Shown: positions 1-64,000 of the stretch, one piece after another | Layout of the letters: every line of letters begins with the position of its first letter | Numbering within the stretch: the first letter of the stretch is position 1 | Assembly: GCF_017876655.1 (NCBI RefSeq) | Contig: NZ_JAGIOK010000001.1 | Span: 1,240,001 to 1,304,000, forward strand | Direction of reading: 5' to 3' | Length of the DNA: 64,000 nt | From: Microbacterium imperiale | Lineage (GTDB): Bacteria > Actinomycetota > Actinomycetes > Actinomycetales > Microbacteriaceae | Made by a program: the position numbers and the translations under genes | Notes under the pieces: generated by a model | Told to the model about the DNA's origin: nothing | Databases searched by the model: none | What the model saw: only the letters and a program-made list of their open reading frames with translations

Positions 1-261
1 CAGCGAGAGCGGCATCGTGACGGCGTCGGGCGCGATGCCCGTGGCCACCGTGTACTCCTGCGGCAGCGTGATCTCGAGCGGCACCAGGTTGCCGAGCTGC
101 CAGAGGCGCACCGCGGCGGGCCAGAGCGCGGACCAGTCCGCCCCCGCGCCGAACGCGACGGCCCACAGCACGGTGAGCGGAGCGAGCGCCGCGACAACGC
201 CGACGGCCACCGCGACGAGGGCGTCGACGGCGGAGAGGAGGGCGACAAGCAGGCGATTCAT
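1..261 (-). CDS. DUF6350-like membrane protein (5' part only)
   Basis: Only the first 87 codons are inside the window; the gene continues beyond position 1. It starts at the ATG complementary to 259-261. The visible protein begins MNRLLVALLSAVDALVAV, followed by long hydrophobic stretches, so it is an integral membrane protein. In Actinobacteria a DUF6350 (PerM-like) membrane protein commonly sits beside sucD and purN, and sucD lies 1.6 kb away here, which is the main reason for the name. The family has no firmly established biochemical function. If the context is misleading this is simply a polytopic membrane protein of unknown role. Confidence 0.55.
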   Translation of the reverse strand, partial: MNRLLVALLSAVDALVAVAVGVVAALAPLTVLWAVAFGAGADWSALWPAAVRLWQLGNLVPLEITLPQEYTVATGIAPDAVTMPLSL

Positions 262-341
262 GCCTGATCGACCCTACCCAGCGAGCCTGTGCGTGTCGGA
301 CCGGACGCGCGCGGAGCGCTACCGTCTTCTCGGAGGATTTT

Positions 342-1778
342 GTGAACACTACGCAGCAGCGCGCGCCGCAGGGTGCCATCGACCGTTACTTCGACATCAG
401 CCGTCGCGGCTCGACCATCGGCACCGAGGTGCGGGGCGGCCTCGTCACGTTCGTGACGATGGCCTACATCGTCATCCTCAACCCGATCATCCTGTCGGGC
501 AAGCCCGACGTGGACGGCACGACCCTCGGATTCGCCGCGGTGAGCGCGGCGACGGCGCTGACCGCCGGTGTCATGACCATCCTGTTCGGCCTCATCACGC
601 GGCTGCCGTTCGCCTTCGCCGCGGGACTGGGCATCAACGCCTTCGTCGCGTTCGGCGTCGTGGGCGAGGTCACGTGGGCCGAGGCGATGGCCCTCGTCAT
701 GATCAACGGCGTCATCATCGTGCTGCTGGCAGCCACCGGCCTGCGCAAGCTGATCTTCGACGCCGTGCCGGTGCAGCTCAAGCTCGCGATCACCGTCGCC
801 ATCGGCTTCTTCATCGCCTTCATCGGCTTCGTCAACTCCGGCTTCGTCACCTCGACGGGCCAGGCCTCTCCCCCGGTCGGGCTGGGTGTCGGCGGTTCGG
901 TCGCCTCGGCGCCGACCCTCATGTTCGTCATCACCCTGCTGCTGACCGGCATCCTCGTCGCGCGCAAGGTCAAGGGCGGCATGCTCATCGGCATCGTCGC
1001 CGGCACCGTGCTGTCGGTCATCGTCGAGGCGATCTGGCACCTCGGCCCGGCGACCGACAACGCCGGCGGCTGGGGCCTGACGGTGCCCGCGCTCACGGGA
1101 TCGCCCGTCAGCGTTCCTGACCTCAGCCTCATCGGCGCCGTCGACTTCGGCTTCGACCTCGGCAAGGTCAGCATCGTCACCCTCGTCATGCTCGTCTTCA
1201 CGCTGGTGTTCTCGAACTTCTTCGACGCCATGGGCACGATGACGGGCCTCGCGAAAGAGGCTAACCTCGCCGACGAGAAGGGCGACTTCCCGCGCATCAA
1301 GTCGGCGCTGATCGTCGAGGGCGTCGGCGCGATCGCGGGCGGCGCGACCAGCTCGTCGTCGGCCACGGTGTTCGTCGAATCGGGCTCGGGCATCGGCGAG
1401 GGCGCGCGCACGGGCCTCGCCAACGTCGTGACCGGTGTCGTGTTCCTCCTGGCGATGTTCTTCACCCCGCTGACGTCGATCGTCCCCACCGAGGTCGCCG
1501 CCGCGGCGCTCGTCATCGTCGGCGCGATGATGCTGTCGCAGATCGCGCACATCGACCTGACCGACTTCCGCGTGCTGCTGCCGGTCTTCCTCACGGCGAC
1601 CGTCATGCCGCTGACCTACTCGATCGCCAACGGCATCGGTGCGGGCTTCATCGCCTGGGTGCTCGTGAACGCGCTGTCGGGCCGCGCGAAGCAGATCAGC
1701 CCGCTGCTGTGGGTCGTCGCGGCGGGCTTCGTGGTGTTCTTCGCCCGCGGACCCCTCGAGGCGATGCTGGGCGTCTGA
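342..1778 (+). CDS. NCS2-family purine permease (AzgA/PbuG type)
   Basis: A 478-aa polytopic membrane protein that probably imports adenine, guanine or hypoxanthine by proton symport. AzgA/PbuG-type signatures are visible: GGLVTFVTMAYIVILNP near the N-terminus, GLGINAFVAFG in an early helix, FFDAMGTMTGLAKEA in mid-protein, and SSSSATVFVESGSGIGEGARTG, which corresponds to the substrate-binding region. The start is GTG at 342, with a GGAGG ribosome-binding site a few bases upstream. It is transcribed alone, between the DUF6350-like gene and sucD, both on the other strand, and ends at a strong bidirectional terminator. The family is clear; the exact purine is not. Confidence 0.88.
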   Translation: MNTTQQRAPQGAIDRYFDISRRGSTIGTEVRGGLVTFVTMAYIVILNPIILSGKPDVDGTTLGFAAVSAATALTAGVMTILFGLITRLPFAFAAGLGINAFVAFGVVGEVTWAEAMALVMINGVIIVLLAATGLRKLIFDAVPVQLKLAITVAIGFFIAFIGFVNSGFVTSTGQASPPVGLGVGGSVASAPTLMFVITLLLTGILVARKVKGGMLIGIVAGTVLSVIVEAIWHLGPATDNAGGWGLTVPALTGSPVSVPDLSLIGAVDFGFDLGKVSIVTLVMLVFTLVFSNFFDAMGTMTGLAKEANLADEKGDFPRIKSALIVEGVGAIAGGATSSSSATVFVESGSGIGEGARTGLANVVTGVVFLLAMFFTPLTSIVPTEVAAAALVIVGAMMLSQIAHIDLTDFRVLLPVFLTATVMPLTYSIANGIGAGFIAWVLVNALSGRAKQISPLLWVVAAGFVVFFARGPLEAMLGV

Positions 1779-1805
1779 CGCCACGGACCCAGCGCCGGGT
1801 ACAGC

Positions 1806-1837
1806 GAAGGGGCGGATGCCGCAGCATCCGCCCCTTC
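1806..1837. terminator. Bidirectional Rho-independent-type hairpin
   Basis: A perfect 14-bp stem (1806-1819 with 1824-1837, arm GAAGGGGCGGATGC) closes a 4-nt CGCA loop. It lies between the convergent ends of the purine permease and sucD and can fold in either transcript. There is no long T-tract, as is usual in high-GC actinobacteria. Confidence 0.85.
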
Positions 1838-1854
1838 GTCGTGTCCGGGAAGCG

Positions 1855-2757
<903 letters not shown>

Positions 2758-2784
2758 GTCGTTGGTCCTTTTCGCGTCCGGGGC

Positions 2785-3951
2785 TCAGGCGTTGGCCAGC
2801 TCGGCGGCCTTGTCGGCGCCCTCGTCCATGCCAGCGGCGAGCGTGACGAGCGGGTGGTTCGCGTCGGCGAGGATCGCGCGGCCCTCGTCGACCTGGTTGC
2901 CGTCGAGACGCACGACGAGCGGCTTGGTGGCCGAGTCGCCGAGGATCTCGAGAGCCTTGACGATGCCCTCGGCCACGGCGACGCACGAGGTGATGCCGCC
3001 GAAGACGTTGACGAAGACGCTCTTGACCTGCTCGTCGCCGAGGATGACGTCGAGACCCGAGGCCATGACCTGCGCGTTCGCGCCGCCGCCGATGTCGAGG
3101 AAGTTGGCGGGCTTGACGCCGCCGTGCTTCTCGCCGGCGTAGGCGACGACGTCGAGCGTCGACATGACGAGGCCCGCGCCGTTGCCGATGACGCCGACCT
3201 GGCCGTCGAGCTTGACGTAGTTCAGACCGGACGCCTTGGCCTTGGCCTCGAGCGGGTCGGCGGCGCCCTTGTCCTCGAGCTCCTCGTGCTCGGGGTGGCG
3301 CACCTCGCTGGCGTTCTCGTCGAGCGAGACCTTGCCGTCGAGGGCGACGATGTCGCCGGCGCCGGTGCGGACGAGGGGGTTCACCTCGACGAGGGTCGCG
3401 CCCTCGCCGGTGTAGACGGCGTAGAGCTTGACGAACACGTCCGAGACCTTCTCGACGAGGTCGTCGGGGAAGTTCGCGGCGCGGGCGATCTCGACGGCCT
3501 TGGCCTTGTCGATGCCCTGCAGCGGGTCGACCTCGACGCGTGCGAGCGCCTCGGGGCGCTCGACGGCGAGCTCTTCGATCTCCATGCCGCCCTCGACCGA
3601 GCACAGGCTCAGGTACGAGCGGTTGGCGCGGTCGAGCAGCACCGAGAAGTAGAACTCCTCGGCGATGTCGGCGCCCTGGGCGACCATCACGCGCTGGACG
3701 ACGTGGCCCTTGATGTCGAGGCCCAGGATGGCCTCGGCTGCGGCGTACGCCTCGTCGGGGGTCTTGGCGACCTTGACGCCGCCGGCCTTGCCGCGACCTC
3801 CGGTCTTGACCTGAGCCTTGACGACCACGACGCCGCCGATCTTCTCGGCCGCCGCCTTCGCCTCCTCAGGGGTGTCGGCGATGATGCCGGCGAGCACCGG
3901 CACCTCGTACTTCTCGAACAGGTCTCGGGCCTGGTACTCGTAAAGATCCAC
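2785..3951 (-). CDS. sucC: Succinate-CoA ligase (ADP-forming), beta subunit
   Basis: A 388-aa ATP-grasp subunit of succinyl-CoA synthetase, the same length as the E. coli protein. It begins [22 protein letters not shown], the standard N-terminus, and carries the glycine-rich [15 protein letters not shown] segment. VEVNPL and [10 protein letters not shown] are the conserved nucleotide- and alpha-subunit-contact regions. The start is GTG at 3951 with AGGATT upstream. It precedes sucD in the same operon. A 16-bp palindrome about 40 bp upstream of the start may be an operator. Confidence 0.97.
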
Positions 3952-3993
3952 TGCAATCCTTCGCTGGGCGACGGTGGGTGAGGGGCGGGAACA

Positions 3994-4009
3994 ATCTCGA
4001 TGTCGAGAT
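3994..4009. promoter_or_regulatory. Palindrome upstream of sucC, probable operator
   Basis: ATCTCGATGTCGAGAT has perfect 7-bp arms separated by TG. It lies 43 bp upstream of the sucC GTG, inside the 133-bp gap between sucC and the response-regulator gene, where the sucCD promoter should be. No regulator can be named from sequence alone. Confidence 0.5.
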
Positions 4010-4084
4010 ATCGCCCGATCGGAAAGCCTACTACCCGTGCCTGACGGCCCCGTGCCCGGATCCCGCCGAATGGAGGGGCCGGAA

Positions 4085-4687
4085 TCAGATCCAGCCGCGC
4101 TCGCGCGCCATGATCGCCGCCTGCTGTCGCGTCGCGAGGCCGAGCTTGCCGAGCACGGACGAGACGTGGTTGCGCACGGTCCCCGCCGACAGGTGCAGGG
4201 ATGCCGCGATCTCGGCGATCGTCTCGCCGCGGGCGCCGGCGCGCAGCACGTCGAGCTCGCGGTCGGTGAGGGGGCTGCGCTCGTCGCTCAGGGCGTCGGC
4301 GGCGATCTCGGGGTCGACGTAGCGCCGTCCAGCCGCGACCTCGCGGATGACGGCGGCGACGTCGTCGGCCCGCCGCGACTTCGGAACGAACCCGTCCACC
4401 CCGGCGCTCAGCGCCCGGCGCAGCACCCCGGGTCGGGCGTGCCGCGTGACGACGACGCACCGCGACGGCACGCGCTGCCGGATGCGGGCGGCCGCCTCGA
4501 CCCCGTCGATGCCCGGCATCTCGAGGTCGAGCAGGCAGACGTCCGGGCGCAGCGCGAGGGCCTGTTCCACGGCGCTCTCGCCGTCGCGGCACTCGGCGAT
4601 GACGTCGAGGTCCTCTTCGAGGCGCAGCAGCGCGGCGAGGGCCGAGCGGATCATGTCCTCGTCGTCGGCGATCAGCACCCGGATCAT
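4085..4687 (-). CDS. NarL/LuxR-family response regulator
   Basis: A 200-aa response regulator. The receiver domain spans about residues 1-120, with acidic residues D8/D9, phospho-acceptor D54 in CLLDLEMPG, and a conserved threonine region around VVVTRHA. The C-terminal LuxR-type helix-turn-helix is visible as [22 protein letters not shown] followed by [18 protein letters not shown]. It overlaps the upstream histidine kinase by 4 nt (ATGA), so the two form one translationally coupled two-component system. Target genes are unknown; the neighbours do not point to a particular stimulus. Confidence 0.93.
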
Positions 4688-5991
4688 CGCGGCATCCCCT
4701 CACTCGGCGCCTCGGGGCGGAAGAAGGTGTCGCGTTCGCCGGGAACCTCCGGCGTGAACCCGGCAGATGCGCCGCCTTCGCGCCCCGGAGCCGCGGGAAC
4801 CGTCACCACCACGGTGAAGCGGTCGGGGTCGCGATGGGTCTTCAGGTCGCCGCCGACCACGCCGACGCGGTGGGCGATGCCTTCGAGGCCGGCGCCGGAG
4901 CCGAGCGTCGACTCCGCACCCCGATCGTTGGCGACGCTCATCCGCCAGAACGCGCCGTCCCGCGCCAGGCTCAGCTCGGCCCAGGTGCCGCCGCCGTGCT
5001 TGAGCACGTTCGTCGTGCATTCGCGCACGACGGGACCGAGGATGTCGGCGGGCGCCAGCACCGCGTCGGCGGCGACGTCCGATCGCACGCGCAGTCCCGC
5101 GGCGCGCAGCAGGTCGACAGCGTTCGCGAGCTCGTCGGGCAGGGGCACGCCGCGGAACCGCCCGGCGAGCTCGCGCGTGCCGGTGCGCGCCGCGTCGACG
5201 GACGCGCGAGCGAGGCGGATCTGCTCGGCCGCGGCATCCGGGTCACGCGGGAGCATCCGCTCGGCGAGCTCGAGCTGCAGCGCGATGACCTGCAGGTGAT
5301 GACCCTGCAGGTCGTGCAGCTCGCCGGCGAGGCGCAGGCGCTCCTGCGTCGCGGCGAGACGCGACTCGATGGCGCGGGCGCGGTTGAGCTCGAGCACGAC
5401 GTCCCACGACCACAGCGACAGCGCGATGGCGCCGGGCAGCGCGATGCCGAAGGTCGCGAGCGCGAACCCCATCGACCCGGCTCCCGGCACGGCCGCGTCG
5501 AGCCGCGCGCGTTCGGCGAACCAGAGCACGACCAGGGCGATCTCGACGAGCACGACGCCCCGCCACCGGATGCCGGGGCCCCAGCGCACGAGGCACAGCA
5601 CGGTCGCCAGCACCGACGCGCCGAAGAGGAACGACAGCGTCGTGACACCGACCACGACCGCCCCGACGATCCCGAGTGCCACGGGCCACGATGCGAAGCG
5701 GCGCAGGCGAGGCACCCGGTCGGCGTCGCTGACGTCGCCGTCCCGCCGGTAGCGCGCCAGCAGGACGATCGTCGCGGCGAGCACGACGGCGGCGCCCACC
5801 GCGTAGCCCACGGTGAGAAGCGGTGCACCGAGGCGCCGCGTCGCCACGAGCACCCACAGACCCCACACGGCCAGAGCGGATGCCGTGAAGAACACGATCG
5901 AGACGGCGATGTACCACGAGGTGGCCACGACCTCGCGGGCGAGCGCGGCGGGGCTGGCCACCGACGGGCTGCGGGACGCGTGGCTGTTCAC
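4684..5991 (-). CDS. DesK/NarX-type sensor histidine kinase (HisKA_3)
   Basis: A 435-aa membrane sensor kinase. The N-terminal half (about residues 22-200) holds a series of hydrophobic helices without a recognisable extracytoplasmic sensor domain, so it may sense the membrane itself. The HisKA_3 phospho-acceptor is H226 in GELHDLQGHHLQ, followed by a HATPase_c domain with N-box VRECTTNVLKHGGG and G-box GSGAGLEGIAHRV. The start used is GTG at 5991. It is co-transcribed with the downstream response regulator. Its ligand cannot be told from sequence. Confidence 0.9.
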   Translation of the reverse strand: MNSHASRSPSVASPAALAREVVATSWYIAVSIVFFTASALAVWGLWVLVATRRLGAPLLTVGYAVGAAVVLAATIVLLARYRRDGDVSDADRVPRLRRFASWPVALGIVGAVVVGVTTLSFLFGASVLATVLCLVRWGPGIRWRGVVLVEIALVVLWFAERARLDAAVPGAGSMGFALATFGIALPGAIALSLWSWDVVLELNRARAIESRLAATQERLRLAGELHDLQGHHLQVIALQLELAERMLPRDPDAAAEQIRLARASVDAARTGTRELAGRFRGVPLPDELANAVDLLRAAGLRVRSDVAADAVLAPADILGPVVRECTTNVLKHGGGTWAELSLARDGAFWRMSVANDRGAESTLGSGAGLEGIAHRVGVVGGDLKTHRDPDRFTVVVTVPAAPGREGGASAGFTPEVPGERDTFFRPEAPSEGMPR

Positions 5992-6102
5992 GCCGCCAGA
6001 GTACGACCATGACGTTTGTCATGCTCCGCTCCGCGGAAGCTCCCGTGCACGGGTGACGTCGCGACACTGCCGCGGGCGGAGCACCGGCGCTGGGATGGAG
6101 TC

Positions 6103-6603
6103 ATGTCCAACCCGTTCTCCGACCTCGTCCTCGGCTTCCAAGACCTCGTCACGCAGATGCCCGATCTCCTCCGCCCCGTGATCGTCGCCCTCGCCGGCGC
6201 CGTCCCCTTCATCGAGGGCGAGGGCGCCGCCGCGATCGGCATCGTCGGCGGCATCCATCCGGCCGTCGCGGCCGTGGCCGGCGCGATCGGCAACTTCCTG
6301 TGCGTCGCGGTCGTGGTGCTGGTGGCCTCGCGCGTGCGCACCGCCGTCACCACGCGGGGCGGCGCCGCCGAGAAGCCGAAGGCCGCGCGCAACGAGAAGT
6401 TCCAGAAGGCCTACCACCGGTACGGCACGCCGGGCGTCAGCCTGCTCGGACCGCTGCTGCTGCCGACGCAGTTCACGGCGGCGGCGCTGACGGCGACCGG
6501 GGTGCCGCCGCGTCGCGTGCTCGCGTGGCAGGGGGCGGCGATCATCCTGTGGACCACGCTGATCACGCTGTTCATCACGGGTGTGCTCTACATCGCCCTC
6601 TGA
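6103..6603 (+). CDS. Putative small multidrug-export family membrane protein
   Basis: A 166-aa protein that resembles the COG2426 / small multidrug export family. It has two hydrophobic blocks, one near residues 20-65 (motif AVPFIEGEGAAAIGIVGG) and one at the C-terminus, joined by a charged linker rich in K and R. The FIEGEGA stretch in a helix is characteristic of the family. The start chosen is the ATG at 6103, which has GGAG 5 bp upstream; an in-frame ATG at 6016 would add 29 non-conserved-looking residues. The export function is a family label without proof for this branch. Confidence 0.75.
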   Translation: MSNPFSDLVLGFQDLVTQMPDLLRPVIVALAGAVPFIEGEGAAAIGIVGGIHPAVAAVAGAIGNFLCVAVVVLVASRVRTAVTTRGGAAEKPKAARNEKFQKAYHRYGTPGVSLLGPLLLPTQFTAAALTATGVPPRRVLAWQGAAIILWTTLITLFITGVLYIAL

Positions 6604-6660
6604 GCGCAACCCCCCTGTCGTATTCGGCGGCCGGCATGCCACGGGATGCAGGATGGGTGC

Positions 6661-8352
6661 ATGAGCGCGCTCGAGTCCCGCCCGTGGCTGTCGGCCTATG
6701 CCGAGGGTGTCCCCGCCGAGATCGACGAGGTGACCCAGACCCTGCCCGAGATGATCGCCGCGAGCGTGGCCGAGCACGGTCCGCGCGTGGCTCTCGAGTT
6801 CTTCGGCGCCACGACGACCTACCGCGAGCTGGGCGAGAGCATCGACCGCGCCGCCGAAGGGCTGCGCCGGATCGGTGTGACCGCCGGCGACCGCGTCGCG
6901 ATCGTGCTGCCCAACTGCCCGCAGCACGTCGTCGCGTTCTACGCCGCGCTGCGGCTGGGCGCGATCGTCGTCGAGCACAACCCGCTCTACACGGCGCGCG
7001 AGCTGCGCCACCAGTTCGAGGACCACGGCGCCCGCTTCGCGATCGTCTGGGACAAGATCGTCGACACCATCGCCGACTTCCCCACCGATCTGCGGGTCGA
7101 GCGCATCATCAGCGTCGACGTCACCGAGGCGCTGCCGCGCGGCAAGCGGATGCTGCTGCGCCTGCCGATCGCGAAGGCCCGGGCCTCGCGGGCGCAGCTG
7201 ACGGCGAAGCCCCGCACGAAGGACGCGCTGCCCTGGTCGAAGCTGCTCGATCGGCGCCGCATCTCCGACCGCGTCGCGGGCCCGACCCTCGACGACACCG
7301 CCCTGCTGCAGTACACCAGCGGCACGACGGGGCTCCCGAAGGGCGCCGTCCTGACCCATCGCAACCTGCGCGCCAATGCGATGCAGGGTCGGGCCTGGGT
7401 GCCGGGCCTGACGCCGGGCGACGAGACCTTCTACGGCGTGCTCCCCCTGTTCCACGCCTACGGCATGACGCTGTGCCTGACGTTCGCGATGAGCATGGGC
7501 GCCAAGCTCGTGTTGTTCCCGAAGTTCGACGTCGGCCTGCTGGCCGATGCCGCCCGTACGAGCCCGCCCACCTTCCTGCCGGCGGTGCCGCCGATCTACG
7601 ATCAGCTGGCGCGCGCCGCGGCCCGAGGCACGATCGACCTCTCGCGCACCCGGTTCGCCATCTCGGGAGCGATGAGCCTGCCCGTGGCCACGGTGGCGCG
7701 GTGGGAGGAGGCGACCGGCGGCCTGCTCGTCGAGGGCTACGGGATGACCGAGTCCTCGCCCGTCGCGCTCGGCAACCCCATCGGCCCGTCGCGGCGCCCG
7801 GGCACGGTCGGCGTACCGTTCCCGAGCACCGAGATCCGCGTCGTCGACCCCGACGACCCCTCCGTCGACCGCGGACCCGGCGAGGAGGGCGAGCTGCTGC
7901 TGCGCGGCCCGCAGGTCTTCTCCGGCTACTGGCGGCGACCGACCGAGACGGCCGATGTCCTCCTGCCGGGCGGCTGGCTGCGCACGGGAGACATCGCGGT
8001 GGTCTCGCCCGACGGCTTCGTGACGATCGTCGACCGCCTGAAGGAGCTCATCATCACGGGCGGGTTCAACGTCTCCCCGAGCGAGGTCGAGGACACCCTG
8101 CACGCCCACCCGGATGTCGAGGGCGCCGCCGTCGTGGCCGCACCGCGCAGTTCGGGCGGCGAGGAGGTCGTCGCAGCCGTCGTGCTGCGCGAGGGCGCCG
8201 AGCTCGATGTCGAGGGGCTGCGCGACTTCTGCCGCACCCGCCTCGCCGCGTACAAGGTGCCCCGCCGGATCGTCGCGGTCGACGAGCTGCCGCGCTCGCT
8301 CATCGGCAAGGTGCTGCGCCGTCAGGTGCGCGAGCAGCTGCTCGCCGACTGA
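6661..8352 (+). CDS. Long-chain fatty acid-CoA ligase (AMP-binding)
   Basis: A 563-aa ANL-superfamily enzyme that activates a carboxylic acid to its acyl-AMP and then its CoA thioester. The AMP-binding P-loop YTSGTTGLPKG is at about residues 218-228, the A5 motif GYGMTESS near 359, and the hinge and C-terminal lysine region appear as DRLKELIITGGFNVSPSEVE and PRSLIGKVLRRQ. Length fits FadD-type ligases. The start is taken at ATG 6661; an ATG at 6646 is in frame but has no better ribosome-binding site. Nearby acyl-CoA dehydrogenase and desaturase genes suit lipid metabolism, but the chain length is not known. Confidence 0.9.
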   Translation: MSALESRPWLSAYAEGVPAEIDEVTQTLPEMIAASVAEHGPRVALEFFGATTTYRELGESIDRAAEGLRRIGVTAGDRVAIVLPNCPQHVVAFYAALRLGAIVVEHNPLYTARELRHQFEDHGARFAIVWDKIVDTIADFPTDLRVERIISVDVTEALPRGKRMLLRLPIAKARASRAQLTAKPRTKDALPWSKLLDRRRISDRVAGPTLDDTALLQYTSGTTGLPKGAVLTHRNLRANAMQGRAWVPGLTPGDETFYGVLPLFHAYGMTLCLTFAMSMGAKLVLFPKFDVGLLADAARTSPPTFLPAVPPIYDQLARAAARGTIDLSRTRFAISGAMSLPVATVARWEEATGGLLVEGYGMTESSPVALGNPIGPSRRPGTVGVPFPSTEIRVVDPDDPSVDRGPGEEGELLLRGPQVFSGYWRRPTETADVLLPGGWLRTGDIAVVSPDGFVTIVDRLKELIITGGFNVSPSEVEDTLHAHPDVEGAAVVAAPRSSGGEEVVAAVVLREGAELDVEGLRDFCRTRLAAYKVPRRIVAVDELPRSLIGKVLRRQVREQLLAD

Positions 8353-8361
8353 GCGCCCGGG

Positions 8362-9876
8362 TCAGCCCAGGCGCCGCAGCCCCGTCGCGGCGGGTCCTTC
8401 GATGCGCGTGCCGTCGGGGGCGAACCGCGAGGCGTGCAGCGGGCAGTCCCACGTGCACTCGAGGTCGTTCCACTCGAGCACCCCGCCCAGGTGCGGGCAG
8501 ACGGCGCTGACGGCGCGCGTCTTGCCACCCACCGTCGACACTCCCGCGGGCAGCCCGTGGCTGCGAGCCACGATGCCCGAGCCTTCCGCCGGACGCGGCA
8601 CCGGTGTCGAGCGGGTGAGGGCCTCCGCCCAGCCGCGTGCCGCGACGGCGCCGATCTTCGCGTTCTCCGCGACGCCGCGCGCGAGGTCGGCCGGAACGGT
8701 GAGGCGCGTCCCGATGACCGTCATCCAGGTCGGCTTCTCGCGCATCTTCTCGCCGCGCAGCTCGCTGGCGATGCGCAGCGCGGCGGCGGGCGCGTTGGTG
8801 AGTCCCCACTTGGCGTAGCCGGTCGCGAAGCGCACACGGCCGAGGGAGCGCGGCATCGCCCCGATGAAGGGCACGAGGTTGTGCGAGGTGTAGTCCTGCG
8901 CCGACCACCGGTGGGTCTCGGCGCCGACGGGGAACGTCTCCCGGGCCCAGGCGGCGAGCTCGTCGAGCATCGCCCGCTCGCTGTCGGCCCGTCCGACGGG
9001 ATGCCCCGCTCCCCCGACGATCAGCTGCGGCCGTCCGGTCGGGCCGTCCGCCGGGCCGACGGTGCGCAGCGAGCGGGTCGGGCTGTCGGCCGAAAGGTAC
9101 ATGCCGCCCGGCATCTCGCCCTCGAGCTCGAACGACACGCACGCGGAACGCATGCCGCTGACCTTCGCGAACGAGAGGCCGCGGTCGAGGATCGGGGTGC
9201 CGGTCGCGAGCACCACCCGGTCGGCGAACAGGGGGCCGGCGTCGGTGTCGACCCGGGGTCGGGGCAGCACGCGCACGCGGGTCACGGCGGTGTGCGGGTG
9301 CAGGCGCCCGCCGGCCGCGACGAACGCCGCCGCGAGTGCCGTCAACAGGCTCATCGGGTCGATCGCGCGCTGACGGTCGAGCGCGACGGCGCTCACCATG
9401 CGGACGGGACCCGAGGCGAGCTCGTCGGCGTCGGCCAGCCGCACCTCGAGCCCCGCCTCACGGGCCGCCCGGTACTCCTCGGTCACCGCGGCCACGCCTT
9501 CCGCACCGGCGGCGTGCGTGTACGCGGTGCGCTCGGTCGTCGGGACGCCGAGCTCGTCGGCGGCGCGCGTGACCCACTCGAACCCGTCGCGATTGGCCTC
9601 GACGTAGGCGCGCACGAGGGACTCCGGGTGGTGGCGCCGCAGCGACGAGAGCGTCGTGCCCTGCAGCAGGGAGATCTTGCCGGTGTTCGACCCCGAGGCG
9701 AGCTCGCCGACGGCGCCGCGCTCGACGACGGCGACATCCATGCCGGATCGGACCAGCTCGAGGGCCGTGGCCAGACCGGTGAGTCCGGCGCCCACGATGA
9801 CGACGTCGTGCCGCCGCCCCGCTTCGAGCGGGGCGGCGGTGACGGCGGGCGGGGCGGTCTTCCAGAGCGGCGTCAT
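8362..9876 (-). CDS. FAD-dependent oxidoreductase with C-terminal Rieske domain
   Basis: A 504-aa two-domain protein. Residues about 23-400 form a DAO-type FAD domain with dinucleotide motif VIVGAGLTGLATALEL (GxGxxG at 29-34). The C-terminus is a Rieske [2Fe-2S] domain with ligands C460, H462, C478 and H481 in CPHLGG and CPLHASRF. This architecture is seen in B. subtilis YhfW-like proteins, whose substrate is not established. The gene is convergent with the acyl-CoA ligase (9-bp gap) and divergent from a TetR regulator, so TetR control is possible. Confidence 0.9.
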   Translation of the reverse strand: MTPLWKTAPPAVTAAPLEAGRRHDVVIVGAGLTGLATALELVRSGMDVAVVERGAVGELASGSNTGKISLLQGTTLSSLRRHHPESLVRAYVEANRDGFEWVTRAADELGVPTTERTAYTHAAGAEGVAAVTEEYRAAREAGLEVRLADADELASGPVRMVSAVALDRQRAIDPMSLLTALAAAFVAAGGRLHPHTAVTRVRVLPRPRVDTDAGPLFADRVVLATGTPILDRGLSFAKVSGMRSACVSFELEGEMPGGMYLSADSPTRSLRTVGPADGPTGRPQLIVGGAGHPVGRADSERAMLDELAAWARETFPVGAETHRWSAQDYTSHNLVPFIGAMPRSLGRVRFATGYAKWGLTNAPAAALRIASELRGEKMREKPTWMTVIGTRLTVPADLARGVAENAKIGAVAARGWAEALTRSTPVPRPAEGSGIVARSHGLPAGVSTVGGKTRAVSAVCPHLGGVLEWNDLECTWDCPLHASRFAPDGTRIEGPAATGLRRLG

Positions 9877-9937
9877 GCATCGCAGTCAACGCCTCGCCCG
9901 GCGGCCCGACAACGACTTGACACTAGGCTCGGTGCCC

Positions 9938-10603
9938 ATGACCGACGCTTCCCGCACCGCCGGAGACGCGGTCGTCGCCGCCGCGGTCGAGCTGTTCGCC
10001 CAAAAGGGGTACGACCAGACCTCGGTCGATGACATCGCCCGTGCGGCGGGCCTGTCGCGATCGACCTTCTTCCGGCAGTACGGCGGCAAGGACGACGTGG
10101 TGTTCGCCGACCATGAGGTCGTGCTCGGCACGCTGCGCGCGGTGTTCGACGCACCCCACGACAGTCCCTGGCGCGCCGTGTGCGCGGCGGCCCTCGCGGC
10201 GTTCGACCATTTCGCGGGCGACCTCGACCTGGCCCGCCGGCGGTACCACGTCGTGCGCGGCATCCCGGCCCTGCGCGACCGCGAGATCGTGACGGTGTTC
10301 CGCTACGAGCGCCTCTTCGCCGACCACCTGCGCGAACGCTCACCCGGGCTCGACCCCGTCGACGCCGTCGCGTTCGGGGCCGCCGTGACCGCGGTGCACA
10401 ACCACGTGCTGCGCCGGCTGATCCGCGACGAGCCGGGCGTCTCGCGAGCGACGCTCGCCCGCGCGCTCGACGACCTTTTGCACCGGTTCGGCGTGCACCC
10501 CGACGGCGAGGCTCCCGCCGCGGACGACCTCGTCGTCGCGGTCTTCCCCCGCCGGATGCCGCTCGCCGAGGTCACCCGCCGGCTCCGCTCCGACCTACCC
10601 TGA
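9938..10603 (+). CDS. TetR/AcrR-family transcriptional regulator
   Basis: A 221-aa repressor-type protein. The N-terminal TetR helix-turn-helix covers about residues 8-55 (AAVELFAQKGYDQTSVDDIA, then LSRSTFFRQYGGKDD). The rest is a helical ligand-binding domain with no family-specific motif that I recognise. The start is ATG 9938; the frame stays open upstream but that stretch is antisense to the FAD gene. It lies 53 bp before an acyl-CoA dehydrogenase gene whose leader contains two TGACACC-type palindromes, and a half-site TGACACT sits 20 bp before its own start, suggesting local control plus autoregulation. Confidence 0.9.
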   Translation: MTDASRTAGDAVVAAAVELFAQKGYDQTSVDDIARAAGLSRSTFFRQYGGKDDVVFADHEVVLGTLRAVFDAPHDSPWRAVCAAALAAFDHFAGDLDLARRRYHVVRGIPALRDREIVTVFRYERLFADHLRERSPGLDPVDAVAFGAAVTAVHNHVLRRLIRDEPGVSRATLARALDDLLHRFGVHPDGEAPAADDLVVAVFPRRMPLAEVTRRLRSDLP

Positions 10604-10620
10604 CGGCCATCACGGGACCG

Positions 10621-10657
10621 TGACACCGGGTGTCATATCGGGTGATACTGGATGTCA
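10621..10657. promoter_or_regulatory. Two operator-like palindromes before the acyl-CoA dehydrogenase gene
   Basis: TGACACCGGGTGTCA (10621-10635) is a perfect 15-bp palindrome. TGATACTGGATGTCA (10643-10657) matches it at 12 of 15 positions. Their centres are 22 bp apart, about two helical turns, and the second ends on the A of the ATG start codon. The pattern fits cooperative binding by TetR dimers; the adjacent TetR gene is the natural candidate. Confidence 0.65.
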
Positions 10658-11901
10658 TGAGCACTGATGCCCACCGCGATGATCTCCTGCCCGGCGAGAG
10701 CGTGACGTCCTATGACGTCACCGGCCGTCGCGACACCGACTACTACGGCATCTTCGCCGACATCCCCGCCGCCGATCGCGCCGCGTGGGATCGTGCCCGC
10801 GCGTTCGTCGACGAGGTCGGCACCCGGATGCAGCACGCCTGGGACACCGCGACCTACCCGGTCGATCTGGTGCGACGAATGGGCGAGCTCGACCTCTACG
10901 TCGACGGCGTCGAGCACGCTGCACTGACGCGCATCTCACCGCTCGGCGCGGGACTGGTGAACATGGAGATCTCGCGCGGCGACGGTTCGCTCGGCACGAT
11001 CCTCGCGGTGCAGGGCGGCCTCTCGGTGCGCACGCTCGCGCTGTACGGCTCACCGGCGCAGCAGGAGCGCTGGCTGCGGCCCCTCGCGACCGGCGAGGTG
11101 CTCGGCAGCTTCGCCCTCACCGAGCCCGACCACGGATCCGACTCGGTCTCGCTCGAGACCGTCGCCCGGCGCGAGGGCGACGAGTGGGTACTGCGCGGCA
11201 CCAAGAAGTGGATCGGCAACGGCGCCTCGGGCGGCATCGCGTTCGTGTGGGCGCGCGTCGACGACGAGGGCGACGAACTGCACGGCGCCGTGCGCTGCTT
11301 CCTCGTCGAGCAGGACCGACCGGGGTACACCGGCACCGTGATCACGGGCAAGGCGTCGCTGCGCGGCATCCATCAGGCCCACATCGCCCTGCGGGATGTC
11401 CGCCTGCCGCTCGACGCCGTGCTCGAGGGCACCCGGTCGTTCCGCGACGCCTCGACCGTTCTCTACGCCACGCGATCCGGAGTGGCGTGGTCGGCGCTCG
11501 GTCACGCCACCGCCTGCTACGAGGCTGCGCTGCAGTACGCGATGCAGCGGGTGCAGTTCGGCCGCCCGCTGGCACGCTCGCAGATGGTGCAGGAGCGGCT
11601 GGCCCAGATGCTCGACGAGCTCACCGCGATGCAGCTGTACTGCCGCCGCCTCGCCGAGCTCGAGACCTCCGGCGGCCTGCGCCCGACGCAGGCCTCGCTC
11701 GCGAAGTACCACAACACCCGGGCTGCGCGCCGGATCGCGCAGACCGCGCGCGACCTGCTCGGCGGCAACGGCATCCTGCTCGAGAACGGGGTCATGCAGC
11801 ACATGGCCGATATCGAGGCGATCCACACCTACGAGGGCACCGAGAGCGTGCAGGCGCTGCTGCTCGGCCGCGACATCACCGGCGTCGGCGCCTTCACCTG
11901 A
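10657..11901 (+). CDS. Acyl-CoA dehydrogenase, glutaryl-CoA dehydrogenase-like
   Basis: A 414-aa flavoprotein of the acyl-CoA dehydrogenase superfamily, which oxidises a CoA thioester to the enoyl-CoA. Visible motifs include FALTEPDHGSDSVSLET, KKWIGNGASGG and RDLLGGNGILLENGVMQHMAD. The C-terminus YEGTESVQALLLGRDITGVGAFT resembles that of glutaryl-CoA dehydrogenase, and E393 aligns by eye with its catalytic glutamate. Start ATG 10657 is preferred over GTG 10630, because the nine extra residues would lie across the putative operators. Dehydrogenase of glutaryl-CoA is plausible but substrate is an inference. Confidence 0.87.
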   Translation: MSTDAHRDDLLPGESVTSYDVTGRRDTDYYGIFADIPAADRAAWDRARAFVDEVGTRMQHAWDTATYPVDLVRRMGELDLYVDGVEHAALTRISPLGAGLVNMEISRGDGSLGTILAVQGGLSVRTLALYGSPAQQERWLRPLATGEVLGSFALTEPDHGSDSVSLETVARREGDEWVLRGTKKWIGNGASGGIAFVWARVDDEGDELHGAVRCFLVEQDRPGYTGTVITGKASLRGIHQAHIALRDVRLPLDAVLEGTRSFRDASTVLYATRSGVAWSALGHATACYEAALQYAMQRVQFGRPLARSQMVQERLAQMLDELTAMQLYCRRLAELETSGGLRPTQASLAKYHNTRAARRIAQTARDLLGGNGILLENGVMQHMADIEAIHTYEGTESVQALLLGRDITGVGAFT

Positions 11902-11908
11902 GCCGCTG

Positions 11909-11930
11909 GGGGCGTCGGGCCGTTCGCCCC
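11909..11930. terminator. Weak hairpin between convergent genes
   Basis: GGGGCG (11909-11914) pairs with CGCCCC (11925-11930) around a 10-nt loop. It lies in the 38-bp gap between the convergent acyl-CoA dehydrogenase and DUF916-like genes and could end either transcript. No T-tract is present. Confidence 0.35.
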
Positions 11931-11939
11931 GCCCGCGCG

Positions 11940-13007
11940 TCAGCGAGTGGCGCGGTCGGCGGCGATGGCCGCGTCGATGCGACGCTGCGTGCGCCCGCGG
12001 CCGCGCACGACGAGCATCGCGACGAGCGCGATGAGTCCCGCACCGAGCACCACGACGGCGACCGACGACCACGGCACGGCCGGAGTCGAGAACCCCGCGG
12101 ATGCCGCCTCGGGCAGCGGCACCCGGTCGTCGCCGAGTGACACCGGGGTGACGGTGACCTCGCCGGCGGCGAAGAACAGCGGAGCGAGCGGCACCTCGAT
12201 GCGCTGCGTCGCGGTGCCGCCGGGCAGCAGCTCGAACGCCTCGCCGCGGCCTTCGGCGGGGAGCAGCCCGAGCGGACCCGATGCGTCGGCGGCCGCGCTC
12301 GCACCGAAGCGCACGTTTCCGGTGTTGGTGACGCGGTATTCGACCGTCAGGGTGCCCGCGGCGAACGGGACCCAGGAGGGCGTGAAGCTCGCGGTCGCGG
12401 CGTCGACCCGCAGCGCGGGGGTGATCTCGCCCGACACCTGCAGGTGCACGCGCACTCCCACGCGGTGCGTCAGGGTCACCCCGGCCTCCTCGGTCGAGAG
12501 TCCGACGACGATTCCGGCGGGATGATCGCCCGGCGTCGCATCGGCGGGCACGGCGATGGTCACCGGCAGCACCCGGGTCTCCCCCGCCGCAAGCGGCAGC
12601 GCACCGCCGTCGAGGCCGTCGACGCGCACCCAGGCGCCACCCGCGGCGGGGTCGTCGGTACGGACGTCGAAGGCGCCGTCCGCACCCACGACGCCGTCAC
12701 CGGTGGCGACGGCGAAGACGGCGCTCTCGGCGGAGTGGTTCGTGACCGCGATGGCGTCGCTGACGGTTGCACCGGGGTCGACGACATGGCGGAGCGACAC
12801 CCGACCGTCGGGTCCGGCGTCGTCGGCCGGGACGACACCCCACTCGACGGCGGGCGGCTCGGCCGCCTCGGTGAGCACAGCCGTTGATGCCGGTGGCGTG
12901 ACGGCCGCAGCGGGAAGCAGGGTCGCCTCGCCGACGGCGAGCGCGACCAGGACGGCGACAGCGCCGGCTGCAGGCAGCGCGGCGCGACGGGAACGAGAGC
13001 GGAACAT
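11940..13007 (-). CDS. DUF916-like (WxL-interacting-type) membrane-anchored surface protein
   Basis: A 355-aa secreted protein with an N-terminal signal peptide (residues about 1-35, RRAALPAAGAVAVLVALAVG) and a C-terminal transmembrane helix near 310-330 followed by a basic tail (RGRGRTQRR). The ectodomain consists of Ig-like beta-sandwich repeats with phrases typical of DUF916/COG1470 proteins: RVSLRHVVDPGATVSDAIAVTNHS, VPADATPGDHPAGIVVGLS and YRVTNTGNVRFG. DUF916 is the peptidoglycan-binding part of WxL-interacting proteins in Firmicutes. The gene immediately follows an alkaline phosphatase that ends in a WxL-like domain, so the pair may be partners. Function is inferred from family and context only. 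Confidence 0.75.
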   Translation of the reverse strand: MFRSRSRRAALPAAGAVAVLVALAVGEATLLPAAAVTPPASTAVLTEAAEPPAVEWGVVPADDAGPDGRVSLRHVVDPGATVSDAIAVTNHSAESAVFAVATGDGVVGADGAFDVRTDDPAAGGAWVRVDGLDGGALPLAAGETRVLPVTIAVPADATPGDHPAGIVVGLSTEEAGVTLTHRVGVRVHLQVSGEITPALRVDAATASFTPSWVPFAAGTLTVEYRVTNTGNVRFGASAAADASGPLGLLPAEGRGEAFELLPGGTATQRIEVPLAPLFFAAGEVTVTPVSLGDDRVPLPEAASAGFSTPAVPWSSVAVVVLGAGLIALVAMLVVRGRGRTQRRIDAAIAADRATR

Positions 13008-13029
13008 GGGGGGATCTCCGTGTCGGGGT

Positions 13030-13061
13030 GGTGGGGGCGGCCCGCGCGGCCCGCCCCCACC
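13030..13061 (-). terminator. Intercistronic hairpin between phosphatase and DUF916-like gene
   Basis: GGTGGGGGCGG (13030-13040) and CCGCCCCCACC (13051-13061) form an 11-bp perfect stem. It folds 7 nt past the alkaline phosphatase stop codon and 22 nt before the downstream start. It could act as a partial terminator that lowers expression of the second gene, or as an mRNA-stabilising element. Confidence 0.5.
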
Positions 13062-13067
13062 GGTGCA

Positions 13068-14936
13068 TCAGTCCTGCGCGAACAGGGTGAGGGTGATCTC
13101 GCTGCCGTAGCGACCGCCGGCCGCCTCGGCCGGGATCGACAGGTCGAGGTCGGCCCCGACGACGGTCGAGCCCAGGCGCGAGGTCCGGTCGGCCGCGGCG
13201 AGCGTCGCGGGAGCCTCGAGCGTCGCCCGTCCGCCCGCGGCGGCGCCGGACTCCGAGCGCACGATGCGCGGCGTCCAGGCGAGGTTCTTCGCCTCGAGGG
13301 TGCGGTTTCCGGCGACGAACTCGCTCGCCGACCCGGCCAGCGTCCAGCCGCGACCCTGCGCGCGCACCTCGTTGCGGGTATCGGCGACCGTCACGAGCGG
13401 GAGCGTGGCGTCGAGGTCGGCGCCCGAGCCCGAGAAGGCCACGCGCTCACCGGAACCGGCGACGCTCAGGCTCAGCGCGCCGTCGGCCTGCTGACCGGCC
13501 ACCGTGGCCTCGAGCGCGACGGCATCCGCGGAGCTGCGCTCGCCGTGCCCGAGGAAGTCGAAGATCGTCTCGCCGATCGCGGTGTTGTCGAGGTAGGCAC
13601 CGCGCACGAGGTCCCGCTGGTCGGCGCGCGCGTCGAGGACCTCGGCTCCGGCACCCTTGGCGAACAGCGGCACGAGGGCGTTGGTGTGACCGCCCGAGTG
13701 CCACGTGAGGTCGGGCAGCTGGCCCGCGGCGCCCGTCATGGGCGTCCAGCCGGCCTCGGGACCCGCACCGGCACCGGCGAGGTAGCCGGTCTCGTGGTCG
13801 GCGGTGACGATGACGAGCGTCTCGTCCCAGCTGCTGTTCTTCTCGACCCAGGCCGTGACGGCCTCGACCGAGTCGTTGAAGGCCATCTGCTCCTCGATCA
13901 CCCGCGTGGTCTGGTTGGCGTGACCGGCCCAGTCGACGGCGCCGCCCTCGACCATCAGGAAGAAGCCCTCGTCGCCCTTGTCGAGCACGTTCAACGCGCC
14001 GAGCGCGAGCGTGTCGAGGTCGGCGACGTCGTTGGCGGGATCGGTGTGGGGCAGCACCTCGTCGTTGGCGAGCCCGGGGCGGTTGTACTGCAGCGTCTCG
14101 GCGACCTGCGCGAGCCCGAACACCTTGTCGGGCACGGCCGTGCCGGCGGCGAGCGCCTCGAACTCGGCCTTGTCGTCGACGAAGCTGTACGGCGTCGCGC
14201 CGGTCGAGACCCGCTCGTAATCGTTCTGCGAGATCCAGGTCCAGTTGGCCTCGCGGGGCTGGTGCGCGTCGGTGTACAGGGGGTGGCCGCCGCCCATGAG
14301 GACGTCCACGCCGCTGTCGATCATCTCGGTCGCGAGACCCTGGTAGTCGTTGCGGTCGGCGTTGTGGGCGATGAAGCCGGCGGGGGTGGCGTGGTTGAAC
14401 GGCACCGACGTGACCAGGCCGACCTTCTTGCCGACGGCCTGCGCCTGCTGCCCGACAGTGAGCAGCTCGTCGCCGCCCGGGGTGATGCCGAGCATTCCGT
14501 TGTTCGTCTTCACGCCCGTGCCGAGCGCGGTGCCGGCCGCGGCCGAATCGGTGGCCCCGGAGGCGACCCAGCCGAAGTCGCCCCAGGCCTTCTCGGTGAC
14601 GTACTCGGCGCGACCCGAGGCCGAGTAGTGCGACTGGGCGACCTGCACGGGCCAGGTCTCGTACACCTGCCCGGGCGTCGCCGGCGCGTGGGCGATCGCG
14701 CCGGTGGCGGGATCGACGCTCACCTGGTGCGCGCTCGTGCCGCTCTCGTACAGGCTGGCGGCGTCGAACTGGTTGTAGCCGGCGCCGTCCGAGATCAGCA
14801 TGATGATGTTCTTCGGGGTGGCCGGGGCGGCGTCATCGGCGGTGGCCGCGACGGCGGGAACCGCGGCGACGACCAGTCCGGCGACGACGCTCGTGGCGGT
14901 CAGTGCGCAGGCGCGCGTGTGCGCTCTCCGAGGCAT
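13068..14936 (-). CDS. Secreted alkaline phosphatase with C-terminal WxL-like domain
   Basis: A 622-aa exported metal-dependent phosphomonoesterase. A signal peptide covers about residues 1-31 (VVAGLVVAAVPAVAATA). The PhoA-type core has metal ligand D50 in NIIMLISDGAG, nucleophile S131 in GATDSAAAGTA, VEGGAVDWAGHAN, and TADHETGY. After the core, about residues 505-622 form an extra beta-rich domain with two tryptophan motifs, W531-T-L (GRGWTLAGSASEF) and W554-T-P (LAWTPRIV), ending LTLTLFAQD, as in WxL cell-wall-binding domains. The ATG at 14936 gives the signal peptide; the frame is open upstream but reads through intergenic DNA and the AI-2E gene antisense. It is followed by a DUF916-like gene. 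Confidence 0.9.
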   Translation of the reverse strand: MPRRAHTRACALTATSVVAGLVVAAVPAVAATADDAAPATPKNIIMLISDGAGYNQFDAASLYESGTSAHQVSVDPATGAIAHAPATPGQVYETWPVQVAQSHYSASGRAEYVTEKAWGDFGWVASGATDSAAAGTALGTGVKTNNGMLGITPGGDELLTVGQQAQAVGKKVGLVTSVPFNHATPAGFIAHNADRNDYQGLATEMIDSGVDVLMGGGHPLYTDAHQPREANWTWISQNDYERVSTGATPYSFVDDKAEFEALAAGTAVPDKVFGLAQVAETLQYNRPGLANDEVLPHTDPANDVADLDTLALGALNVLDKGDEGFFLMVEGGAVDWAGHANQTTRVIEEQMAFNDSVEAVTAWVEKNSSWDETLVIVTADHETGYLAGAGAGPEAGWTPMTGAAGQLPDLTWHSGGHTNALVPLFAKGAGAEVLDARADQRDLVRGAYLDNTAIGETIFDFLGHGERSSADAVALEATVAGQQADGALSLSVAGSGERVAFSGSGADLDATLPLVTVADTRNEVRAQGRGWTLAGSASEFVAGNRTLEAKNLAWTPRIVRSESGAAAGGRATLEAPATLAAADRTSRLGSTVVGADLDLSIPAEAAGGRYGSEITLTLFAQD

Positions 14937-15158
14937 GGAGAATCCTCTTTCGTATCGGGGGGGATCGATCGGATGCCGCTGAGCCAGCGGCCCTTTCACG
15001 GTCGCCGCCTCCGATGACGACGGCGCGACCGGCAGGCAACGAGTCGGTGAACGGCGGCGACCGCACCGGTGACGCACGCCCGCGCGCCAGGACGTTGCCG
15101 CCCGAGCGCGCGAGCGCAACCCCCGTCCGGAAAGGAGCACGTCCGCTACCGTCGGAGC

Positions 15159-16334
15159 ATGAGCCTGTTCCGACGCCGCCCCGCGCCCGAGACCGTCCTG
15201 GCCGCAGCCGTCGAGCGCAACGCCGAGCGCCCGCCGACGAATCTGTGGGCCGATGGCTTCGGTCGCCTCGCGATCCGGTCGGTGCAGATCATCATCCTGG
15301 TGATCGTCGCCATCGGGGTCGTGTACGTCCTGCGCCAGGTGTCGGTCGTGGCGATCCCGCTGATCCTCGCGCTCATCTTCGCGTGCGCCTTCGCACCCGC
15401 GATGAACGCGATGCGGCGACGCGGGGTTCCCTCGGTGCTGGCGACGATCATCACCCTCCTGACGATCGTCGTGCTCCTGAGCGGGCTGTCGTGGCTCATC
15501 GTCTGGGCGGTCCGCGACCAGTGGGACGAGCTGTACTCGCAGGCCCAGGAGGGCTTCCAGCAGCTGCTCGCGTGGGCGCAGACGCTGCCGTTCGCGATCG
15601 ATCAGGCTCAGATCGACGAATGGCTCGCGGCCCTCGGCGACTTCGTCACCAGCGCCCAGTTCGGCTCCGGCGCCCTCGCCGGCGTGAGCGCCGTCGCGAC
15701 CTTCATCACCGGCGCCGTGCTGATGGTCGTCATCCTGTTCTTCTTCCTCAAGGACGGCCCGCGCATGTGGGAGTTCCTCATGCGCCCCTTCCGCGGCGAG
15801 GAGGAGCGGCGCGCGCGCCGCATCGGCGACAAGACCGTGGTCGTGCTCGGCTCGTACATCCGCGGCACGGCGACCGTCGCAGCGGTGGACGCGATCGGCA
15901 TCTACATCTTCCTCGTGATCCTTCAGGTGCCCCTCGCCATCCCGCTCGCGGTCCTGGTGTTCCTGCTGGCGTTCATCCCGATCGTGGGTGCGACGCTGGC
16001 CGGTATCCTCGCCGCCCTCGTCGCGCTGGTCGCGAACGGCCCCGTCAACGCCCTCTTCGTCGTCGGCGCGGTGGTGCTGGTCAACCAGCTCGAGGGAAAC
16101 TTCCTGCAGCCGGTGCTGATGGGCCGCACGATGAAGCTGCACTCGTTCGTCGTGCTGGTCGCCCTCGCCGCCGGTACCGCGATCGGCGGCATCCTGGGCA
16201 CCCTGCTCGCCGTCCCGATCACGGCCGTCGCCTGGGGCATCGTGCAGGTCTGGGACGGACCGAACCTGCCGGCGCGCTGGGCGCGGCCCCGCGTGAGCGT
16301 CGTTCAGCCGGACGACCGCATGCCGGGCGCCTGA
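15159..16334 (+). CDS. AI-2E (PerM/YdiK) family transporter
   Basis: A 391-aa membrane protein with about seven to eight hydrophobic segments. The N-terminal helices are IIILVIVAIGVVYVLRQV and IPLILALIFACAFAP; the family-typical periplasmic-type stretch follows, then FFFLKDGPRMWEFL and FIPIVGATLAGILAALVAL plus NQLEGNFLQPVLMGR. The last segment is the hallmark of the family. Some members export autoinducer-2 or act as Na+/H+ antiporters, so the substrate here is open. ATG 15159 is used because an in-frame start at 15069 adds a basic, non-membrane extension. It lies 10 bp before ligC. Confidence 0.87.
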   Translation: MSLFRRRPAPETVLAAAVERNAERPPTNLWADGFGRLAIRSVQIIILVIVAIGVVYVLRQVSVVAIPLILALIFACAFAPAMNAMRRRGVPSVLATIITLLTIVVLLSGLSWLIVWAVRDQWDELYSQAQEGFQQLLAWAQTLPFAIDQAQIDEWLAALGDFVTSAQFGSGALAGVSAVATFITGAVLMVVILFFFLKDGPRMWEFLMRPFRGEEERRARRIGDKTVVVLGSYIRGTATVAAVDAIGIYIFLVILQVPLAIPLAVLVFLLAFIPIVGATLAGILAALVALVANGPVNALFVVGAVVLVNQLEGNFLQPVLMGRTMKLHSFVVLVALAAGTAIGGILGTLLAVPITAVAWGIVQVWDGPNLPARWARPRVSVVQPDDRMPGA

Positions 16335-16344
16335 GCGGACCGCC

Positions 16345-17388
16345 ATGCCGTACGACATCCCCGCCCCGATGCTCGCGAAGTCGGTGCTCGCGGTGCCCGA
16401 TCCGGCCCGCACCCCGGGCGGGTTGTCGTTCGAGCCCAAGTGGGACGGGTTCCGCGCGCTCGTGTCGTGGGACGGCACGGATGTCGAGATCGGCAGCCGC
16501 GGTTCCAAGCCGTTGACCCGGTACTTCCCCGAGCTGGTCGACGCGTTCTCGCGTCTGCTCCCCGAGCCGTGCCTGATCGACGGCGAGATCGTCGTGGCCA
16601 CCGACGCGGGCGACGGTCAGCGACTGCAGTGGGAGGCCCTGTCGCAGCGCATCCACCCCGCCGCCTCGCGAGTCGCGCTGCTCAGCGAGCAGACGCCGGC
16701 GATGTTCATCGCGTTCGATCTGCTGGCGCGCGGTGACCGGGATCTGCGCGACGAGCCCTTCGCGGTGCGTCGCGCGGAGCTGGTCGACCTGTTGCAGGCG
16801 GTGCCCGACCCGCTGCACGTCACGCGGGCGACCGACGACGTCGAGACCGCCCGGCGCTGGCTCGCCGAGTTCGAGGGCGCGGGCCTCGACGGCGTCGTCG
16901 CCAAGCCCCTCGCGCAGCCGTATGCGCCGGGCAAGCGCACGATGTTCAAGATCAAGCACGCCCGCACGGCCGACGTCGTCGCACTCGGATACCGCATCCA
17001 CAAGTCCGGCTCGGGCGTCGGGTCGCTGCTGGTCGGCCTCTATGACGACGACGGCGAGCTGCACGGCGTCGGCGGCGTCGCGGCGTGGAGCGACAAGCGT
17101 CGCCAGGAGCTCGTCGCCGAGCTGGAACCGCTCGTCGAGCGCGACGCCGCCGGTGCCGCCGTCACCGGCGAGTCCGACCGGTCGCGCTTCGCCGCCTCGA
17201 AGGACGTCTCGTTCGTGAAGCTCCGCCCCGAGCTCGTGCTCGAGGTGCGCTACGACCAGCTCGAGGGTCGACGATTCCGGCACACCGTGCAGTTCGAGCG
17301 GTGGCGGCCCGACCGCGAGGCTCGCTCGTGCACGTTCGGGCAGCTCGAGACGGTCGCCGCGTACGACCTCGCCGACGTCCTCGACTGA
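16345..17388 (+). CDS. ligC: ATP-dependent DNA ligase (LigC type)
   Basis: A 347-aa ATP-dependent DNA ligase. The adenylated lysine is K32 in the motif I sequence EPKWDGFRAL; ICLIDGEIV-like motif III appears as CLIDGEIVV, motif IV as GLDGVVAK and motif V as KIKHARTADVV. An OB-fold domain follows. Length fits actinobacterial LigC enzymes, which serve in DNA end joining or repair alongside a separate LigD-type polymerase. Such a polymerase is encoded at 20998-22026, on the other strand, split from ligC by two unrelated genes. No ku gene is in the window. Confidence 0.88.
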   Translation: MPYDIPAPMLAKSVLAVPDPARTPGGLSFEPKWDGFRALVSWDGTDVEIGSRGSKPLTRYFPELVDAFSRLLPEPCLIDGEIVVATDAGDGQRLQWEALSQRIHPAASRVALLSEQTPAMFIAFDLLARGDRDLRDEPFAVRRAELVDLLQAVPDPLHVTRATDDVETARRWLAEFEGAGLDGVVAKPLAQPYAPGKRTMFKIKHARTADVVALGYRIHKSGSGVGSLLVGLYDDDGELHGVGGVAAWSDKRRQELVAELEPLVERDAAGAAVTGESDRSRFAASKDVSFVKLRPELVLEVRYDQLEGRRFRHTVQFERWRPDREARSCTFGQLETVAAYDLADVLD

Positions 17389-17524
17389 CCCGACCGGCGA
17401 CACCTCGCGTTCACGTCGCCGACACGAGCCGTTGCTCGCGCCTTCGTAGCGTTCGGGTGTCGCACCGCGGAGCGGACGCTGCCCGCCGGTGCGCGACATC
17501 CCTCCCCGCATCCGAAGGACGCGC

Positions 17525-19615
17525 ATGCCCGCCGCTGCCCCCTGCTCCCGCCCACTTCGACGACGTCCGGTCGTCCCCACCGCCGCGCTGGCCGCCCTGA
17601 CGGCCGCCTCGGTCGCCCTCGGTGTCGCTTCCCCCGCCGCCGCCGCGCCCGGTGACGCGCTGCTCGACGACTCCGCGATCGCCCCGACCACGGCCGCTTA
17701 CGGCACGTTCGTCGACACGTACAAGGCGAACTCCTCGTCGAACACGTCGCCCACGACGAACCCGGGCATCGGCGTGCTGTCGGGGATGCTCGATCTGTGG
17801 CAGCCCGGCGCGACGTGGGACTCGGGTCAGGCGACGGACGAAGGGGCCGCCGTGCTCGACGCCAACATCGCTCACAACGTGCGCGTCGCCGAGACCCGCA
17901 CGGAGGCCGACGAGACCGCCGCATGGATCTTCGACCGCCGTCACCAGAGCTACAGCGCGATCGACGGCCTCGGCGTGGCGGCGCCCGCCTTCCGCGAGGC
18001 GATGGGAGCCGGCACGACGATTCCCGACGTCGTTCCCGCCGACGCGACGACCGTGAAGTACGACGACGGCGGCAACGCGGCGGGGCGCTGGGCCGACGCC
18101 GGCTCACCGCTCGGCGCGGTCGTCGGGCTCGTCGACGCGGTGCGCGGGCCTGCGGCATCCTCGAACCCGTCCAAGAACTTCTACGCCTATAAGCGTCCGT
18201 TCCGCTGGGTCGACGACTCGATCATCGTGCCGTCGCTGCTGCCGGTGCGTAAGCCCGATGCCGAGGCCGCGAGCGACGGCGGGTTCCCCAGCGGCCACAC
18301 CAACGCGGCGTTCCTCGCGTCGCTCGCCCTCGCCGACGCCGCGCCGCAGTACCAGGCGCAGCTCATCGCCCACGCCGCGGAGATCGGCGACAGCCGCATC
18401 GTCGCCGGCATGCACTCGCCGCTCGACGTCATCGGCGGCCGCGTGCTCGCCACGGCTCTCGCCGCCGCGGCGCTGAACGACCCCGCCAACGCTGCCCTGC
18501 GCGAGGACGCGTTCGCGCAGGCCCAGGGCCTGCTCGCCATGCTGCCCGCCCCGGCCGAGCAGGACTACGACACGCTCGCCGCGCAGTACCTCGAGCGCCT
18601 GACCTACGGCCTGCCCGCGACGGGCGACGCCACGCTGCCGGCGCGCGTGCCCGCCGGCGCGGAGGTGCTGCTCGAGCACCGGCTTCCCTACCTGGACGCC
18701 CAGCAGCGGCGCTGGGTGCTGCACTCGACGGCGATCGCCTCGGGTCACGCGGTGCTCGACGACGCCGAAGGCTGGGGCCGGCTCAACCTGTTCGAGGCCT
18801 CGAACGGCTACGGCGCCTTCGACACCGACGTCGTCGTGACGATGGATGCCGCCGCGGGCGGCGCCTCGGCGGCGGACGCCTGGCGCAACGACATCGAAGG
18901 CGCGGGCTCGCTGACGAAGGCCGGATCGGGCTCGCTCACCCTCGCCGGCGACAACGACTACACCGGCGGCACCGTCGTCGACGGCGGCGTCCTCGTCGCG
19001 GCGACCCCGAGCGCCCTCGGGACGGGCGATGTCACCCTGGCGGCCGGCGAGCTCGTCGAGACGACCGACGGACTGGTCGTCGGCGGCGACTTCGCGCAGG
19101 CCGCGGAGGCGACGCTCGAGCTGTCGGTCGACGGCGACGCGCCAGCGCTCACGGTTGCGGGGTCGGCGACCCTCGGCGGCACCCTTCGTGTCGACCTGGG
19201 CGGCGCCGCACCCGACGCTCCGCAGCGCCTCATCGCGTTCGCCAGGGCCGAGGCGGGATCGACCTTCTCGGCTGTCGAGATCGTCGGCGCCGCCGGGTTC
19301 GCCGGCGCACTGGAGTATCGCGCCGACGGCGTGTACCTCGTCCCCGCCGCCGCACCCGTCGAGCCTCCGGTCGGCGCCGAGCCGGCCGTGCCCGGCGGCC
19401 CCGGCACGGTTCCCGGCGCCTCGCCGGGGGCGGTCCCCCCGGCACCGGCCGGCTCCCCCGCGGGTGCGGCATCCGGCTCGGAGGCGACGGCGCAGCGCCT
19501 CGCTCGCACGGGCGGCGAGGGGACACCCACCGGCCTGCTGATCGGCGGCATCCTGCTCGCCGCGGGCGGCGGCACCGTGCTCCTCTCGCGCCGGCCCCGT
19601 CCCGCGCGGCGCTGA
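17525..19615 (+). CDS. Secreted PAP2 phosphatase with beta-strand repeat and LAxTG-type anchor
   Basis: A 696-aa exported protein with a signal peptide (about residues 1-41, ending ASPAAAAPG). The PAP2 catalytic set is complete: K217..R224-P225 (KNFYAYKRP), P255-S-G-H258, and S290-R-x5-H297-x3-D301. After the enzyme, about residues 460-500 hold one autotransporter-associated beta-strand repeat (KAGSGSLTLAGDNDYTGGT, VVDGGVLVAAT), unusual in a monoderm. The C-terminus has a proline/glycine-rich stretch, LARTG (659-663), a hydrophobic helix and RRPRPARR, matching the LAxTG signal of class E sortases. ATG 17525 has GAAGGA 5 nt upstream. It probably releases phosphate from extracellular substrates. 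Confidence 0.88.
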   Translation: MPAAAPCSRPLRRRPVVPTAALAALTAASVALGVASPAAAAPGDALLDDSAIAPTTAAYGTFVDTYKANSSSNTSPTTNPGIGVLSGMLDLWQPGATWDSGQATDEGAAVLDANIAHNVRVAETRTEADETAAWIFDRRHQSYSAIDGLGVAAPAFREAMGAGTTIPDVVPADATTVKYDDGGNAAGRWADAGSPLGAVVGLVDAVRGPAASSNPSKNFYAYKRPFRWVDDSIIVPSLLPVRKPDAEAASDGGFPSGHTNAAFLASLALADAAPQYQAQLIAHAAEIGDSRIVAGMHSPLDVIGGRVLATALAAAALNDPANAALREDAFAQAQGLLAMLPAPAEQDYDTLAAQYLERLTYGLPATGDATLPARVPAGAEVLLEHRLPYLDAQQRRWVLHSTAIASGHAVLDDAEGWGRLNLFEASNGYGAFDTDVVVTMDAAAGGASAADAWRNDIEGAGSLTKAGSGSLTLAGDNDYTGGTVVDGGVLVAATPSALGTGDVTLAAGELVETTDGLVVGGDFAQAAEATLELSVDGDAPALTVAGSATLGGTLRVDLGGAAPDAPQRLIAFARAEAGSTFSAVEIVGAAGFAGALEYRADGVYLVPAAAPVEPPVGAEPAVPGGPGTVPGASPGAVPPAPAGSPAGAASGSEATAQRLARTGGEGTPTGLLIGGILLAAGGGTVLLSRRPRPARR

Positions 19616-19648
19616 CCCCTCGCCGCGTCGACGATTCGTCCGGCGCGA

Positions 19649-19681
19649 CCTCCCACCCGGGCCCGCCGTCCGGGTGGGAGG
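19649..19681 (+). promoter_or_regulatory. 12-bp hairpin covering the thrE ribosome-binding site
   Basis: CCTCCCACCCGG (19649-19660) is perfectly complementary to CCGGGTGGGAGG (19670-19681), with a 9-nt loop. The 3' arm contains GGGAGG, the Shine-Dalgarno sequence for the gene starting at 19690. The structure sits 33 nt after the PAP2 stop codon, so it may serve as that gene's terminator, as a translational lock on thrE, or both. Confidence 0.7.
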
Positions 19682-19689
19682 ATCGAAGC

Positions 19690-20988
19690 ATGCGCGACGA
19701 CCCGAGTGAAGCCGTGCCCGACGGCACCGCCGAGCTGCACCTCGAGCCGGTCCGCTTCATCGCGCGTACCGACGCGGTGCTAAGGCTGGGCACCCTCATG
19801 CTCGGGGCGGGCGCGTCCTCCGCGCGCGTGCGCGACACGATGGACCGCACCGCGCGGGCCCTCGGCCTCGAACGGCTCGAGTCGCGCGTCGGGATGACCG
19901 ACATCGTGATCACCGCCCAGCGCGGACAGCTGTTCCGCACCCGGGTCGCCGAGGTACGGCATCCGGTCGTGAACTCCGAGCGCATCGCCGAGGTCATGCA
20001 TCTGTCGCACCGCGTCGCCGACGGCGTCGCCCCCGACGAGCTGCAGCGCGAGCTCGACCGCATCGAGCGGATGCCGCCGCGCTACCCCACCGCGGTGCGG
20101 GTGGCCGCCGCCGCTGCCGCCTGCACCGCGTTCGCGTTCCTGAACAACGGCGGCTGGGCCGAGTGCCTCAGCGTCGCCCTCGCGGTCGCCCTCGGCCAGT
20201 ACGTGCGGATCCGCGGGGCGCGGCTGCAGGTGAACGAGTTCCTGCTCGTGTTCCTCTCCGCCTCGACGGCACTGCTGACCTTCCTCGGGGTCTCGCATCT
20301 GATCGAGCTGCTCGGGGCGCCCTCGCCGCAGTACGGCGCCGCGCTCACCAGCGCCGTGCTCTATCTCGTGCCGGGCTTCCCCCTCGTCACCGGCGCGCTC
20401 GATCTCGCCCGGCTCGACCTCAACGCCGGGGTCAACCGCGTCGTCTACGCCGGACTCGTGCTGCTGTCGACCGGGTGTGCGGTGTGGGCGGTCGCCGCGA
20501 TCTTCCAGACGAGCGCGGTCGCCGTCGCCGCGCCCGCGCTCGGTGAGCCGCTGCTGTCGCTCGGACGCCTCATCGCCGGGTTCGTGGGCGTCATGGGCTT
20601 CGCCCTGCTGTTCTCGACGCCCTGGCGCACCGCGCTGGCGGCGGCCGCGATCGGCACGGTCGCCAACGTCGGCCGGCTGCTGATGATCGACCACGGGGCG
20701 ATGCAGCCCGTCGCGGCGGCCGCCGCGGGGGTCGCGGTCGGTTTCGGCGCGTTCGCCGTGTCGCGGTTCGTCCGCTCGCCGCGCATCACGCTGACGGTTC
20801 CGGCCGTGCTCATCATGGTTCCCGGTGCGTCGGCCTACCGCGCGATCGTCGGGACGATCGAGGGCGACACCATCAGCGCCGTGCAGTACGGCGTCACGGC
20901 GGTGTTCGTCGTGGTCGCGCTCGCGGTGGGCTTGACGGTCGCCCGCGTCGTCACCGAGCGCGAGTGGCAGCGCCCCTCGGCGCGCTGA
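19690..20988 (+). CDS. thrE: Threonine/serine exporter, ThrE family
   Basis: A 432-aa exporter in which the YjjP-like and YjjB-like halves are fused, as in Corynebacterium ThrE. The N-terminal cytoplasmic domain carries LGTLMLGAGASSARVRDTMDR and the motif SRVGMTDIVITA. About ten hydrophobic helices follow from residue 135. It uses the proton gradient to export threonine and serine. The ATG at 19690 has GGGAGG 8 nt upstream, but this site is buried in a stable hairpin. It is convergent with the LigD-type polymerase gene (9-bp gap). Confidence 0.9.
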   Translation: MRDDPSEAVPDGTAELHLEPVRFIARTDAVLRLGTLMLGAGASSARVRDTMDRTARALGLERLESRVGMTDIVITAQRGQLFRTRVAEVRHPVVNSERIAEVMHLSHRVADGVAPDELQRELDRIERMPPRYPTAVRVAAAAAACTAFAFLNNGGWAECLSVALAVALGQYVRIRGARLQVNEFLLVFLSASTALLTFLGVSHLIELLGAPSPQYGAALTSAVLYLVPGFPLVTGALDLARLDLNAGVNRVVYAGLVLLSTGCAVWAVAAIFQTSAVAVAAPALGEPLLSLGRLIAGFVGVMGFALLFSTPWRTALAAAAIGTVANVGRLLMIDHGAMQPVAAAAAGVAVGFGAFAVSRFVRSPRITLTVPAVLIMVPGASAYRAIVGTIEGDTISAVQYGVTAVFVVVALAVGLTVARVVTEREWQRPSAR

Positions 20989-20997
20989 CGCGGGCGC

Positions 20998-22026
20998 TCA
21001 CTCCTCGGGATGCCGCGCCCGGCTGGGCTGCACGCGCGGCGGCTCACCGGGCATCTTGGGGAACTCGGGCGGGAACGGCAGCTCGCCGAGACCGTCGTCG
21101 AGGTCGCGCTGCCACCACGTGAGCAGGGTGTCGATCCGGCCCGGTTGCGCCTGCAGGCCAGCCCAGGGATCGCCGACATCCGCGAGCCGCTGCGGCACCG
21201 TGCGCACGGTGAACGAACCCGGGTCGACACCGGCATCCAGCTCATCCCATGTGATCGGTGTCGCGACCGTCGCGGCGGGCAGCGCTCGGGCACTGTACGC
21301 GCCCGCCATCGTGCGGTCGCGGTTGGCCTGGTTGAAGTCGACGAAGACCCGCTCGCCCCGCTCCTCTTTCCACCAGTTCGTCGTCACGCGTTCGGGCAGG
21401 CGCCGTTCGAGCTCGCGCGCGGCGGCGATGACGGCGTGGCGGACGTCGAGGAACTCGTGGGTGGGCTCGATCGGGCAGAACACGTGCAGTCCGCGGTTGC
21501 CGCTCGTCTTGAGGAAGGCGGTCAGCCCGGCCTCGGCCAGGACGTCGCGCAGCGCCGGCGCGACCGCGGCGGCGTCGGCGAAGCCGGTGCCCGGCTGCGG
21601 GTCCAGGTCGATGCGCAGCTCGACGGGGTTGTCGGTGTCCTTCGCGAGCGACGCCCACGGGTGGAACACGACCGTGTTCATCTGCACCGCCCACACGAGC
21701 GCCGCCGCTTCATCCAGCACGACCTGCGGATGCCGCCGGCCGCTGTTGTAGGTGCACACGACCTGACCCACGAAGTCCGGAGCCCCCTTGGGCGGATTCT
21801 TCGAGAAGAACCGCTCACCGTCGATCGTGTCGGGGAAGCGCTCGAGCGAGATCGGCCGATGGCCGTTCGCCCGCAGGAACGGCTCGGCGGCGGCGAGCAT
21901 GTACTCGGCGTACTCCCGCTTCGTGATGCCGAGCTCGGGCCACAGCACCCGGTTCGGGCTCGACAGGCCGACCTCGCGGTCGCCGTCCGGTCCGGCAACG
22001 GTCAGGGTGATGCGCTCGCTCGCCAT
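20998..22026 (-). CDS. LigD-type polymerase/primase (stand-alone PolDom)
   Basis: A 342-aa member of the archaeo-eukaryotic primase superfamily corresponding to the polymerase domain of LigD. Catalytic aspartates D140 and D142 are in RIDLDPQPGTGF. KTSGNRGLHVFCPI is the conserved nucleotide-binding stretch, and FVDFNQANRDRTM contains the third metal-ligand region. There are no ligase or phosphoesterase domains attached, as in mycobacterial PolD1/PrimPolC. It fills gaps with ribo- or deoxynucleotides in end joining and probably cooperates with LigC (16345-17388). It lies 77 bp downstream of the sseB-like gene. Confidence 0.9.
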   Translation of the reverse strand: MASERITLTVAGPDGDREVGLSSPNRVLWPELGITKREYAEYMLAAAEPFLRANGHRPISLERFPDTIDGERFFSKNPPKGAPDFVGQVVCTYNSGRRHPQVVLDEAAALVWAVQMNTVVFHPWASLAKDTDNPVELRIDLDPQPGTGFADAAAVAPALRDVLAEAGLTAFLKTSGNRGLHVFCPIEPTHEFLDVRHAVIAAARELERRLPERVTTNWWKEERGERVFVDFNQANRDRTMAGAYSARALPAATVATPITWDELDAGVDPGSFTVRTVPQRLADVGDPWAGLQAQPGRIDTLLTWWQRDLDDGLGELPFPPEFPKMPGEPPRVQPSRARHPEE

Positions 22027-22103
22027 GACCCGACCCTAGGGGGCGGTGGCTCGATCGCACAGCCCCTGGACAACCCGCGGGATCGTCGCGAACGACGACG
22101 TCG

Positions 22104-23231
22104 TCAGGATGCCGTGGTCGCGTCCGCCCCGGCATCCCCGTCGGCGTCGGTGCCCCCGGGCGCGGCCGCGGGGGTGCTCTCGTCGGGATCATCGGCGCGC
22201 GCGAGCACGGGGCCGAGGTCGGCGCGGTCGACGTGGATCCAGGGACCGCCCGGGTCGACGATGACCCCCGTCAGTGCGGGGTTGGAGATCAGCGCGCGCG
22301 CGATCTGCGTCGCGGTCACCGGTACGGGCCGGTCGCCGCGCTGCAGCACGAGCACCTCGAGCGGGTGCGAGTAGACCTCCAGCCGTCGCTCCCCCGACGT
22401 CGTGCGCGACTCCGCGAGGCCGAGCTGACCGCCGTCGCCCGCGGGGCCGGCGGCGACCCACAGCGGCGCCGTCGCCAGGGCTGCACCGACCGCGGCAGCC
22501 GTGTCCGCGTCGCGGGGGCCGGCGAGCAGATTCTTGATCGCGAAGGCCGGATCGCCCTCTTCGAAGGCCTTCTTGATGAGCGGGGCGGGAAGCACGATGC
22601 GCGATCCGGGAACCGCATGATCGATGATGAGGCCCTCGTAGGGACCCTCGATCGCGTTGCGGAACACGTTCGTGACGGGCAGCCCGAGCGCCGAGGTGTC
22701 GCGGTCGCCGTCGGACTCGACGCTGGCGCGCAGCGACGCTCCGCCGGTGAACGCGAGGAGGAAGCGGGCACCGTCGACCTGCGACACCGCGAGCGTCAGC
22801 GGCTTGCCCTCGGCGGTCAGCGCTCGCGCATCACCGCGGACGCGCACATACAGGGTGCCCTGCATGCTCTGGCGCATGACGTTCATGACGTCGACGTTGC
22901 CGGGCTTCTCGGGAAGCGACGCGAGCGCCGCCTGAACGAGGGTGTTGTCGGGCATGCCGGCAACGGTCTCGGTGCGTTCGGGCGCCTCGGCCGGCGGGCG
23001 CGTGACGGCGCGACCCGGCTGCGCCGCAGCGGGCTGAGCGGCAGGGGTCGTGGGTGCGGAGGCCCCGAAGGTCGACACCGAGATGCCGACGTGGGGCACG
23101 GGAGCCGCGTCGGCGGCATCCGTGGTCGCGGCGGCGTCCGACTCGGTGGCGCCGGCGACCTCGTCGTCCACCGCGCCGGAATCCGCGGGCTGGCTCGTGG
23201 TGTCTCGCGCGGAGCGCTTGAAGATCGCCAT
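22104..23231 (-). CDS. SseB-family protein
   Basis: A 375-aa soluble protein. The first 85 or so residues are a low-complexity A/T/P-rich region, and the core from about residue 90 has two SseB-like units. Visible anchors are ASLPEKPGNVDVMNVMRQ, YVRVRGDARALTAEG, GLIIDHAVPGSRIVLP and GVIVDPGGPWIHVDRADL. The C-terminus is again low complexity. SseB-family proteins in Actinobacteria are conserved but have no settled function; the name comes from E. coli SseB. It follows pcrA on the same strand after a 43-bp gap containing a GC hairpin. Confidence 0.78.
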   Translation of the reverse strand: MAIFKRSARDTTSQPADSGAVDDEVAGATESDAAATTDAADAAPVPHVGISVSTFGASAPTTPAAQPAAAQPGRAVTRPPAEAPERTETVAGMPDNTLVQAALASLPEKPGNVDVMNVMRQSMQGTLYVRVRGDARALTAEGKPLTLAVSQVDGARFLLAFTGGASLRASVESDGDRDTSALGLPVTNVFRNAIEGPYEGLIIDHAVPGSRIVLPAPLIKKAFEEGDPAFAIKNLLAGPRDADTAAAVGAALATAPLWVAAGPAGDGGQLGLAESRTTSGERRLEVYSHPLEVLVLQRGDRPVPVTATQIARALISNPALTGVIVDPGGPWIHVDRADLGPVLARADDPDESTPAAAPGGTDADGDAGADATTAS

Positions 23232-23251
23232 GCGTCGAGCCTAACCCGCAC

Positions 23252-23269
23252 GCCCGCCGCGGGGCGGGC
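23252..23269 (-). terminator. GC-rich hairpin after pcrA
   Basis: GCCCGCC (23252-23258) pairs with GGCGGGC (23263-23269) around a 4-nt loop, six bases beyond the pcrA stop codon. It has no T-tract, so it may be a weak terminator or a processing site between pcrA and the SseB-family gene. Confidence 0.4.
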
Positions 23270-23274
23270 CGATG

Positions 23275-25734
23275 TCAGAGCTTGACGATCGGCGCGATCT
23301 TGATGAGGAGCTTCTTCGCACCCGCGGAGTCGAAGCGAACGTGAGCGACGCGCTTGGCGCCCTCGCCGGTCACCGCGTCGACGCGTCCCTCGCCGAAGTC
23401 GTCGTGCCGGATGCGATCGCCGGGCGCCAGCTGAAGATCGCCGTTGTCGCGGACCTTCGCCGGGATGCGGTTGGCGAACTTCGCGATGTCGCCACTCTTC
23501 TCGCGGCGCGGCAGCGGAACGAGGTCATCGCCGTAGCGCTTGCCCGAGCCGCCGGATCCCCCGCCCGGTCGGCGGGCGTTGAGCGCCCGCGACTGCATGC
23601 CGCCGCGCGAGTTGACGTCGCCGGGTGATTGCCGCCAGTCGATGAGGTCGTGCGGGATCTCCTGCAGGAACCGGCTGGGCATCGCCGCCGAGACCTCGCC
23701 GAACTGCGCACGCGTCATGGCGAGCGAGAGGTGCAGGCGCTTGCGCGCCCGCGTGAGCGCGACGTAGAACAGCCGCCGCTCCTCCTGCGGTCCGCCCGGT
23801 TCGTTCGCCGAGATGCGGTGCGGGATCAGGTCTTCCTCGACGCCGGTGACGAACACCGCGTCGTACTCGAGGCCCTTCGCCGTGTGCATCGTCATGAGCG
23901 ACACGGTGCCCGACGCGTCGTCGAGGTCGTCGGCGTCGGCGACGAGGGCCACCTCGGTGAGGAAGTCGAGGATCGTGCCCTCGGGGTTGTTGCGAGCGAA
24001 CTCGCGCGTGACGGCGATGAGCTCGTCGAGATTCTCGAGCCGCGCCTCGTCCTGCGGATCGCGGCTCATGCGCAGCGCGTCCATGTAGCCGGACTTGTTC
24101 AGCAGCAGGCTGAGCCCCTCGGTGACCGAGCTGGGCGGGGCGATCTCGCCGGAACTCGGCAGCATGATCTCGGTCGCCTCGGTCAGCACGGCGTCGAGCT
24201 GCGCGATCGCCGCCTGGATCTTCGGCCCGACGCCCAGCTCGGGTGCGTGGCCGAGCGCGTCGCGGAAGGTGATCCCCCGCTCGGCGGCGAAGCGGGCGAT
24301 CGAGGTCTCGGTGACGTCGCCGATCCCGCGGCGCGGACGGTTGAGGATGCGGCGCACCGCGAGCTCGTCGGCGGGGTTGGCGACAGCGACGACGTAGGCG
24401 AGCGCGTCCTTGATCTCGGCGCGGTCGTAGAACTTCGTGCCGCCCATGATCTTGTACGGGATGGCCGCGCGGATGAAGATTTCCTCGAGCGCACGCGACT
24501 GCGAGTTGGTGCGGTAGAACACCGCCATCTGCGAGTACGGCACCGAGGCTCGGTGCAGCGCCTCGATCTCGTCGGCGACGAACTGAGCTTCGTCGTGCTG
24601 CGAGTAGCCGGTGAACCCGACGATCGCCTCGCCCGCACCGACATCCGTCCACAGCTTCTTGTCTTTGCGGTCGAAGTTGTTCGCGATGACCGCGTTCGCG
24701 GCCGAGAGGATGGTCTGCGTCGAGCGGTAGTTCTGCTCGAGCAGCACGACCTTCGCGCCGGGATAGTCGCGCTCGAATTCGGTGATGTTGCGGATGTCGG
24801 CGCCGCGGAAGGCGTAGATCGACTGGTCGGAGTCACCGACCACCGTGAGCGAGGCGCCCTCGACCTCGGGCGTGGTCTCGGGCTCGAAGATCATCATGCC
24901 GCCGGACGAGAACGAGTCGCCGCCGGACCCCTGGACCGGACGCGTGAGCTCATGGATGAGCGCGTACTGGGCGTGATTGGTGTCTTGGTACTCGTCGACC
25001 AGGATGTGGCGGAAACGCTTGCGGTACACGTCGGCGACGTGCGGGAAGGCGCGGAACAGATAGACCGTCTGCGCGATGAGGTCGTCGAAGTCGAAGGCGT
25101 TGGCCCGCTGCAGCGCCGACTGGTAGGCGCCGAAGATCTCGACGAAGACCCGCTCGGCGGGGTCGGACATGTTCGCCTGCCGGGCGTACGAGTCGGCGTC
25201 GGCGAGCTCGTTCTTGAGCTTCGAGATGCGGCTCTGCACTCCCGCGGGAGTGAGTCCGAAGGCATCCGCCTCGTGCTCTTTCACGAGCCGCTTGAGGAGG
25301 GCCCGGGAGTCGCCCGAGTCGTAGATCGTGAAGCTCTTGGTGAACCCGAACTGCTGCGCCTCGCGGCGGAGGATGCGCACGCAGGCGGAGTGGAAGGTCG
25401 AGATCCACATGCCCTGCGCGCTGTCGCCGATGAGATGCTGCACGCGCTCGCGCATCTCGCCGGCGGCCTTGTTGGTGAAGGTGATCGCGAGGATCTGGCT
25501 CGGGTACGCCTCGCGCGTGCGCAGCAGCGAGGCGATGCGATGCGTGAGCACGCGGGTCTTGCCCGAGCCGGCGCCCGCGACGATGAGCAGCGCGGGGCCG
25601 CGGTAGGTGACCGCCTCGAGCTGAGGGCGGTTGAGCCCTTCGAGCAGGTCGGCGTCGGGACGCTCGCCTGCGGGGGCGCCGGGACGCGCGGATGCGGCGG
25701 AGCCGACGATGACGGGCTTGATGGGGTCTGGCAT
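23275..25734 (-). CDS. pcrA: ATP-dependent DNA helicase PcrA/UvrD
   Basis: An 819-aa SF1A 3'-5' helicase for nucleotide-excision repair, mismatch handling and replication restart. The Q-motif region is LNRPQLEAV (about 35-42), Walker A AGAGSGKT is at 53-60, and Walker B/motif II is ILVDEYQDTNHAQY. Motif III DSDQSIYAFRGAD, motif IV LEQNYRS, motif V TMHTAKGLEYDAVFV and motif VI VALTRARKRLHLS are all intact. The C-terminus (DRIRHDDFGEGRVDAV) is the PcrA-type tudor-like RNA-polymerase-binding region. Length is normal for actinobacterial PcrA. Confidence 0.96.
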   Translation of the reverse strand: MPDPIKPVIVGSAASARPGAPAGERPDADLLEGLNRPQLEAVTYRGPALLIVAGAGSGKTRVLTHRIASLLRTREAYPSQILAITFTNKAAGEMRERVQHLIGDSAQGMWISTFHSACVRILRREAQQFGFTKSFTIYDSGDSRALLKRLVKEHEADAFGLTPAGVQSRISKLKNELADADSYARQANMSDPAERVFVEIFGAYQSALQRANAFDFDDLIAQTVYLFRAFPHVADVYRKRFRHILVDEYQDTNHAQYALIHELTRPVQGSGGDSFSSGGMMIFEPETTPEVEGASLTVVGDSDQSIYAFRGADIRNITEFERDYPGAKVVLLEQNYRSTQTILSAANAVIANNFDRKDKKLWTDVGAGEAIVGFTGYSQHDEAQFVADEIEALHRASVPYSQMAVFYRTNSQSRALEEIFIRAAIPYKIMGGTKFYDRAEIKDALAYVVAVANPADELAVRRILNRPRRGIGDVTETSIARFAAERGITFRDALGHAPELGVGPKIQAAIAQLDAVLTEATEIMLPSSGEIAPPSSVTEGLSLLLNKSGYMDALRMSRDPQDEARLENLDELIAVTREFARNNPEGTILDFLTEVALVADADDLDDASGTVSLMTMHTAKGLEYDAVFVTGVEEDLIPHRISANEPGGPQEERRLFYVALTRARKRLHLSLAMTRAQFGEVSAAMPSRFLQEIPHDLIDWRQSPGDVNSRGGMQSRALNARRPGGGSGGSGKRYGDDLVPLPRREKSGDIAKFANRIPAKVRDNGDLQLAPGDRIRHDDFGEGRVDAVTGEGAKRVAHVRFDSAGAKKLLIKIAPIVKL

Positions 25735-25872
25735 GACCTGACGATTCTACGTTCGCCCACCGACACCGGTCCGCCCGACATCGCGGAGGGGTGCGGTCAC
25801 ACGCCGTAGCACGGCGACCCCTGCCTTCACAGTCATGGCGCCTGGTCGGCAACGGCCGTAGCGTGAGGTCAT

Positions 25873-25948
25873 CGCGGCGATCCGGGCGGTCCCGGGCTTC
25901 GGCTCATACCCGACAGCGCTGCGGGTTCGACTCCCGCCGTCGCGTCCA
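25873..25948 (+). tRNA. tRNA-Met(CAT), structurally unusual
   Basis: A 76-nt cloverleaf with encoded CCA. The acceptor stem is CGCGGCG (25873-25879) with CGTCGCG (25938-25944, one G-U), discriminator T, and CCA at 25946-25948. The anticodon arm is TTCGG-CTCATAC-CCGAC with anticodon CAT at 25905-25907; its outermost pair is a T-C mismatch. The T arm GCGGG-TTCGACT-CCCGC is canonical. The D arm (25882-25895) is abnormal: CCGG stems around a 6-nt loop, lacking the usual A14 and A21. CAT could mean elongator Met, initiator, or Ile2 after lysidine modification; C1-G72 pairing argues against an initiator. It may be a divergent or degenerating copy. Confidence 0.6.
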
Positions 25949-25971
25949 CTTCTCCGACGCCTGCCGCCGGA

Positions 25972-26277
25972 TCATTCCGCGTCGAGCTCGCCGAGCCGGC
26001 GCAGCGCCTCCTGGGCCCGGGCGAGGCGGTCGGCCTCGGGCTCGTCCCACCACCGGGGGCCGCGTTCGCCCAGCCCACGCTTGGCCAGACCCACGCGCTC
26101 GCGCGCCGCGGCCACTGCCTCGTCGTCTCCTCGTCCCTTCGCCGCTCCCACCGCCGACCGCCCGCGCCCGAGGTGGGATTTCAGCGCCGCGACGACGTCG
26201 TCGGGCAACGATGGATCGGTGCGCCGCCAGCGCCGCCCGTCGATGACGAGCCAGCGTTCGGAATCGACATCGGCCAC
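25972..26277 (-). CDS. Small conserved hypothetical protein
   Basis: A 101-aa highly charged protein, MADVDSERWLVIDGRRWRRT at the N-terminus, followed by an R/E/A-rich helical region (ARERVGLAKRGLGERGP) and WWDEPEADRLARAQEALRRL. There is no signal peptide or membrane helix. The N-terminal pattern ERWLVIDGRRWRRTDP recurs in small proteins of Microbacteriaceae, sometimes mislabelled as Tol transporters. The gene lies 24 bp past the tRNA on the opposite strand and 42 bp beyond the desaturase stop. Function is unknown. Confidence 0.7.
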   Translation of the reverse strand: MADVDSERWLVIDGRRWRRTDPSLPDDVVAALKSHLGRGRSAVGAAKGRGDDEAVAAARERVGLAKRGLGERGPRWWDEPEADRLARAQEALRRLGELDAE

Positions 26278-26319
26278 GGACTCAGTATGAGCCGTGGCCG
26301 ATGTCGATGGCGCTCGGGA

Positions 26320-27480
26320 TCAGGCGCGGCGGTACTCCGACACCATGGGGCAGTCGAACGGGTCGCGAGCGGCGAGGCCGACGCGATTGAGGTAGTCGAT
26401 GACGATGGCGTACGAGCGCCACAGGCTCGTCTCGGTGTATGGCACGTTGAGCGACGCGCACTGCTCCTTGACGATCTCACGGGCTCGGGCGAGCGCCGGG
26501 CGCGGCATGTTCGGGAAGAGGTGGTGCTCGATCTGGTAGTTGAGCCCCCCCATGAGCCACGTCGCCCACCAGCCGCCGCCGATGTTGCGCGAGGTGCGCA
26601 CCTGCTTGCTGAAGAAGTCGAGCTTCGCGTCGGGCGCGATGATCGCCATGCCCTTGTGATTGGGGGCGAACGAGGCACCCATGTACAGCCCGAAGACGGC
26701 GACCTGCACGCCGAAGAAGGCGAACGCCATGCCGATCGGCAGGAAGATGAACACCGGCGCGACGAAGATCGCGAACCGAGCCAGGATGAGGGTGATCTCG
26801 AGCGCACGCTTCTTCACCGGGCCGCGGCTGAACAGGTGCCGCATCGACAGCGCGTGGAGGTTCAGGCCCTCGAGCAGCAGGAGCGGGAAGAACAGCCATC
26901 CCTGGCGCTGCGTGATGAAGCGACGGATGCCGCGGGCGGTGGCGGCATCCTCTTCGATGAACGAGATCGTGTCGATCTCGATGTCGGGATCCTTGCCCAC
27001 CTTGTTCGGGTTCGAGTGGTGACGGGCGTGCTTCGTCGTCCACCATGACAGGCTCATCCCCACGACGCCGACGGCGAGGAAGCGCGCCAGCCGGTCGTTG
27101 CCCGGACCGGAAGCCAGCACCTGGCGGTGGTCGGCCTCGTGGGCGAGGAACGCCACCTGCGTGAACACGATGCCGAGCGCCGCGGCGATGAGCAGCTGGA
27201 ACCAGCTGTCGCCCAGCAGGACGAAGCCCGTGACGCATCCGCCGATCGCGAGGATCAGGGCGAGGCCGACGAGTCCGTAGAACCAGGGAGTCCGGCGCAG
27301 CAGGCCGGATTCACGGACGACCCGCGAGACGTCCGTGAACGCCTTCGTCATCGGCGGGAAGTCGGCGGTCCCGGCGTACGTGCGGCGGACGGGGCCGAGA
27401 CGTGACTCGACGGCGGATGAAGCGATGGGAGCACCTGCTGTTCGATCGAGGCCCGGGGGCCGGAAGCCAACGGTGGTCAC
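26320..27480 (-). CDS. Membrane fatty-acid desaturase
   Basis: A 386-aa integral membrane di-iron acyl-lipid or acyl-CoA desaturase. All three histidine boxes are present: H114-EADH118, H151-ARHH155, and QIEHH at 316-320; the Q in the third box is typical of front-end and mycobacterial DesA3-like enzymes. Four or more hydrophobic helices (about 69-110 and 225-270) flank them. The start used is GTG at 27480, since the conserved-looking LGPVRRTYAGTADFPP lies upstream of the next ATG (27351). It probably adjusts membrane fluidity. No partner reductase is adjacent. Confidence 0.88.
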   Translation of the reverse strand: MTTVGFRPPGLDRTAGAPIASSAVESRLGPVRRTYAGTADFPPMTKAFTDVSRVVRESGLLRRTPWFYGLVGLALILAIGGCVTGFVLLGDSWFQLLIAAALGIVFTQVAFLAHEADHRQVLASGPGNDRLARFLAVGVVGMSLSWWTTKHARHHSNPNKVGKDPDIEIDTISFIEEDAATARGIRRFITQRQGWLFFPLLLLEGLNLHALSMRHLFSRGPVKKRALEITLILARFAIFVAPVFIFLPIGMAFAFFGVQVAVFGLYMGASFAPNHKGMAIIAPDAKLDFFSKQVRTSRNIGGGWWATWLMGGLNYQIEHHLFPNMPRPALARAREIVKEQCASLNVPYTETSLWRSYAIVIDYLNRVGLAARDPFDCPMVSEYRRA

Positions 27481-27579
27481 CGATCGCTGGGGCTCACACT
27501 ACGGAGCGTCGGATCACGCTCGGCGCATATGGGGCGCTGCCCGGAGGATGCAGGGGTTTCGCTCAGCCGATGGTCAGGC

Positions 27580-27921
27580 TCAGGCTTCGCGAACCCCATC
27601 GAGAGCGAGGTTCGGGCGCGGAACGTCGGGCGGCTCCGGCACGACGTAGAGGCCGGTCGGCGAGTTCGCCGTGTAGGTCAGAGCTTCCAGCCAGGCACGA
27701 TTGAGCGCGGGCTGGCGGCTGCCGTAGAACTTGAACACGAGCCCGCACCCCGGGTGCAGCCACACAGTGGTCCGGCCGTCGCCGATCGAGACGTCGTCCT
27801 TCCACGTCAATGTGAATGACTCGCCGCGGCGGAGCTTGGCTGTGATGACGGTCTGCAGGTGCGCGAGCGTCCGGTCCTCGAAGTCCGCACGCACCTGGTT
27901 CTCGTAGATGAATCGGCCCAT
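27580..27921 (-). CDS. DUF7882-type small protein (copy 1)
   Basis: A 113-aa protein closely related to the one at 28458-28784. Shared blocks are EDRTLAHLQ, AKLRRGESF, WKDDVS, GRTTVWLHPG and YTANSPTGLYVVPEP. Small proteins of this family are often mislabelled as ATP-dependent DNA ligases in Microbacteriaceae, but no nucleotidyltransferase motif is present. There is no signal peptide. It is transcribed away from the 69-aa gene from a divergent promoter region; a -35 TTAACG and -10 TAGAGT spaced by 17 bp precede it. Function is unknown. Confidence 0.8.
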   Translation of the reverse strand: MGRFIYENQVRADFEDRTLAHLQTVITAKLRRGESFTLTWKDDVSIGDGRTTVWLHPGCGLVFKFYGSRQPALNRAWLEALTYTANSPTGLYVVPEPPDVPRPNLALDGVREA

Positions 27922-27945
27922 CGGCCCTCCCCTCGCTCCGTCGTG

Positions 27946-28006
27946 ACTCTAGTGAACCTCAGCACTTTCGTTAACCCCTTGCGTGGGCCCATGTGACGGG
28001 TAGTGT
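27946..28006. promoter_or_regulatory. Divergent promoter pair
   Basis: Leftward: TTAACG (complement of 27969-27974), 17 bp, TAGAGT (complement of 27946-27951), driving the DUF7882 gene at 27921. Rightward: TTGCGT (27979-27984), 16 bp, TAGTGT (28001-28006), driving the gene at 28054. The two -35 elements are 4 bp apart, so one regulator bound there could control both directions. Confidence 0.5.
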
Positions 28007-28053
28007 CGCTGCGCAGGGCGCACTCGCGCTCACGCGACGAAGGGGCGAACGCC

Positions 28054-28263
28054 ATGGCCAAACGGATCGATGTCTTCTACGGCGGCCGGGCCTACACCAT
28101 CGGCGGTCGCGATCTCGAAGACGTGCGAGCCGAGATCGCCGGCGCGCTCGACTCGGGCCACGGGTGGCTGACCGTCAACGACGGCGAAGGCGTCGCGCAG
28201 AGAACGGAGCTGTTGATCACGCACGGCGTCGATGTCACGCTGGCGGCCCTCCCGGGCGACTGA
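28054..28263 (+). CDS. Conserved 69-aa protein of unknown function
   Basis: A 69-aa acidic protein, MAKRIDVFYGGRAYTIGG then EIAGALDSGHGWLTVNDGEG and LLITHGVDVTLAALPGD. There is no membrane segment. It appears to be a small beta-rich domain. ATG 28054 is preferred over the in-frame upstream GTG at 28003, because AAGGGG lies upstream at a usable distance and the first 17 alternative residues are basic and unstructured. It sits between two DUF7882 paralogues. Function is unknown. Confidence 0.7.
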   Translation: MAKRIDVFYGGRAYTIGGRDLEDVRAEIAGALDSGHGWLTVNDGEGVAQRTELLITHGVDVTLAALPGD

Positions 28264-28312
28264 GCCGCTTCGGATCGGAAGTCCGCCGCAAAGTCAACCC
28301 CCTCCCCAAGTC

Positions 28313-28354
28313 GAATCACCGGCTTGATTCTCCAGAAGCACAGCACCGCTGTGC
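28313..28354 (+). promoter_or_regulatory. Two adjacent hairpins in the leader of DUF7882 copy 2
   Basis: GAATCA (28313-28318) pairs with TGATTC (28325-28330), loop 6 nt. GCACAGC (28338-28344) pairs with GCTGTGC (28348-28354), loop 3 nt. They occupy the middle of the 194-bp gap after the 69-aa gene. The second could be a terminator for that gene; both could also shape the leader of the gene starting at 28458. Confidence 0.4.
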
Positions 28355-28457
28355 GCGTCGCGGATCGTCTGCGCGTGGAACGGACTCTTCCGCGCGGGCC
28401 CGCGAGCGGATCGCAGAGGCTGGTGATCGCCCGTGTCAGGGCGTGCGAGGAGGAACG

Positions 28458-28784
28458 TTGGGCAGGTTCGTTTACGACGGCAGCAATCGGCTGGAGATCG
28501 AGGACCGCACGCTCGCGCACCTTCAGATGACGATCGGAGCGAAGCTCCGTCGCGGTGAAGCGTTCTTCTTCACCTGGAAGGACGACGTGAGTGTCGGCAA
28601 GGGCCGCACGACGGTATGGATGCACGCCGGCGCGTCGCTCGTGTTCACCTTCCACGGCAGCCGCACGCCCGCGATCAACCGGGCGTGGCTCGAGGCGCTG
28701 ATGTACACGGCCAACTCGCCCACCGGACTGTACGTGGTCCCCGAGCCCGCGGAGTCCCCGACCGACAAGCTGGTTATTGAATAG
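28458..28784 (+). CDS. DUF7882-type small protein (copy 2)
   Basis: A 108-aa paralogue of the protein at 27580-27921, beginning MGRFVYDGSNRLEIEDRTL and sharing AKLRRGE, FTWKDDVSVGKGRTTVWMH and YTANSPTGLYVVPEP. The start is TTG at 28458, chosen because GAGGAGGAAC lies just upstream and the N-terminus then matches copy 1 exactly (MGRF). The reading frame is open further upstream but that stretch does not look coding. Its end overlaps the proposed start of the AraC gene by 8 nt. Function is unknown. Confidence 0.78.
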   Translation: MGRFVYDGSNRLEIEDRTLAHLQMTIGAKLRRGEAFFFTWKDDVSVGKGRTTVWMHAGASLVFTFHGSRTPAINRAWLEALMYTANSPTGLYVVPEPAESPTDKLVIE

Positions 28785-29721
28785 CCAGCCGGTCCGGCGC
28801 GGGTTGCGGACCGACGACCCCCGCCGCGCGGAGGAATCGGTCAGCTCGCTCTACGAGACCCCGATGTCGTTGTCGGTCGACTCGCCGACGACCTTCAAGT
28901 ACGAGATGGCGGCGGTGGCGCATCCCGCGGCCGCCGCTGCGGCGGTGCGCTTCACGGGCACGATGCGCTCGACCGCCCGGTCCTTCCCCCGGCTCATCGT
29001 GGCGCACGCCGCGCAGGGACAGCATCGGTGGCAGGTCGGCAGCGAGTCCGGCGACGGCCGCACGCCGTTCGTCATCCCGCCCGACACCGACTTCAGCGCG
29101 GAGTTCGGGCACCTGCACCTGCGCACCTTCAGCGTCGCACCCGAGACGATCGAACACGTCGTCCGTGCGCTTCTGGGCGACGAACCCCGTCGGCTGCAGT
29201 ACTCGGGACTCAACCGACGTGCGGAGAACCCGCGCCTCATCGCCGAGACCCTGCGGTTCCTCGAAGCCACCGTGCTCGCCGACGAGACGGTCGCCGCTTC
29301 GCCGCTCATGCGCACGCAGCTCATGCATCAGGCGGTCGCCTCGCTCATCACCGCGTTCCCCCTCATCGACGTCGACGACACCGATCTGCGGCGTCCGACC
29401 GCACGGACTGTGCGGCGGGCCGTGACGTTCATGGAGGAGAACGTCGGCAACCCCATCAGCATCACCGACATCGCCGTCGCCGCAGGCACATCCGTGCGGG
29501 CGCTGCAAAGCGCCTTCCACAAGGCCTACGAGATCCCGCCGAGCACCTACCTGCGACGCCTGCGCATCGAGGGTGCGCACCACGAGCTGCGTGCCGCGCA
29601 CCCCGGATCGACGACGGTGCGGGATGTCGCGCAGCGCTGGGGCTTCGCCCACACGGGCCGGTTCGCGCAGCTGTACGCCGCGATGTACGGCGAGCACCCC
29701 TCGCACACGCTGCGCCGCTGA
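28777..29721 (+). CDS. AraC-family transcriptional regulator
   Basis: A protein of about 314 aa. The C-terminal AraC double helix-turn-helix covers about residues 208-312: VGNPISITDIAVAAGTSVRA, LQSAFHKAYEIPPSTYLRRL and VRDVAQRWGFAHTGRFAQLY. The N-terminal region (about 10-180) resembles AraC-binding-like ligand domains (GLRTDDPRRAEESVSSLY). The start is uncertain: TTG 28777 keeps this whole region, TTG 28804 is also possible, and the first ATG (28864) would remove part of it. It may regulate the adjacent DUF7882 gene, with which it overlaps. Confidence 0.82.
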   Translation: MNSQPVRRGLRTDDPRRAEESVSSLYETPMSLSVDSPTTFKYEMAAVAHPAAAAAAVRFTGTMRSTARSFPRLIVAHAAQGQHRWQVGSESGDGRTPFVIPPDTDFSAEFGHLHLRTFSVAPETIEHVVRALLGDEPRRLQYSGLNRRAENPRLIAETLRFLEATVLADETVAASPLMRTQLMHQAVASLITAFPLIDVDDTDLRRPTARTVRRAVTFMEENVGNPISITDIAVAAGTSVRALQSAFHKAYEIPPSTYLRRLRIEGAHHELRAAHPGSTTVRDVAQRWGFAHTGRFAQLYAAMYGEHPSHTLRR

Positions 29722-29739
29722 GCCGCGCGGCGGCGGACG

Positions 29740-30942
29740 TCAGCGCGCGTCGGCGCCGACGTCGGCGGCCGCCGAGGGATCCGGCAGCACGATCCAGACG
29801 CGCGTGCCGCCGTCGGGTGACTCGTCGATGCCGATGCGTCCGCCGTGCGCCTCGACCACCCGGCGGCAGGTCGACAGCCCGATGCCGAGGCCGTCGGCAT
29901 CCGAGTCACCGCGCTCCATCAGCCGGAAGACGCGTTCGCGGTCGGCTTCGGGCACGCCCGGTCCGTTGTCGTCGACGGTGATGCGCCAGCCGCCGCCCAC
30001 CGCGTGGGCATCCACCGCGACCCGGGGTGCTCGGCCGGCGGCGGCCGTGAACTTCAGCGCGTTGGCGACGACGTTCTGCAGCACCGCGCGCAGCAGGGTG
30101 GGATCGCCGACGGGCTCGATGTCGACGTCGGCACGGACGTCGGCGCCCGAGGCGGAGATCTGGGCGTCGAGGTCGTCGACGACGGCATCCATCACGGCGG
30201 CGAGGTTGACGCGCGTGCGCTGCGGGCTCGCGCCGCCCGCGCGTGCGTAAGCCAGGATGTCGGAGATCATCTCGTCCATGCGTTCGGCGGCCGATTCGGC
30301 ACGCGCGAGCACGCGGGCGGCGTCGGGCGCGTTCACCATGTCGGGGCTGTCGATCGCGAGCTCGAGGAAGCCGGTCAGCGCGGTCAGCGGGTTGCGCAGG
30401 TCGTGGCTGATCTGCCCCGCGAACCGCGACAGCTGATCGTTCGACGCGCTCAGCGCGCGGCTGATGCGGCGCAGCTCGAGCAGGTCGACGATCTGGTGGG
30501 CGAGCAGGTCGAGCGCCTCGCGCTTGGACTCGTCGAGGTCGCCGACGGACTCGTCGAAGACGCACAGCGTGCCGATCGCGACGCCCGACGGGGTCACGAG
30601 CGGGCTCGACGCGTAGAACCGGACGTGGGCGATCTCACCGGTCACGAAGGGGTTCTGCGCGAACCGTTCGTCGAGCCGGGCGTCGGGCACCACGACGCGA
30701 CCGGGGCGGGCGATGACCGCGGCGCACATCGAATCCTCGCGCGAGCAGACGGCGGGCTCGATCCCGACGGCCGCGATCTGGTGCTGCGAGCGGTCGTCGA
30801 TGATGTTGATGACTGCGGTGGCGACGCCGCAGACGGTCGCGGCGAGGCGGACGATGCCCTGCAGGTCGGGGGCGGGCGCCTCGCCGATGACATGGTAGGC
30901 CTCGATGGCTTCGCGGCGGGTGATGTCGAGCTGGGAGACCAT
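29740..30942 (-). CDS. GAF-domain sensor histidine kinase
   Basis: A 400-aa cytoplasmic kinase with no membrane helix. A GAF domain spans about residues 25-160 (CGVATAVINIIDDRSQHQIA, MCAAVIARPGRVVVPDARLD). HisKA follows with phospho-acceptor H180 in GQISHDLRNPLTAL, then HATPase_c with N-box LQNVVANALKFTAAAG and G-boxes DDNGPGVP and DGLGIGLSTCRR. ATG 30942 is chosen over GTG 30951 because the latter lies within the stop region of the upstream permease and supplies the GAGG ribosome-binding site. It ends a five-gene minus-strand run; no response regulator is encoded with it. Confidence 0.87.
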   Translation of the reverse strand: MVSQLDITRREAIEAYHVIGEAPAPDLQGIVRLAATVCGVATAVINIIDDRSQHQIAAVGIEPAVCSREDSMCAAVIARPGRVVVPDARLDERFAQNPFVTGEIAHVRFYASSPLVTPSGVAIGTLCVFDESVGDLDESKREALDLLAHQIVDLLELRRISRALSASNDQLSRFAGQISHDLRNPLTALTGFLELAIDSPDMVNAPDAARVLARAESAAERMDEMISDILAYARAGGASPQRTRVNLAAVMDAVVDDLDAQISASGADVRADVDIEPVGDPTLLRAVLQNVVANALKFTAAAGRAPRVAVDAHAVGGGWRITVDDNGPGVPEADRERVFRLMERGDSDADGLGIGLSTCRRVVEAHGGRIGIDESPDGGTRVWIVLPDPSAAADVGADAR

Positions 30943-30947
30943 AGTCC

Positions 30948-32045
30948 TCACGCTATCCGTGTTCCCGGGGGCAGGGCTCGCGCGGGGGTCCGCGTGCGCG
31001 ATCCCGCGGCGACGAGCAGCAGCACCGCGAGCACGAGCTGCACTCCGAGACCGACGAACCAGCTCGGCACCGTCTGCGCGCGGATCTCCTGGGCGGTCGG
31101 TCCCCCGTCATACTGCATCGCGGACGGCTCGCAGTCGTCGATACTCGTCTCGAGGCCCGGTACGATCTGCGCGGCGCGGACACCGGCGGTGATCTGCCCG
31201 AACAGGTCGACCGGATAGCCGTTGCGGTCGTACTCGGCCGGCGTGGCGTCGGCGAGGATGACGAAGGGGTTCGCGGCCAGGATCCACCACACGTGATCGA
31301 AGCGCGGCACGGTGTACGTCGACACCTGGGGCTCGGCGCACGCGATCCGGCTGGGGTCGTTCGCGCAGTCCGACGAGCCGTCCCGACACTCCGGCGACCC
31401 GTCCATGGTGTACTGCAGCCCCCGGTAGGTCGTCGTCGCCTCGCTCGAGAGCGCCGCTCCACCCAGGCCGAAGGCGATGAGGGTCCCGAACACCAGTGCC
31501 GCGACGACCAGGTACGTCGCGGCCACCGAGAACAGCGGGCGGGCCAGGATGCCGCTGAGCCCCACGCCGACGGCGGCGATGATGCCGATCTCGACGACGA
31601 GCACGACGAGGGAGACGACGACCACCGCAGGGTCGACACCACCCGCGAACGTCGCGATGACGAGGAACGGGGCGGCGACCGCCGCGAACGCGAGCCCTGT
31701 GATCCACCCGGCCAACACCTTGCCGAGGAGGATCTCGGAGGTGCGGGCGAGCGTGACCTGCACGGGAGCGAGAGTCGCGGCATCCCGATCTCCATTGAGC
31801 GAGTTGCCGCTGAGAGTCGGCGACACCAGCACGACCAGGAGCAGCGTGATGACCACGATCGTGGAGTAGATCCCCGATCCGCGCTGCCCGGAGTCGGAGA
31901 CCACGCCACCGAACGCCGGGAAGGCGAGGGCCGTGACACCGACGAGGACGAGGGCGAAGACGCCGAGCAGGACGTACCACGAGACCGTGCGGACGCGTTG
32001 GAGGAGTTCGAGACGGGCGACCGTCCACAGCCGAGCCATGTTCAT
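30948..32045 (-). CDS. ABC-2 type transporter permease
   Basis: A 365-aa membrane protein with six predicted helices: one near residues 22-46, then about 65-85, 105-135, 140-165, 170-195 and a C-terminal helix near 335-355. Between helices five and six lies a long extracytoplasmic loop of about 120 residues with several cysteines (PECRDGSSDC, RIACAEPQ, DDCEP), which may form disulfides. The start overlaps the ATPase gene by 4 nt and the stop is 5 nt from the GAF-kinase start, so the three are coupled. The exported substrate is unknown. Confidence 0.85.
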   Translation of the reverse strand: MNMARLWTVARLELLQRVRTVSWYVLLGVFALVLVGVTALAFPAFGGVVSDSGQRGSGIYSTIVVITLLLVVLVSPTLSGNSLNGDRDAATLAPVQVTLARTSEILLGKVLAGWITGLAFAAVAAPFLVIATFAGGVDPAVVVVSLVVLVVEIGIIAAVGVGLSGILARPLFSVAATYLVVAALVFGTLIAFGLGGAALSSEATTTYRGLQYTMDGSPECRDGSSDCANDPSRIACAEPQVSTYTVPRFDHVWWILAANPFVILADATPAEYDRNGYPVDLFGQITAGVRAAQIVPGLETSIDDCEPSAMQYDGGPTAQEIRAQTVPSWFVGLGVQLVLAVLLLVAAGSRTRTPARALPPGTRIA

Positions 32046-32983
32046 GAGCGGGCTCCGTCCGACGCGCCGAGATCGAGGAATGTGTGCTCGAGCAGCCCCG
32101 TCGCGGCAGAGAACTCCGCGACGGGGATACCGGCGCCGATGAGCGCGCGCAGACCCGCCGCCGCGTCGCTCTCGGTCGCGAAGGCGACGAGGACGTCCCG
32201 GCGATCGGTCCGGACGCGAGCGACATCGAGCCCGAGGGCCGTCGCCACCGGCAATGCGATCGCCCGGGCGTCCGTATCGGCGACCCGGATCCGCCAGGGG
32301 CGACTGCGCTGCGCGGCCACCGCCACCCGATCGGCGCTGACGGTCGCGCCGTCGACGATGTACACGGCATCGTCGACGACCTCTTCGAGCTCCGAAAGGA
32401 CGTGACTCGAGATGAGGATCGTCTTGCCGGCCGCGGCGTATCGGCGCAGCAGCGAACGCAGGTCGACACGCGCCTGCGGGTCGAGCCCCGATGCCGGCTC
32501 GTCGAGCAGGAGCACGGACGGGTCGTGCACGAGGGCGCGCGCGAGCCCGAGACGCTGCTTCTGCCCCCGCGAGAGCACGCGCGCGTGGGCGTCGGCCAGG
32601 TCGCGCAGCCCCACCTCATCGATGAGCTCCTGGGCGCGACGGGCGGCCGCCGCACGATCGAGGTCGTACAGGCGGCCGGTGGTCTCGAGCGTCTCGCGGA
32701 CGCTCAGGGACGACCAGGCGCCGAGGGTGTCGGGCATCCACCCCAGACGGGAACGGGCGCCGGCCGGATCGACCACCGGATCGACGCCGGCGATGCGGAT
32801 GCTGCCGCCGTCCGGCGCGAGCAACGATGCCAGCATCAACAGCAGCGTGGTCTTGCCCGCACCGTTGGGACCGACCAGACCGGTGACGGCACCGGCCTGC
32901 GCCTCGAGGGTCACCCCGCGGACGGCGTGCACGCTCCCGAAGGAGCGGCGGACGTCGACGGCTGCGATACCTGCGGTGGCCAT
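32042..32983 (-). CDS. ABC transporter ATP-binding protein
   Basis: A 313-aa ATPase for the ABC-2 permease that follows. Walker A is GPNGAGKTT (about 38-46), signature LSRGQKQRLGLARAL, and Walker B LLLDEPASGLDP, with H-loop ISSHVLSELEE. The C-terminal 90 residues form an accessory domain (RIRVADTDARAIALPVATAL) usual in export ATPases. ATG 32983 is used with AGGG 7 nt upstream; GTG 32989 is in frame two codons earlier. It lies 9 bp after the PAS-kinase stop. Confidence 0.92.
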   Translation of the reverse strand: MATAGIAAVDVRRSFGSVHAVRGVTLEAQAGAVTGLVGPNGAGKTTLLLMLASLLAPDGGSIRIAGVDPVVDPAGARSRLGWMPDTLGAWSSLSVRETLETTGRLYDLDRAAAARRAQELIDEVGLRDLADAHARVLSRGQKQRLGLARALVHDPSVLLLDEPASGLDPQARVDLRSLLRRYAAAGKTILISSHVLSELEEVVDDAVYIVDGATVSADRVAVAAQRSRPWRIRVADTDARAIALPVATALGLDVARVRTDRRDVLVAFATESDAAAGLRALIGAGIPVAEFSAATGLLEHTFLDLGASDGARS

Positions 32984-32992
32984 GCCCACACC

Positions 32993-34570
32993 CTAGGGGA
33001 GGGCCCTCGTGCGCGGCAGCGCGACGATCGCGCACGTGCCGCCGGACGTGCGCGGCTCCAGCCGCACCGCGCCGCCGTGAGACTCGACGAGCGCGCGGGC
33101 GAGCGCCAGGCCGAGCCCGAGCCCTTGCACCGCACGGCGGCGAGCTCGGGCCGTGCGGTAGAAGCGGTCGAAGGCCTGGCGGCGTTCTGCCGCGCTCATA
33201 CCGGGCCCCGTGTCGGTGACGGCGATCTCGACGGCATCCGACGAGGTCCGCACCTCGATGGCGACCGCACCGCCGTCGGGTGAGGCCTGGACGGCGTTGC
33301 GCACCAGCTCCGTGACGACGGCGTGCAGGTCATCGCGTCCGATCTCGACGTCGGCCCCACCGCCCGTCACCGAGATCGTGACATCGCGGTCGTCCTCGCG
33401 CGCGGCCACCACCGCGTCGACGACGGCCCGCGCATCGCTGCGCCCGGGCCGCGGGGTGATGTCGGCACGGCCGGTCGCGAGCATGAGCTCCACCGTGTGC
33501 TCGAGCCGCTCGGCGGCGCGCTGCACCGTCTCCCACCGGTCGCGGTGCTCGGGCATCGCGCCGGCGACGGCCAGCTCGGCGTTGCCGAGGATGACGGTGA
33601 GGGGCGTGCGCAGCTCGTGCCCGACGGTGTCGAGGAACCGATCGCGCACATCGACCGCATCGACGAGCTCGGTGACGTCCTGCGCCACGACCATGACCCC
33701 GATCGGCTCGCCGTCGAGCACGATCGGGCGGGCGACGAAGCGCAGCGCGATCTGATCGCCGGGCTCGCCCACCCACACCCGGCGCGGCTCCGCGAAGGCC
33801 CCCGCCATGATGGCTTCGCGCAGCCCGGGCCCGACGGCCACGGGCGTCACCCGGTCGTCGCCGTAGACGTACGTCGCGGCGTCCTGCTCGAGCGAGATGC
33901 GGATGCCGCCCCGGCGGGCGATGTCGCGCGCCGGGGCGTTCGCGAGCAGCACGGTGTCGTCGTCGTCGAACACGACGACCGCCTCGGGCGTCGTGTCGAG
34001 CAGCTGCCGCAGGGCGGCATCCGCGCGGTTCGACGAGTCCAGCGCGGCCGCGAGCCGGTGCGAGGCACGCTGCGCCCGGCTGCGATTGCGCCCGAGGTCG
34101 ACGGCGACGAACCGGGTGGCGGCGGCGAACATGCCGAGCAGCGCCGGCACCGTGAGCAGGGACAGCCACTCCCCCGGCGTCCTCGGCAACGACACGGCCA
34201 GCGGAAGCAGCCCCGCGACCACGACCCCCACCGCCGCGACCGCGGGCGGGAACGCGAAGGCGAGCCAGGCGATCGGGAAGATCACGAGCATGCCGGTGAC
34301 GGGCAGCAGATCGATGGCGCTGCTGCGCAACGGCGCGCACGCGAGGATCGTCACGAGCGGCACGACGCAGATCCACTCCGTCGCGACCGTCGGCTGCGCG
34401 CGCCACACGAGCGCCATCACGACGCAGCTGACGACGATCACCGCGAAGCCGACCAGATAGGCCGGCGTGATGCGCGCGGGTTCGACGATGGCGACGGTGG
34501 CCGTGATCATGCCGGCCGACGCACCCATCAGGAACTGGGCGTAGGGCTGGATCTGGGGTCTGCTGAGCAT
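32993..34570 (-). CDS. Membrane sensor histidine kinase with PAS domain
   Basis: A 525-aa kinase. The N-terminus has about six hydrophobic helices (residues 10-155), which may form a membrane sensor. A short coiled region (160-190) leads to a PAS domain (about 188-300, TPEAVVVFDDDDTVLLANAPA). HisKA has H318 in VGHELRTPLTVI, followed by HATPase_c with VRNAVQASPDGG, DTGPGMS and QGLGLGLALARAL. It lies between the GDPD gene (6-bp gap) and the ABC ATPase gene on the same strand. No cognate response regulator is nearby. Confidence 0.88.
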   Translation of the reverse strand: MLSRPQIQPYAQFLMGASAGMITATVAIVEPARITPAYLVGFAVIVVSCVVMALVWRAQPTVATEWICVVPLVTILACAPLRSSAIDLLPVTGMLVIFPIAWLAFAFPPAVAAVGVVVAGLLPLAVSLPRTPGEWLSLLTVPALLGMFAAATRFVAVDLGRNRSRAQRASHRLAAALDSSNRADAALRQLLDTTPEAVVVFDDDDTVLLANAPARDIARRGGIRISLEQDAATYVYGDDRVTPVAVGPGLREAIMAGAFAEPRRVWVGEPGDQIALRFVARPIVLDGEPIGVMVVAQDVTELVDAVDVRDRFLDTVGHELRTPLTVILGNAELAVAGAMPEHRDRWETVQRAAERLEHTVELMLATGRADITPRPGRSDARAVVDAVVAAREDDRDVTISVTGGGADVEIGRDDLHAVVTELVRNAVQASPDGGAVAIEVRTSSDAVEIAVTDTGPGMSAAERRQAFDRFYRTARARRRAVQGLGLGLALARALVESHGGAVRLEPRTSGGTCAIVALPRTRALP

Positions 34571-34576
34571 GGCGCC

Positions 34577-35584
34577 TCAGGCCTCTCGGCGGAAGGCCGC
34601 CACGCCCAGATCCGGGTGGTCGACGAAGACGCCGTCGATCCCGGATGCCGCCAGCTCGGCCCACTCGGCGACGTGGTCGCCCCAGGCGGCAGGGCCGCCG
34701 GCTCGGCGATGCCGGCGGACGAGGAAGGCGTTCTCGGGACGAGCGGTCCACGTGAAGACCGACAGCCCGCGCGCGTGCGCGTCCGCGACGACCGAGCCGC
34801 CTCGCGCGCGCCGTGACCGAGCGGGAGCGAGGATCATGCGCTTGTCGACGCTGATCCCGTCGACGCGGGCCGTCAGCTCGTCGAGCCCGGCGGGCAGGGC
34901 CCAGTCCTCGTACGAGCGCGCCTGCGCACCTTCGACGGCGACGCGGTCGAACGGTGCGCCGGTGGCCTCGAGCAGGAAGACGCGGGTGCCCGCGACCCCC
35001 GACCCACCGAGCCGGTCGAGCACATCGAGCTCGAACGATTCGAGCCACAAGGGGTGCTGCCCTGCGTCCCAGCCCGCCGCCCGCAGCTCAGCCGCGACGA
35101 GAGCGGCGACATCGAACCCCGCGCTTTCGAGGAAGGTCGCGTGCTTGATCTCGAGGACGACCCCGACCGCACGCCCCGACTCCCCCGTCCAGGCCGCCAC
35201 GAGGTCGAGCACGTCCCGCAGCCGCAGCATCGGCTCGGCGCCGTCGTGGCTCGCACTGTCGGCCCGGAGGTGCGGCAGGCGCTCGCGGCAGCGCAGCTGG
35301 GCGAGCTCGTCCCACGTGAAGTCCTCGGCGAACCAGCCCGTCACGGCGACGCCGTCGATCGTCTTCGTCGTCCGGCGTCCACGGAACCGCTCGTGATCGG
35401 CGATGTCGGTGGTCGAGCCGATCTCGTTCTCGTGACGCACGATGGCGATGCCGTCGCGGCTGAAGACGATGTCGGGCTCGACGGCATCCACCCCCGCTTC
35501 GAGAGCGAGCACGTAGGACGACCGGGTGTGCTCCGGGCGATAGCCGGGGGCACCGCGATGACCGATCACGAGGGGGCGCGTCAC
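34577..35584 (-). CDS. Glycerophosphodiester phosphodiesterase family protein
   Basis: A 335-aa TIM-barrel GDPD enzyme that hydrolyses glycerophosphodiesters to an alcohol and glycerol-3-phosphate. Catalytic features are H9-R-G11 (VIGHRGAPGYRPEHT), E36 and D38 in EPDIVFSRDG, and a metal-binding EIKHA near mid-protein. There is no signal peptide, so it is probably cytosolic. The start is GTG at 35584. It heads the minus-strand run of kinase and ABC genes with a 6-bp gap to the PAS kinase. Confidence 0.9.
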   Translation of the reverse strand: MTRPLVIGHRGAPGYRPEHTRSSYVLALEAGVDAVEPDIVFSRDGIAIVRHENEIGSTTDIADHERFRGRRTTKTIDGVAVTGWFAEDFTWDELAQLRCRERLPHLRADSASHDGAEPMLRLRDVLDLVAAWTGESGRAVGVVLEIKHATFLESAGFDVAALVAAELRAAGWDAGQHPLWLESFELDVLDRLGGSGVAGTRVFLLEATGAPFDRVAVEGAQARSYEDWALPAGLDELTARVDGISVDKRMILAPARSRRARGGSVVADAHARGLSVFTWTARPENAFLVRRHRRAGGPAAWGDHVAEWAELAASGIDGVFVDHPDLGVAAFRREA

Positions 35585-35667
35585 GCCTTTAGGCTAGGGC
35601 CGAGCGTGCGGATTCCGCTGAGGGCGATCGCGTTCATAGTCTGCTCACAGCGCCGCGCATACCCGTG

Positions 35668-35681
35668 GGGAACCGGTTCCC
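35668..35681. promoter_or_regulatory. Palindrome in the GDPD / Bax-inhibitor divergent region
   Basis: GGGAACCGGTTCCC is a perfect 14-bp palindrome, 61 bp before the Bax-inhibitor-like start and 83 bp before the GDPD start. TAGGCT follows 2 bp later and could be a rightward -10 element. The left arm GGAACC also resembles an ECF-sigma -35 box, but no matching GTT -10 was found. Confidence 0.45.
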
Positions 35682-35741
35682 GTAGGCTGGGGAGACACGG
35701 CATCCAGCTGTGTCGACCCCTCGACTTGGAGTGTGAGAGCA

Positions 35742-36638
35742 GTGGCCCTCAATAACCCCGCATTCGACAGCCCGGCCTTCAAGGAGCAGCGGCCGGGTCT
35801 GACGCCGCCGCCCGCCGCCGGTGCCCAGACCGCCTCGGCGCAGCACGCGTCGATCGACGCCGCGACGCAGGCTCAGCTCGAGGGCCTGTACGCGGCCCCC
35901 GCAGCCGGCGCCCACCAGACCGACCGCATGACGGTCGAAGACACCGTCGTCAAGACGCTGAGCCTGTTCGCGATCCTCCTCGCCACCGCCGTGGTCGGCT
36001 GGATCTGGACGCTCTCGCCGGTGTCGGTCGCCAACCCGAACCCCACGATGATGCCGTGGATCATCGGCGGTCTCGGCGGATTCGTTCTCGCCATGGCCGT
36101 CATCTTCACCTCGCGCAAGAAGGTTCGTCCCGGCCTGATCTTCGCCTACGCGGCCTTCGAGGGCCTGTTCATCGGCGGCATCTCGGCCTACTTCGAATTC
36201 ATCTGGCAGGGCATCGTCATGCAGGCGACGCTCGCGACCGTCTCGGTCGTCGGCGTGACCCTCGCCCTGTTCGCCAGCGGCAAGGTGCGCGCGTCGGCCA
36301 AGGCGACCAAGATCTTCATGATCGCGATGGTCGGCTACCTCGTGTTCTCGCTGCTGAACGTCGGCCTCATGCTGTTCAACGTCATCCCCGGCAACATGAT
36401 GTTCGGTCTGCACAGCGCCACGATCGCCGGAATCCCGCTCGGCCTCATCATCGGTGTGCTCGTGGTCATCATGGCGGCGTACTCGCTCGTGCTCGACTTC
36501 GACCAGGTGCAGCAGGGCGTCCGCAACGGCGCTCCCCGCGTCTTCGGCTGGGTCGGTGCGTTCGGCATCATGGTCACGGTCGTGTGGCTGTACGTCGAGA
36601 TCCTGCGCATGATCGCGATCCTGCGCGGCAACAACTGA
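35742..36638 (+). CDS. Bax inhibitor-1/YccA family membrane protein
   Basis: A 298-aa protein with an N-terminal soluble tail of about 65 residues (MALNNPAFDSPAFKEQRP onward) and seven predicted helices from about residue 72 to the end. GLFIGGISAYFE, GNMMFGLHSATIAGIPLGL and YSLVLDFDQVQQGVRNGAP are family landmarks; the conserved DFDQV aspartates lie near the putative pore. GTG 35742 is preferred over GTG 35733, because MALNNPAF is the common start of this family and GAGAG lies just upstream. Role in stress or calcium leak is only a family association. Confidence 0.9.
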   Translation: MALNNPAFDSPAFKEQRPGLTPPPAAGAQTASAQHASIDAATQAQLEGLYAAPAAGAHQTDRMTVEDTVVKTLSLFAILLATAVVGWIWTLSPVSVANPNPTMMPWIIGGLGGFVLAMAVIFTSRKKVRPGLIFAYAAFEGLFIGGISAYFEFIWQGIVMQATLATVSVVGVTLALFASGKVRASAKATKIFMIAMVGYLVFSLLNVGLMLFNVIPGNMMFGLHSATIAGIPLGLIIGVLVVIMAAYSLVLDFDQVQQGVRNGAPRVFGWVGAFGIMVTVVWLYVEILRMIAILRGNN

Positions 36639-36657
36639 CGCCACCGCTGTCGCTTCC

Positions 36658-36689
36658 GAAGGCCCGTCCGGTTCGCCGGGCGGGCCTTC
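36658..36689. terminator. Rho-independent-type terminator after the Bax-inhibitor gene
   Basis: A 14-bp stem (36658-36671 with 36676-36689, one G-T pair) closes a stable TTCG tetraloop. It starts 19 nt after the stop codon and separates this gene from the ROK regulator. The stem composition is like that of the 1806-1837 terminator. Confidence 0.85.
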
Positions 36690-36753
36690 GTCGTGTCGCG
36701 GGATCGGCGACCGGATGCCGCCCCCGGCGCAGTAGGGTGCGACGGGAGGACTC

Positions 36754-37983
36754 ATGAGACGCGGCTCGAACCTGCCGGCGGTCGGCACATACAACCAGAC
36801 GCTCGTGCTGGACCTGATCCGTCGCGCCCCCGCGGGCATCAGCCGCATCGAGCTCGCCGCCCGCACGGGGCTGTCGCCGCAGACGCTCAGCAACGTCGCT
36901 CGCCGCCTCGTCGCCGAGGGCTGGGTGCGCGAGGGCACGCCCGTCGCATCGGGGCCGGGCAAGCCACGCACGCCGCTGCAGCTCGACCCCTCGGCCCGGT
37001 GCGCCGTCGGCATCCACCTCGACCCGGCCGTCGACACCTTCGTCGTCGTCGACCTGCTGGGCGAGGTCGTCGCGCACGCCGAGCGGACGCCGCGTCAGGA
37101 CGGCAGCGCCGACGACATCGTCGCCGACCTGGCTCGCGCCGTCGACGACCTGCTGGCCGAGGCCGGCCGTGACCGCCGGTCGGTGCTGGGCGTCGGCGTC
37201 GCGGCGCCCGGCCCCCTCGACGCCGACCGCGGGCTGCTGTTCGAGCCGCCGCTGCTGCCGGCGGCATGGCACCAGCTCGCCGTGGGGCCCCGGCTGAGCG
37301 CCGCCACCGGCCTGACCACGACCCTCGAGAAGGACGTCGTGGCGGCGATGGTCGGCGAGCTGTGGCGCGACGCGTCGCAAGAACTGCAGGACTCGATCTT
37401 CTTCTACTACGGCGCCGGTGTGGGCGCCGGCCTCGCCGTCGACGGCACGCCCATCCGGGGTCGCACCGGTAACGCCGGCGACATCGCGCACCTCGTCGTC
37501 GAGCCGGGAGGACCGGTGTGCGGGTGCAGCCAGCGCGGGTGTCTCGGCGTCGCGATCTCGCCCGAACGGCTGCTCGTCGACGCCGGCATCGTCGCGCCGG
37601 GGCACCCGATCGCGGCTCCGGCCCTGCGCGGCCACCTGCGCGCTCTCGCCGCGCGCGCCGCCGCCGGCGACGAACGTGCTCGTCGCGCCGCCGAGCACGC
37701 CGGCGCGAGCCTCGCCCGCGCGGTCGTGCAGATCAACAATCTGCTCGACGCCGACGTCGTCGTCGTCGGCGGTCCGCTGTGGAGCCTGCTGTCGCCGACG
37801 GCGGCCCCCGCCCTCAATCGCGGCGTCGCCGACAGCACCGAGACCGCGACCCTCGGCGGCATCCGCGTACTCGACAGCCGGCTCGCGTCGGAGGCCGCCG
37901 CCGTCGGTGCGGCCTGCCTCGTGCTCGACGCGGCGATGACGGCACGTCCGACCGATCTGATGATCGCCGACAGCCCGGTCTGA
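36754..37983 (+). CDS. ROK-family transcriptional repressor
   Basis: A 409-aa regulator. The N-terminal winged helix (about 12-75) reads LDLIRRAPAGISRIELAART and LSPQTLSNVARRLVAEG. The ROK sugar-kinase-like domain follows, with GVAAPGPLD and the zinc-binding motif CGCSQRGCLG at about 253-262. The DNA-binding domain marks it as a repressor rather than a kinase. Its gene lies 109 bp before a sugar ABC importer with alpha-mannosidase, which it very probably controls with the imported sugar or a derivative as inducer. Confidence 0.9.
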   Translation: MRRGSNLPAVGTYNQTLVLDLIRRAPAGISRIELAARTGLSPQTLSNVARRLVAEGWVREGTPVASGPGKPRTPLQLDPSARCAVGIHLDPAVDTFVVVDLLGEVVAHAERTPRQDGSADDIVADLARAVDDLLAEAGRDRRSVLGVGVAAPGPLDADRGLLFEPPLLPAAWHQLAVGPRLSAATGLTTTLEKDVVAAMVGELWRDASQELQDSIFFYYGAGVGAGLAVDGTPIRGRTGNAGDIAHLVVEPGGPVCGCSQRGCLGVAISPERLLVDAGIVAPGHPIAAPALRGHLRALAARAAAGDERARRAAEHAGASLARAVVQINNLLDADVVVVGGPLWSLLSPTAAPALNRGVADSTETATLGGIRVLDSRLASEAAAVGAACLVLDAAMTARPTDLMIADSPV

Positions 37984-38012
37984 CCTCCGCCGGAGTCGCG
38001 TCCACGAACCTC

Positions 38013-38043
38013 TTGCCGTTTTATTCCATTTGGTTTAGAAAAG
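38013..38043 (+). promoter_or_regulatory. Promoter and AT-rich probable ROK operator
   Basis: TTGCCG (38013-38018) and TTAGAA (38035-38040), spaced by 16 bp, make a plausible promoter for the sugar-transport operon. The 25-bp stretch 38019-38043 is strikingly AT rich against the GC-rich surroundings and has TTTT and AAAA ends flanking an imperfect dyad. AT-rich dyads of this kind are known ROK-regulator sites. Confidence 0.55.
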
Positions 38044-38092
38044 ACGTGCGCACGCACCGCGCGATCCTCGTCCAAGCAAGGGAGCTTCGACC

Positions 38093-39451
38093 ATGAAGAG
38101 ATCCAGTGCGACCCTCGCGGTCGTCGGAACCACGGCATTCGCACTCGCCCTGACCGGCTGCGGCGGTGGCAGCGGGGGCGACGACGCCTCGGGCGACACC
38201 ATCCGCGTCGCCTACCAGAAGACGAAGTCGTTCACCGCGATGGACGAGCTGATGAAGAAGGTGAAGGAGGAGTACGAGGCCGCGAACGAGGGCCGCACGG
38301 TCGAGCTCGTGCCGATCGAGGCGGAGCAGGACCAGTACTTCACCAAGCTCGCGCTCATGAACGGCTCGCCCGACACCGCTCCCGACGTCATCTACGAAGA
38401 CACCTTCCAGATCCGATCGGATGCCGCTGCCGGCTACCTGCAGCCCATGGACGACTACCTCGCCGAATGGGACCAGTGGGAGCAGTACGACGACGGCGCC
38501 AAGCAGGCCGGTCTCGGCGACGACGGCAAGACCTACGGCGTCTCGCTCGGCACCGACACCCGCGGGCTGTACTACAACAAGCAGATCTTCGCCGAGGCGG
38601 GGCTGCCCGAGGATTGGGCGCCGGAGAGCTGGGACGACGTCCTCGAGGCCGCTCGCACCGTCAAGGAGAGCAACCCCGACGTCATCCCCCTCAACGTCTA
38701 CGCCTCGCAGGCGCTCGGTGAGGCCACCTCGATGCAGGGATTCGAGATGCTGCTCTACGGCACCGAGGACGAGCTGCTCGACACCGACAGCAACAAGTGG
38801 GTCACCGGATCGGCCGGCTTCCTCGATGCGCTCGAGTTCTACCGGACGATCGCCGACGAGCAGCTCGGCCCCGACCCCGCCCAGGCCCTCGACGCCGGCT
38901 GGGGCACGAAGGTGAGCACGGAGCTGCTGCCGCAGGGCGGCCTCGCGATCGCGCTCGACGGCTCGTGGCTGCCGAGCAACTGGATCGAGGGCGAGAACGC
39001 CTGGCCCGAGTGGGAGCAGACGATGGGCTTCGCCGCCATGCCGACGCAGGACGGCGGCGGCGACGGCTTCACGTCGATGTCGGGCGGATGGACCCTCGCG
39101 ATCGGCGCCAACGCCGCCGACCCCCAGGCTGCCTTTGACGTCATCGCGCAGGCGCTGACGTTCGAGAACGCGCTGATGTACCACCAGGAGGCCGGCCAGA
39201 TCGCGGTCCGCAAGGACGTCGCCGCAAGCCAGGAGTACCTCGACTACAACCCGTCGTTCGAGTTCTTCTCCTCGCTCGTGCCGTACACGCACTTCCGTCC
39301 CGCGACCCCGGACTACTCCCAGATCTCCTCGAACATCCCGCGTGCGACGGAGTCGGTCTTCACCGGCCAGGCGACGCCGCAGGACGCGCAGGCCGCGTAC
39401 GACTCCGCTCTCGTCGGCATCGTCGGCGAGGAGAACACGCAGGCCGGCTGA
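38093..39451 (+). CDS. Sugar ABC transporter substrate-binding lipoprotein
   Basis: A 452-aa family 1 extracellular solute-binding protein. The signal peptide ends in lipobox LALTGC with the lipidated C23, followed by a GGGSGGDD linker. The mature part has typical MalE-like features such as TLRVAYQKTK-equivalent IRVAYQKTKSF, YGVSLGTDTRGLYYNKQIF and GSWLPSNW. AAGGGAG precedes the ATG. It is the first gene of a four-gene operon with two permeases and an alpha-mannosidase, which points to mannose-containing oligosaccharides as ligand. Confidence 0.92.
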   Translation: MKRSSATLAVVGTTAFALALTGCGGGSGGDDASGDTIRVAYQKTKSFTAMDELMKKVKEEYEAANEGRTVELVPIEAEQDQYFTKLALMNGSPDTAPDVIYEDTFQIRSDAAAGYLQPMDDYLAEWDQWEQYDDGAKQAGLGDDGKTYGVSLGTDTRGLYYNKQIFAEAGLPEDWAPESWDDVLEAARTVKESNPDVIPLNVYASQALGEATSMQGFEMLLYGTEDELLDTDSNKWVTGSAGFLDALEFYRTIADEQLGPDPAQALDAGWGTKVSTELLPQGGLAIALDGSWLPSNWIEGENAWPEWEQTMGFAAMPTQDGGGDGFTSMSGGWTLAIGANAADPQAAFDVIAQALTFENALMYHQEAGQIAVRKDVAASQEYLDYNPSFEFFSSLVPYTHFRPATPDYSQISSNIPRATESVFTGQATPQDAQAAYDSALVGIVGEENTQAG

Positions 39452-39458
39452 CATCACC

Positions 39459-40403
39459 ATGACCGCCACCGCCACCCTCACCACCGGCGGTCGGCACCGC
39501 CCGGGCCGGGAGATCACCTCCCGGTCCGGCCGGTCCGCCGCCCGCGCCGCCGCCCGCCTGCTGCCCCTGCTGCCGGCCGTCCTCCTTCTGCTCGCGTTCA
39601 TGCTCGGCCCGATCGTGTACGCGCTCTACGGCTCGCTGACCGACCGCGCCATGACCGGCCCCCGCGCGGCGAACCCGCAGTTCATCGGCCTCGACAACTA
39701 CACCGCACTGTTCGCCTCGGGTGAGTTCTGGATGTCGCTGGGACTGACGGTGGTGTTCGTGCTCGCGTCGGCCGTCGTGGGCCAGAACGTCCTCGGGATG
39801 CTGCTGGCCGTCCTCATCCGCTCGTCGGTCAAGCCGCTGCGCTCCCTGGTGGGCGGACTCGTGGTGCTGGCCTGGGTGCTGCCCGAGATCGTCGCCGCCT
39901 TCGCGCTGTACGCGTTCTTCCAGACCGACGGCACGCTCAACACCTTCCTCGGGTGGTTCGGCCTCGAGGGCACCAGCTGGCTGTACTACTTCCCCATGCT
40001 CGCCGTCATCCTCGCGAACATCTGGCGGGGCACCGCGTTCTCGATGATGGTCTACAACGCCGCCCTGTCGGAGGTCCCGCCCGAGCTCACCGAGGCCGCC
40101 ACGATCGACGGTGCGGGCGCCTGGCAGCGCTTCATCCGTGTGACCCTGCCGGTGATCCGGCGCTCGATCTCGACGAACCTGCTGCTGACGACGCTGCAGA
40201 CCCTCGGCGTCTTCACCCTGATCTGGGTGATGACCGGCGGCGGTCCCGGCACCCAGTCGTCGACGCTGCCCGTCCTGGCGTTCCAGGAGGCCTTCAAGTT
40301 CGCACAGGTCGGATACGGCACCGCGATCGCGGTGGTGACCCTGCTGATCGGCGCCGTGTTCTCGGCCGCCTACATCCGCATCCTCAAGCCGGAGGTCGAC
40401 TGA
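39459..40403 (+). CDS. Sugar ABC transporter permease (MalF type)
   Basis: A 314-aa inner-membrane permease with six helices. The EAA loop that contacts the ATPase is EAATIDGAGAWQRFIRVTLP, about residues 208-227. The ATG at 39459 lies 7 nt after the stop of the binding-protein gene, giving a 37-residue cytoplasmic N-terminus; the frame is open upstream but overlaps the binding-protein gene. It forms a heterodimer with the next permease. No ATPase is encoded here, so a shared MsiK-type ATPase is likely. Confidence 0.92.
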   Translation: MTATATLTTGGRHRPGREITSRSGRSAARAAARLLPLLPAVLLLLAFMLGPIVYALYGSLTDRAMTGPRAANPQFIGLDNYTALFASGEFWMSLGLTVVFVLASAVVGQNVLGMLLAVLIRSSVKPLRSLVGGLVVLAWVLPEIVAAFALYAFFQTDGTLNTFLGWFGLEGTSWLYYFPMLAVILANIWRGTAFSMMVYNAALSEVPPELTEAATIDGAGAWQRFIRVTLPVIRRSISTNLLLTTLQTLGVFTLIWVMTGGGPGTQSSTLPVLAFQEAFKFAQVGYGTAIAVVTLLIGAVFSAAYIRILKPEVD

Positions 40404-40404
40404 C

Positions 40405-41256
40405 ATGGCCGCCATCACCGCCTCGGTCTCGGCGCCGCGCAAGCGCGGCCAGACCGTCCTGTCGTCGGTCATCTTGGCCGCCATCGGCGTGCTGTTCCTG
40501 GTTCCGCTGCTGTGGATCGTCTTCGCGTCGTTCGACGGCGACGCGAAGGTGACCATGAAGGTGCCCGAGACCTGGACTCTCGACAACTACACCCAGGTCA
40601 TGACCTGGGAGCTGACCTTCCAGCCTCTGCTGAACTCGATCCTCGTCTCGCTCGGCACCGCCGTCATCACGGTCGTCGTGGGCGTCTTGGCCGCCTATCC
40701 CCTCTCGCGGTACGCGATGCGGTTCCAGAAGACGTTCATGTACGCGATCCTGTTCGGCACCGGTCTGCCCATCACGGCGATGATGGTTCCCGTCTACGCC
40801 CTGTTCGTCTCGTTCGGGCTGCTCGACTCCGTCTGGGGCGTCATCGTGTTCATGGCGGCGACGTCGCTGCCGATGGCCATCTGGATGCTGAAGAACTTCA
40901 TGGACTCGGTGCCGATCTCGCTCGAAGAGGCCGCCTGGGTCGACGGGGCCGGATCGATGCAGGCGCTCGCCCGCATCGTCATCCCGCTGATGCGCTCCGG
41001 AATCGGCGTCGTCTTCATCTTCGTGTTCACCACGGCGTGGGGGAACTTCTTCGTCCCCTTCGTGCTGCTGTTCACGTCGTCGAAGTTCCCCGCCGCGGTG
41101 TCGATCTTCAACTTCTTCGGCCAGTACGGCTCCATCGCCTACGGCCAGCTCGCCGCGTATTCGGTGCTCTACGCCGCGCCGATGGTGCTGCTGTACGTGC
41201 TGGTGCAGCGGTTCTCCGGCGGCGCGTTCGCTCTCGCCGGGTCCGTCAAGGGCTGA
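40405..41256 (+). CDS. Sugar ABC transporter permease (MalG type)
   Basis: A 283-aa permease with six helices and the EAA loop EAAWVDGAGSMQALARIVIP (about 173-192). It starts one base after the upstream permease stop codon, so the two are translationally coupled. GLPITAMMVPVYALF and FFGQYGSIAYGQLAAYSVLY are typical of MalG-like proteins. It completes the membrane part of the importer. Confidence 0.92.
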   Translation: MAAITASVSAPRKRGQTVLSSVILAAIGVLFLVPLLWIVFASFDGDAKVTMKVPETWTLDNYTQVMTWELTFQPLLNSILVSLGTAVITVVVGVLAAYPLSRYAMRFQKTFMYAILFGTGLPITAMMVPVYALFVSFGLLDSVWGVIVFMAATSLPMAIWMLKNFMDSVPISLEEAAWVDGAGSMQALARIVIPLMRSGIGVVFIFVFTTAWGNFFVPFVLLFTSSKFPAAVSIFNFFGQYGSIAYGQLAAYSVLYAAPMVLLYVLVQRFSGGAFALAGSVKG

Positions 41257-41285
41257 CGCGCTCCTCCCTCTTGAAAGGCTTCTTC

Positions 41286-44200
41286 ATGCACGACCGTTCC
41301 ACGCTCGCCCTCCTGCGCATCGACCGCTTCGCGCGCGAGCGCCTCGCGCCCGCGATCCACCGCGCCTCGCACCCGCTCACCCTCGCGTGCTGGGAGGCGC
41401 CGGGCGAGCCGGTGCCGTTCGCCGAAGCCGAGGCAGGGCACTACCGTCCGGTCGCGGTCGGGGACCCGTGGGGTCGGCCCTGGGGCACGACGTGGTTCCG
41501 TGTCACGGGAGGCGCTCCTGCCGAATGGCTCACCGACGGCGTGGCACCGGACGGCACCCGACTCGAGCTCGTCGTCGACCTCGGTTTCACGACGGGCCAG
41601 CCGGGATTCCAGTGCGAGGCGATGGTGTGGTCGCTGGACGGACGGCCCATGCGCGGCATCGCGCCGCTCAACAACGCCGTCGTCGAGGCCGTCGGCCCGG
41701 ACGGCGCCGTGGACGTCTACATCGAGGCGGCGTCGAACCCCGATGTGGGCAGCCTGTTCACGTTCGAGCCGACCCCGGTCGGCGACCGAGCGACGGCCGG
41801 AGACGCCCCCATCTACGTGCTGCGCACCGTGGACGTGCGGCTGCGCGACCTCGAGGTCACGGCGCTGCTCGCCGACACCGCGGCCCTGCGCGGCCTCGTC
41901 GCCCAGCTCGACCCGGGCTCACCCCGCCGGGCCGACATCCTGCTCGCGCTCGAGCGGATGATCGACGTCGTCGACCCGCACGACGTCGCCGCGACGGCGA
42001 CGGCCGGGCGCGCGGTGCTGGCGCCCGTGCTCGCGCAGCCGGCGACGGCGAGCGCGCACACGCTGCACGCCGTCGGCCATGCGCACATCGACTCGGCGTG
42101 GCTCTGGCCGGTCCGCGAGACGGTGCGCAAGGTCGCGCGGACGTTCTCGAACGTCCTGTCGCTGATGGACGAGGATCCCGACTTCGTCTTCGCCGCGTCA
42201 TCGGCGCAGCAGTACGCCTGGGTCAAGGAGTACTACCCCGACCTGTTCGAGCGCATCCGCGCCCGCGTGGCCGAGGGGCGGTTCGTGCCCGTCGGCAGCA
42301 TGTGGGTCGAATCCGACACGAACCTGCCGGGCGGCGAGGCCCTGGCGCGTCAGTTCGTCGCGGGCAAGGGCTTCTTCCAGCGCGAGTTCGGTCTCGACAC
42401 CCCCGAGGTGTGGCTGCCCGACTCGTTCGGCTACAGCGGCGCGCTACCCCAGATCGCGCGGGCCGCGGGCGCGCGCTGGTTCCTGACGCAGAAGATCTCG
42501 TGGAACGAGACGAACCGGATGCCGCATCACACCTTCCGCTGGGAGGGGATCGACGGCACGCGGCTGTTCACGCACTTCCCGCCCGTCGACACGTACAACT
42601 CGATCGTGTCGGCCGCCGAACTCGCACACGCCGAGCGCAACTACGCCGACAAGGGGCGCGGCACCGTCTCCCTGCTGCCGTACGGCTTCGGCGACGGCGG
42701 CGGCGGTCCGACCCGCGAGATGACGGCCGCAGTGGCCCGCACCCGGTCTCTCGAGGGCTCGCCGCGCGTCGAGCACTCGTCGCCGCGCCGGTTCTTCGAG
42801 ACGGCCGAGCGCGAGTACCCCGAACCCGAGGTGTGGGTGGGCGAGCTCTACCTCGAGTTCCACCGCGGCACCTACACGAGCCAGCTGGCGACCAAGCAGG
42901 GCAACCGGCGCAGCGAGCATCTGCTGCGCGAGGCGGAGTTGTGGGCGGCGACCGCCGCGGTGCGCGTGGGTGAGCCGTACCCCGCCGAGCGTTTGGCGCG
43001 GGTGTGGGAGACGGTGCTGCTGCAGCAGTTCCACGACATCCTGCCCGGCTCGTCGATCGCGTGGGTGTATCACGACGCCGAGCGCAACTACGCCGCCATC
43101 GAGCGCGAACTCGAAGAGCTCATCGCCGGCAGCCTCGCCGCACTCGCCGGCCCGGCGTCCGACGACGGCGACGCCCGGGTGCTGCGGGTGAACGCCGCAC
43201 CGCACGCGCGCGGCGGCGCGGCGGCGCTCGGGGCGACGGCCACCGGCGACGCGACGGCGGCCGCGACGCCGCAGCGGTCGGGCGAGGGCTGGGTGCTCGA
43301 CAACGGGGTCATCCGCGTCGTCCTCGACGAGCGCGGCCTCATCGTCTCGGCCGTCGACCTCGCGAGCGGACGCGAGAGCGTGCCGCCCGGGACGGCATCC
43401 GCCCTGCTGCAGCTGCACCGCGACACCCCCACCCAGTGGGATGCGTGGGACGTCGACGTGCACTATCGCAACACCGTGACCGACCTCGTCGAGGCCGACA
43501 GCGTGGCGGCCGACGGCGACGCCGTCGTCGTGACGCGTACCTTCGGCGGCTCGCGCGTCGTGCAGCGCTTCGCCCTGGACGCCGGCTCGCGCACGCTGTC
43601 GCTCGGCATCGAGCTCGACTGGCGTGAGACGCAGAAGCTGCTCAAGCTCGCCTTCCCCGTCGACGTGCACACCGACACGGCGACGTCGGAGGTGCAGTTC
43701 GGGCACATCGACCGCAAGACCCACACCAACACGTCGTGGGATGCCGCCCGGTTCGAGACGGTCGCCCACCGGTGGGTCCGGGTCGCCGAGCCCGGATTCG
43801 GGGTCGCCGTCGTCAACGACTCGACGTACGGCCACGACGTGACGCGGGCTCAGCGATCGGTCGGAGGCGGCACGGTCTCGGTCGTGCGGCTCTCGCTCAT
43901 CCGCTCGGCGATGTTCCCCGACCCCACGCAGGACCAGGGGTCGTACGCCCTCAACGTGGGACTCGTCGTCGGCGCGGACGTCACGGATGCCGTCACCGAG
44001 GGCTACCGCATCAACCTGCCCGAGCGCTCGGTCACCGGCACTGCCGAGGCGATCGAGCCGCTCGTGACGGTTGCCGACCCGCTGGTGGTGGTCGAGGCGC
44101 TCAAGCTCGCCGAGGACGGTTCGGGCGACGTGATCGTGCGACTGTACGAGGCCGGAGGACGCCGGGTCGAGACGGCGATCGAGGCCGCGTTCGCCGTCCG

Positions 44201-44339
44201 CGGCGTGCACCAGACCGATCTGCTCGAGCGCGAGGTCGCGGCATCCGCGCTCGTCTCGGCCCAGACCCGTGACGAAGGGCTCACGGCGCGGCTGTCGTTG
44301 CGGCCGTTCGAGATCGCGACGCTGCGCTTCACTCGCTGA
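41286..44339 (+). CDS. Alpha-mannosidase, glycoside hydrolase family 38
   Basis: A 1017-aa cytosolic GH38 enzyme that removes alpha-linked mannose from imported glycans. The zinc-binding motif HAHIDSAWLWPVRE is near residues 264-277. The catalytic nucleophile is D379 in VWLPDSFGYSG. A middle helical domain (LLRE, LPGSSIAWVYHDAERNY) and a large beta-sandwich C-terminal half (LDNGVIRVVLDERGLI, HWVRVAEPG-like RWVRVAEPGFGVAVVND) follow. There is no signal peptide. ATG 41286 has AAAGG upstream, and the frame is open further 5' only across the permease gene. It ends the ROK-controlled operon. Confidence 0.93.
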   Translation: MHDRSTLALLRIDRFARERLAPAIHRASHPLTLACWEAPGEPVPFAEAEAGHYRPVAVGDPWGRPWGTTWFRVTGGAPAEWLTDGVAPDGTRLELVVDLGFTTGQPGFQCEAMVWSLDGRPMRGIAPLNNAVVEAVGPDGAVDVYIEAASNPDVGSLFTFEPTPVGDRATAGDAPIYVLRTVDVRLRDLEVTALLADTAALRGLVAQLDPGSPRRADILLALERMIDVVDPHDVAATATAGRAVLAPVLAQPATASAHTLHAVGHAHIDSAWLWPVRETVRKVARTFSNVLSLMDEDPDFVFAASSAQQYAWVKEYYPDLFERIRARVAEGRFVPVGSMWVESDTNLPGGEALARQFVAGKGFFQREFGLDTPEVWLPDSFGYSGALPQIARAAGARWFLTQKISWNETNRMPHHTFRWEGIDGTRLFTHFPPVDTYNSIVSAAELAHAERNYADKGRGTVSLLPYGFGDGGGGPTREMTAAVARTRSLEGSPRVEHSSPRRFFETAEREYPEPEVWVGELYLEFHRGTYTSQLATKQGNRRSEHLLREAELWAATAAVRVGEPYPAERLARVWETVLLQQFHDILPGSSIAWVYHDAERNYAAIERELEELIAGSLAALAGPASDDGDARVLRVNAAPHARGGAAALGATATGDATAAATPQRSGEGWVLDNGVIRVVLDERGLIVSAVDLASGRESVPPGTASALLQLHRDTPTQWDAWDVDVHYRNTVTDLVEADSVAADGDAVVVTRTFGGSRVVQRFALDAGSRTLSLGIELDWRETQKLLKLAFPVDVHTDTATSEVQFGHIDRKTHTNTSWDAARFETVAHRWVRVAEPGFGVAVVNDSTYGHDVTRAQRSVGGGTVSVVRLSLIRSAMFPDPTQDQGSYALNVGLVVGADVTDAVTEGYRINLPERSVTGTAEAIEPLVTVADPLVVVEALKLAEDGSGDVIVRLYEAGGRRVETAIEAAFAVRGVHQTDLLEREVAASALVSAQTRDEGLTARLSLRPFEIATLRFTR

Positions 44340-44374
44340 GCGCGCATTAATTCCGGCGCGGCGGGGCGGGGGTG

Positions 44375-44422
44375 CACAGCATCTAGTGCCTGAATCGAGA
44401 TTGCACCACAACATCTGGTGAC
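44375..44422 (+). promoter_or_regulatory. Tandem NrdR-like boxes upstream of nrdD
   Basis: ACAGCATCTAGTG (44376-44388) and ACAACATCTGGTG (44408-44420) agree at 11 of 13 positions and are 32 bp apart start to start, three helical turns. This matches the paired arrangement of NrdR sites upstream of ribonucleotide reductase genes. NrdR would repress nrdDG when ATP/dATP signals adequate nucleotide supply. Confidence 0.75.
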
Positions 44423-44439
44423 GACTCGAGAGGACACGA

Positions 44440-46272
44440 ATGACCACCCCCACCCCCGCCCGGTCCATCCCCGTCGCCGCGACCGTCGACGAGTACCTGC
44501 AGCGTCGCGATTGGCGCGTGAACGCCAACGCGAACCAGGGCTATAGCCTCGGCGGGCTCATCCTCAATGCCTCCGGCAAGCTCATCGCGAACTACTGGCT
44601 CGACGAGGTCTACGCGCTCGAGGCTGGGGCGGCGCATCGCGACGGCGACATCCACATCCACGACCTCGACGTCTTCGCGGGGTACTGCGCCGGGTGGTCG
44701 CTGCGCACGCTGCTCGAGCAGGGGTTCAACGGCGTTCCGGGCGCCATCGCGTCGCGCCCGCCGAAGCACTTCTCGAGCGCCCTCGGGCAGATCGTGAACT
44801 TCCTCGGGACGCTCCAGAACGAGTGGGCCGGCGCGCAGGCGTTCAGCTCGTTCGACACCTACCTGGCGCCGTACGTACGGCTGGACGGACTCGACGACGA
44901 CGCCGTGCGTCAGGGCATCCAGGAGCTCGTGTTCAACCTCAACGTGCCGTCGCGGTGGGGCACGCAGACGCCGTTCACCAACCTCACCTTCGACTGGACC
45001 TGCCCCGCCGACCTCGCCGACCAGCGCCCCCTCGTGGGCGGACGCATCGCCGATTTCACGTACGGCGAGCTCGCACCCGAGATGGCGATGATCAACCGGG
45101 CGTTCCTGTCGGTGATGACCGAGGGCGACGCCGACGGCCGCGCGTTCACCTTCCCGATCCCGACCTACAACATCACCAAGGACTTCGACTGGGACGCCCC
45201 CGAGGTCGACGCCCTGTTCGAGATGACCGCGAAGTACGGTCTGCCGTACTTCCAGAACTTCGTGAACTCCGACCTCGACCCGGGGATGATCCGCTCGATG
45301 TGCTGCCGGCTGCAGCTCGACCTGACCGAGCTGCTCAAGCGCGGCAACGCGCTGTTCGGCTCGGCGGAGCAGACCGGCTCGATCGGGGTCGTCACGATCA
45401 ACTGCGCGCGGCTCGGCTTCGTGCACGCGGGCGACCGCGCCGGCATGTTCGCTCAGCTGGACCGTCTGCTCGAGATCGCGCGCGACAGCCTCGAGGCCAA
45501 GCGTGCGGTCATCGGGTGGCACCTCGACGCCGGGCTCTTCCCGTACAGCCGGCGCTACCTCGGCACCCTCGCGAATCACTTCTCCACGATCGGGGTCAAC
45601 GGACTCAACGAGGCGGTGCGCAACTTCACCGACGACCGGCACGACATCACCACCGACGACGGGATGCGGCTGGCCGCCGACCTGCTCGACCACGTCCGGG
45701 CCCGCATGGTCGAGTTCCAGGAGCAGACCGGGCATCTGTACAACCTCGAGGCGACGCCGGCCGAGTCGGCGACGTACCGCTTCGCCCGCAGCGACATCGC
45801 GCGGTTCGGCGAGCGGGACGATGACGGCAGCGGCATCCGTCACGCCGGCACGAGCGCGAACCCGTACTACACGAACTCGTCGCAGCTGCCCGTCGCCTTC
45901 ACCGACGACCCCTTCGAGGCGATGGAGCTGCAGGAGTCGCTGCAGCAGAAGTACACCGGCGGCACGGTGCTGCACCTCTACATGGGCGAGGCGGCGCCGT
46001 CGGCGGCGGCGTGCAAGGCGCTCGTCCGTCGATCGCTCGCCGGTTACCGCATCCCGTACATCACCATCACGCCCACCTTCTCGATCTGCCCGCAGCACGG
46101 CTACCTCTCCGGCGACCACGCCCTGTGTCCACAGTGCCGGGCGGAGTGCGAGGTGTGGACGCGGGTCATGGGGTACTTCCGTCCGGTCGCGTCCTTCAAC
46201 ATCGGCAAGAAGGGCGAGGCCGCCGAACGCGTGCCCTTCTCGTACGAGCGCGCCGAGCCCGTCGCCGTCTGA
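44440..46272 (+). CDS. nrdD: Anaerobic ribonucleoside-triphosphate reductase
   Basis: A 610-aa class III ribonucleotide reductase, which makes dNTPs without oxygen using a glycyl radical. The radical glycine is G578 in RVMGYFRPVASFN. The C-terminal zinc site has C550, H553, C563 and C566 (CPQHGY, CPQC). HRDGDIHIHDLD and GGRIADFTYGELAP are characteristic active-site and substrate-region blocks. There is no separate ATP-cone at the N-terminus, so it is shorter than E. coli NrdD. GAGAGGAC lies before the ATG. The stop codon overlaps the nrdG start by one base. Confidence 0.94.
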   Translation: MTTPTPARSIPVAATVDEYLQRRDWRVNANANQGYSLGGLILNASGKLIANYWLDEVYALEAGAAHRDGDIHIHDLDVFAGYCAGWSLRTLLEQGFNGVPGAIASRPPKHFSSALGQIVNFLGTLQNEWAGAQAFSSFDTYLAPYVRLDGLDDDAVRQGIQELVFNLNVPSRWGTQTPFTNLTFDWTCPADLADQRPLVGGRIADFTYGELAPEMAMINRAFLSVMTEGDADGRAFTFPIPTYNITKDFDWDAPEVDALFEMTAKYGLPYFQNFVNSDLDPGMIRSMCCRLQLDLTELLKRGNALFGSAEQTGSIGVVTINCARLGFVHAGDRAGMFAQLDRLLEIARDSLEAKRAVIGWHLDAGLFPYSRRYLGTLANHFSTIGVNGLNEAVRNFTDDRHDITTDDGMRLAADLLDHVRARMVEFQEQTGHLYNLEATPAESATYRFARSDIARFGERDDDGSGIRHAGTSANPYYTNSSQLPVAFTDDPFEAMELQESLQQKYTGGTVLHLYMGEAAPSAAACKALVRRSLAGYRIPYITITPTFSICPQHGYLSGDHALCPQCRAECEVWTRVMGYFRPVASFNIGKKGEAAERVPFSYERAEPVAV

Positions 46273-47003
46273 TGCGCGCCGCGGCGTCCCGGCCGCATTC
46301 GCCGGACGAACTGCGCATCGCCGGACTCTCCCGGTTCTCGGCAGTGGACTGGCCGGGGCGCCTGGTCGCCACCGTGTTCCTGCAGGGATGCCCGTGGGAC
46401 TGCCACTACTGCCACAACCCGGCGCTCATCGACCCTCGCGCCCCCGCGGCGGCCGAGTGGGACGAGGTCGAGGCGTTCCTGCGCGGTCGCGTCGGGTTGC
46501 TCGACGGCGTGGTGTTCTCGGGTGGTGAGCCGACGATGCAGCGCGGTCTCGCCGCCGCGGTCGCGCGGGTGAGCGGGCTCGGCTTCGACGTGGGACTGCA
46601 CACCGGGGGCGCCTACCCGGCGCTGCTCGAGCCGCTGCTCACCGCGCTGACGTGGATCGGGCTCGACATCAAGGCCCTGCCCGAGGAGTACGCGAGCGTG
46701 ACCGGCCGCGGCCCGAGCGGCGGCGCGGCACTGCGCTCGCTCGACCTCGTGCTCGCCGAACAGCATCGGCGGGCCGGGACCGCGCGCCCGCTCGACCTCG
46801 AGGTGCGGACCACCGTGCACCCCGACCTGACGGACGAGGCGCGCCTCGCCGCGCTCGCCGACCTGCTCGCCGAGCGCGGGGTGCAGCGGTGGGCGCTGCA
46901 GCGGTTCCGCGCCGCCGGAACGCGATGCGGCCCGGCACGCACCGAGCCACCGACGCTCGACGCCGTGCCCCGCGACCGGTTCACCGAGGTCGTCGTGCGG
47001 TGA
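46272..47003 (+). CDS. nrdG: Anaerobic ribonucleotide reductase activating protein (radical SAM)
   Basis: A 243-aa radical SAM enzyme that installs the glycyl radical in NrdD. The [4Fe-4S] motif is CPWDCHYC (CxxxCxxC, about residues 40-47), followed by FSGGEPTMQ, the SAM-binding GGE. It is larger than E. coli NrdG (about 154 aa) and close to the PflA-like type. ATG 46272 overlaps the nrdD stop (TGATG). The 3' end overlaps the convergent DUF2809 gene by 23 nt. Confidence 0.92.
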   Translation: MRAAASRPHSPDELRIAGLSRFSAVDWPGRLVATVFLQGCPWDCHYCHNPALIDPRAPAAAEWDEVEAFLRGRVGLLDGVVFSGGEPTMQRGLAAAVARVSGLGFDVGLHTGGAYPALLEPLLTALTWIGLDIKALPEEYASVTGRGPSGGAALRSLDLVLAEQHRRAGTARPLDLEVRTTVHPDLTDEARLAALADLLAERGVQRWALQRFRAAGTRCGPARTEPPTLDAVPRDRFTEVVVR

Positions 47004-47418
47004 ATCGGGAGCGGATGCGGCGCTGTGCGGCATCCGCTCCCGCTGCGGCGGCCACCGTCACGACGTACACGAGGAGGTCGCGCGGGTCGAAAGCCGTGCC
47101 GAGAACGAGCATGGCGGGCGGGAACACCGCGCCCGCGCGCTCGGGCCAGCCGGTCAGCTGCAGCAGCTCGACGGCCACGCACCAGACCAGGGCGGCGGCC
47201 GCGACGACGCGCACCCGAGCATGCGGCACCACCCCGACGGCGAGCGCGTAGATGAGCAGCGCGTACAGGGCGTCGCCGGCGATGTCGGATGCCGCCGAGT
47301 CGGGCAGCGCGCGATGGACGAGGAGGCCCGACGCGATCGTGACTGCAGCCACGACGAGTGCGACGACGCGACGACGGGTCGACGACGGAGCGGGCCGGCC
47401 GGTGGCGTCCGCTCTCAC
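46981..47418 (-). CDS. DUF2809 family membrane protein
   Basis: A 145-aa protein with about four hydrophobic helices. GDALYALLIYALAVGV, VELLQLTGWP and LGTAFDPRDLLVYVVTVAA match the pattern of DUF2809 proteins, whose function is unknown. GTG 47418 is preferred to the upstream in-frame GTG 47436, because it overlaps the upstream NUDIX gene by 4 nt (GTGA), a typical coupling. The two genes appear to form a small operon. Confidence 0.78.
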   Translation of the reverse strand: MRADATGRPAPSSTRRRVVALVVAAVTIASGLLVHRALPDSAASDIAGDALYALLIYALAVGVVPHARVRVVAAAALVWCVAVELLQLTGWPERAGAVFPPAMLVLGTAFDPRDLLVYVVTVAAAAGADAAQRRIRSRFTARRPR

Positions 47419-48305
47419 AGGCGGTCGCGCAGCCACGAGGGCCCGAGCGCGGTCGCGCCGAGCGCCTCGACCCGCGCGCGCAGCTCGCGGTCGGCCGTCA
47501 CGACGCTCACGCGCTCACCCGCGCTGACGGCCCGCTCGGCCACGGCGACGATCGCGTCGTCGCCCGAGCCATCCGCCCGCACGAGCTCGACCGCGCCGAC
47601 GCCCTCGACGTCGCGGGCCCGACCCTCGACGACGGCGACGAACCGCGGAAACCAGATGTCCTCGCCGAGTCCGAGCCCGGCGGCGTCCACTCCTCCCGCG
47701 GCGAGGCCGGCCAACTCCGCGAGCAGGCGCGACGCCGCACCGGCGCGATCGCGCCACCATCCGTCGGGCACCGACCCGACGACGTTCGCCAGGTCGACGA
47801 CGACGGTCGGGCGCACCGTGAGCAGGCCGCGCAGACGCGGCCAGGATGCGGCGAACCCCGGGTGCAGCGGGTACGCGTCGACCTCCTCGAGAGGTACCCA
47901 GGCGAGCTCGCGGCTCTCGGGATCGCTGATCACCGGCTCGAACGGCGTCGTCACATCGGCGACGAGCGTGCCGTACGTCCAGACGCCGACGTCGAGGATG
48001 CTGAGCAGGCGAGGTTTGACGGCTTCGGCGGGCACCCCGGCCTCTTCGGCCGACTCGCGCAGGGCGCCGTCTGGTGCGGACTCCCCCGCGTGACGGGCTC
48101 CCCCGGGCAGCCCCCAGGTGTTGCCGAAGTGACTCCACGACACCCGGTGCTGCAACAGGACGCCGCGCTCGGCATCGACGGCCAGCAGGCCCGCGGCGCC
48201 GAAGCGCCCCCAGTACCGCTCGCCGGTCGGCGCGACGACCCAGGCGTCACCGGGATCGCGCTGGCCATGCGGCGGGCGCGGTGCGGCGGAGGCGGCATCG
48301 GTCAT
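47415..48305 (-). CDS. NUDIX hydrolase fused to NYN/PIN-like domain
   Basis: A 296-aa protein. The N-terminal half is a NUDIX domain with a complete box G-x5-E-x7-RE-x2-EE-x-G (GGARHAGE and RESAEEAGV, about residues 71-93), so it hydrolyses a nucleoside diphosphate linked to another moiety. The C-terminal half (about 165-296) looks like a NYN/PIN-type domain: VVVDLANVVGS, GSGDDAIVAVAE and VSVVTADRELRARV carry the aspartates of a nuclease-like fold. ATG 48305 excludes an upstream basic extension. Combined function may be RNA or nucleotide quality control; that is an inference. Confidence 0.8.
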   Translation of the reverse strand: MTDAASAAPRPPHGQRDPGDAWVVAPTGERYWGRFGAAGLLAVDAERGVLLQHRVSWSHFGNTWGLPGGARHAGESAPDGALRESAEEAGVPAEAVKPRLLSILDVGVWTYGTLVADVTTPFEPVISDPESRELAWVPLEEVDAYPLHPGFAASWPRLRGLLTVRPTVVVDLANVVGSVPDGWWRDRAGAASRLLAELAGLAAGGVDAAGLGLGEDIWFPRFVAVVEGRARDVEGVGAVELVRADGSGDDAIVAVAERAVSAGERVSVVTADRELRARVEALGATALGPSWLRDRL

Positions 48306-48575
48306 CACCACAGCCTGACACAGCCGGAGTCCCCGCGGCCGTGATTGGCATCGTGTTACCAGCGGGGCTGTGGGCGGATCGGGACTGTCGGGGCGCGCCG
48401 GTTCGACAGGGGCGAGCGGAGCGGGTTCGCCGCGCCGCGTGATCGACGAAGGAGCGGGGCGCGACTTCCTCTGGACGCTCTCCGCGTGCGATGCGCACCG
48501 CGTCTCGGCGACGTTCGGGTTCGAGAGTGGGGTTGTGGACAGGCGCGACGCGATGTCGGAGGTTCGTGGCATCAT

Positions 48576-48591
48576 TCGAACATGCATTCGA
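48576..48591. promoter_or_regulatory. SOS/LexA-like box over the HNH gene start
   Basis: TCGAACATGCATTCGA resembles the actinobacterial LexA site CGAAC-N4-GTTCG with a single change (A for G in the second half). The ATG of the HNH gene (48582) is inside it. A repressor bound there would block transcription or initiation. Confidence 0.5.
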
Positions 48592-49964
48592 CGGTCGGGA
48601 TCGGTAGTGATGGGGATGTCGCCGCACTCGCCGACCTCGTCGCCGACGCCGAACGGGTGACGGATGCCGCGCGCGCGGCGCAGATCCATGAGGTGCGCGT
48701 GCTCGCCGCGGCGGGGCGGTTGGCGGAGCAGCAGTCAGCCGGGGCGGACGAGCGGGTCAAAGCACGCGAGATGGCTCTGCGGAGCATCGCGGCGGAGCTC
48801 GCGGGAGTGTTCGTCACGACCGACCGAACGCTACAGCGACGGATCGACGAAGCGCGAGACCTGGTCGAGAACTACCCGGCGACGATGACTGCCTGGGAAG
48901 CCGGACGCATCACCCGAGGGCACGTCCGCGTTATCCAAGACACCGGGTGCGTTGTACCCGGGGAGGTGCGCGACGAGTTCGAACGAGCGGCGATCGAGCG
49001 GTGCGAGGGTGAAACACCGAACCGGGTGCGGGATACGCTGGTGCACCTCGCGGAGCGGTTGCACCCGCGGTCGTTCAGCGAGCGGCACGAGGAAGCCGCC
49101 GCGGGGCGATGCGTACGCGTGCAGGCGGGGCCCGACGGGATGTCGGATTTGATCGCGACCCTCCCTACGGTGATCGCCGAAGGGGTGGTCGACCGGCTAA
49201 CGCGTCAGGCGCGGGAAATCATCGACGCCCGCCCGCACGCGGATGGCGCCGCGGATGCGGCGGCTGATGACGAGGCTGTCGACACGGATGCCGCGACGCT
49301 CGACGGTTCATCGTTCGCCGCAGACACCCGCACCATGGACCAGGTCCGCGCCGATGTGTTCGCCGACCTGCTGCTCGCCGGAACGCCCTCGCTCGACCCG
49401 ACCGCCGACGGTGATGGCAACGGTGCGCTCGGCGCGATCCGCGCGAAGGTACAGGTCGTCGTCTCCGCGCTCACGCTCACCGGAAAGGACGACGGACCGG
49501 CCGACCTCGTCGGCCGCTCCCCCATCGACGCCGCCACCGCACGCGAACTCGCCGGCGACAACACCGCGTGGGATCGGCTCCTCACCCACCCGGTAACCGG
49601 CACCGTGCTCGAATGCGACGCCTACCAGCCCACCGCCGCGATGCGTCGTCTGCTGCGAGCGCGCGACCGGCACTGCCGGTTCCCTGGATGCCGGCAACCC
49701 GCCATCCGATGCGAGATCGACCACACCCACGCGGCATCCGACGGCGGACCCACCCACGTCGGCAACCTCGCCCACCTCTGCAAACGCCACCACGACGTCA
49801 AACACCACACCCGATGGCGCGTCAAACAGCTCCCCGGCGGGAAGCTCGTATGGACCTCACCCACCGGAAGGGTCTACCGCGAAGACGCACCCCGACCGGT
49901 GGTCGCCTTCACCATCGTCAGCACACCCGGCGTCGCGCCACCGGACGAGTCACCGCCGTTCTGA
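48582..49964 (+). CDS. DUF222 / HNH endonuclease-domain protein (13E12 type)
   Basis: A 460-aa protein with an N-terminal DUF222 domain (about residues 10-330, with LAAAGRLAEQQSAG and GHVRVIQDTGCVVPGEVRDEF) and a C-terminal HNH nuclease domain, CRFPGCRQPAIRCEIDHTHA then GNLAHLCKRHHDVKHH. The zinc and catalytic histidines are intact. These 13E12-family genes are repeated and mobile-looking in actinobacteria; several in M. tuberculosis are SOS induced. ATG 48582 is used, with GGAGG some way upstream; longer in-frame versions read through non-coding DNA. A LexA-like box covers the start. Confidence 0.88.
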   Translation: MHSTVGIGSDGDVAALADLVADAERVTDAARAAQIHEVRVLAAAGRLAEQQSAGADERVKAREMALRSIAAELAGVFVTTDRTLQRRIDEARDLVENYPATMTAWEAGRITRGHVRVIQDTGCVVPGEVRDEFERAAIERCEGETPNRVRDTLVHLAERLHPRSFSERHEEAAAGRCVRVQAGPDGMSDLIATLPTVIAEGVVDRLTRQAREIIDARPHADGAADAAADDEAVDTDAATLDGSSFAADTRTMDQVRADVFADLLLAGTPSLDPTADGDGNGALGAIRAKVQVVVSALTLTGKDDGPADLVGRSPIDAATARELAGDNTAWDRLLTHPVTGTVLECDAYQPTAAMRRLLRARDRHCRFPGCRQPAIRCEIDHTHAASDGGPTHVGNLAHLCKRHHDVKHHTRWRVKQLPGGKLVWTSPTGRVYREDAPRPVVAFTIVSTPGVAPPDESPPF

Positions 49965-50213
49965 CGCTCGCTTCGCATGCACGATGATCACCTGATCGCA
50001 TCGGCGACGCCCGCTCGCGGATGACGAGGGACGTTGACGCTCGACGCGAGGACCACGAGCGAAGCCGACGCCCGCTTCGCGCGGACCACGACGGGACGAC
50101 ACGGCGACGGCACGACATTGCGACGTCGGCGCGACCCCGCGACGACGCGACACCGACGACACCGCGACTGACACAAGGACCCGCGGACGGCGACACGATC
50201 GACGTAAGGACCG

Positions 50214-50240
50214 GCCGGCGACGGCATCACCGCCGCCGGC
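50214..50240 (-). terminator. Hairpin downstream of der
   Basis: GCCGGCG (50214-50220) pairs with CGCCGGC (50234-50240), extended inward by three more pairs past one A-C mismatch, with a CATCA loop. It lies 8 nt beyond the der stop codon and would end the housekeeping operon. No T-tract is present. The rest of the 283-bp region 49965-50247 has no gene that I can see; it holds a near-repeat of GACGCTCGCTTCGC at 49963-49976 and 50067-50080 (13 of 14 matches). Confidence 0.5.
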
Positions 50241-50247
50241 GCACGGG

Positions 50248-51774
50248 TCAGCGCTGGCGCTTCTCGCGCACGCGCATGTTGGTGACGATCGGCGTGCCCT
50301 CGAAGCCGAAGATCTCGCGCAGACGGCGCTGGATGAAGCGCCGGTAGCCCGGGTCGAGGAAGCCGGTCGTGAACAGCACGAATGTGGGCGGACGCGTCGA
50401 CGCCTGCGTCCCGAACAGGATGCGCGGCTGCTTGCCCCCGCGCAGCGGGTGCGGGTGCTCCGCGACCAGCTCGGCGAGGAACGCGTTGAACTTGCCCGTC
50501 GGGATGCGCTGATCCCACGACTCCAGCGCCGTTTCGAGCGCGGGCACCAGCTTGTCGAGGTGACGGCCGGTGCGCGCGGACAGGTTGACCCGCGGCGCCC
50601 ACGTGACGTGCGCCAGGTCCTGCTCGATCTCGCGCTCGAGATACCGGCGACGGTCGGCGTTGTCCATGTCGACGTCGTTGAGGCGATCCCACTTGTTGAA
50701 CGCCAGCACGAGGGCGCGCCCCGACTCCAGCACGAGGTCGATGATGTTGAGGTCCTGCACGCTGATCGACTCGGTGACGTCGAGGACGACGACCGCGACC
50801 TCCGCCTTCTCGAGCGCGGCCGACGTGCGCAGCGACGCGTAGAAGTCCGCGCCCTGCTGCAGGTGCACCCGACGGCGGATGCCGGCGGTGTCGACCAGAC
50901 GCCAGAGCTTGCCGCCCAGCTCGACGACCTCGTCGACCGGGTCGCGGGTGGTGCCGGCGAGGTCGTTCACGACGACGCGCTCCTCGCCCGCCGCCTTGTT
51001 CAGCAGCGACGACTTGCCCACGTTGGGGCGGCCCAGGATCGCGACACGGCGAGGACCGCCGAGCTCGTTCTTCGCGACCGCAGAGACCTCGGGCAGGACG
51101 TTCATGATCGCGTCGAGCAGATCCGCGACGCCTCGTCCGTGGATCGCCGAGACCGGATGCGGCTCGCCCAGACCGAGATTCCACAGCGCCGCGGCCTCGG
51201 GCTCCTGGCGCGCGTCGTCGATCTTGTTCGCCACCAGGAAGACCGGCTTGCTCGTCTTGCGCAGCAGCCGGACGACGGCCTCATCGGTCGCCGTCGCCCC
51301 GACCATCGCGTCCACAACGAAGAGCACGACGTCGGCCAGGTCGATCGCGACCTCGGCCTGCGCGGCGACCGACCGGTCGATGCCCCGCGCGTCCGGCTCC
51401 CAGCCGCCGGTGTCGACGAGGGTGAAGCGACGGTCCATCCACTCGGCCTTGTAGCTGACGCGGTCGCGCGTGACACCCGGGGTGTCCTCGACGACGGCCT
51501 CGCGGCGGCCGAGGATGCGGTTGACCAGCGCCGACTTGCCGACGTTCGGGCGTCCGACGATGGCGACCACCGGCAGCGCCGGCAGCACCTCGACGGCCTC
51601 GCCACCCGCGGTCAGGCCCGCGAGCAGGTGGGCGTCCTCGTCGTCGAGCTCGTAGTCGGCGAGCGTCGCGCGCAGCGCGGCAGCCCGCTGATCGGCGAGC
51701 TCCTCGTCGAGGTTCGCGAGCTTCTCCTCGAGCTGGTCGGGACCGCCCTCGTACTCGTCTTCGGTCGTAGCCAT
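50248..51774 (-). CDS. der: Ribosome-associated GTPase Der (EngA)
   Basis: A 508-aa double GTPase needed for 50S ribosome assembly. An acidic N-terminal extension (about 65 residues) precedes the two G domains, each with P-loop [12 protein letters not shown] (about 74) and [12 protein letters not shown] (about 247), and switch motifs DTPGVTRD and [10 protein letters not shown]-terminal KH-like domain follows. It starts inside the cmk stop codon (TGATG, 1-nt overlap), a fixed actinobacterial arrangement. Confidence 0.97.
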
Positions 51775-52487
51775 CAGTTCTCTCCTGTCGCGGTGCGGAC
51801 GACGTCGATGACGGCGTCCACGGTCCGATCGAAGTCCAAATCCGTCGAGTCGACCACCACGACGCCCGGCGCGGCGGTGAGGAAGTCGACGACCTGCGCA
51901 TCCGAGGCGTCCCGGCGGTGCAGCGCGGCGGCGACGGCGGCGGCATCCTCGCCCGTCAGCTCGGCACTGCGGCGGGCGGCGCGCACCTCGGGCGCCGCGG
52001 TGAGCAGGATGCGCACGGGCGCATCCGGGAAGACCACCGTAGTGATGTCGCGCCCCTCGACGATGACGCCCGCCGCGCCGGACCCGGCGACGAGCGCGCG
52101 AAAGAGCAGGTTCACCCGCTCGCGCACCGCCGGAACGCGGGCGACGCCGCTGACGGCGGCGGAGACGCGTGGCTCGCGGATCTGCTCCGTGACGAACGTG
52201 TCGCCGACGCGCACCCAGTGATCGTCGGGGTCGAGCGAGATCGCGTAGTCGAAGCCGTCGAGCGCGTCTACGACTGCGTCGGCGTCGGCGGTGTCGCCGT
52301 GCCGCTCGAGCACGCGCCAGGCCAGGGCACGGTACGCCGCGCCGGTGTCGAGGAAGCCGTATCCGAGCACGCGCGCCGCCTGCTTCGAGACGCTCGACTT
52401 GCCGCTGCCGGCGGGGCCGTCGATCGCGACGGTGACCGGCGCGTCGGCCGTGGGCACGCCGGTCTCGGCGAACGGGGACTCAGGCAT
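51774..52487 (-). CDS. cmk: Cytidylate kinase
   Basis: A 237-aa kinase that phosphorylates CMP and dCMP. Walker A is [13 protein letters not shown] (about 24-31); [16 protein letters not shown] is the conserved substrate/LID stretch and RRDASD closes the nucleotide site. It overlaps tyrA by 8 nt upstream and der by 1 nt downstream. Length is standard. Confidence 0.96.
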
Positions 52488-53607
52488 GCGGCACGCTCGC
52501 GATCTTCCAGCCGCGCTCCTCGAGCCCGGCGACGGCTTGGTGAAGGGCCCGGGGATCGACGCTCAGCTCAGCGAGACCGAACTGCGCTCCCGGCGAGTGC
52601 TCGAGGCGGAAGTCCTCGACGTTGACGGCGAGCTCGCCCAGGTCGCCGAACAGACGGCCGAGCTGCCCGGGGGTGTCGTCGACGCGGACGACGACCTGCT
52701 CGAAGCGGCGGTTCTGTCCGTGCTTGCCCGGCAGCCGCTCCACGCCCTCGTTCCCGCGGCGGATCGTGTCGGCGACGGCACGTCGCGCCCCCGGGGCGCC
52801 GGGCTCGCGCAGGGCGTCCGAGACGGATCGCAGGTCGTCGGCGAGCGCGTCGAGCACCGCGACGACCGGAGCGGCGTTGGCGCCGAGGATCTGCACCCAC
52901 AGTTCGGGAGCGGATGCCGCGATGCGCGTCGTGTCGCGCACGCCCTGGCCCGTCAGCCGCAGCGACCCTTCGGGGGCGGCGACGAATCGGCCCGCGAGCA
53001 GGCTCGCGACGAGCTGGGGGACGTGCGAGGTCAGCGCGACGGCCTCGTCGTGCTCCTGCGGCGTCATCTCGAGCGGCATGGCGCCGAGGTCGAGGGCGAG
53101 GCCCTCGACGATCGCGAGGTCGGATGACAGGGTCTCGTCGTCGCGGCAGACCACCCAGGGACGCCCGACGAAGATGTCAGCGCGCGCCGAGATGGCGCCG
53201 CCCCGCTCACGGCCCGCGAGGGGGTGGGAGCCGATGTAGTGCGTGAGGTCGACGCCGCGCGCACGCAGCTCCCGATAGGGCTCGAGCTTGACGCTCGCGA
53301 CATCCGTCACGACGACGCCCGGGTGAGCCGCCAGCTCGCGCTCGATGACGTCGGCGGTCACGTCCGGGGGCACCGCCACCACGACGAGCACGGGGCGGTC
53401 GTCGGGGGCGGGCAGTCGCCCGGCACCGTAGTCGACCGCCAGCCGCAGCTGCGCCGGAGAGGCATCGTCGAGGACGACGTCGACGCCGAGCAGGCGCAGC
53501 GCGTGCCCGATGCTCGAGCCCAGCAGCCCCGCGCCGACGATGCGCACGGTGCCGGCCGTGCGCGCGGCACGGCCGGAGCGCACGGGCGCGGGCGAAAGAT
53601 CGGTCAC
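52480..53607 (-). CDS. tyrA: Prephenate dehydrogenase with ACT domain
   Basis: A 375-aa NAD(P)-dependent enzyme that converts prephenate to 4-hydroxyphenylpyruvate for tyrosine synthesis. The Rossmann motif is [15 protein letters not shown] (about 24-38), the catalytic histidine region is [14 protein letters not shown], and the C-terminus (about 300-375) is an ACT regulatory domain ([19 protein letters not shown]), suggesting feedback control by tyrosine. The start is GTG 53607, overlapping rluB by 4 nt. Confidence 0.93.
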
Positions 53608-54380
53608 GGGGTCTCCGGAGAAGTCGGGTGCGGGGCGGCACCGTCGGCGCTGCGCGAGAGCGTCAGCAGCGCACCTCGCTCCACTGTAGTCAACTCGCGC
53701 GCCCGGCCGGCCGGGAGGGTTCCCAGGTGAAGCGGCCCGAACTGCCGACGCACGAGCTCGAGCACCGGATGCCCCACCTCGGCCATCATGCGCCGCACGA
53801 TGCGATTGCGACCCGAGTGCAGCGTCAGCTCGACGAGGCTCGTCTCACCCGAGGTGTCGAGCAGTCGCGCCTTGTCGGCGGCGATCGGACCGTCCTCCAG
53901 CTCGACGCCCTTCGTCAGCCGCGCGATCGTCTGGGGGGTGACGCGGCCGCGGACCTTGGCGATGTACACCTTCGTCACACCGAACGACGGGTGCGCGAGA
54001 ACGTGCGCGAGCTCGCCGTCGTTGGTGAGCACGAGCAGCCCGCTCGTCTCGGCGTCGAGACGCCCCACGTTGTAGAGGCGCTCGTCCCAGTCCTTCGTGA
54101 AGCGGCGGAGGTCGGCCCGACCCTTCTCGTCCTTCATGGAGCTCACCACGCCGGTCGGCTTGTTGAGCATGACGTAGCGCTTGGTCGTGTCCAGCTGCAC
54201 CGCGGTGCCGTCGACGTCCACCCGATCGTTCTCGGGGTCGATGCGGCTGCCGAGCTCGGTCACGACCGTGCCGTTGACCCGCACCCTCCCCTCGACGATC
54301 AGCTGCTCGCACACCCGTCGCGACGCGACCCCCGCGTTCGCCAGCACCTTCTGCAGGCGTACGCCTTCGGCATCCGTCAT
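53604..54380 (-). CDS. rluB: 23S rRNA pseudouridine synthase, RsuA/RluB family
   Basis: A 258-aa pseudouridine synthase. An S4 RNA-binding domain covers about residues 5-50 (VRLQKVLANAGVASRRVCEQL). The catalytic aspartate is in NVGRLDAETSGLLVLTNDG. RRMMAEVGHPVLELVRRQFG is the family C-terminal signature. The gene lies between scpB and tyrA with 4-nt overlaps on both sides. RluB specificity is inferred from the conserved scpB neighbourhood. Confidence 0.93.
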   Translation of the reverse strand: MTDAEGVRLQKVLANAGVASRRVCEQLIVEGRVRVNGTVVTELGSRIDPENDRVDVDGTAVQLDTTKRYVMLNKPTGVVSSMKDEKGRADLRRFTKDWDERLYNVGRLDAETSGLLVLTNDGELAHVLAHPSFGVTKVYIAKVRGRVTPQTIARLTKGVELEDGPIAADKARLLDTSGETSLVELTLHSGRNRIVRRMMAEVGHPVLELVRRQFGPLHLGTLPAGRARELTTVERGALLTLSRSADGAAPHPTSPETP

Positions 54381-54958
54381 CGGACTCCCTCTCCTTCGAA
54401 CCCAGCGGTGCCGTCGTCGAGCAACGGCGAGATCGGCGGCAGCTCGTCGAGCGAGTTGATGCCGAGGTTGACCAGCAGCGCGTCGGTCGTGCCGTACAGG
54501 ATCGCGCCGGTCTCGGAATCCTGCCCGACCTCGGTCACGAGCCCGCGCGACAGCAGCGTGCGCACGACGGAATCGACGTTGACCGCTCGGATCGAGGCCA
54601 CCTGGCCGCGCGACACCGGCTGCTTGTACGCGATGACCGCGAGGGTCTCGAGCGCCGCCTGCGACAGGCGTGACGGCGCCTGCGTGTTGACGAACTCGCT
54701 GACGAGCGCGTCGTGCTCGGCGCGGACGTACAGCCGCCAGCCGCCGCCCACCTCGCGCAGCTCGAACCCGCGCCGCGGCCCGCCCGTCTCGCCGTCGTAG
54801 TCGGCGACGAGACCCGCGACGGCCTGACGCACCGCCGCCACCGGCGCACCCACAGCGGTGGCGAGGGCGACGAGGCTCTGCGGTTCGTCGACGATCAGCA
54901 GGATCGCCTCGAGGCGTCGCGCGACGTCGGCGACGGCGAACGTGGTGTCATCGGTCAT
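54377..54958 (-). CDS. scpB: Segregation and condensation protein B
   Basis: A 193-aa kleisin-associated winged-helix protein of the SMC-ScpAB condensin. Two winged-helix units are visible: ARRLEAILLIVDEPQSLVAL and LSQAALETLAVIAYKQPVSRG, with VRTLLSRGLVTEVG at the second wing. It overlaps scpA by 11 nt and rluB by 4 nt. Length is normal. Confidence 0.95.
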   Translation of the reverse strand: MTDDTTFAVADVARRLEAILLIVDEPQSLVALATAVGAPVAAVRQAVAGLVADYDGETGGPRRGFELREVGGGWRLYVRAEHDALVSEFVNTQAPSRLSQAALETLAVIAYKQPVSRGQVASIRAVNVDSVVRTLLSRGLVTEVGQDSETGAILYGTTDALLVNLGINSLDELPPISPLLDDGTAGFEGEGVR

Positions 54959-55871
54959 AGTCGGCTCCCAGGGTGGCGAGGTTCTCCTCGGACCAGCGTT
55001 CGGCGGTCCAGCGCAGCGTCAGCTCACCGAGGGGCTCGAGCTGCTCGAACGACAGCGCCGCGTGCCGGTACAGCTCGAGCACGGCGAGGAAGCGGGCAAC
55101 GACGATGCCGGGCTGGGCGACGCCCGCGACGAGCTCGCGGAAGTTCAGGGTACCCGCGCCGCGCAGCAGCGTGACGACGACGGCCGCCTGCTCGCGGATC
55201 GACACGAGCGGGGCGTGCAGGTGATCGAGACCGACGACCGGGATCTCCTTCGGCGCGAAGGCCATCATCGCGAGGGCCGCGAAGTCGTCGGGGGTGAGCG
55301 TCCACACGAGCTCGGGCGCCGCAGCACGGTACTTCTCGTCGAGGCGCACCGAGCGGGTGTGGCGCCGGTCCTCGGTCACGACGCGCTCGGCGAACCACCC
55401 GGCGACCTGCTTGAAGGCGCGGTACTGCAGCAGGCGGGCGAACAGCAGGTCGCGCGCCTCGAGCAGCGCCACCGACTCGGCGTCGATCAGCTCGCCCTGC
55501 GGCAGAAGCCCCGCGACCTTCATGTCGAGCAGCGTGGCGGCGACGACGAGGAACTCCGACGCGGCGTCGAGCTCTTCGGGCTCCAGGCCGCGCAGGTAGC
55601 CGATGAACTCGTCGGTGACCTTGCTGAGCGAGACCTCGGTGATGTCGAGCTCATGCTTGCCGATGAGGTTCAGCAGCAGGTCGAACGGCCCGTCGAAGTT
55701 CGTCAGCGAGACCCGGAAGCCCGGTCCGCTCGGGTCGCCCGCGTCGGATTCGGCCGGCTCGACGCCATCCGCGGCGGGGGCCGCCGCGTCCATGTCGTTC
55801 CGATCGGCGTCGTTCGGGTCGGGCTCGGTCGAGGCGACCGCGTCGGCGATCCCGTCAGGCGACGGCGCCAC
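54948..55871 (-). CDS. scpA: Segregation and condensation protein A
   Basis: A 307-aa kleisin subunit of the SMC condensin complex. The first about 50 residues are acidic and low complexity, then the N-terminal SMC-binding region FRVSLTNFDGPFDLLLNLIG, ELDITEVSLSKVTDEFIGYL, and a C-terminal winged helix. GTG 55871 overlaps the parA 3' end by 17 nt. A later internal ATG would still keep the conserved domain, so the exact start is uncertain. Confidence 0.93.
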   Translation of the reverse strand: MAPSPDGIADAVASTEPDPNDADRNDMDAAAPAADGVEPAESDAGDPSGPGFRVSLTNFDGPFDLLLNLIGKHELDITEVSLSKVTDEFIGYLRGLEPEELDAASEFLVVAATLLDMKVAGLLPQGELIDAESVALLEARDLLFARLLQYRAFKQVAGWFAERVVTEDRRHTRSVRLDEKYRAAAPELVWTLTPDDFAALAMMAFAPKEIPVVGLDHLHAPLVSIREQAAVVVTLLRGAGTLNFRELVAGVAQPGIVVARFLAVLELYRHAALSFEQLEPLGELTLRWTAERWSEENLATLGADYDR

Positions 55872-56739
55872 GGGCGACGAGCTCCCGCGCGAGGCGCAGG
55901 TAGGCCTGCGCGGCCTGATGCTCCGGCGCGAAGGTGATGATCGGCACGCCGGCGACCGACGCGTCGGGGAACTTGACGGTGCGGCCGATGACGGTCTCGA
56001 GGACGTCGTCGCCGAACGCCTCGACCACGCGCTCGAGCACCTCGCGGGAGTGCAGGGTGCGCGGGTCGTACATCGTCGCGAGGACGCCGTCGAGCTCGAT
56101 CGAGGGGTTGAGTCGGTCGCGCACCTTGTCGATCGTCTCGATGAGCAGCGCGACGCCGCGCAGTGCGAAGAACTCGCACTCGAGCGGGATGAGCACGCCG
56201 TGGCTGGCGGTCAGCGCGTTGACGGTGAGCAGCCCGAGCGAGGGCTGGCAGTCGACGAGGATGACGTCGTAGTCGCCCGACACGTTGCGCAGCACGCGCG
56301 AGAGGATCGTCTCGCGCGCGACCTCGTTGACGAGATGCACCTCGGCGGCCGACAGGTCGATGTTCGCGGGGATGACGTCGAGCCCGGGCACCGAGGTCGA
56401 CACGATCACCTCGCGCGGGTCGCGCTTGGTGTCCAGCAGCAGGTCGTAGATCGTCGGGACGTCGTGCGTCGCAATACCCAGACCCGCCGACAGCGCGCCC
56501 TGCGGGTCGAAGTCGACGGCGAGCACCCGGCGGCCGTACTCGGCGAGCGCGGCGGCGAGGTTGATGGTCGTCGTGGTCTTGCCGACGCCGCCCTTCTGGT
56601 TGCACAGCGCGATGATGCGTGCCGGGCCGTGACCGTCGAGCTTCGGCGGGGTCGGAAAACCTCGGTAGGGGCGACCGGTGGGTCCGATCGGGGTGTCTTC
56701 CGTGGGGGCCTTCCCGGCCTTCCGCGACTTGTCCGTCAC
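55855..56739 (-). CDS. ParA/Soj-family ATPase
   Basis: A 294-aa deviant-Walker ATPase. The P-loop is CNQKGGVGKTTTTINLA (about residues 46-62), with DFDPQGALSAGLG and the Walker B VDCQPSLGLLT. This is the scpAB-linked ParA, distinct from the origin-linked chromosome-partition ParA. GTG 56739 has GGAG 7 nt upstream; the frame is open upstream but antisense-like. It lies 101 bp downstream of the thioredoxin-like gene. Confidence 0.92.
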   Translation of the reverse strand: MTDKSRKAGKAPTEDTPIGPTGRPYRGFPTPPKLDGHGPARIIALCNQKGGVGKTTTTINLAAALAEYGRRVLAVDFDPQGALSAGLGIATHDVPTIYDLLLDTKRDPREVIVSTSVPGLDVIPANIDLSAAEVHLVNEVARETILSRVLRNVSGDYDVILVDCQPSLGLLTVNALTASHGVLIPLECEFFALRGVALLIETIDKVRDRLNPSIELDGVLATMYDPRTLHSREVLERVVEAFGDDVLETVIGRTVKFPDASVAGVPIITFAPEHQAAQAYLRLARELVARGAVA

Positions 56740-56840
56740 CGAGACTCCTGCTTTCCGTAGCGTGCGATCGATTCTCGCACAGGCATGCACGCGGCGCGGG
56801 GAGACCTTCCGGGCGAGGCGCGACCGGATTCCGCGAGCCG

Positions 56841-57932
56841 CTACCGGATTCCGCGCAGGGTCTCGACGTCGACGAGCCCCGAGCGCAGCGACCCTCCGGC
56901 GATGAGGCTCGGGATCGCGAGGGTGCGGATGTCGTTCTCGACCACGCCCCGCACCCGCTCGAGCTCGGCGGCGACCGTCGGAGAGTCCGCGAGGGCGTGC
57001 ACGGCGGCGAGGTCGTCCGGCGTGTACCCCGCTTCGACGAGCCAGTCGTCGAGCTGGCGCTGAGCCGCCTCCGGTGAGGCTGCGTTCATCCACGTCTGGG
57101 CGGCGGTCCCGTCGGCGACGGTGCCTGTGAAGAGGCGCTCGATCACGAACCAGTCGGGGGTCAGGACGGATGCCGCTGCCCCGGCGGGGGCCGACCGGTC
57201 CTGCTCGTGCAGCCGCAGCGCGGTGAGCACCCGTGCGATGAGCGGCGAGTTCGCGAACCGCGGGCCGGTCTCGGACTGGATCGGGTAGACGAGGTACGTC
57301 AGGTTGTTCGCCTCCGCGAACCCCGACTCGCGGACGTTCTCGAGCAGCTGCGCGCAGAAGCGGCATCCGGGGTCGATGATCTCGACGGCGGTCGGCAGGC
57401 CCTCGCGATAGCCGCCGAGGTACGTCGCCGCGACGGGTGCGAAGTCGGCGGCATCCCAGGTGCGCAGCCGGCTCGGCACGGCAGCGATCGTCTCGGCGAG
57501 CGACGAGACCTCGGCCCCCACCGCGCCGATCAGGTCGCCGCGGCCGAGGAGCTCGGCGAAGCCCGGGGCTGCGTCGATCGAGCACATCTCCGCGGCCAGC
57601 GAGCACGATTGCGCGTTCTGCTTGTCGCAGGTGCCGTAGACGTAGAGGTTCAGCCCGCTGCGGCCGAGGAGGTACACGCTCAGGATCATCGACAGGACGA
57701 GCAGCCAGGCGATGATCTCGATCCCGATGCTCGCGGGACGCACGAGGCGTGGCGCCCGGGTCGCGAGCGGCGCGAGGATCGACGACTTCACGTCGTCGCG
57801 GAAGGTCGTGTCGCACGGCCGGAAGGTCACGCGCCGCCAGGTGCATCCCCACGCTCGCCGCAGCAGGCGCCGGTACTTCGCCGAGACCGCCGACCCCAGC
57901 AGCACGACGATGAACGCGACGATGCAGACCAT
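56841..57932 (-). CDS. Membrane-anchored thioredoxin/DsbA-like protein
   Basis: A 363-aa protein with hydrophobic segments at about residues 1-17 and 68-92, then a large extracytoplasmic region. Three cysteines (C102, C110, C117) follow the second helix. A thioredoxin-like active site C190-RF-C193 sits in EIIDPGCRFCAQLLENV, and the cis-proline equivalent is P341 in LAIPSLIAGG, separated by a helical insertion as in DsbA. It starts 1 nt after the aminotransferase stop, in one operon with VKOR, so it is probably the thiol oxidase that VKOR regenerates. Substrates are unknown. Confidence 0.8.
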   Translation of the reverse strand: MVCIVAFIVVLLGSAVSAKYRRLLRRAWGCTWRRVTFRPCDTTFRDDVKSSILAPLATRAPRLVRPASIGIEIIAWLLVLSMILSVYLLGRSGLNLYVYGTCDKQNAQSCSLAAEMCSIDAAPGFAELLGRGDLIGAVGAEVSSLAETIAAVPSRLRTWDAADFAPVAATYLGGYREGLPTAVEIIDPGCRFCAQLLENVRESGFAEANNLTYLVYPIQSETGPRFANSPLIARVLTALRLHEQDRSAPAGAAASVLTPDWFVIERLFTGTVADGTAAQTWMNAASPEAAQRQLDDWLVEAGYTPDDLAAVHALADSPTVAAELERVRGVVENDIRTLAIPSLIAGGSLRSGLVDVETLRGIR

Positions 57933-57933
57933 G

Positions 57934-59178
57934 TCACAGTCCCCGCAGCATCGGCTCGAGCACGGCGAGGGCGGCGTCGACGTCGTCGGGGGTGTTGTGC
58001 GCGCCGAGGCTGAAGCGCACGAGCGGCGGCAGGCCGCGCCGGCCGGCGAGCCAGTGGTGCGCGCAGAAGTGCCCGCTGCGCACCTCGACCCCCGCCCGCG
58101 AGAGGAACACTGCGAGCCGGTGCGCGTCGACGCGATGGGGGCGGACCGACATCACGGCGGACGGGGCGGGACTTTCGACCGTCAGGTTCGGCATCCGCTC
58201 CAGACCGGCGGCGAGCCGCTCGGCGAGCGCCCGCTCATCGGCCTCGATCGCCGGCAGCTGCGGCACGAACCAGCGCAGCGCCGCGCCGAAGCCGATGATC
58301 GCGCTGCCGGGCAGCGACCCCGGCTCGAGGCGCGTGTGCAGGTCGGGCAGCAGCTCGTAATCGTCCTCGCCGACGCGGGCCACCTGTCCCCCGCCGAGGA
58401 ACATCGGCTCGAGCGCGTCGAGCAGAGCGGATGTCGCGACGACGAGTCCCAGCGTCGGCCCGTACATCTTGTGCGCCGAGAAGCAGAATGCGTCGGCGCC
58501 GACCCCGCGCAGACGCGAGAGGGCGTGAGGCGCCGCCTGCGCGGCATCCACGATGACGACGCCTCCTCGGCGATGCGCCCGCTCGACGAGTTCGGCGAGA
58601 CCCGACGTGAAGGTGCCGTCGACGTTGTCCATCGCCGAGACGACGAGGAGGGCATCCGACAGGTCGGTGTCGCCGATGACCGGTGACCCGTCGGATGCCC
58701 GGTCGACGACGAGCCGCGGGATGCCCGCGCGCCGGGCGAAGGTCATGGTCGAGAGGAAGACGGCGTTGTGCTCGGTGTGCGTCGTAATCACCCGAGCGAA
58801 CCGTCCGGGAGGAAGCTGATGCAGCAGCGCGTTGAGCCCGGCGGTCGTGTTGGCCGTGAAGGCGCAGGCGTAGCGGCGCGACGACAGGGCGAACGCGTCG
58901 AGCACGGCGCGGCGGACGGCGGCGATCTCATCGTCGACACGCCGTCCGGCCTCGTACTGCACGCGTCCTCCGCACGCGCCGCCGTCACGGTCATGGGCCA
59001 AGACGGCGTCGAGCACCGGCTGGGGGCGCAGCGTCTGGCACGCGGAGTCGAAGGCCAGCCGCGTGACCGGCACGTGCGCGAAGCCGTCACGGCGTGCGGC
59101 CGCGCGGATGCCGGCGGCATCCGGCAGTGGGCGGGGCGGCTGCCGGTCGGGGCGGCGGCGCAGGCGACCCCCGAGCAT
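57934..59178 (-). CDS. Class V aminotransferase, cysteine desulfurase/selenocysteine lyase-like
   Basis: A 414-aa PLP enzyme. The Schiff-base lysine is K237 in CFSAHKMYGPTLG; D211 and Q214 (VDAAQAAPH) hold the cofactor ring. H137 in THTEHNA and the loop cysteine C372 in VRSGHFCAHHW occupy the positions of the SufS catalytic residues, so sulfur or selenium abstraction is possible. VRFSLGAHNTPDDVD is the standard C-terminal motif. Start ATG 59178 overlaps the VKOR stop (TGATG). No SufU/E or Fe-S scaffold gene is next to it, so the acceptor is unclear. Confidence 0.85.
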   Translation of the reverse strand: MLGGRLRRRPDRQPPRPLPDAAGIRAAARRDGFAHVPVTRLAFDSACQTLRPQPVLDAVLAHDRDGGACGGRVQYEAGRRVDDEIAAVRRAVLDAFALSSRRYACAFTANTTAGLNALLHQLPPGRFARVITTHTEHNAVFLSTMTFARRAGIPRLVVDRASDGSPVIGDTDLSDALLVVSAMDNVDGTFTSGLAELVERAHRRGGVVIVDAAQAAPHALSRLRGVGADAFCFSAHKMYGPTLGLVVATSALLDALEPMFLGGGQVARVGEDDYELLPDLHTRLEPGSLPGSAIIGFGAALRWFVPQLPAIEADERALAERLAAGLERMPNLTVESPAPSAVMSVRPHRVDAHRLAVFLSRAGVEVRSGHFCAHHWLAGRRGLPPLVRFSLGAHNTPDDVDAALAVLEPMLRGL

Positions 59179-59774
59179 CACAGGCTCCCCAGCACGTCGA
59201 GCCGCAGCTGGGCGGCGACGGCGATCACGAGGTAGTCGATGACGACGACCAGGGGCGTCCAGGCGAGCAGCACGGCACCGACGCGTTCGGGTGCGCTCCC
59301 CCACAGGCCCGCCCGCAGGCTCCAGCCGACGGTCGACCAGAACAGCGGAATGGTGACGAGCCAGACCACCATGCACCACGGGCAGAGCGAGCCGTACTCG
59401 AAGATGCTGCGGAAGGCGAGCACGTGCACGAAGACGAACGCCCCCGCGACGAACGCCGCGAACACCCGCCAGTACCAGGCGCGAAGCCCCGCCGGGGCGG
59501 CGAGAGCCGAGACGCCGGCGAACACCGCGCCCGGGAAGAGCACGAGCCCGATGATCGAGTTGCTGAAGCCCAGCAGGTTGCCGCCCGGGCTGAGGAGGTT
59601 GGGGCCGCACGTGACGATCGGGCTGATGTCGCACGAGATCAGGGCCTCGGCGCCACGCAGCTGGCCGATGTACTCGTGGTACAGCAGGAACGACACGACC
59701 CACCCGAGCACACCCGCCACGATCCACCCGATCGCGAGCGCACGACCGGGGCGCACCGCGCGGCCGGGGGTCAT
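59178..59774 (-). CDS. Vitamin K epoxide reductase (VKOR) family protein
   Basis: A 198-aa inner-membrane disulfide-generating protein with four to five helices. The quinone-proximal active site is C131-PW-C134, and the loop pair C48 and C56 (ISCDISPIVTCG) relays electrons from a thioredoxin-like partner. GFSNSIIGLVLFP is also family typical. In Actinobacteria VKOR replaces DsbB. It opens a three-gene operon with the aminotransferase and the membrane thioredoxin-like protein; a 140-bp gap separates it from xerD. Confidence 0.92.
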   Translation of the reverse strand: MTPGRAVRPGRALAIGWIVAGVLGWVVSFLLYHEYIGQLRGAEALISCDISPIVTCGPNLLSPGGNLLGFSNSIIGLVLFPGAVFAGVSALAAPAGLRAWYWRVFAAFVAGAFVFVHVLAFRSIFEYGSLCPWCMVVWLVTIPLFWSTVGWSLRAGLWGSAPERVGAVLLAWTPLVVVIDYLVIAVAAQLRLDVLGSL

Positions 59775-59848
59775 GCTGCCATCCTCCGTCGCGGCGGGTC
59801 AGCGGCATCCGCCCCATCACCGGGAAAAACCGGCCCCTCAGGAACCGT

Positions 59849-59932
59849 GCAGGGCAGCGCCCGGGGGTCGCCGCAGCGTGCCCGAGGGTGGCCTCGGCGC
59901 GCCCGCGGGTGGCCTCAGCGCGCCCGGGGGTG
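59849..59932. repeat. Four 21-bp tandem repeats at the 3' end of xerD
   Basis: Four consecutive 21-bp units, 59849-59869, 59870-59890, 59891-59911 and 59912-59932, share the pattern GC-x-GGG/CTC-x-GCGC/TGCCCG-x-GGGTG. The last unit contains the xerD stop codon and final codons; the others lie in the gap before VKOR. The unit farthest from xerD is the most divergent. Because 21 is a multiple of three, the frame would stay open past the repeats if the stop were lost. Confidence 0.8.
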
Positions 59933-60838
59933 AGATGTCGCGTAGATCTCGCGCAGCGCGTCCACGGTGACGTGGGTGTAGATCTGGGTCGTCGCCACCG
60001 AGGCGTGACCGAGCAGCTCCTGCACGACGCGAACGTCGGCCCCGCCCTGCAGCAGGTGCGTCGCGAACGAGTGGCGCAGCGTGTGCGGCGACACGTGCGC
60101 GGTGAGACCCGCGCCCTCGGCCGCCCGCTGGATGATGAGCCAGGCGCTCTGCCGCGACAGCGGCGCACCCCGCACGCCGAGGAAGAGGCGCGGCGTCGCC
60201 CGGCCGCGGCGCGACAGCTCGGGCCGTGCTCGGGCCAGGTACGCGTCGACCGCGGCGCGCGCGTACGAGCCGACCGGCACGACCCGCTCCTTCGAGCCCT
60301 TGCCCCGCACGCGAAGGACGTCGCCGAGGGCGAGGTCGTCGACGTCGAGCTGCACGACCTCCGACACGCGCGCCCCGGTCGCGTACAGCAGCTCGAGCAG
60401 GGCCCGGTCGCGCAGCCCCGCGAGGTCGGTGGTCACGGCGTCGCCGGGCGCGGGGCCTGCGGCATCCAGCAGCCGCTCCACCTGATCGATCGTGAGGGCC
60501 TTCGGCAGCCGTCGCGGCGTCTTCGGAGGCCGCAGCCGCTGCGTGGGGTCGCCGGCGACCAGCCCCTCGCGGGCGAGGAACCGGTGCAGGCCGCGCAGGG
60601 ACGACTGCAGACGCGCGAGCGACGTCGCCGCGGGCGGTGGATCGGCCGCAGCGGCCTGCTCCGCGAATCGGGTCACGACCTCGGCGGTCACGGCCGCCGC
60701 GTCGTCGATGCCCTGCTCGCCGAGCCACGCCGTGTAGGCGTCGAGATCACGCCGGTAGGCCGCGACGGTGTGCGCCGACAGGCCACGTTCGACCGAGATG
60801 TGACGCAGGTAGGCCGCGACGGCGCGCTCGAGGCGCAC
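59915..60838 (-). CDS. xerD: Tyrosine recombinase XerD
   Basis: A 307-aa site-specific recombinase that resolves chromosome dimers at dif with XerC. Catalytic residues are R157 (ATGARVSEV), K180, H252 and R255 ([10 protein letters not shown]), H278 (LLGHASV) and nucleophile Y287 (TTQIYTHV). The N-terminal SAM-like domain is complete. GTG 60838 lies one base after the NUDIX stop. The 3' end lies in a tandem repeat. Confidence 0.95.
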
Positions 60839-60839
60839 C

Positions 60840-63099
<2,260 letters not shown>

Positions 63100-63111
63100 C
63101 TATTCTATCAG

Positions 63112-64000
63112 TCACGAACGGGCGAGGCCGAGCAGTTCGCGAGCGTGCTCGATCGCGGCATCCGAATCCGGCAGGCCCGACAGCAGCCGGGCCATCTCGG
63201 CCTCGCGCTCGGCGCCCTCCAGACGGCGGACGCTGGATGCCGTCACCGACCCGTCGTTCGACTTCACGACCGTCAGGTGGTTCGAGGCGAAGGCGGCGAC
63301 CTGCGCCAGGTGCGTCACGGCGATCACCTGGCTCGTCTCGGCGAGCCGGGCCAGCCGGCGCCCGACCTCGATCGCGGCGGCGCCGCCGATGCCGGCATCC
63401 ACCTCGTCGAACACGAACGTCGGGACCGGGTCGGTTCCGGCGATCACGACCTCGATCGCGAGCATCACGCGGCTGAGCTCTCCGCCCGATGCGCCACGTG
63501 CCACGGGGCGCGGCTCGGCGCCGGGGTGGGGCGCCAGCAGGATCGTGACGTCGTCGCGACCTGCCGCCGTCGGCGTGCCGGGCTCGACGCGCACCACGAG
63601 GCGGGCATCCGGCAGGGCGAGCTCGCGCAACTCGGCGGTGACCGCGGCGCCCAGCTCCTCGGCGGCGAGGGTGCGAGCCGCGGTGAGGGCCTCGGCTGCG
63701 GCGTCGAGCTCATCCGAGAGCTGGTCGCGCTGCGCTGTCAGTCGTTCGATGCGGTCGCCGTCGTCGTCGAGTTCGACCAGGCGCGCCGAGCCCGTCTCGA
63801 GCAGGGCGAGCGCGTCGTCGAGCGTGCCGTGGACGCGCAGCAGCGCGCCGAGAGCGGCCCGCCGCTCCTCGACGGCGGCGAGCTCCTGCGGCCCGCCCTC
63901 GTCGAGATCGGCGAGGTAGGCGCTCAGGCCCGTCACGAGGTCGGCGGCACGGTAACCGAGGTCGGCGAGCGGTTCGACGAACTCCGCCAGCGCGGGATCG
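63112..64000 (-). CDS. recN: DNA repair protein RecN (C-terminal part)
   Basis: The 3' 296 codons of an SMC-like ATPase in double-strand-break repair; the gene continues past 64000. Visible are the coiled-coil region (LADLDEGGPQELAAVEERRA), ABC signature GASGGELSRVMLAIE, Walker B TFVFDEVDAGIGG and the C-terminal ITHLAQVAAFASNH. It sits directly upstream of pyrG on the same strand. Confidence 0.95.
   Translation of the reverse strand, partial: DPALAEFVEPLADLGYRAADLVTGLSAYLADLDEGGPQELAAVEERRAALGALLRVHGTLDDALALLETGSARLVELDDDGDRIERLTAQRDQLSDELDAAAEALTAARTLAAEELGAAVTAELRELALPDARLVVRVEPGTPTAAGRDDVTILLAPHPGAEPRPVARGASGGELSRVMLAIEVVIAGTDPVPTFVFDEVDAGIGGAAAIEVGRRLARLAETSQVIAVTHLAQVAAFASNHLTVVKSNDGSVTASSVRRLEGAEREAEMARLLSGLPDSDAAIEHARELLGLARS

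Follow-up and report, generated by a model that had tools for sequence, protein, structure and literature searches.

To our knowledge, the desulfurases described so far pass sulfur to soluble cytosolic partners and DsbA proteins work with an outward-facing recharger, and we know of no desulfurase partner for ScsC, alpha-DsbA2, BdbD or BcfH, members of the DsbA superfamily with 11–20% identity to the membrane protein described below. VKOR-family proteins have a pair of loop cysteines as well as an active-site CxxC, and type II cysteine desulfurases act through a PLP lysine, a stacking histidine, a catalytic cysteine and substrate arginines. According to the available portion of PMC8300815, an insertion near the PLP lysine separates type II from type I desulfurases, each type II enzyme relies on a particular partner protein, and Fe–S assembly is commonly fed by desulfurases. 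The export of persulfide species has been proposed for PexA of Rhodobacter capsulatus, an ABC transporter, and this proposal, as set out in the accessible part of PMC6424863, resembles the one made here in tying PLP/desulfurase-like chemistry to outer sulfane sulfur and DsbA proteins.

Here we analyse a 64,000-nucleotide stretch of the Microbacterium imperiale genome (the window), in which a probable desulfurase gene lies beside the gene for an eight-cysteine membrane protein, an arrangement that hints at undescribed sulfur/thiol handling at the membrane in some actinobacteria. The author of a preliminary description of this DNA knew of no characterised system with its three genes, and none was found in the literature searched (with PMC6424863, PMC5478893 and PMC8300815 as background, each in its accessible portion). 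The papers that combined the subject terms were, in the parts available, ferroptosis reviews and RavA/ViaA work. The features of the locus are as follows.

56700..56785, minus strand: parA start region, the downstream edge of the slot (coordinates from the BLAST table)
56841..57932, minus strand: membrane DsbA-like protein, 363 aa, with C3, C30, C40, C102, C110, C117, C190 and C193 invariant
57561..57932, minus strand: N-terminal module (roughly residues 1–124) of that protein, with a charge bias
57934..59178, minus strand: class V aminotransferase of 414 aa (PF00266), probably a type II cysteine desulfurase resembling SufS
59178..59774, minus strand: VKOR-family membrane protein of the slot type, 198 aa, with loop cysteines and CPWC
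59915..60838, minus strand: xerD, the upstream edge of the slot

The three open reading frames were found on the minus strand where the preliminary description had placed them, as was the surrounding xerD ... parA–scpA–scpB block, and its account of an operon-like gene set inside a variable slot was upheld. Both of the contacts it reported are present in the window, with the VKOR stop overlapping the aminotransferase start (TGATG) and a single base (57933) between the aminotransferase stop and the ATG of the DsbA-like gene. The parA start region comprises the leader and the 40 bases that begin with the GTG (56739), and all 86 bases are identical in two close relatives that have neither the aminotransferase nor the DsbA-like gene (L165 and L166).

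The aminotransferase matched PF00266 (2.8e-56), and K237, H137 and C372, already noted in this desulfurase-like PLP enzyme, were invariant in the 121 aligned sequences, C372 being present in 121/121 (the alignment holds the window sequence and 120 listed of 285 homologues; residues are numbered from the M-start, and P0001 counts one more, giving K238, H138 and C373). As in the SufS–SufE and SufS–SufU systems, the PLP lysine, stacking histidine, catalytic cysteine and two substrate arginines are kept, as judged from alignment with the genome's own SufS and across the 121 sequences, and the insertion that marks type II enzymes, close to this lysine, can be seen by eye in the enzyme and in that SufS and is absent from two IscS/NifS-type paralogues. 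A further likeness is that a single enzyme goes with a single dedicated gene for a partner that bears cysteines, although here, unlike in the SufS systems, that partner is predicted to be a DsbA-like protein of the membrane. The enzyme also differs from SufS in its score against the SufS model TIGR01979 (4.4e-50 and 170.7 bits, below the cut-off of 475.1, which the genome's own SufS passes with 483.9 bits), in an RSG(H/Y)FCAH-like motif that does not match the RXGHHCA signature (the second His is Phe in 121/121 sequences, and the first is most often Tyr, in 59/121), and in two additional invariant cysteines, C47 and C69 (M-start), which in the alignment fall beside active-site positions in SufS. 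Because the genome has its own SufS, we regard the slot enzyme as a separate desulfurase, and on its sequence it is probably a SufS-like type II cysteine desulfurase with intact catalytic residues and predicted activity.

Two other assignments were considered. EgtE of ergothioneine synthesis was dismissed on TIGR04343 (29 bits against a cut-off of 400), and the PADLOC models for SspA (5.2e-22) and DndA (2.6e-18) probably reflect a resemblance at the fold level only. In phosphorothioation defence the partner genes of DndA and SspA are DndBCDE or SspBCD; the only constant neighbour of the aminotransferase is the DsbA-like gene (a minority of the neighbours were scanned against a library).

The eight cysteines of the membrane protein were invariant in 121 aligned sequences and no other cysteine-rich column was seen. 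Its N-terminal module consists of two predicted membrane helices and a K/R-rich loop containing C30 and C40, followed by C102, C110 and C117. Residues 19–66 have a mean of 11.5 K+R against 3.0 D+E and residues 98–180 a mean of 4.9 K+R against 10.6 D+E (121 sequences), and by this positive-inside bias the C30/C40 loop is predicted to be cytosolic and the DsbA-like domain to face outwards, in agreement with the position outside the membrane originally given to it. The model shows a predicted thioredoxin fold with a helical insertion, a CxxC and a cis-Pro loop, which are features of the DsbA superfamily; the structure comparison covers mainly residues 154–363, and the first 50 residues were modelled with low confidence (block means 57–65). 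Weak sequence support for the fold came from 6eez (E 0.064), and the protein itself had no Pfam match at 0.001, although Thioredoxin_4 was matched by 3/27 relatives at E up to 0.01, and two distant DsbA-domain proteins (P0264 and P0265) pass the Pfam Thioredoxin_4/DSBA cut-off. Since the N-terminal module recurs in P0264 and P0265, this cysteine module may be a widespread and as yet unnamed domain. Neither of the two was found on viral contigs, and plasmids gave only matches of 23–28% identity, none covering 80%. The protein resembles the MdbA/DsbA of the actinobacterial MdbA/DsbA–VKOR pair in its predicted DsbA-type fold, its CxxC and the VKOR beside it in most Microbacterium loci, but differs in having the two-helix module with loop cysteines, six invariant cysteines beyond the CxxC, a constant desulfurase neighbour and a facultative VKOR.

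What is fixed is the combination of aminotransferase and DsbA-like protein, to which VKOR is an optional addition. The preliminary description had found VKOR a sensible partner and the middle gene unexplained, which places the emphasis wrongly, as it is the aminotransferase that is the constant companion of the DsbA-like gene: it lies directly upstream in 50/50 named loci, at a spacing of –1 to +6 bases (with script-picked start codons), and a Shine–Dalgarno-like purine run can be seen by eye at the 3' end of the desulfurase gene. Within Microbacterium, the membrane protein was found in 23 of 295 genomes and the aminotransferase in all 23 of these (Fisher 2.3e-33, kinship ignored), with a 24th desulfurase-bearing genome (G422) having a gene fragment at a contig end, and the pair lies between xerD and parA in all 18 of the Microbacterium loci that hold both of these genes. 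No close relative of the enzyme was found apart from the membrane protein among 238 genomes of the order (three desulfurase matches at 1e-60, all from known pair carriers) or 150 genomes of the family (three at 1e-50, all with the pair). The membrane protein was present in one of 346 genomes in a phylum-wide sample, this being the window's own, and had no match at 0.01 among 72,556 plasmid records. No third gene recurred with the pair in every group of the loci compared.

Outside this slot the surroundings of the pair, considered as a clue to function, differ from group to group. In Cryobacterium, a multicopper-oxidase-cluster gene lies directly upstream of the pair in 11 of 23 loci and a UvrA-like ABC gene in seven, with a DUF305 gene near the pair in some (one member of each neighbour cluster was scanned by Pfam, and L075 was left out of the table), and a CDF-type transporter, identified by eye, lies upstream in L071 and L072. 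In Microbacterium we think it more likely that the pair has been inherited mainly vertically and lost many times, because the pairwise distances of the membrane protein follow those of pyrG and xerD (Pearson 0.83 and 0.88), a tracking that is weaker for the desulfurase (0.69 and 0.77) and that disfavours recent horizontal arrival; these are distances and not a tree, from 22 loci (20 with pyrG) whose pairs are non-independent. In three close relatives with VKOR and without the pair, the interval from the VKOR stop to 18 bases ahead of the parA GTG measures 142–183 bases, and among the matches listed (tblastn, E 10) none looked convincingly like a leftover of the two genes.

Our tentative preference, held with some doubt, is for a dedicated sulfur/thiol unit at the membrane, with the desulfurase serving the cysteines in the loop of the membrane protein and VKOR, if present, reoxidising the outer domain. 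The two proteins would be made as one dedicated unit, probably by coupled translation, and the enzyme, to judge from its residues, would convert cysteine to alanine and an enzyme persulfide by means of K237-bound PLP, with C372 as nucleophile. Since a desulfurase of type II requires a partner specific to it, the membrane protein may fill this role, its cytosolic C30/C40 loop docking the enzyme and accepting sulfur. Outside the membrane, C190-x-x-C193 with C102, C110 and C117 might then carry out thiol–disulfide or persulfide chemistry, and by analogy with MdbA, VKOR where present would reoxidise the outer CxxC and probably pass electrons to menaquinone, although the unit could exist without it. 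The purpose for the cell is probably the protection or maturation of envelope thiols, with copper or oxidative stress as the first candidate, suggested by the multicopper-oxidase genes next to the pair in some Cryobacterium loci. If this is true, the pair would connect the mobilisation of sulfur inside the cell with thiol chemistry in the envelope, in a small and testable system. We note that the copper hint is limited to those 11/23 loci and that other neighbourhoods differ. C30 and C40 could equally bind metal or form a disulfide, the enzyme falls short of the SufS cut-off and deviates from the RXGHHCA signature, and with no cysteine in mid-membrane there is no visible route across it for sulfur or electrons; these points, like the low confidence of the first 50 modelled residues, speak against the preferred reading.

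A more far-reaching version, a transmembrane relay of sulfane sulfur in which the desulfurase loads the membrane DsbA and persulfide sulfur or oxidising power reaches outer thiols, with VKOR an optional recharger, appears unlikely to us. The enzyme might instead act on cysteine, cystine or another amino acid and release a small molecule able to diffuse, for example hydrogen sulfide or cysteine persulfide, with no direct protein-to-protein sulfur transfer; the role of the membrane DsbA, whether VKOR is present or not, would then be to maintain outer thiols in the oxidised state or to help in dealing with metals. The multicopper-oxidase, DUF305 and CDF-type neighbours and the extra invariant cysteines of the enzyme would suit this, but it leaves both the near-zero spacing in 50/50 loci and the invariant loop cysteines unexplained, and we consider it possible but on the unlikely side. 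Those loop cysteines, two of them and on the cytosolic side, together with a dedicated desulfurase, are what would be expected if its sulfide went into an Fe–S cluster (or the cysteines formed a Zn site) held by C30 and C40 of two subunits, so that the metal centre senses or drives outer DsbA redox, and desulfurases commonly supply such assembly (PMC8300815, available portion). However, each loop offers only two cysteines, no cluster motif was identified, and since no third gene recurs in all groups there is no dedicated scaffold among the constant neighbours, which makes this assembly role rather improbable.

There are two further readings in which VKOR matters more or the aminotransferase less. 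VKOR is a clear family member (PF07884, 1.2e-27 and 97.1 bits against a curated cut-off of 27.5), with CPWC and SCDISPIVTC read directly from its sequence, and at 1e-60 the slot type was found in 55 of 295 Microbacterium genomes, including 21 of the 23 pair carriers against 34 of the 272 others (Fisher 2.4e-15, kinship ignored). It lies within the examined stretch at 16/18 Microbacterium-type named loci, adjacent in most (of the two exceptions, L064 is cut at a contig start and L070 has VKOR elsewhere). This co-occurrence would be expected if VKOR and the DsbA-like protein formed an extra oxidative folding line to which the aminotransferase is incidental, but the same VKOR occurs in 34 genomes with no membrane-protein match (one of them, G422, with the desulfurase fragment), no VKOR match was found in the examined flanks of the 32/32 loci outside the Microbacterium type, and neither VKOR nor DsbB was detected in 4/29 pair-bearing genomes outside Microbacterium (three MAGs and Piscicoccus intestinalis NBRC 104926). 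VKOR is thus ruled out as an obligate partner, and we regard such a folding line as improbable. The suggested linkage of the aminotransferase holds for the DsbA-like gene and, outside the Microbacterium type, fails for VKOR. The VKOR overlap is not a general trait either, recurring in 1/15 named loci for which a VKOR-to-aminotransferase distance was obtained (L055; these distances were extrapolated from the query, and in L073 VKOR lies on the other side). A chance neighbourhood of unrelated genes might be suspected because the xerD–parA slot holds other genes in other species, but as the two genes adjoin in 50/50 loci, drawn from several families and differing in their flanks, it is refuted for the pair and very improbable overall, although for VKOR it is possible in part. 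As some VKOR is present in 25 of the 29 other pair-carrier genomes searched, its frequency there and in Microbacterium (21/23) argues against calling it marginal.

The xerD–parA slot in the window (G000:C1:1240001–1304000, from a genome of 3.17 Mb) holds three minus-strand genes, and their places and stop/start contacts in the preliminary description were borne out:

60838–59915, minus strand, xerD, the upstream edge of the slot
59774–59178, minus strand, VKOR (Pfam VKOR, 97.1 bits against a cut-off of 27.5)
59178–57934, minus strand, class V aminotransferase, here the enzyme (Pfam Aminotran_5, 191.5 bits against a cut-off of 21.5)
57932–56841, minus strand, DsbA-like membrane protein (no Pfam match)
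56739 (GTG start, read from the sequence)–55855, minus strand, parA, the downstream edge of the slot

The aminotransferase gene begins within the VKOR stop codon, and a single base lies between it and the DsbA-like gene.

The constant unit is the pair formed by the enzyme and the membrane protein. A pattern search built on the membrane-protein alignment found 50 loci among named genomes, from Microbacterium, two unclassified Microbacteriaceae, Cryobacterium (23 loci), Glaciihabitans, Kineosphaera, Piscicoccus, Mobilicoccus, Promicromonosporaceae, Cellulomonadaceae, MAGs called Propionibacterium and Propioniciclava, and one record titled Stenotrophomonas. The enzyme gene lies immediately 5' of the membrane-protein gene on the same strand in all 50 (broken in one, L102). 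Between its stop codon and the membrane-protein start, for which a script took the closest in-frame start codon, there are –1 to +6 bases in every locus. By eye, a Shine-Dalgarno-like run overlies the codons for a conserved GL at the 3' end of the enzyme gene, and translation of the two is probably coupled. The same gene order was found in G062, the genome of a further family member. Among 295 Microbacterium genomes the membrane protein occurs in 23 (cut-off 1e-60 for the enzyme, 1e-20 for the membrane protein) and the enzyme in the same 23 plus G422, where a partial match adjoins xerD at the edge of a contig. Two records stand apart. The Stenotrophomonas maltophilia P13 locus (L069, JACEFY010000096.1) is a Microbacterium-type xerD–VKOR–pair–parA contig with the length and gene positions of L046 from genome G414, and looks mislabelled or contaminated. 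In Cryobacterium breve ERMR7:08 (L102) the desulfurase match is in three pieces and the membrane-protein match ends at residue 232, the result of decay or sequence errors, unlike another C. breve record (L081) which matches whole.

VKOR is an optional companion of this pair. The set of VKOR, aminotransferase and DsbA-like protein proposed earlier therefore holds in part: the adjacency of the last two was kept throughout, but VKOR was present in 16 of 18 Microbacterium-type named loci and in none of the other 32, where any VKOR match at 1e-5 was sought over flanks that reach 8 kb at most and are far shorter in some loci. Slot-type VKOR was found in 55/295 Microbacterium genomes (cut-off 1e-60), comprising 21/23 pair carriers and 34/272 others, G422 included. 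The pair carriers lacking a match are G286 and G194, the latter with a contig that begins inside the VKOR gene (L058). VKOR is sited elsewhere in genome G383, outside the slot, follows rather than precedes the pair in three loci (L052, L053 and L073), and lies in the slot in 12 of the 19 pair-free VKOR carriers read out, the G383 locus having been the twentieth examined. Some VKOR is present in 288/295 Microbacterium genomes, with three in the window's genome, so a recharger is usually available, though none is tied to the pair. Of the 32 loci, 29 genomes were searched as a whole and 25 had a VKOR; neither VKOR nor a DsbB match was found in G783, G786 (Piscicoccus intestinalis), G787 and G789. 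Three of these records are MAGs, so that absence there counts as weak evidence. In five pair-free loci (L139, L141, L178, L180 and L184) the slot VKOR adjoins a lipoprotein-like gene with conserved cysteines, by eye resembling septum-formation lipoproteins, whose product is a possible VKOR substrate.

Among solved structures the enzyme comes closest to SufS/CsdB-like cysteine desulfurases (best E 1.4e-34). With the SufS model it reaches 170.7 bits, below the cut-off of 475.1, and with the other models listed it scores lower. A true SufS (483.9 bits) is encoded elsewhere in the genome, as are two IscS/NifS-type enzymes, for which NifS models score best but stay below cut-off; this is thus an additional desulfurase. 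Alignment with these proteins shows that the PLP lysine, stacking histidine, catalytic cysteine, arginines and type II insertion are kept. Across 121 sequences, namely the window's own and the 120 that were listed out of 285 homologues, H138, D212, Q215, K238, R368, C373 and R389 are invariant (numbering of P0001, the enzyme); C373 is the catalytic cysteine numbered C372 in the preliminary description. C48 and C70 are also invariant, and C233 is found in 118/121. Against SufS, C48 falls on the second alanine of the DSAA stretch, and C70 on the residue preceding a histidine which we take to line the active site. Judged from these features the enzyme probably has cysteine desulfurase activity. 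Its signature, RSG(H/Y or other)FCAH, departs from the RXGHHCA given in PMC8300815.

According to the same paper, type II desulfurases need a specific partner, and since the membrane protein is the only constant one, we propose a desulfurase–acceptor pair. What the sequences show is the linkage of the two genes, reading frames almost without a gap, conserved residues, a predicted fold and a charge bias. The membrane protein has a loop with two invariant cysteines which the predicted topology places on the cytosolic side. The enzyme would dock on the membrane DsbA and hand over sulfur to it as acceptor, and VKOR, where present, would recharge its outer CxxC. A precedent for such recharging is MdbA in Actinomyces oris (PMC5478893); by analogy we infer this role for VKOR, and the physiological purpose of the pair is likewise conjectural.

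All 18 fetched Microbacterium loci that contain both xerD and parA have the pair between them. In 20 pair-free genomes, picked blind to slot content from 39 searched for parA, xerD and parA matches were 40–107 bases apart in nine, 316 bases apart in one and 4.65–4.88 kb apart in three; VKOR lay between them in three, and no xerD lay within the 7 kb read in four. In L165 and L166, from close pair-free relatives (pyrG 98–99% identical), the stretch from the VKOR stop to the position 18 bases ahead of the parA GTG measures about 142 bases, while round the parA start 86 bases (window 56785–56700) are identical to the window; in a third relative (pyrG 97%) the same interval is 183 bases, with 98.9% identity over 91. 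Across 22 loci, and over pairs that are not independent of one another, membrane-protein distances correlate with those of pyrG and xerD (Pearson 0.83 and 0.88), and enzyme distances more loosely (0.69 and 0.77). From the slot comparison and these correlations, we read the pair as probably old in Microbacterium and repeatedly lost.

Several smaller features of the slot were seen. An inverted repeat in the parA leader (GTGCGA-7-TCGCAC, window 56762–56780), in a stretch identical in two close relatives, is possibly a regulatory site. Between VKOR and parA, at the window's pair site, L165 has by eye an inverted repeat of approximately TACGTTCGTCGGA ... TCCGACGAACGTA, and L166 a similar one. A transposase-like gene (identified by eye) lies between xerD and VKOR in L049 (4577–5878), and insertion elements thus enter the slot too.

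Outside the slot, neighbours were surveyed with simple-script gene calls and one member scanned per cluster. In Cryobacterium the gene immediately upstream falls in a multicopper-oxidase cluster in 11/23 loci and a UvrA-like ABC cluster in 7/23, and in some a DUF305 gene is close by. In Piscicoccus a DsbA gene (Thioredoxin_4, 80.4 bits) immediately precedes that of the enzyme, and two loci have, by eye, a CDF-type transporter upstream. These neighbours hint, not uniformly, at metal or thiol stress. The N-terminal two-helix cysteine module of the membrane protein is also found in two distant DsbA-domain proteins (P0264 and P0265), where no Pfam model covers it, and may represent a wider unnamed domain.
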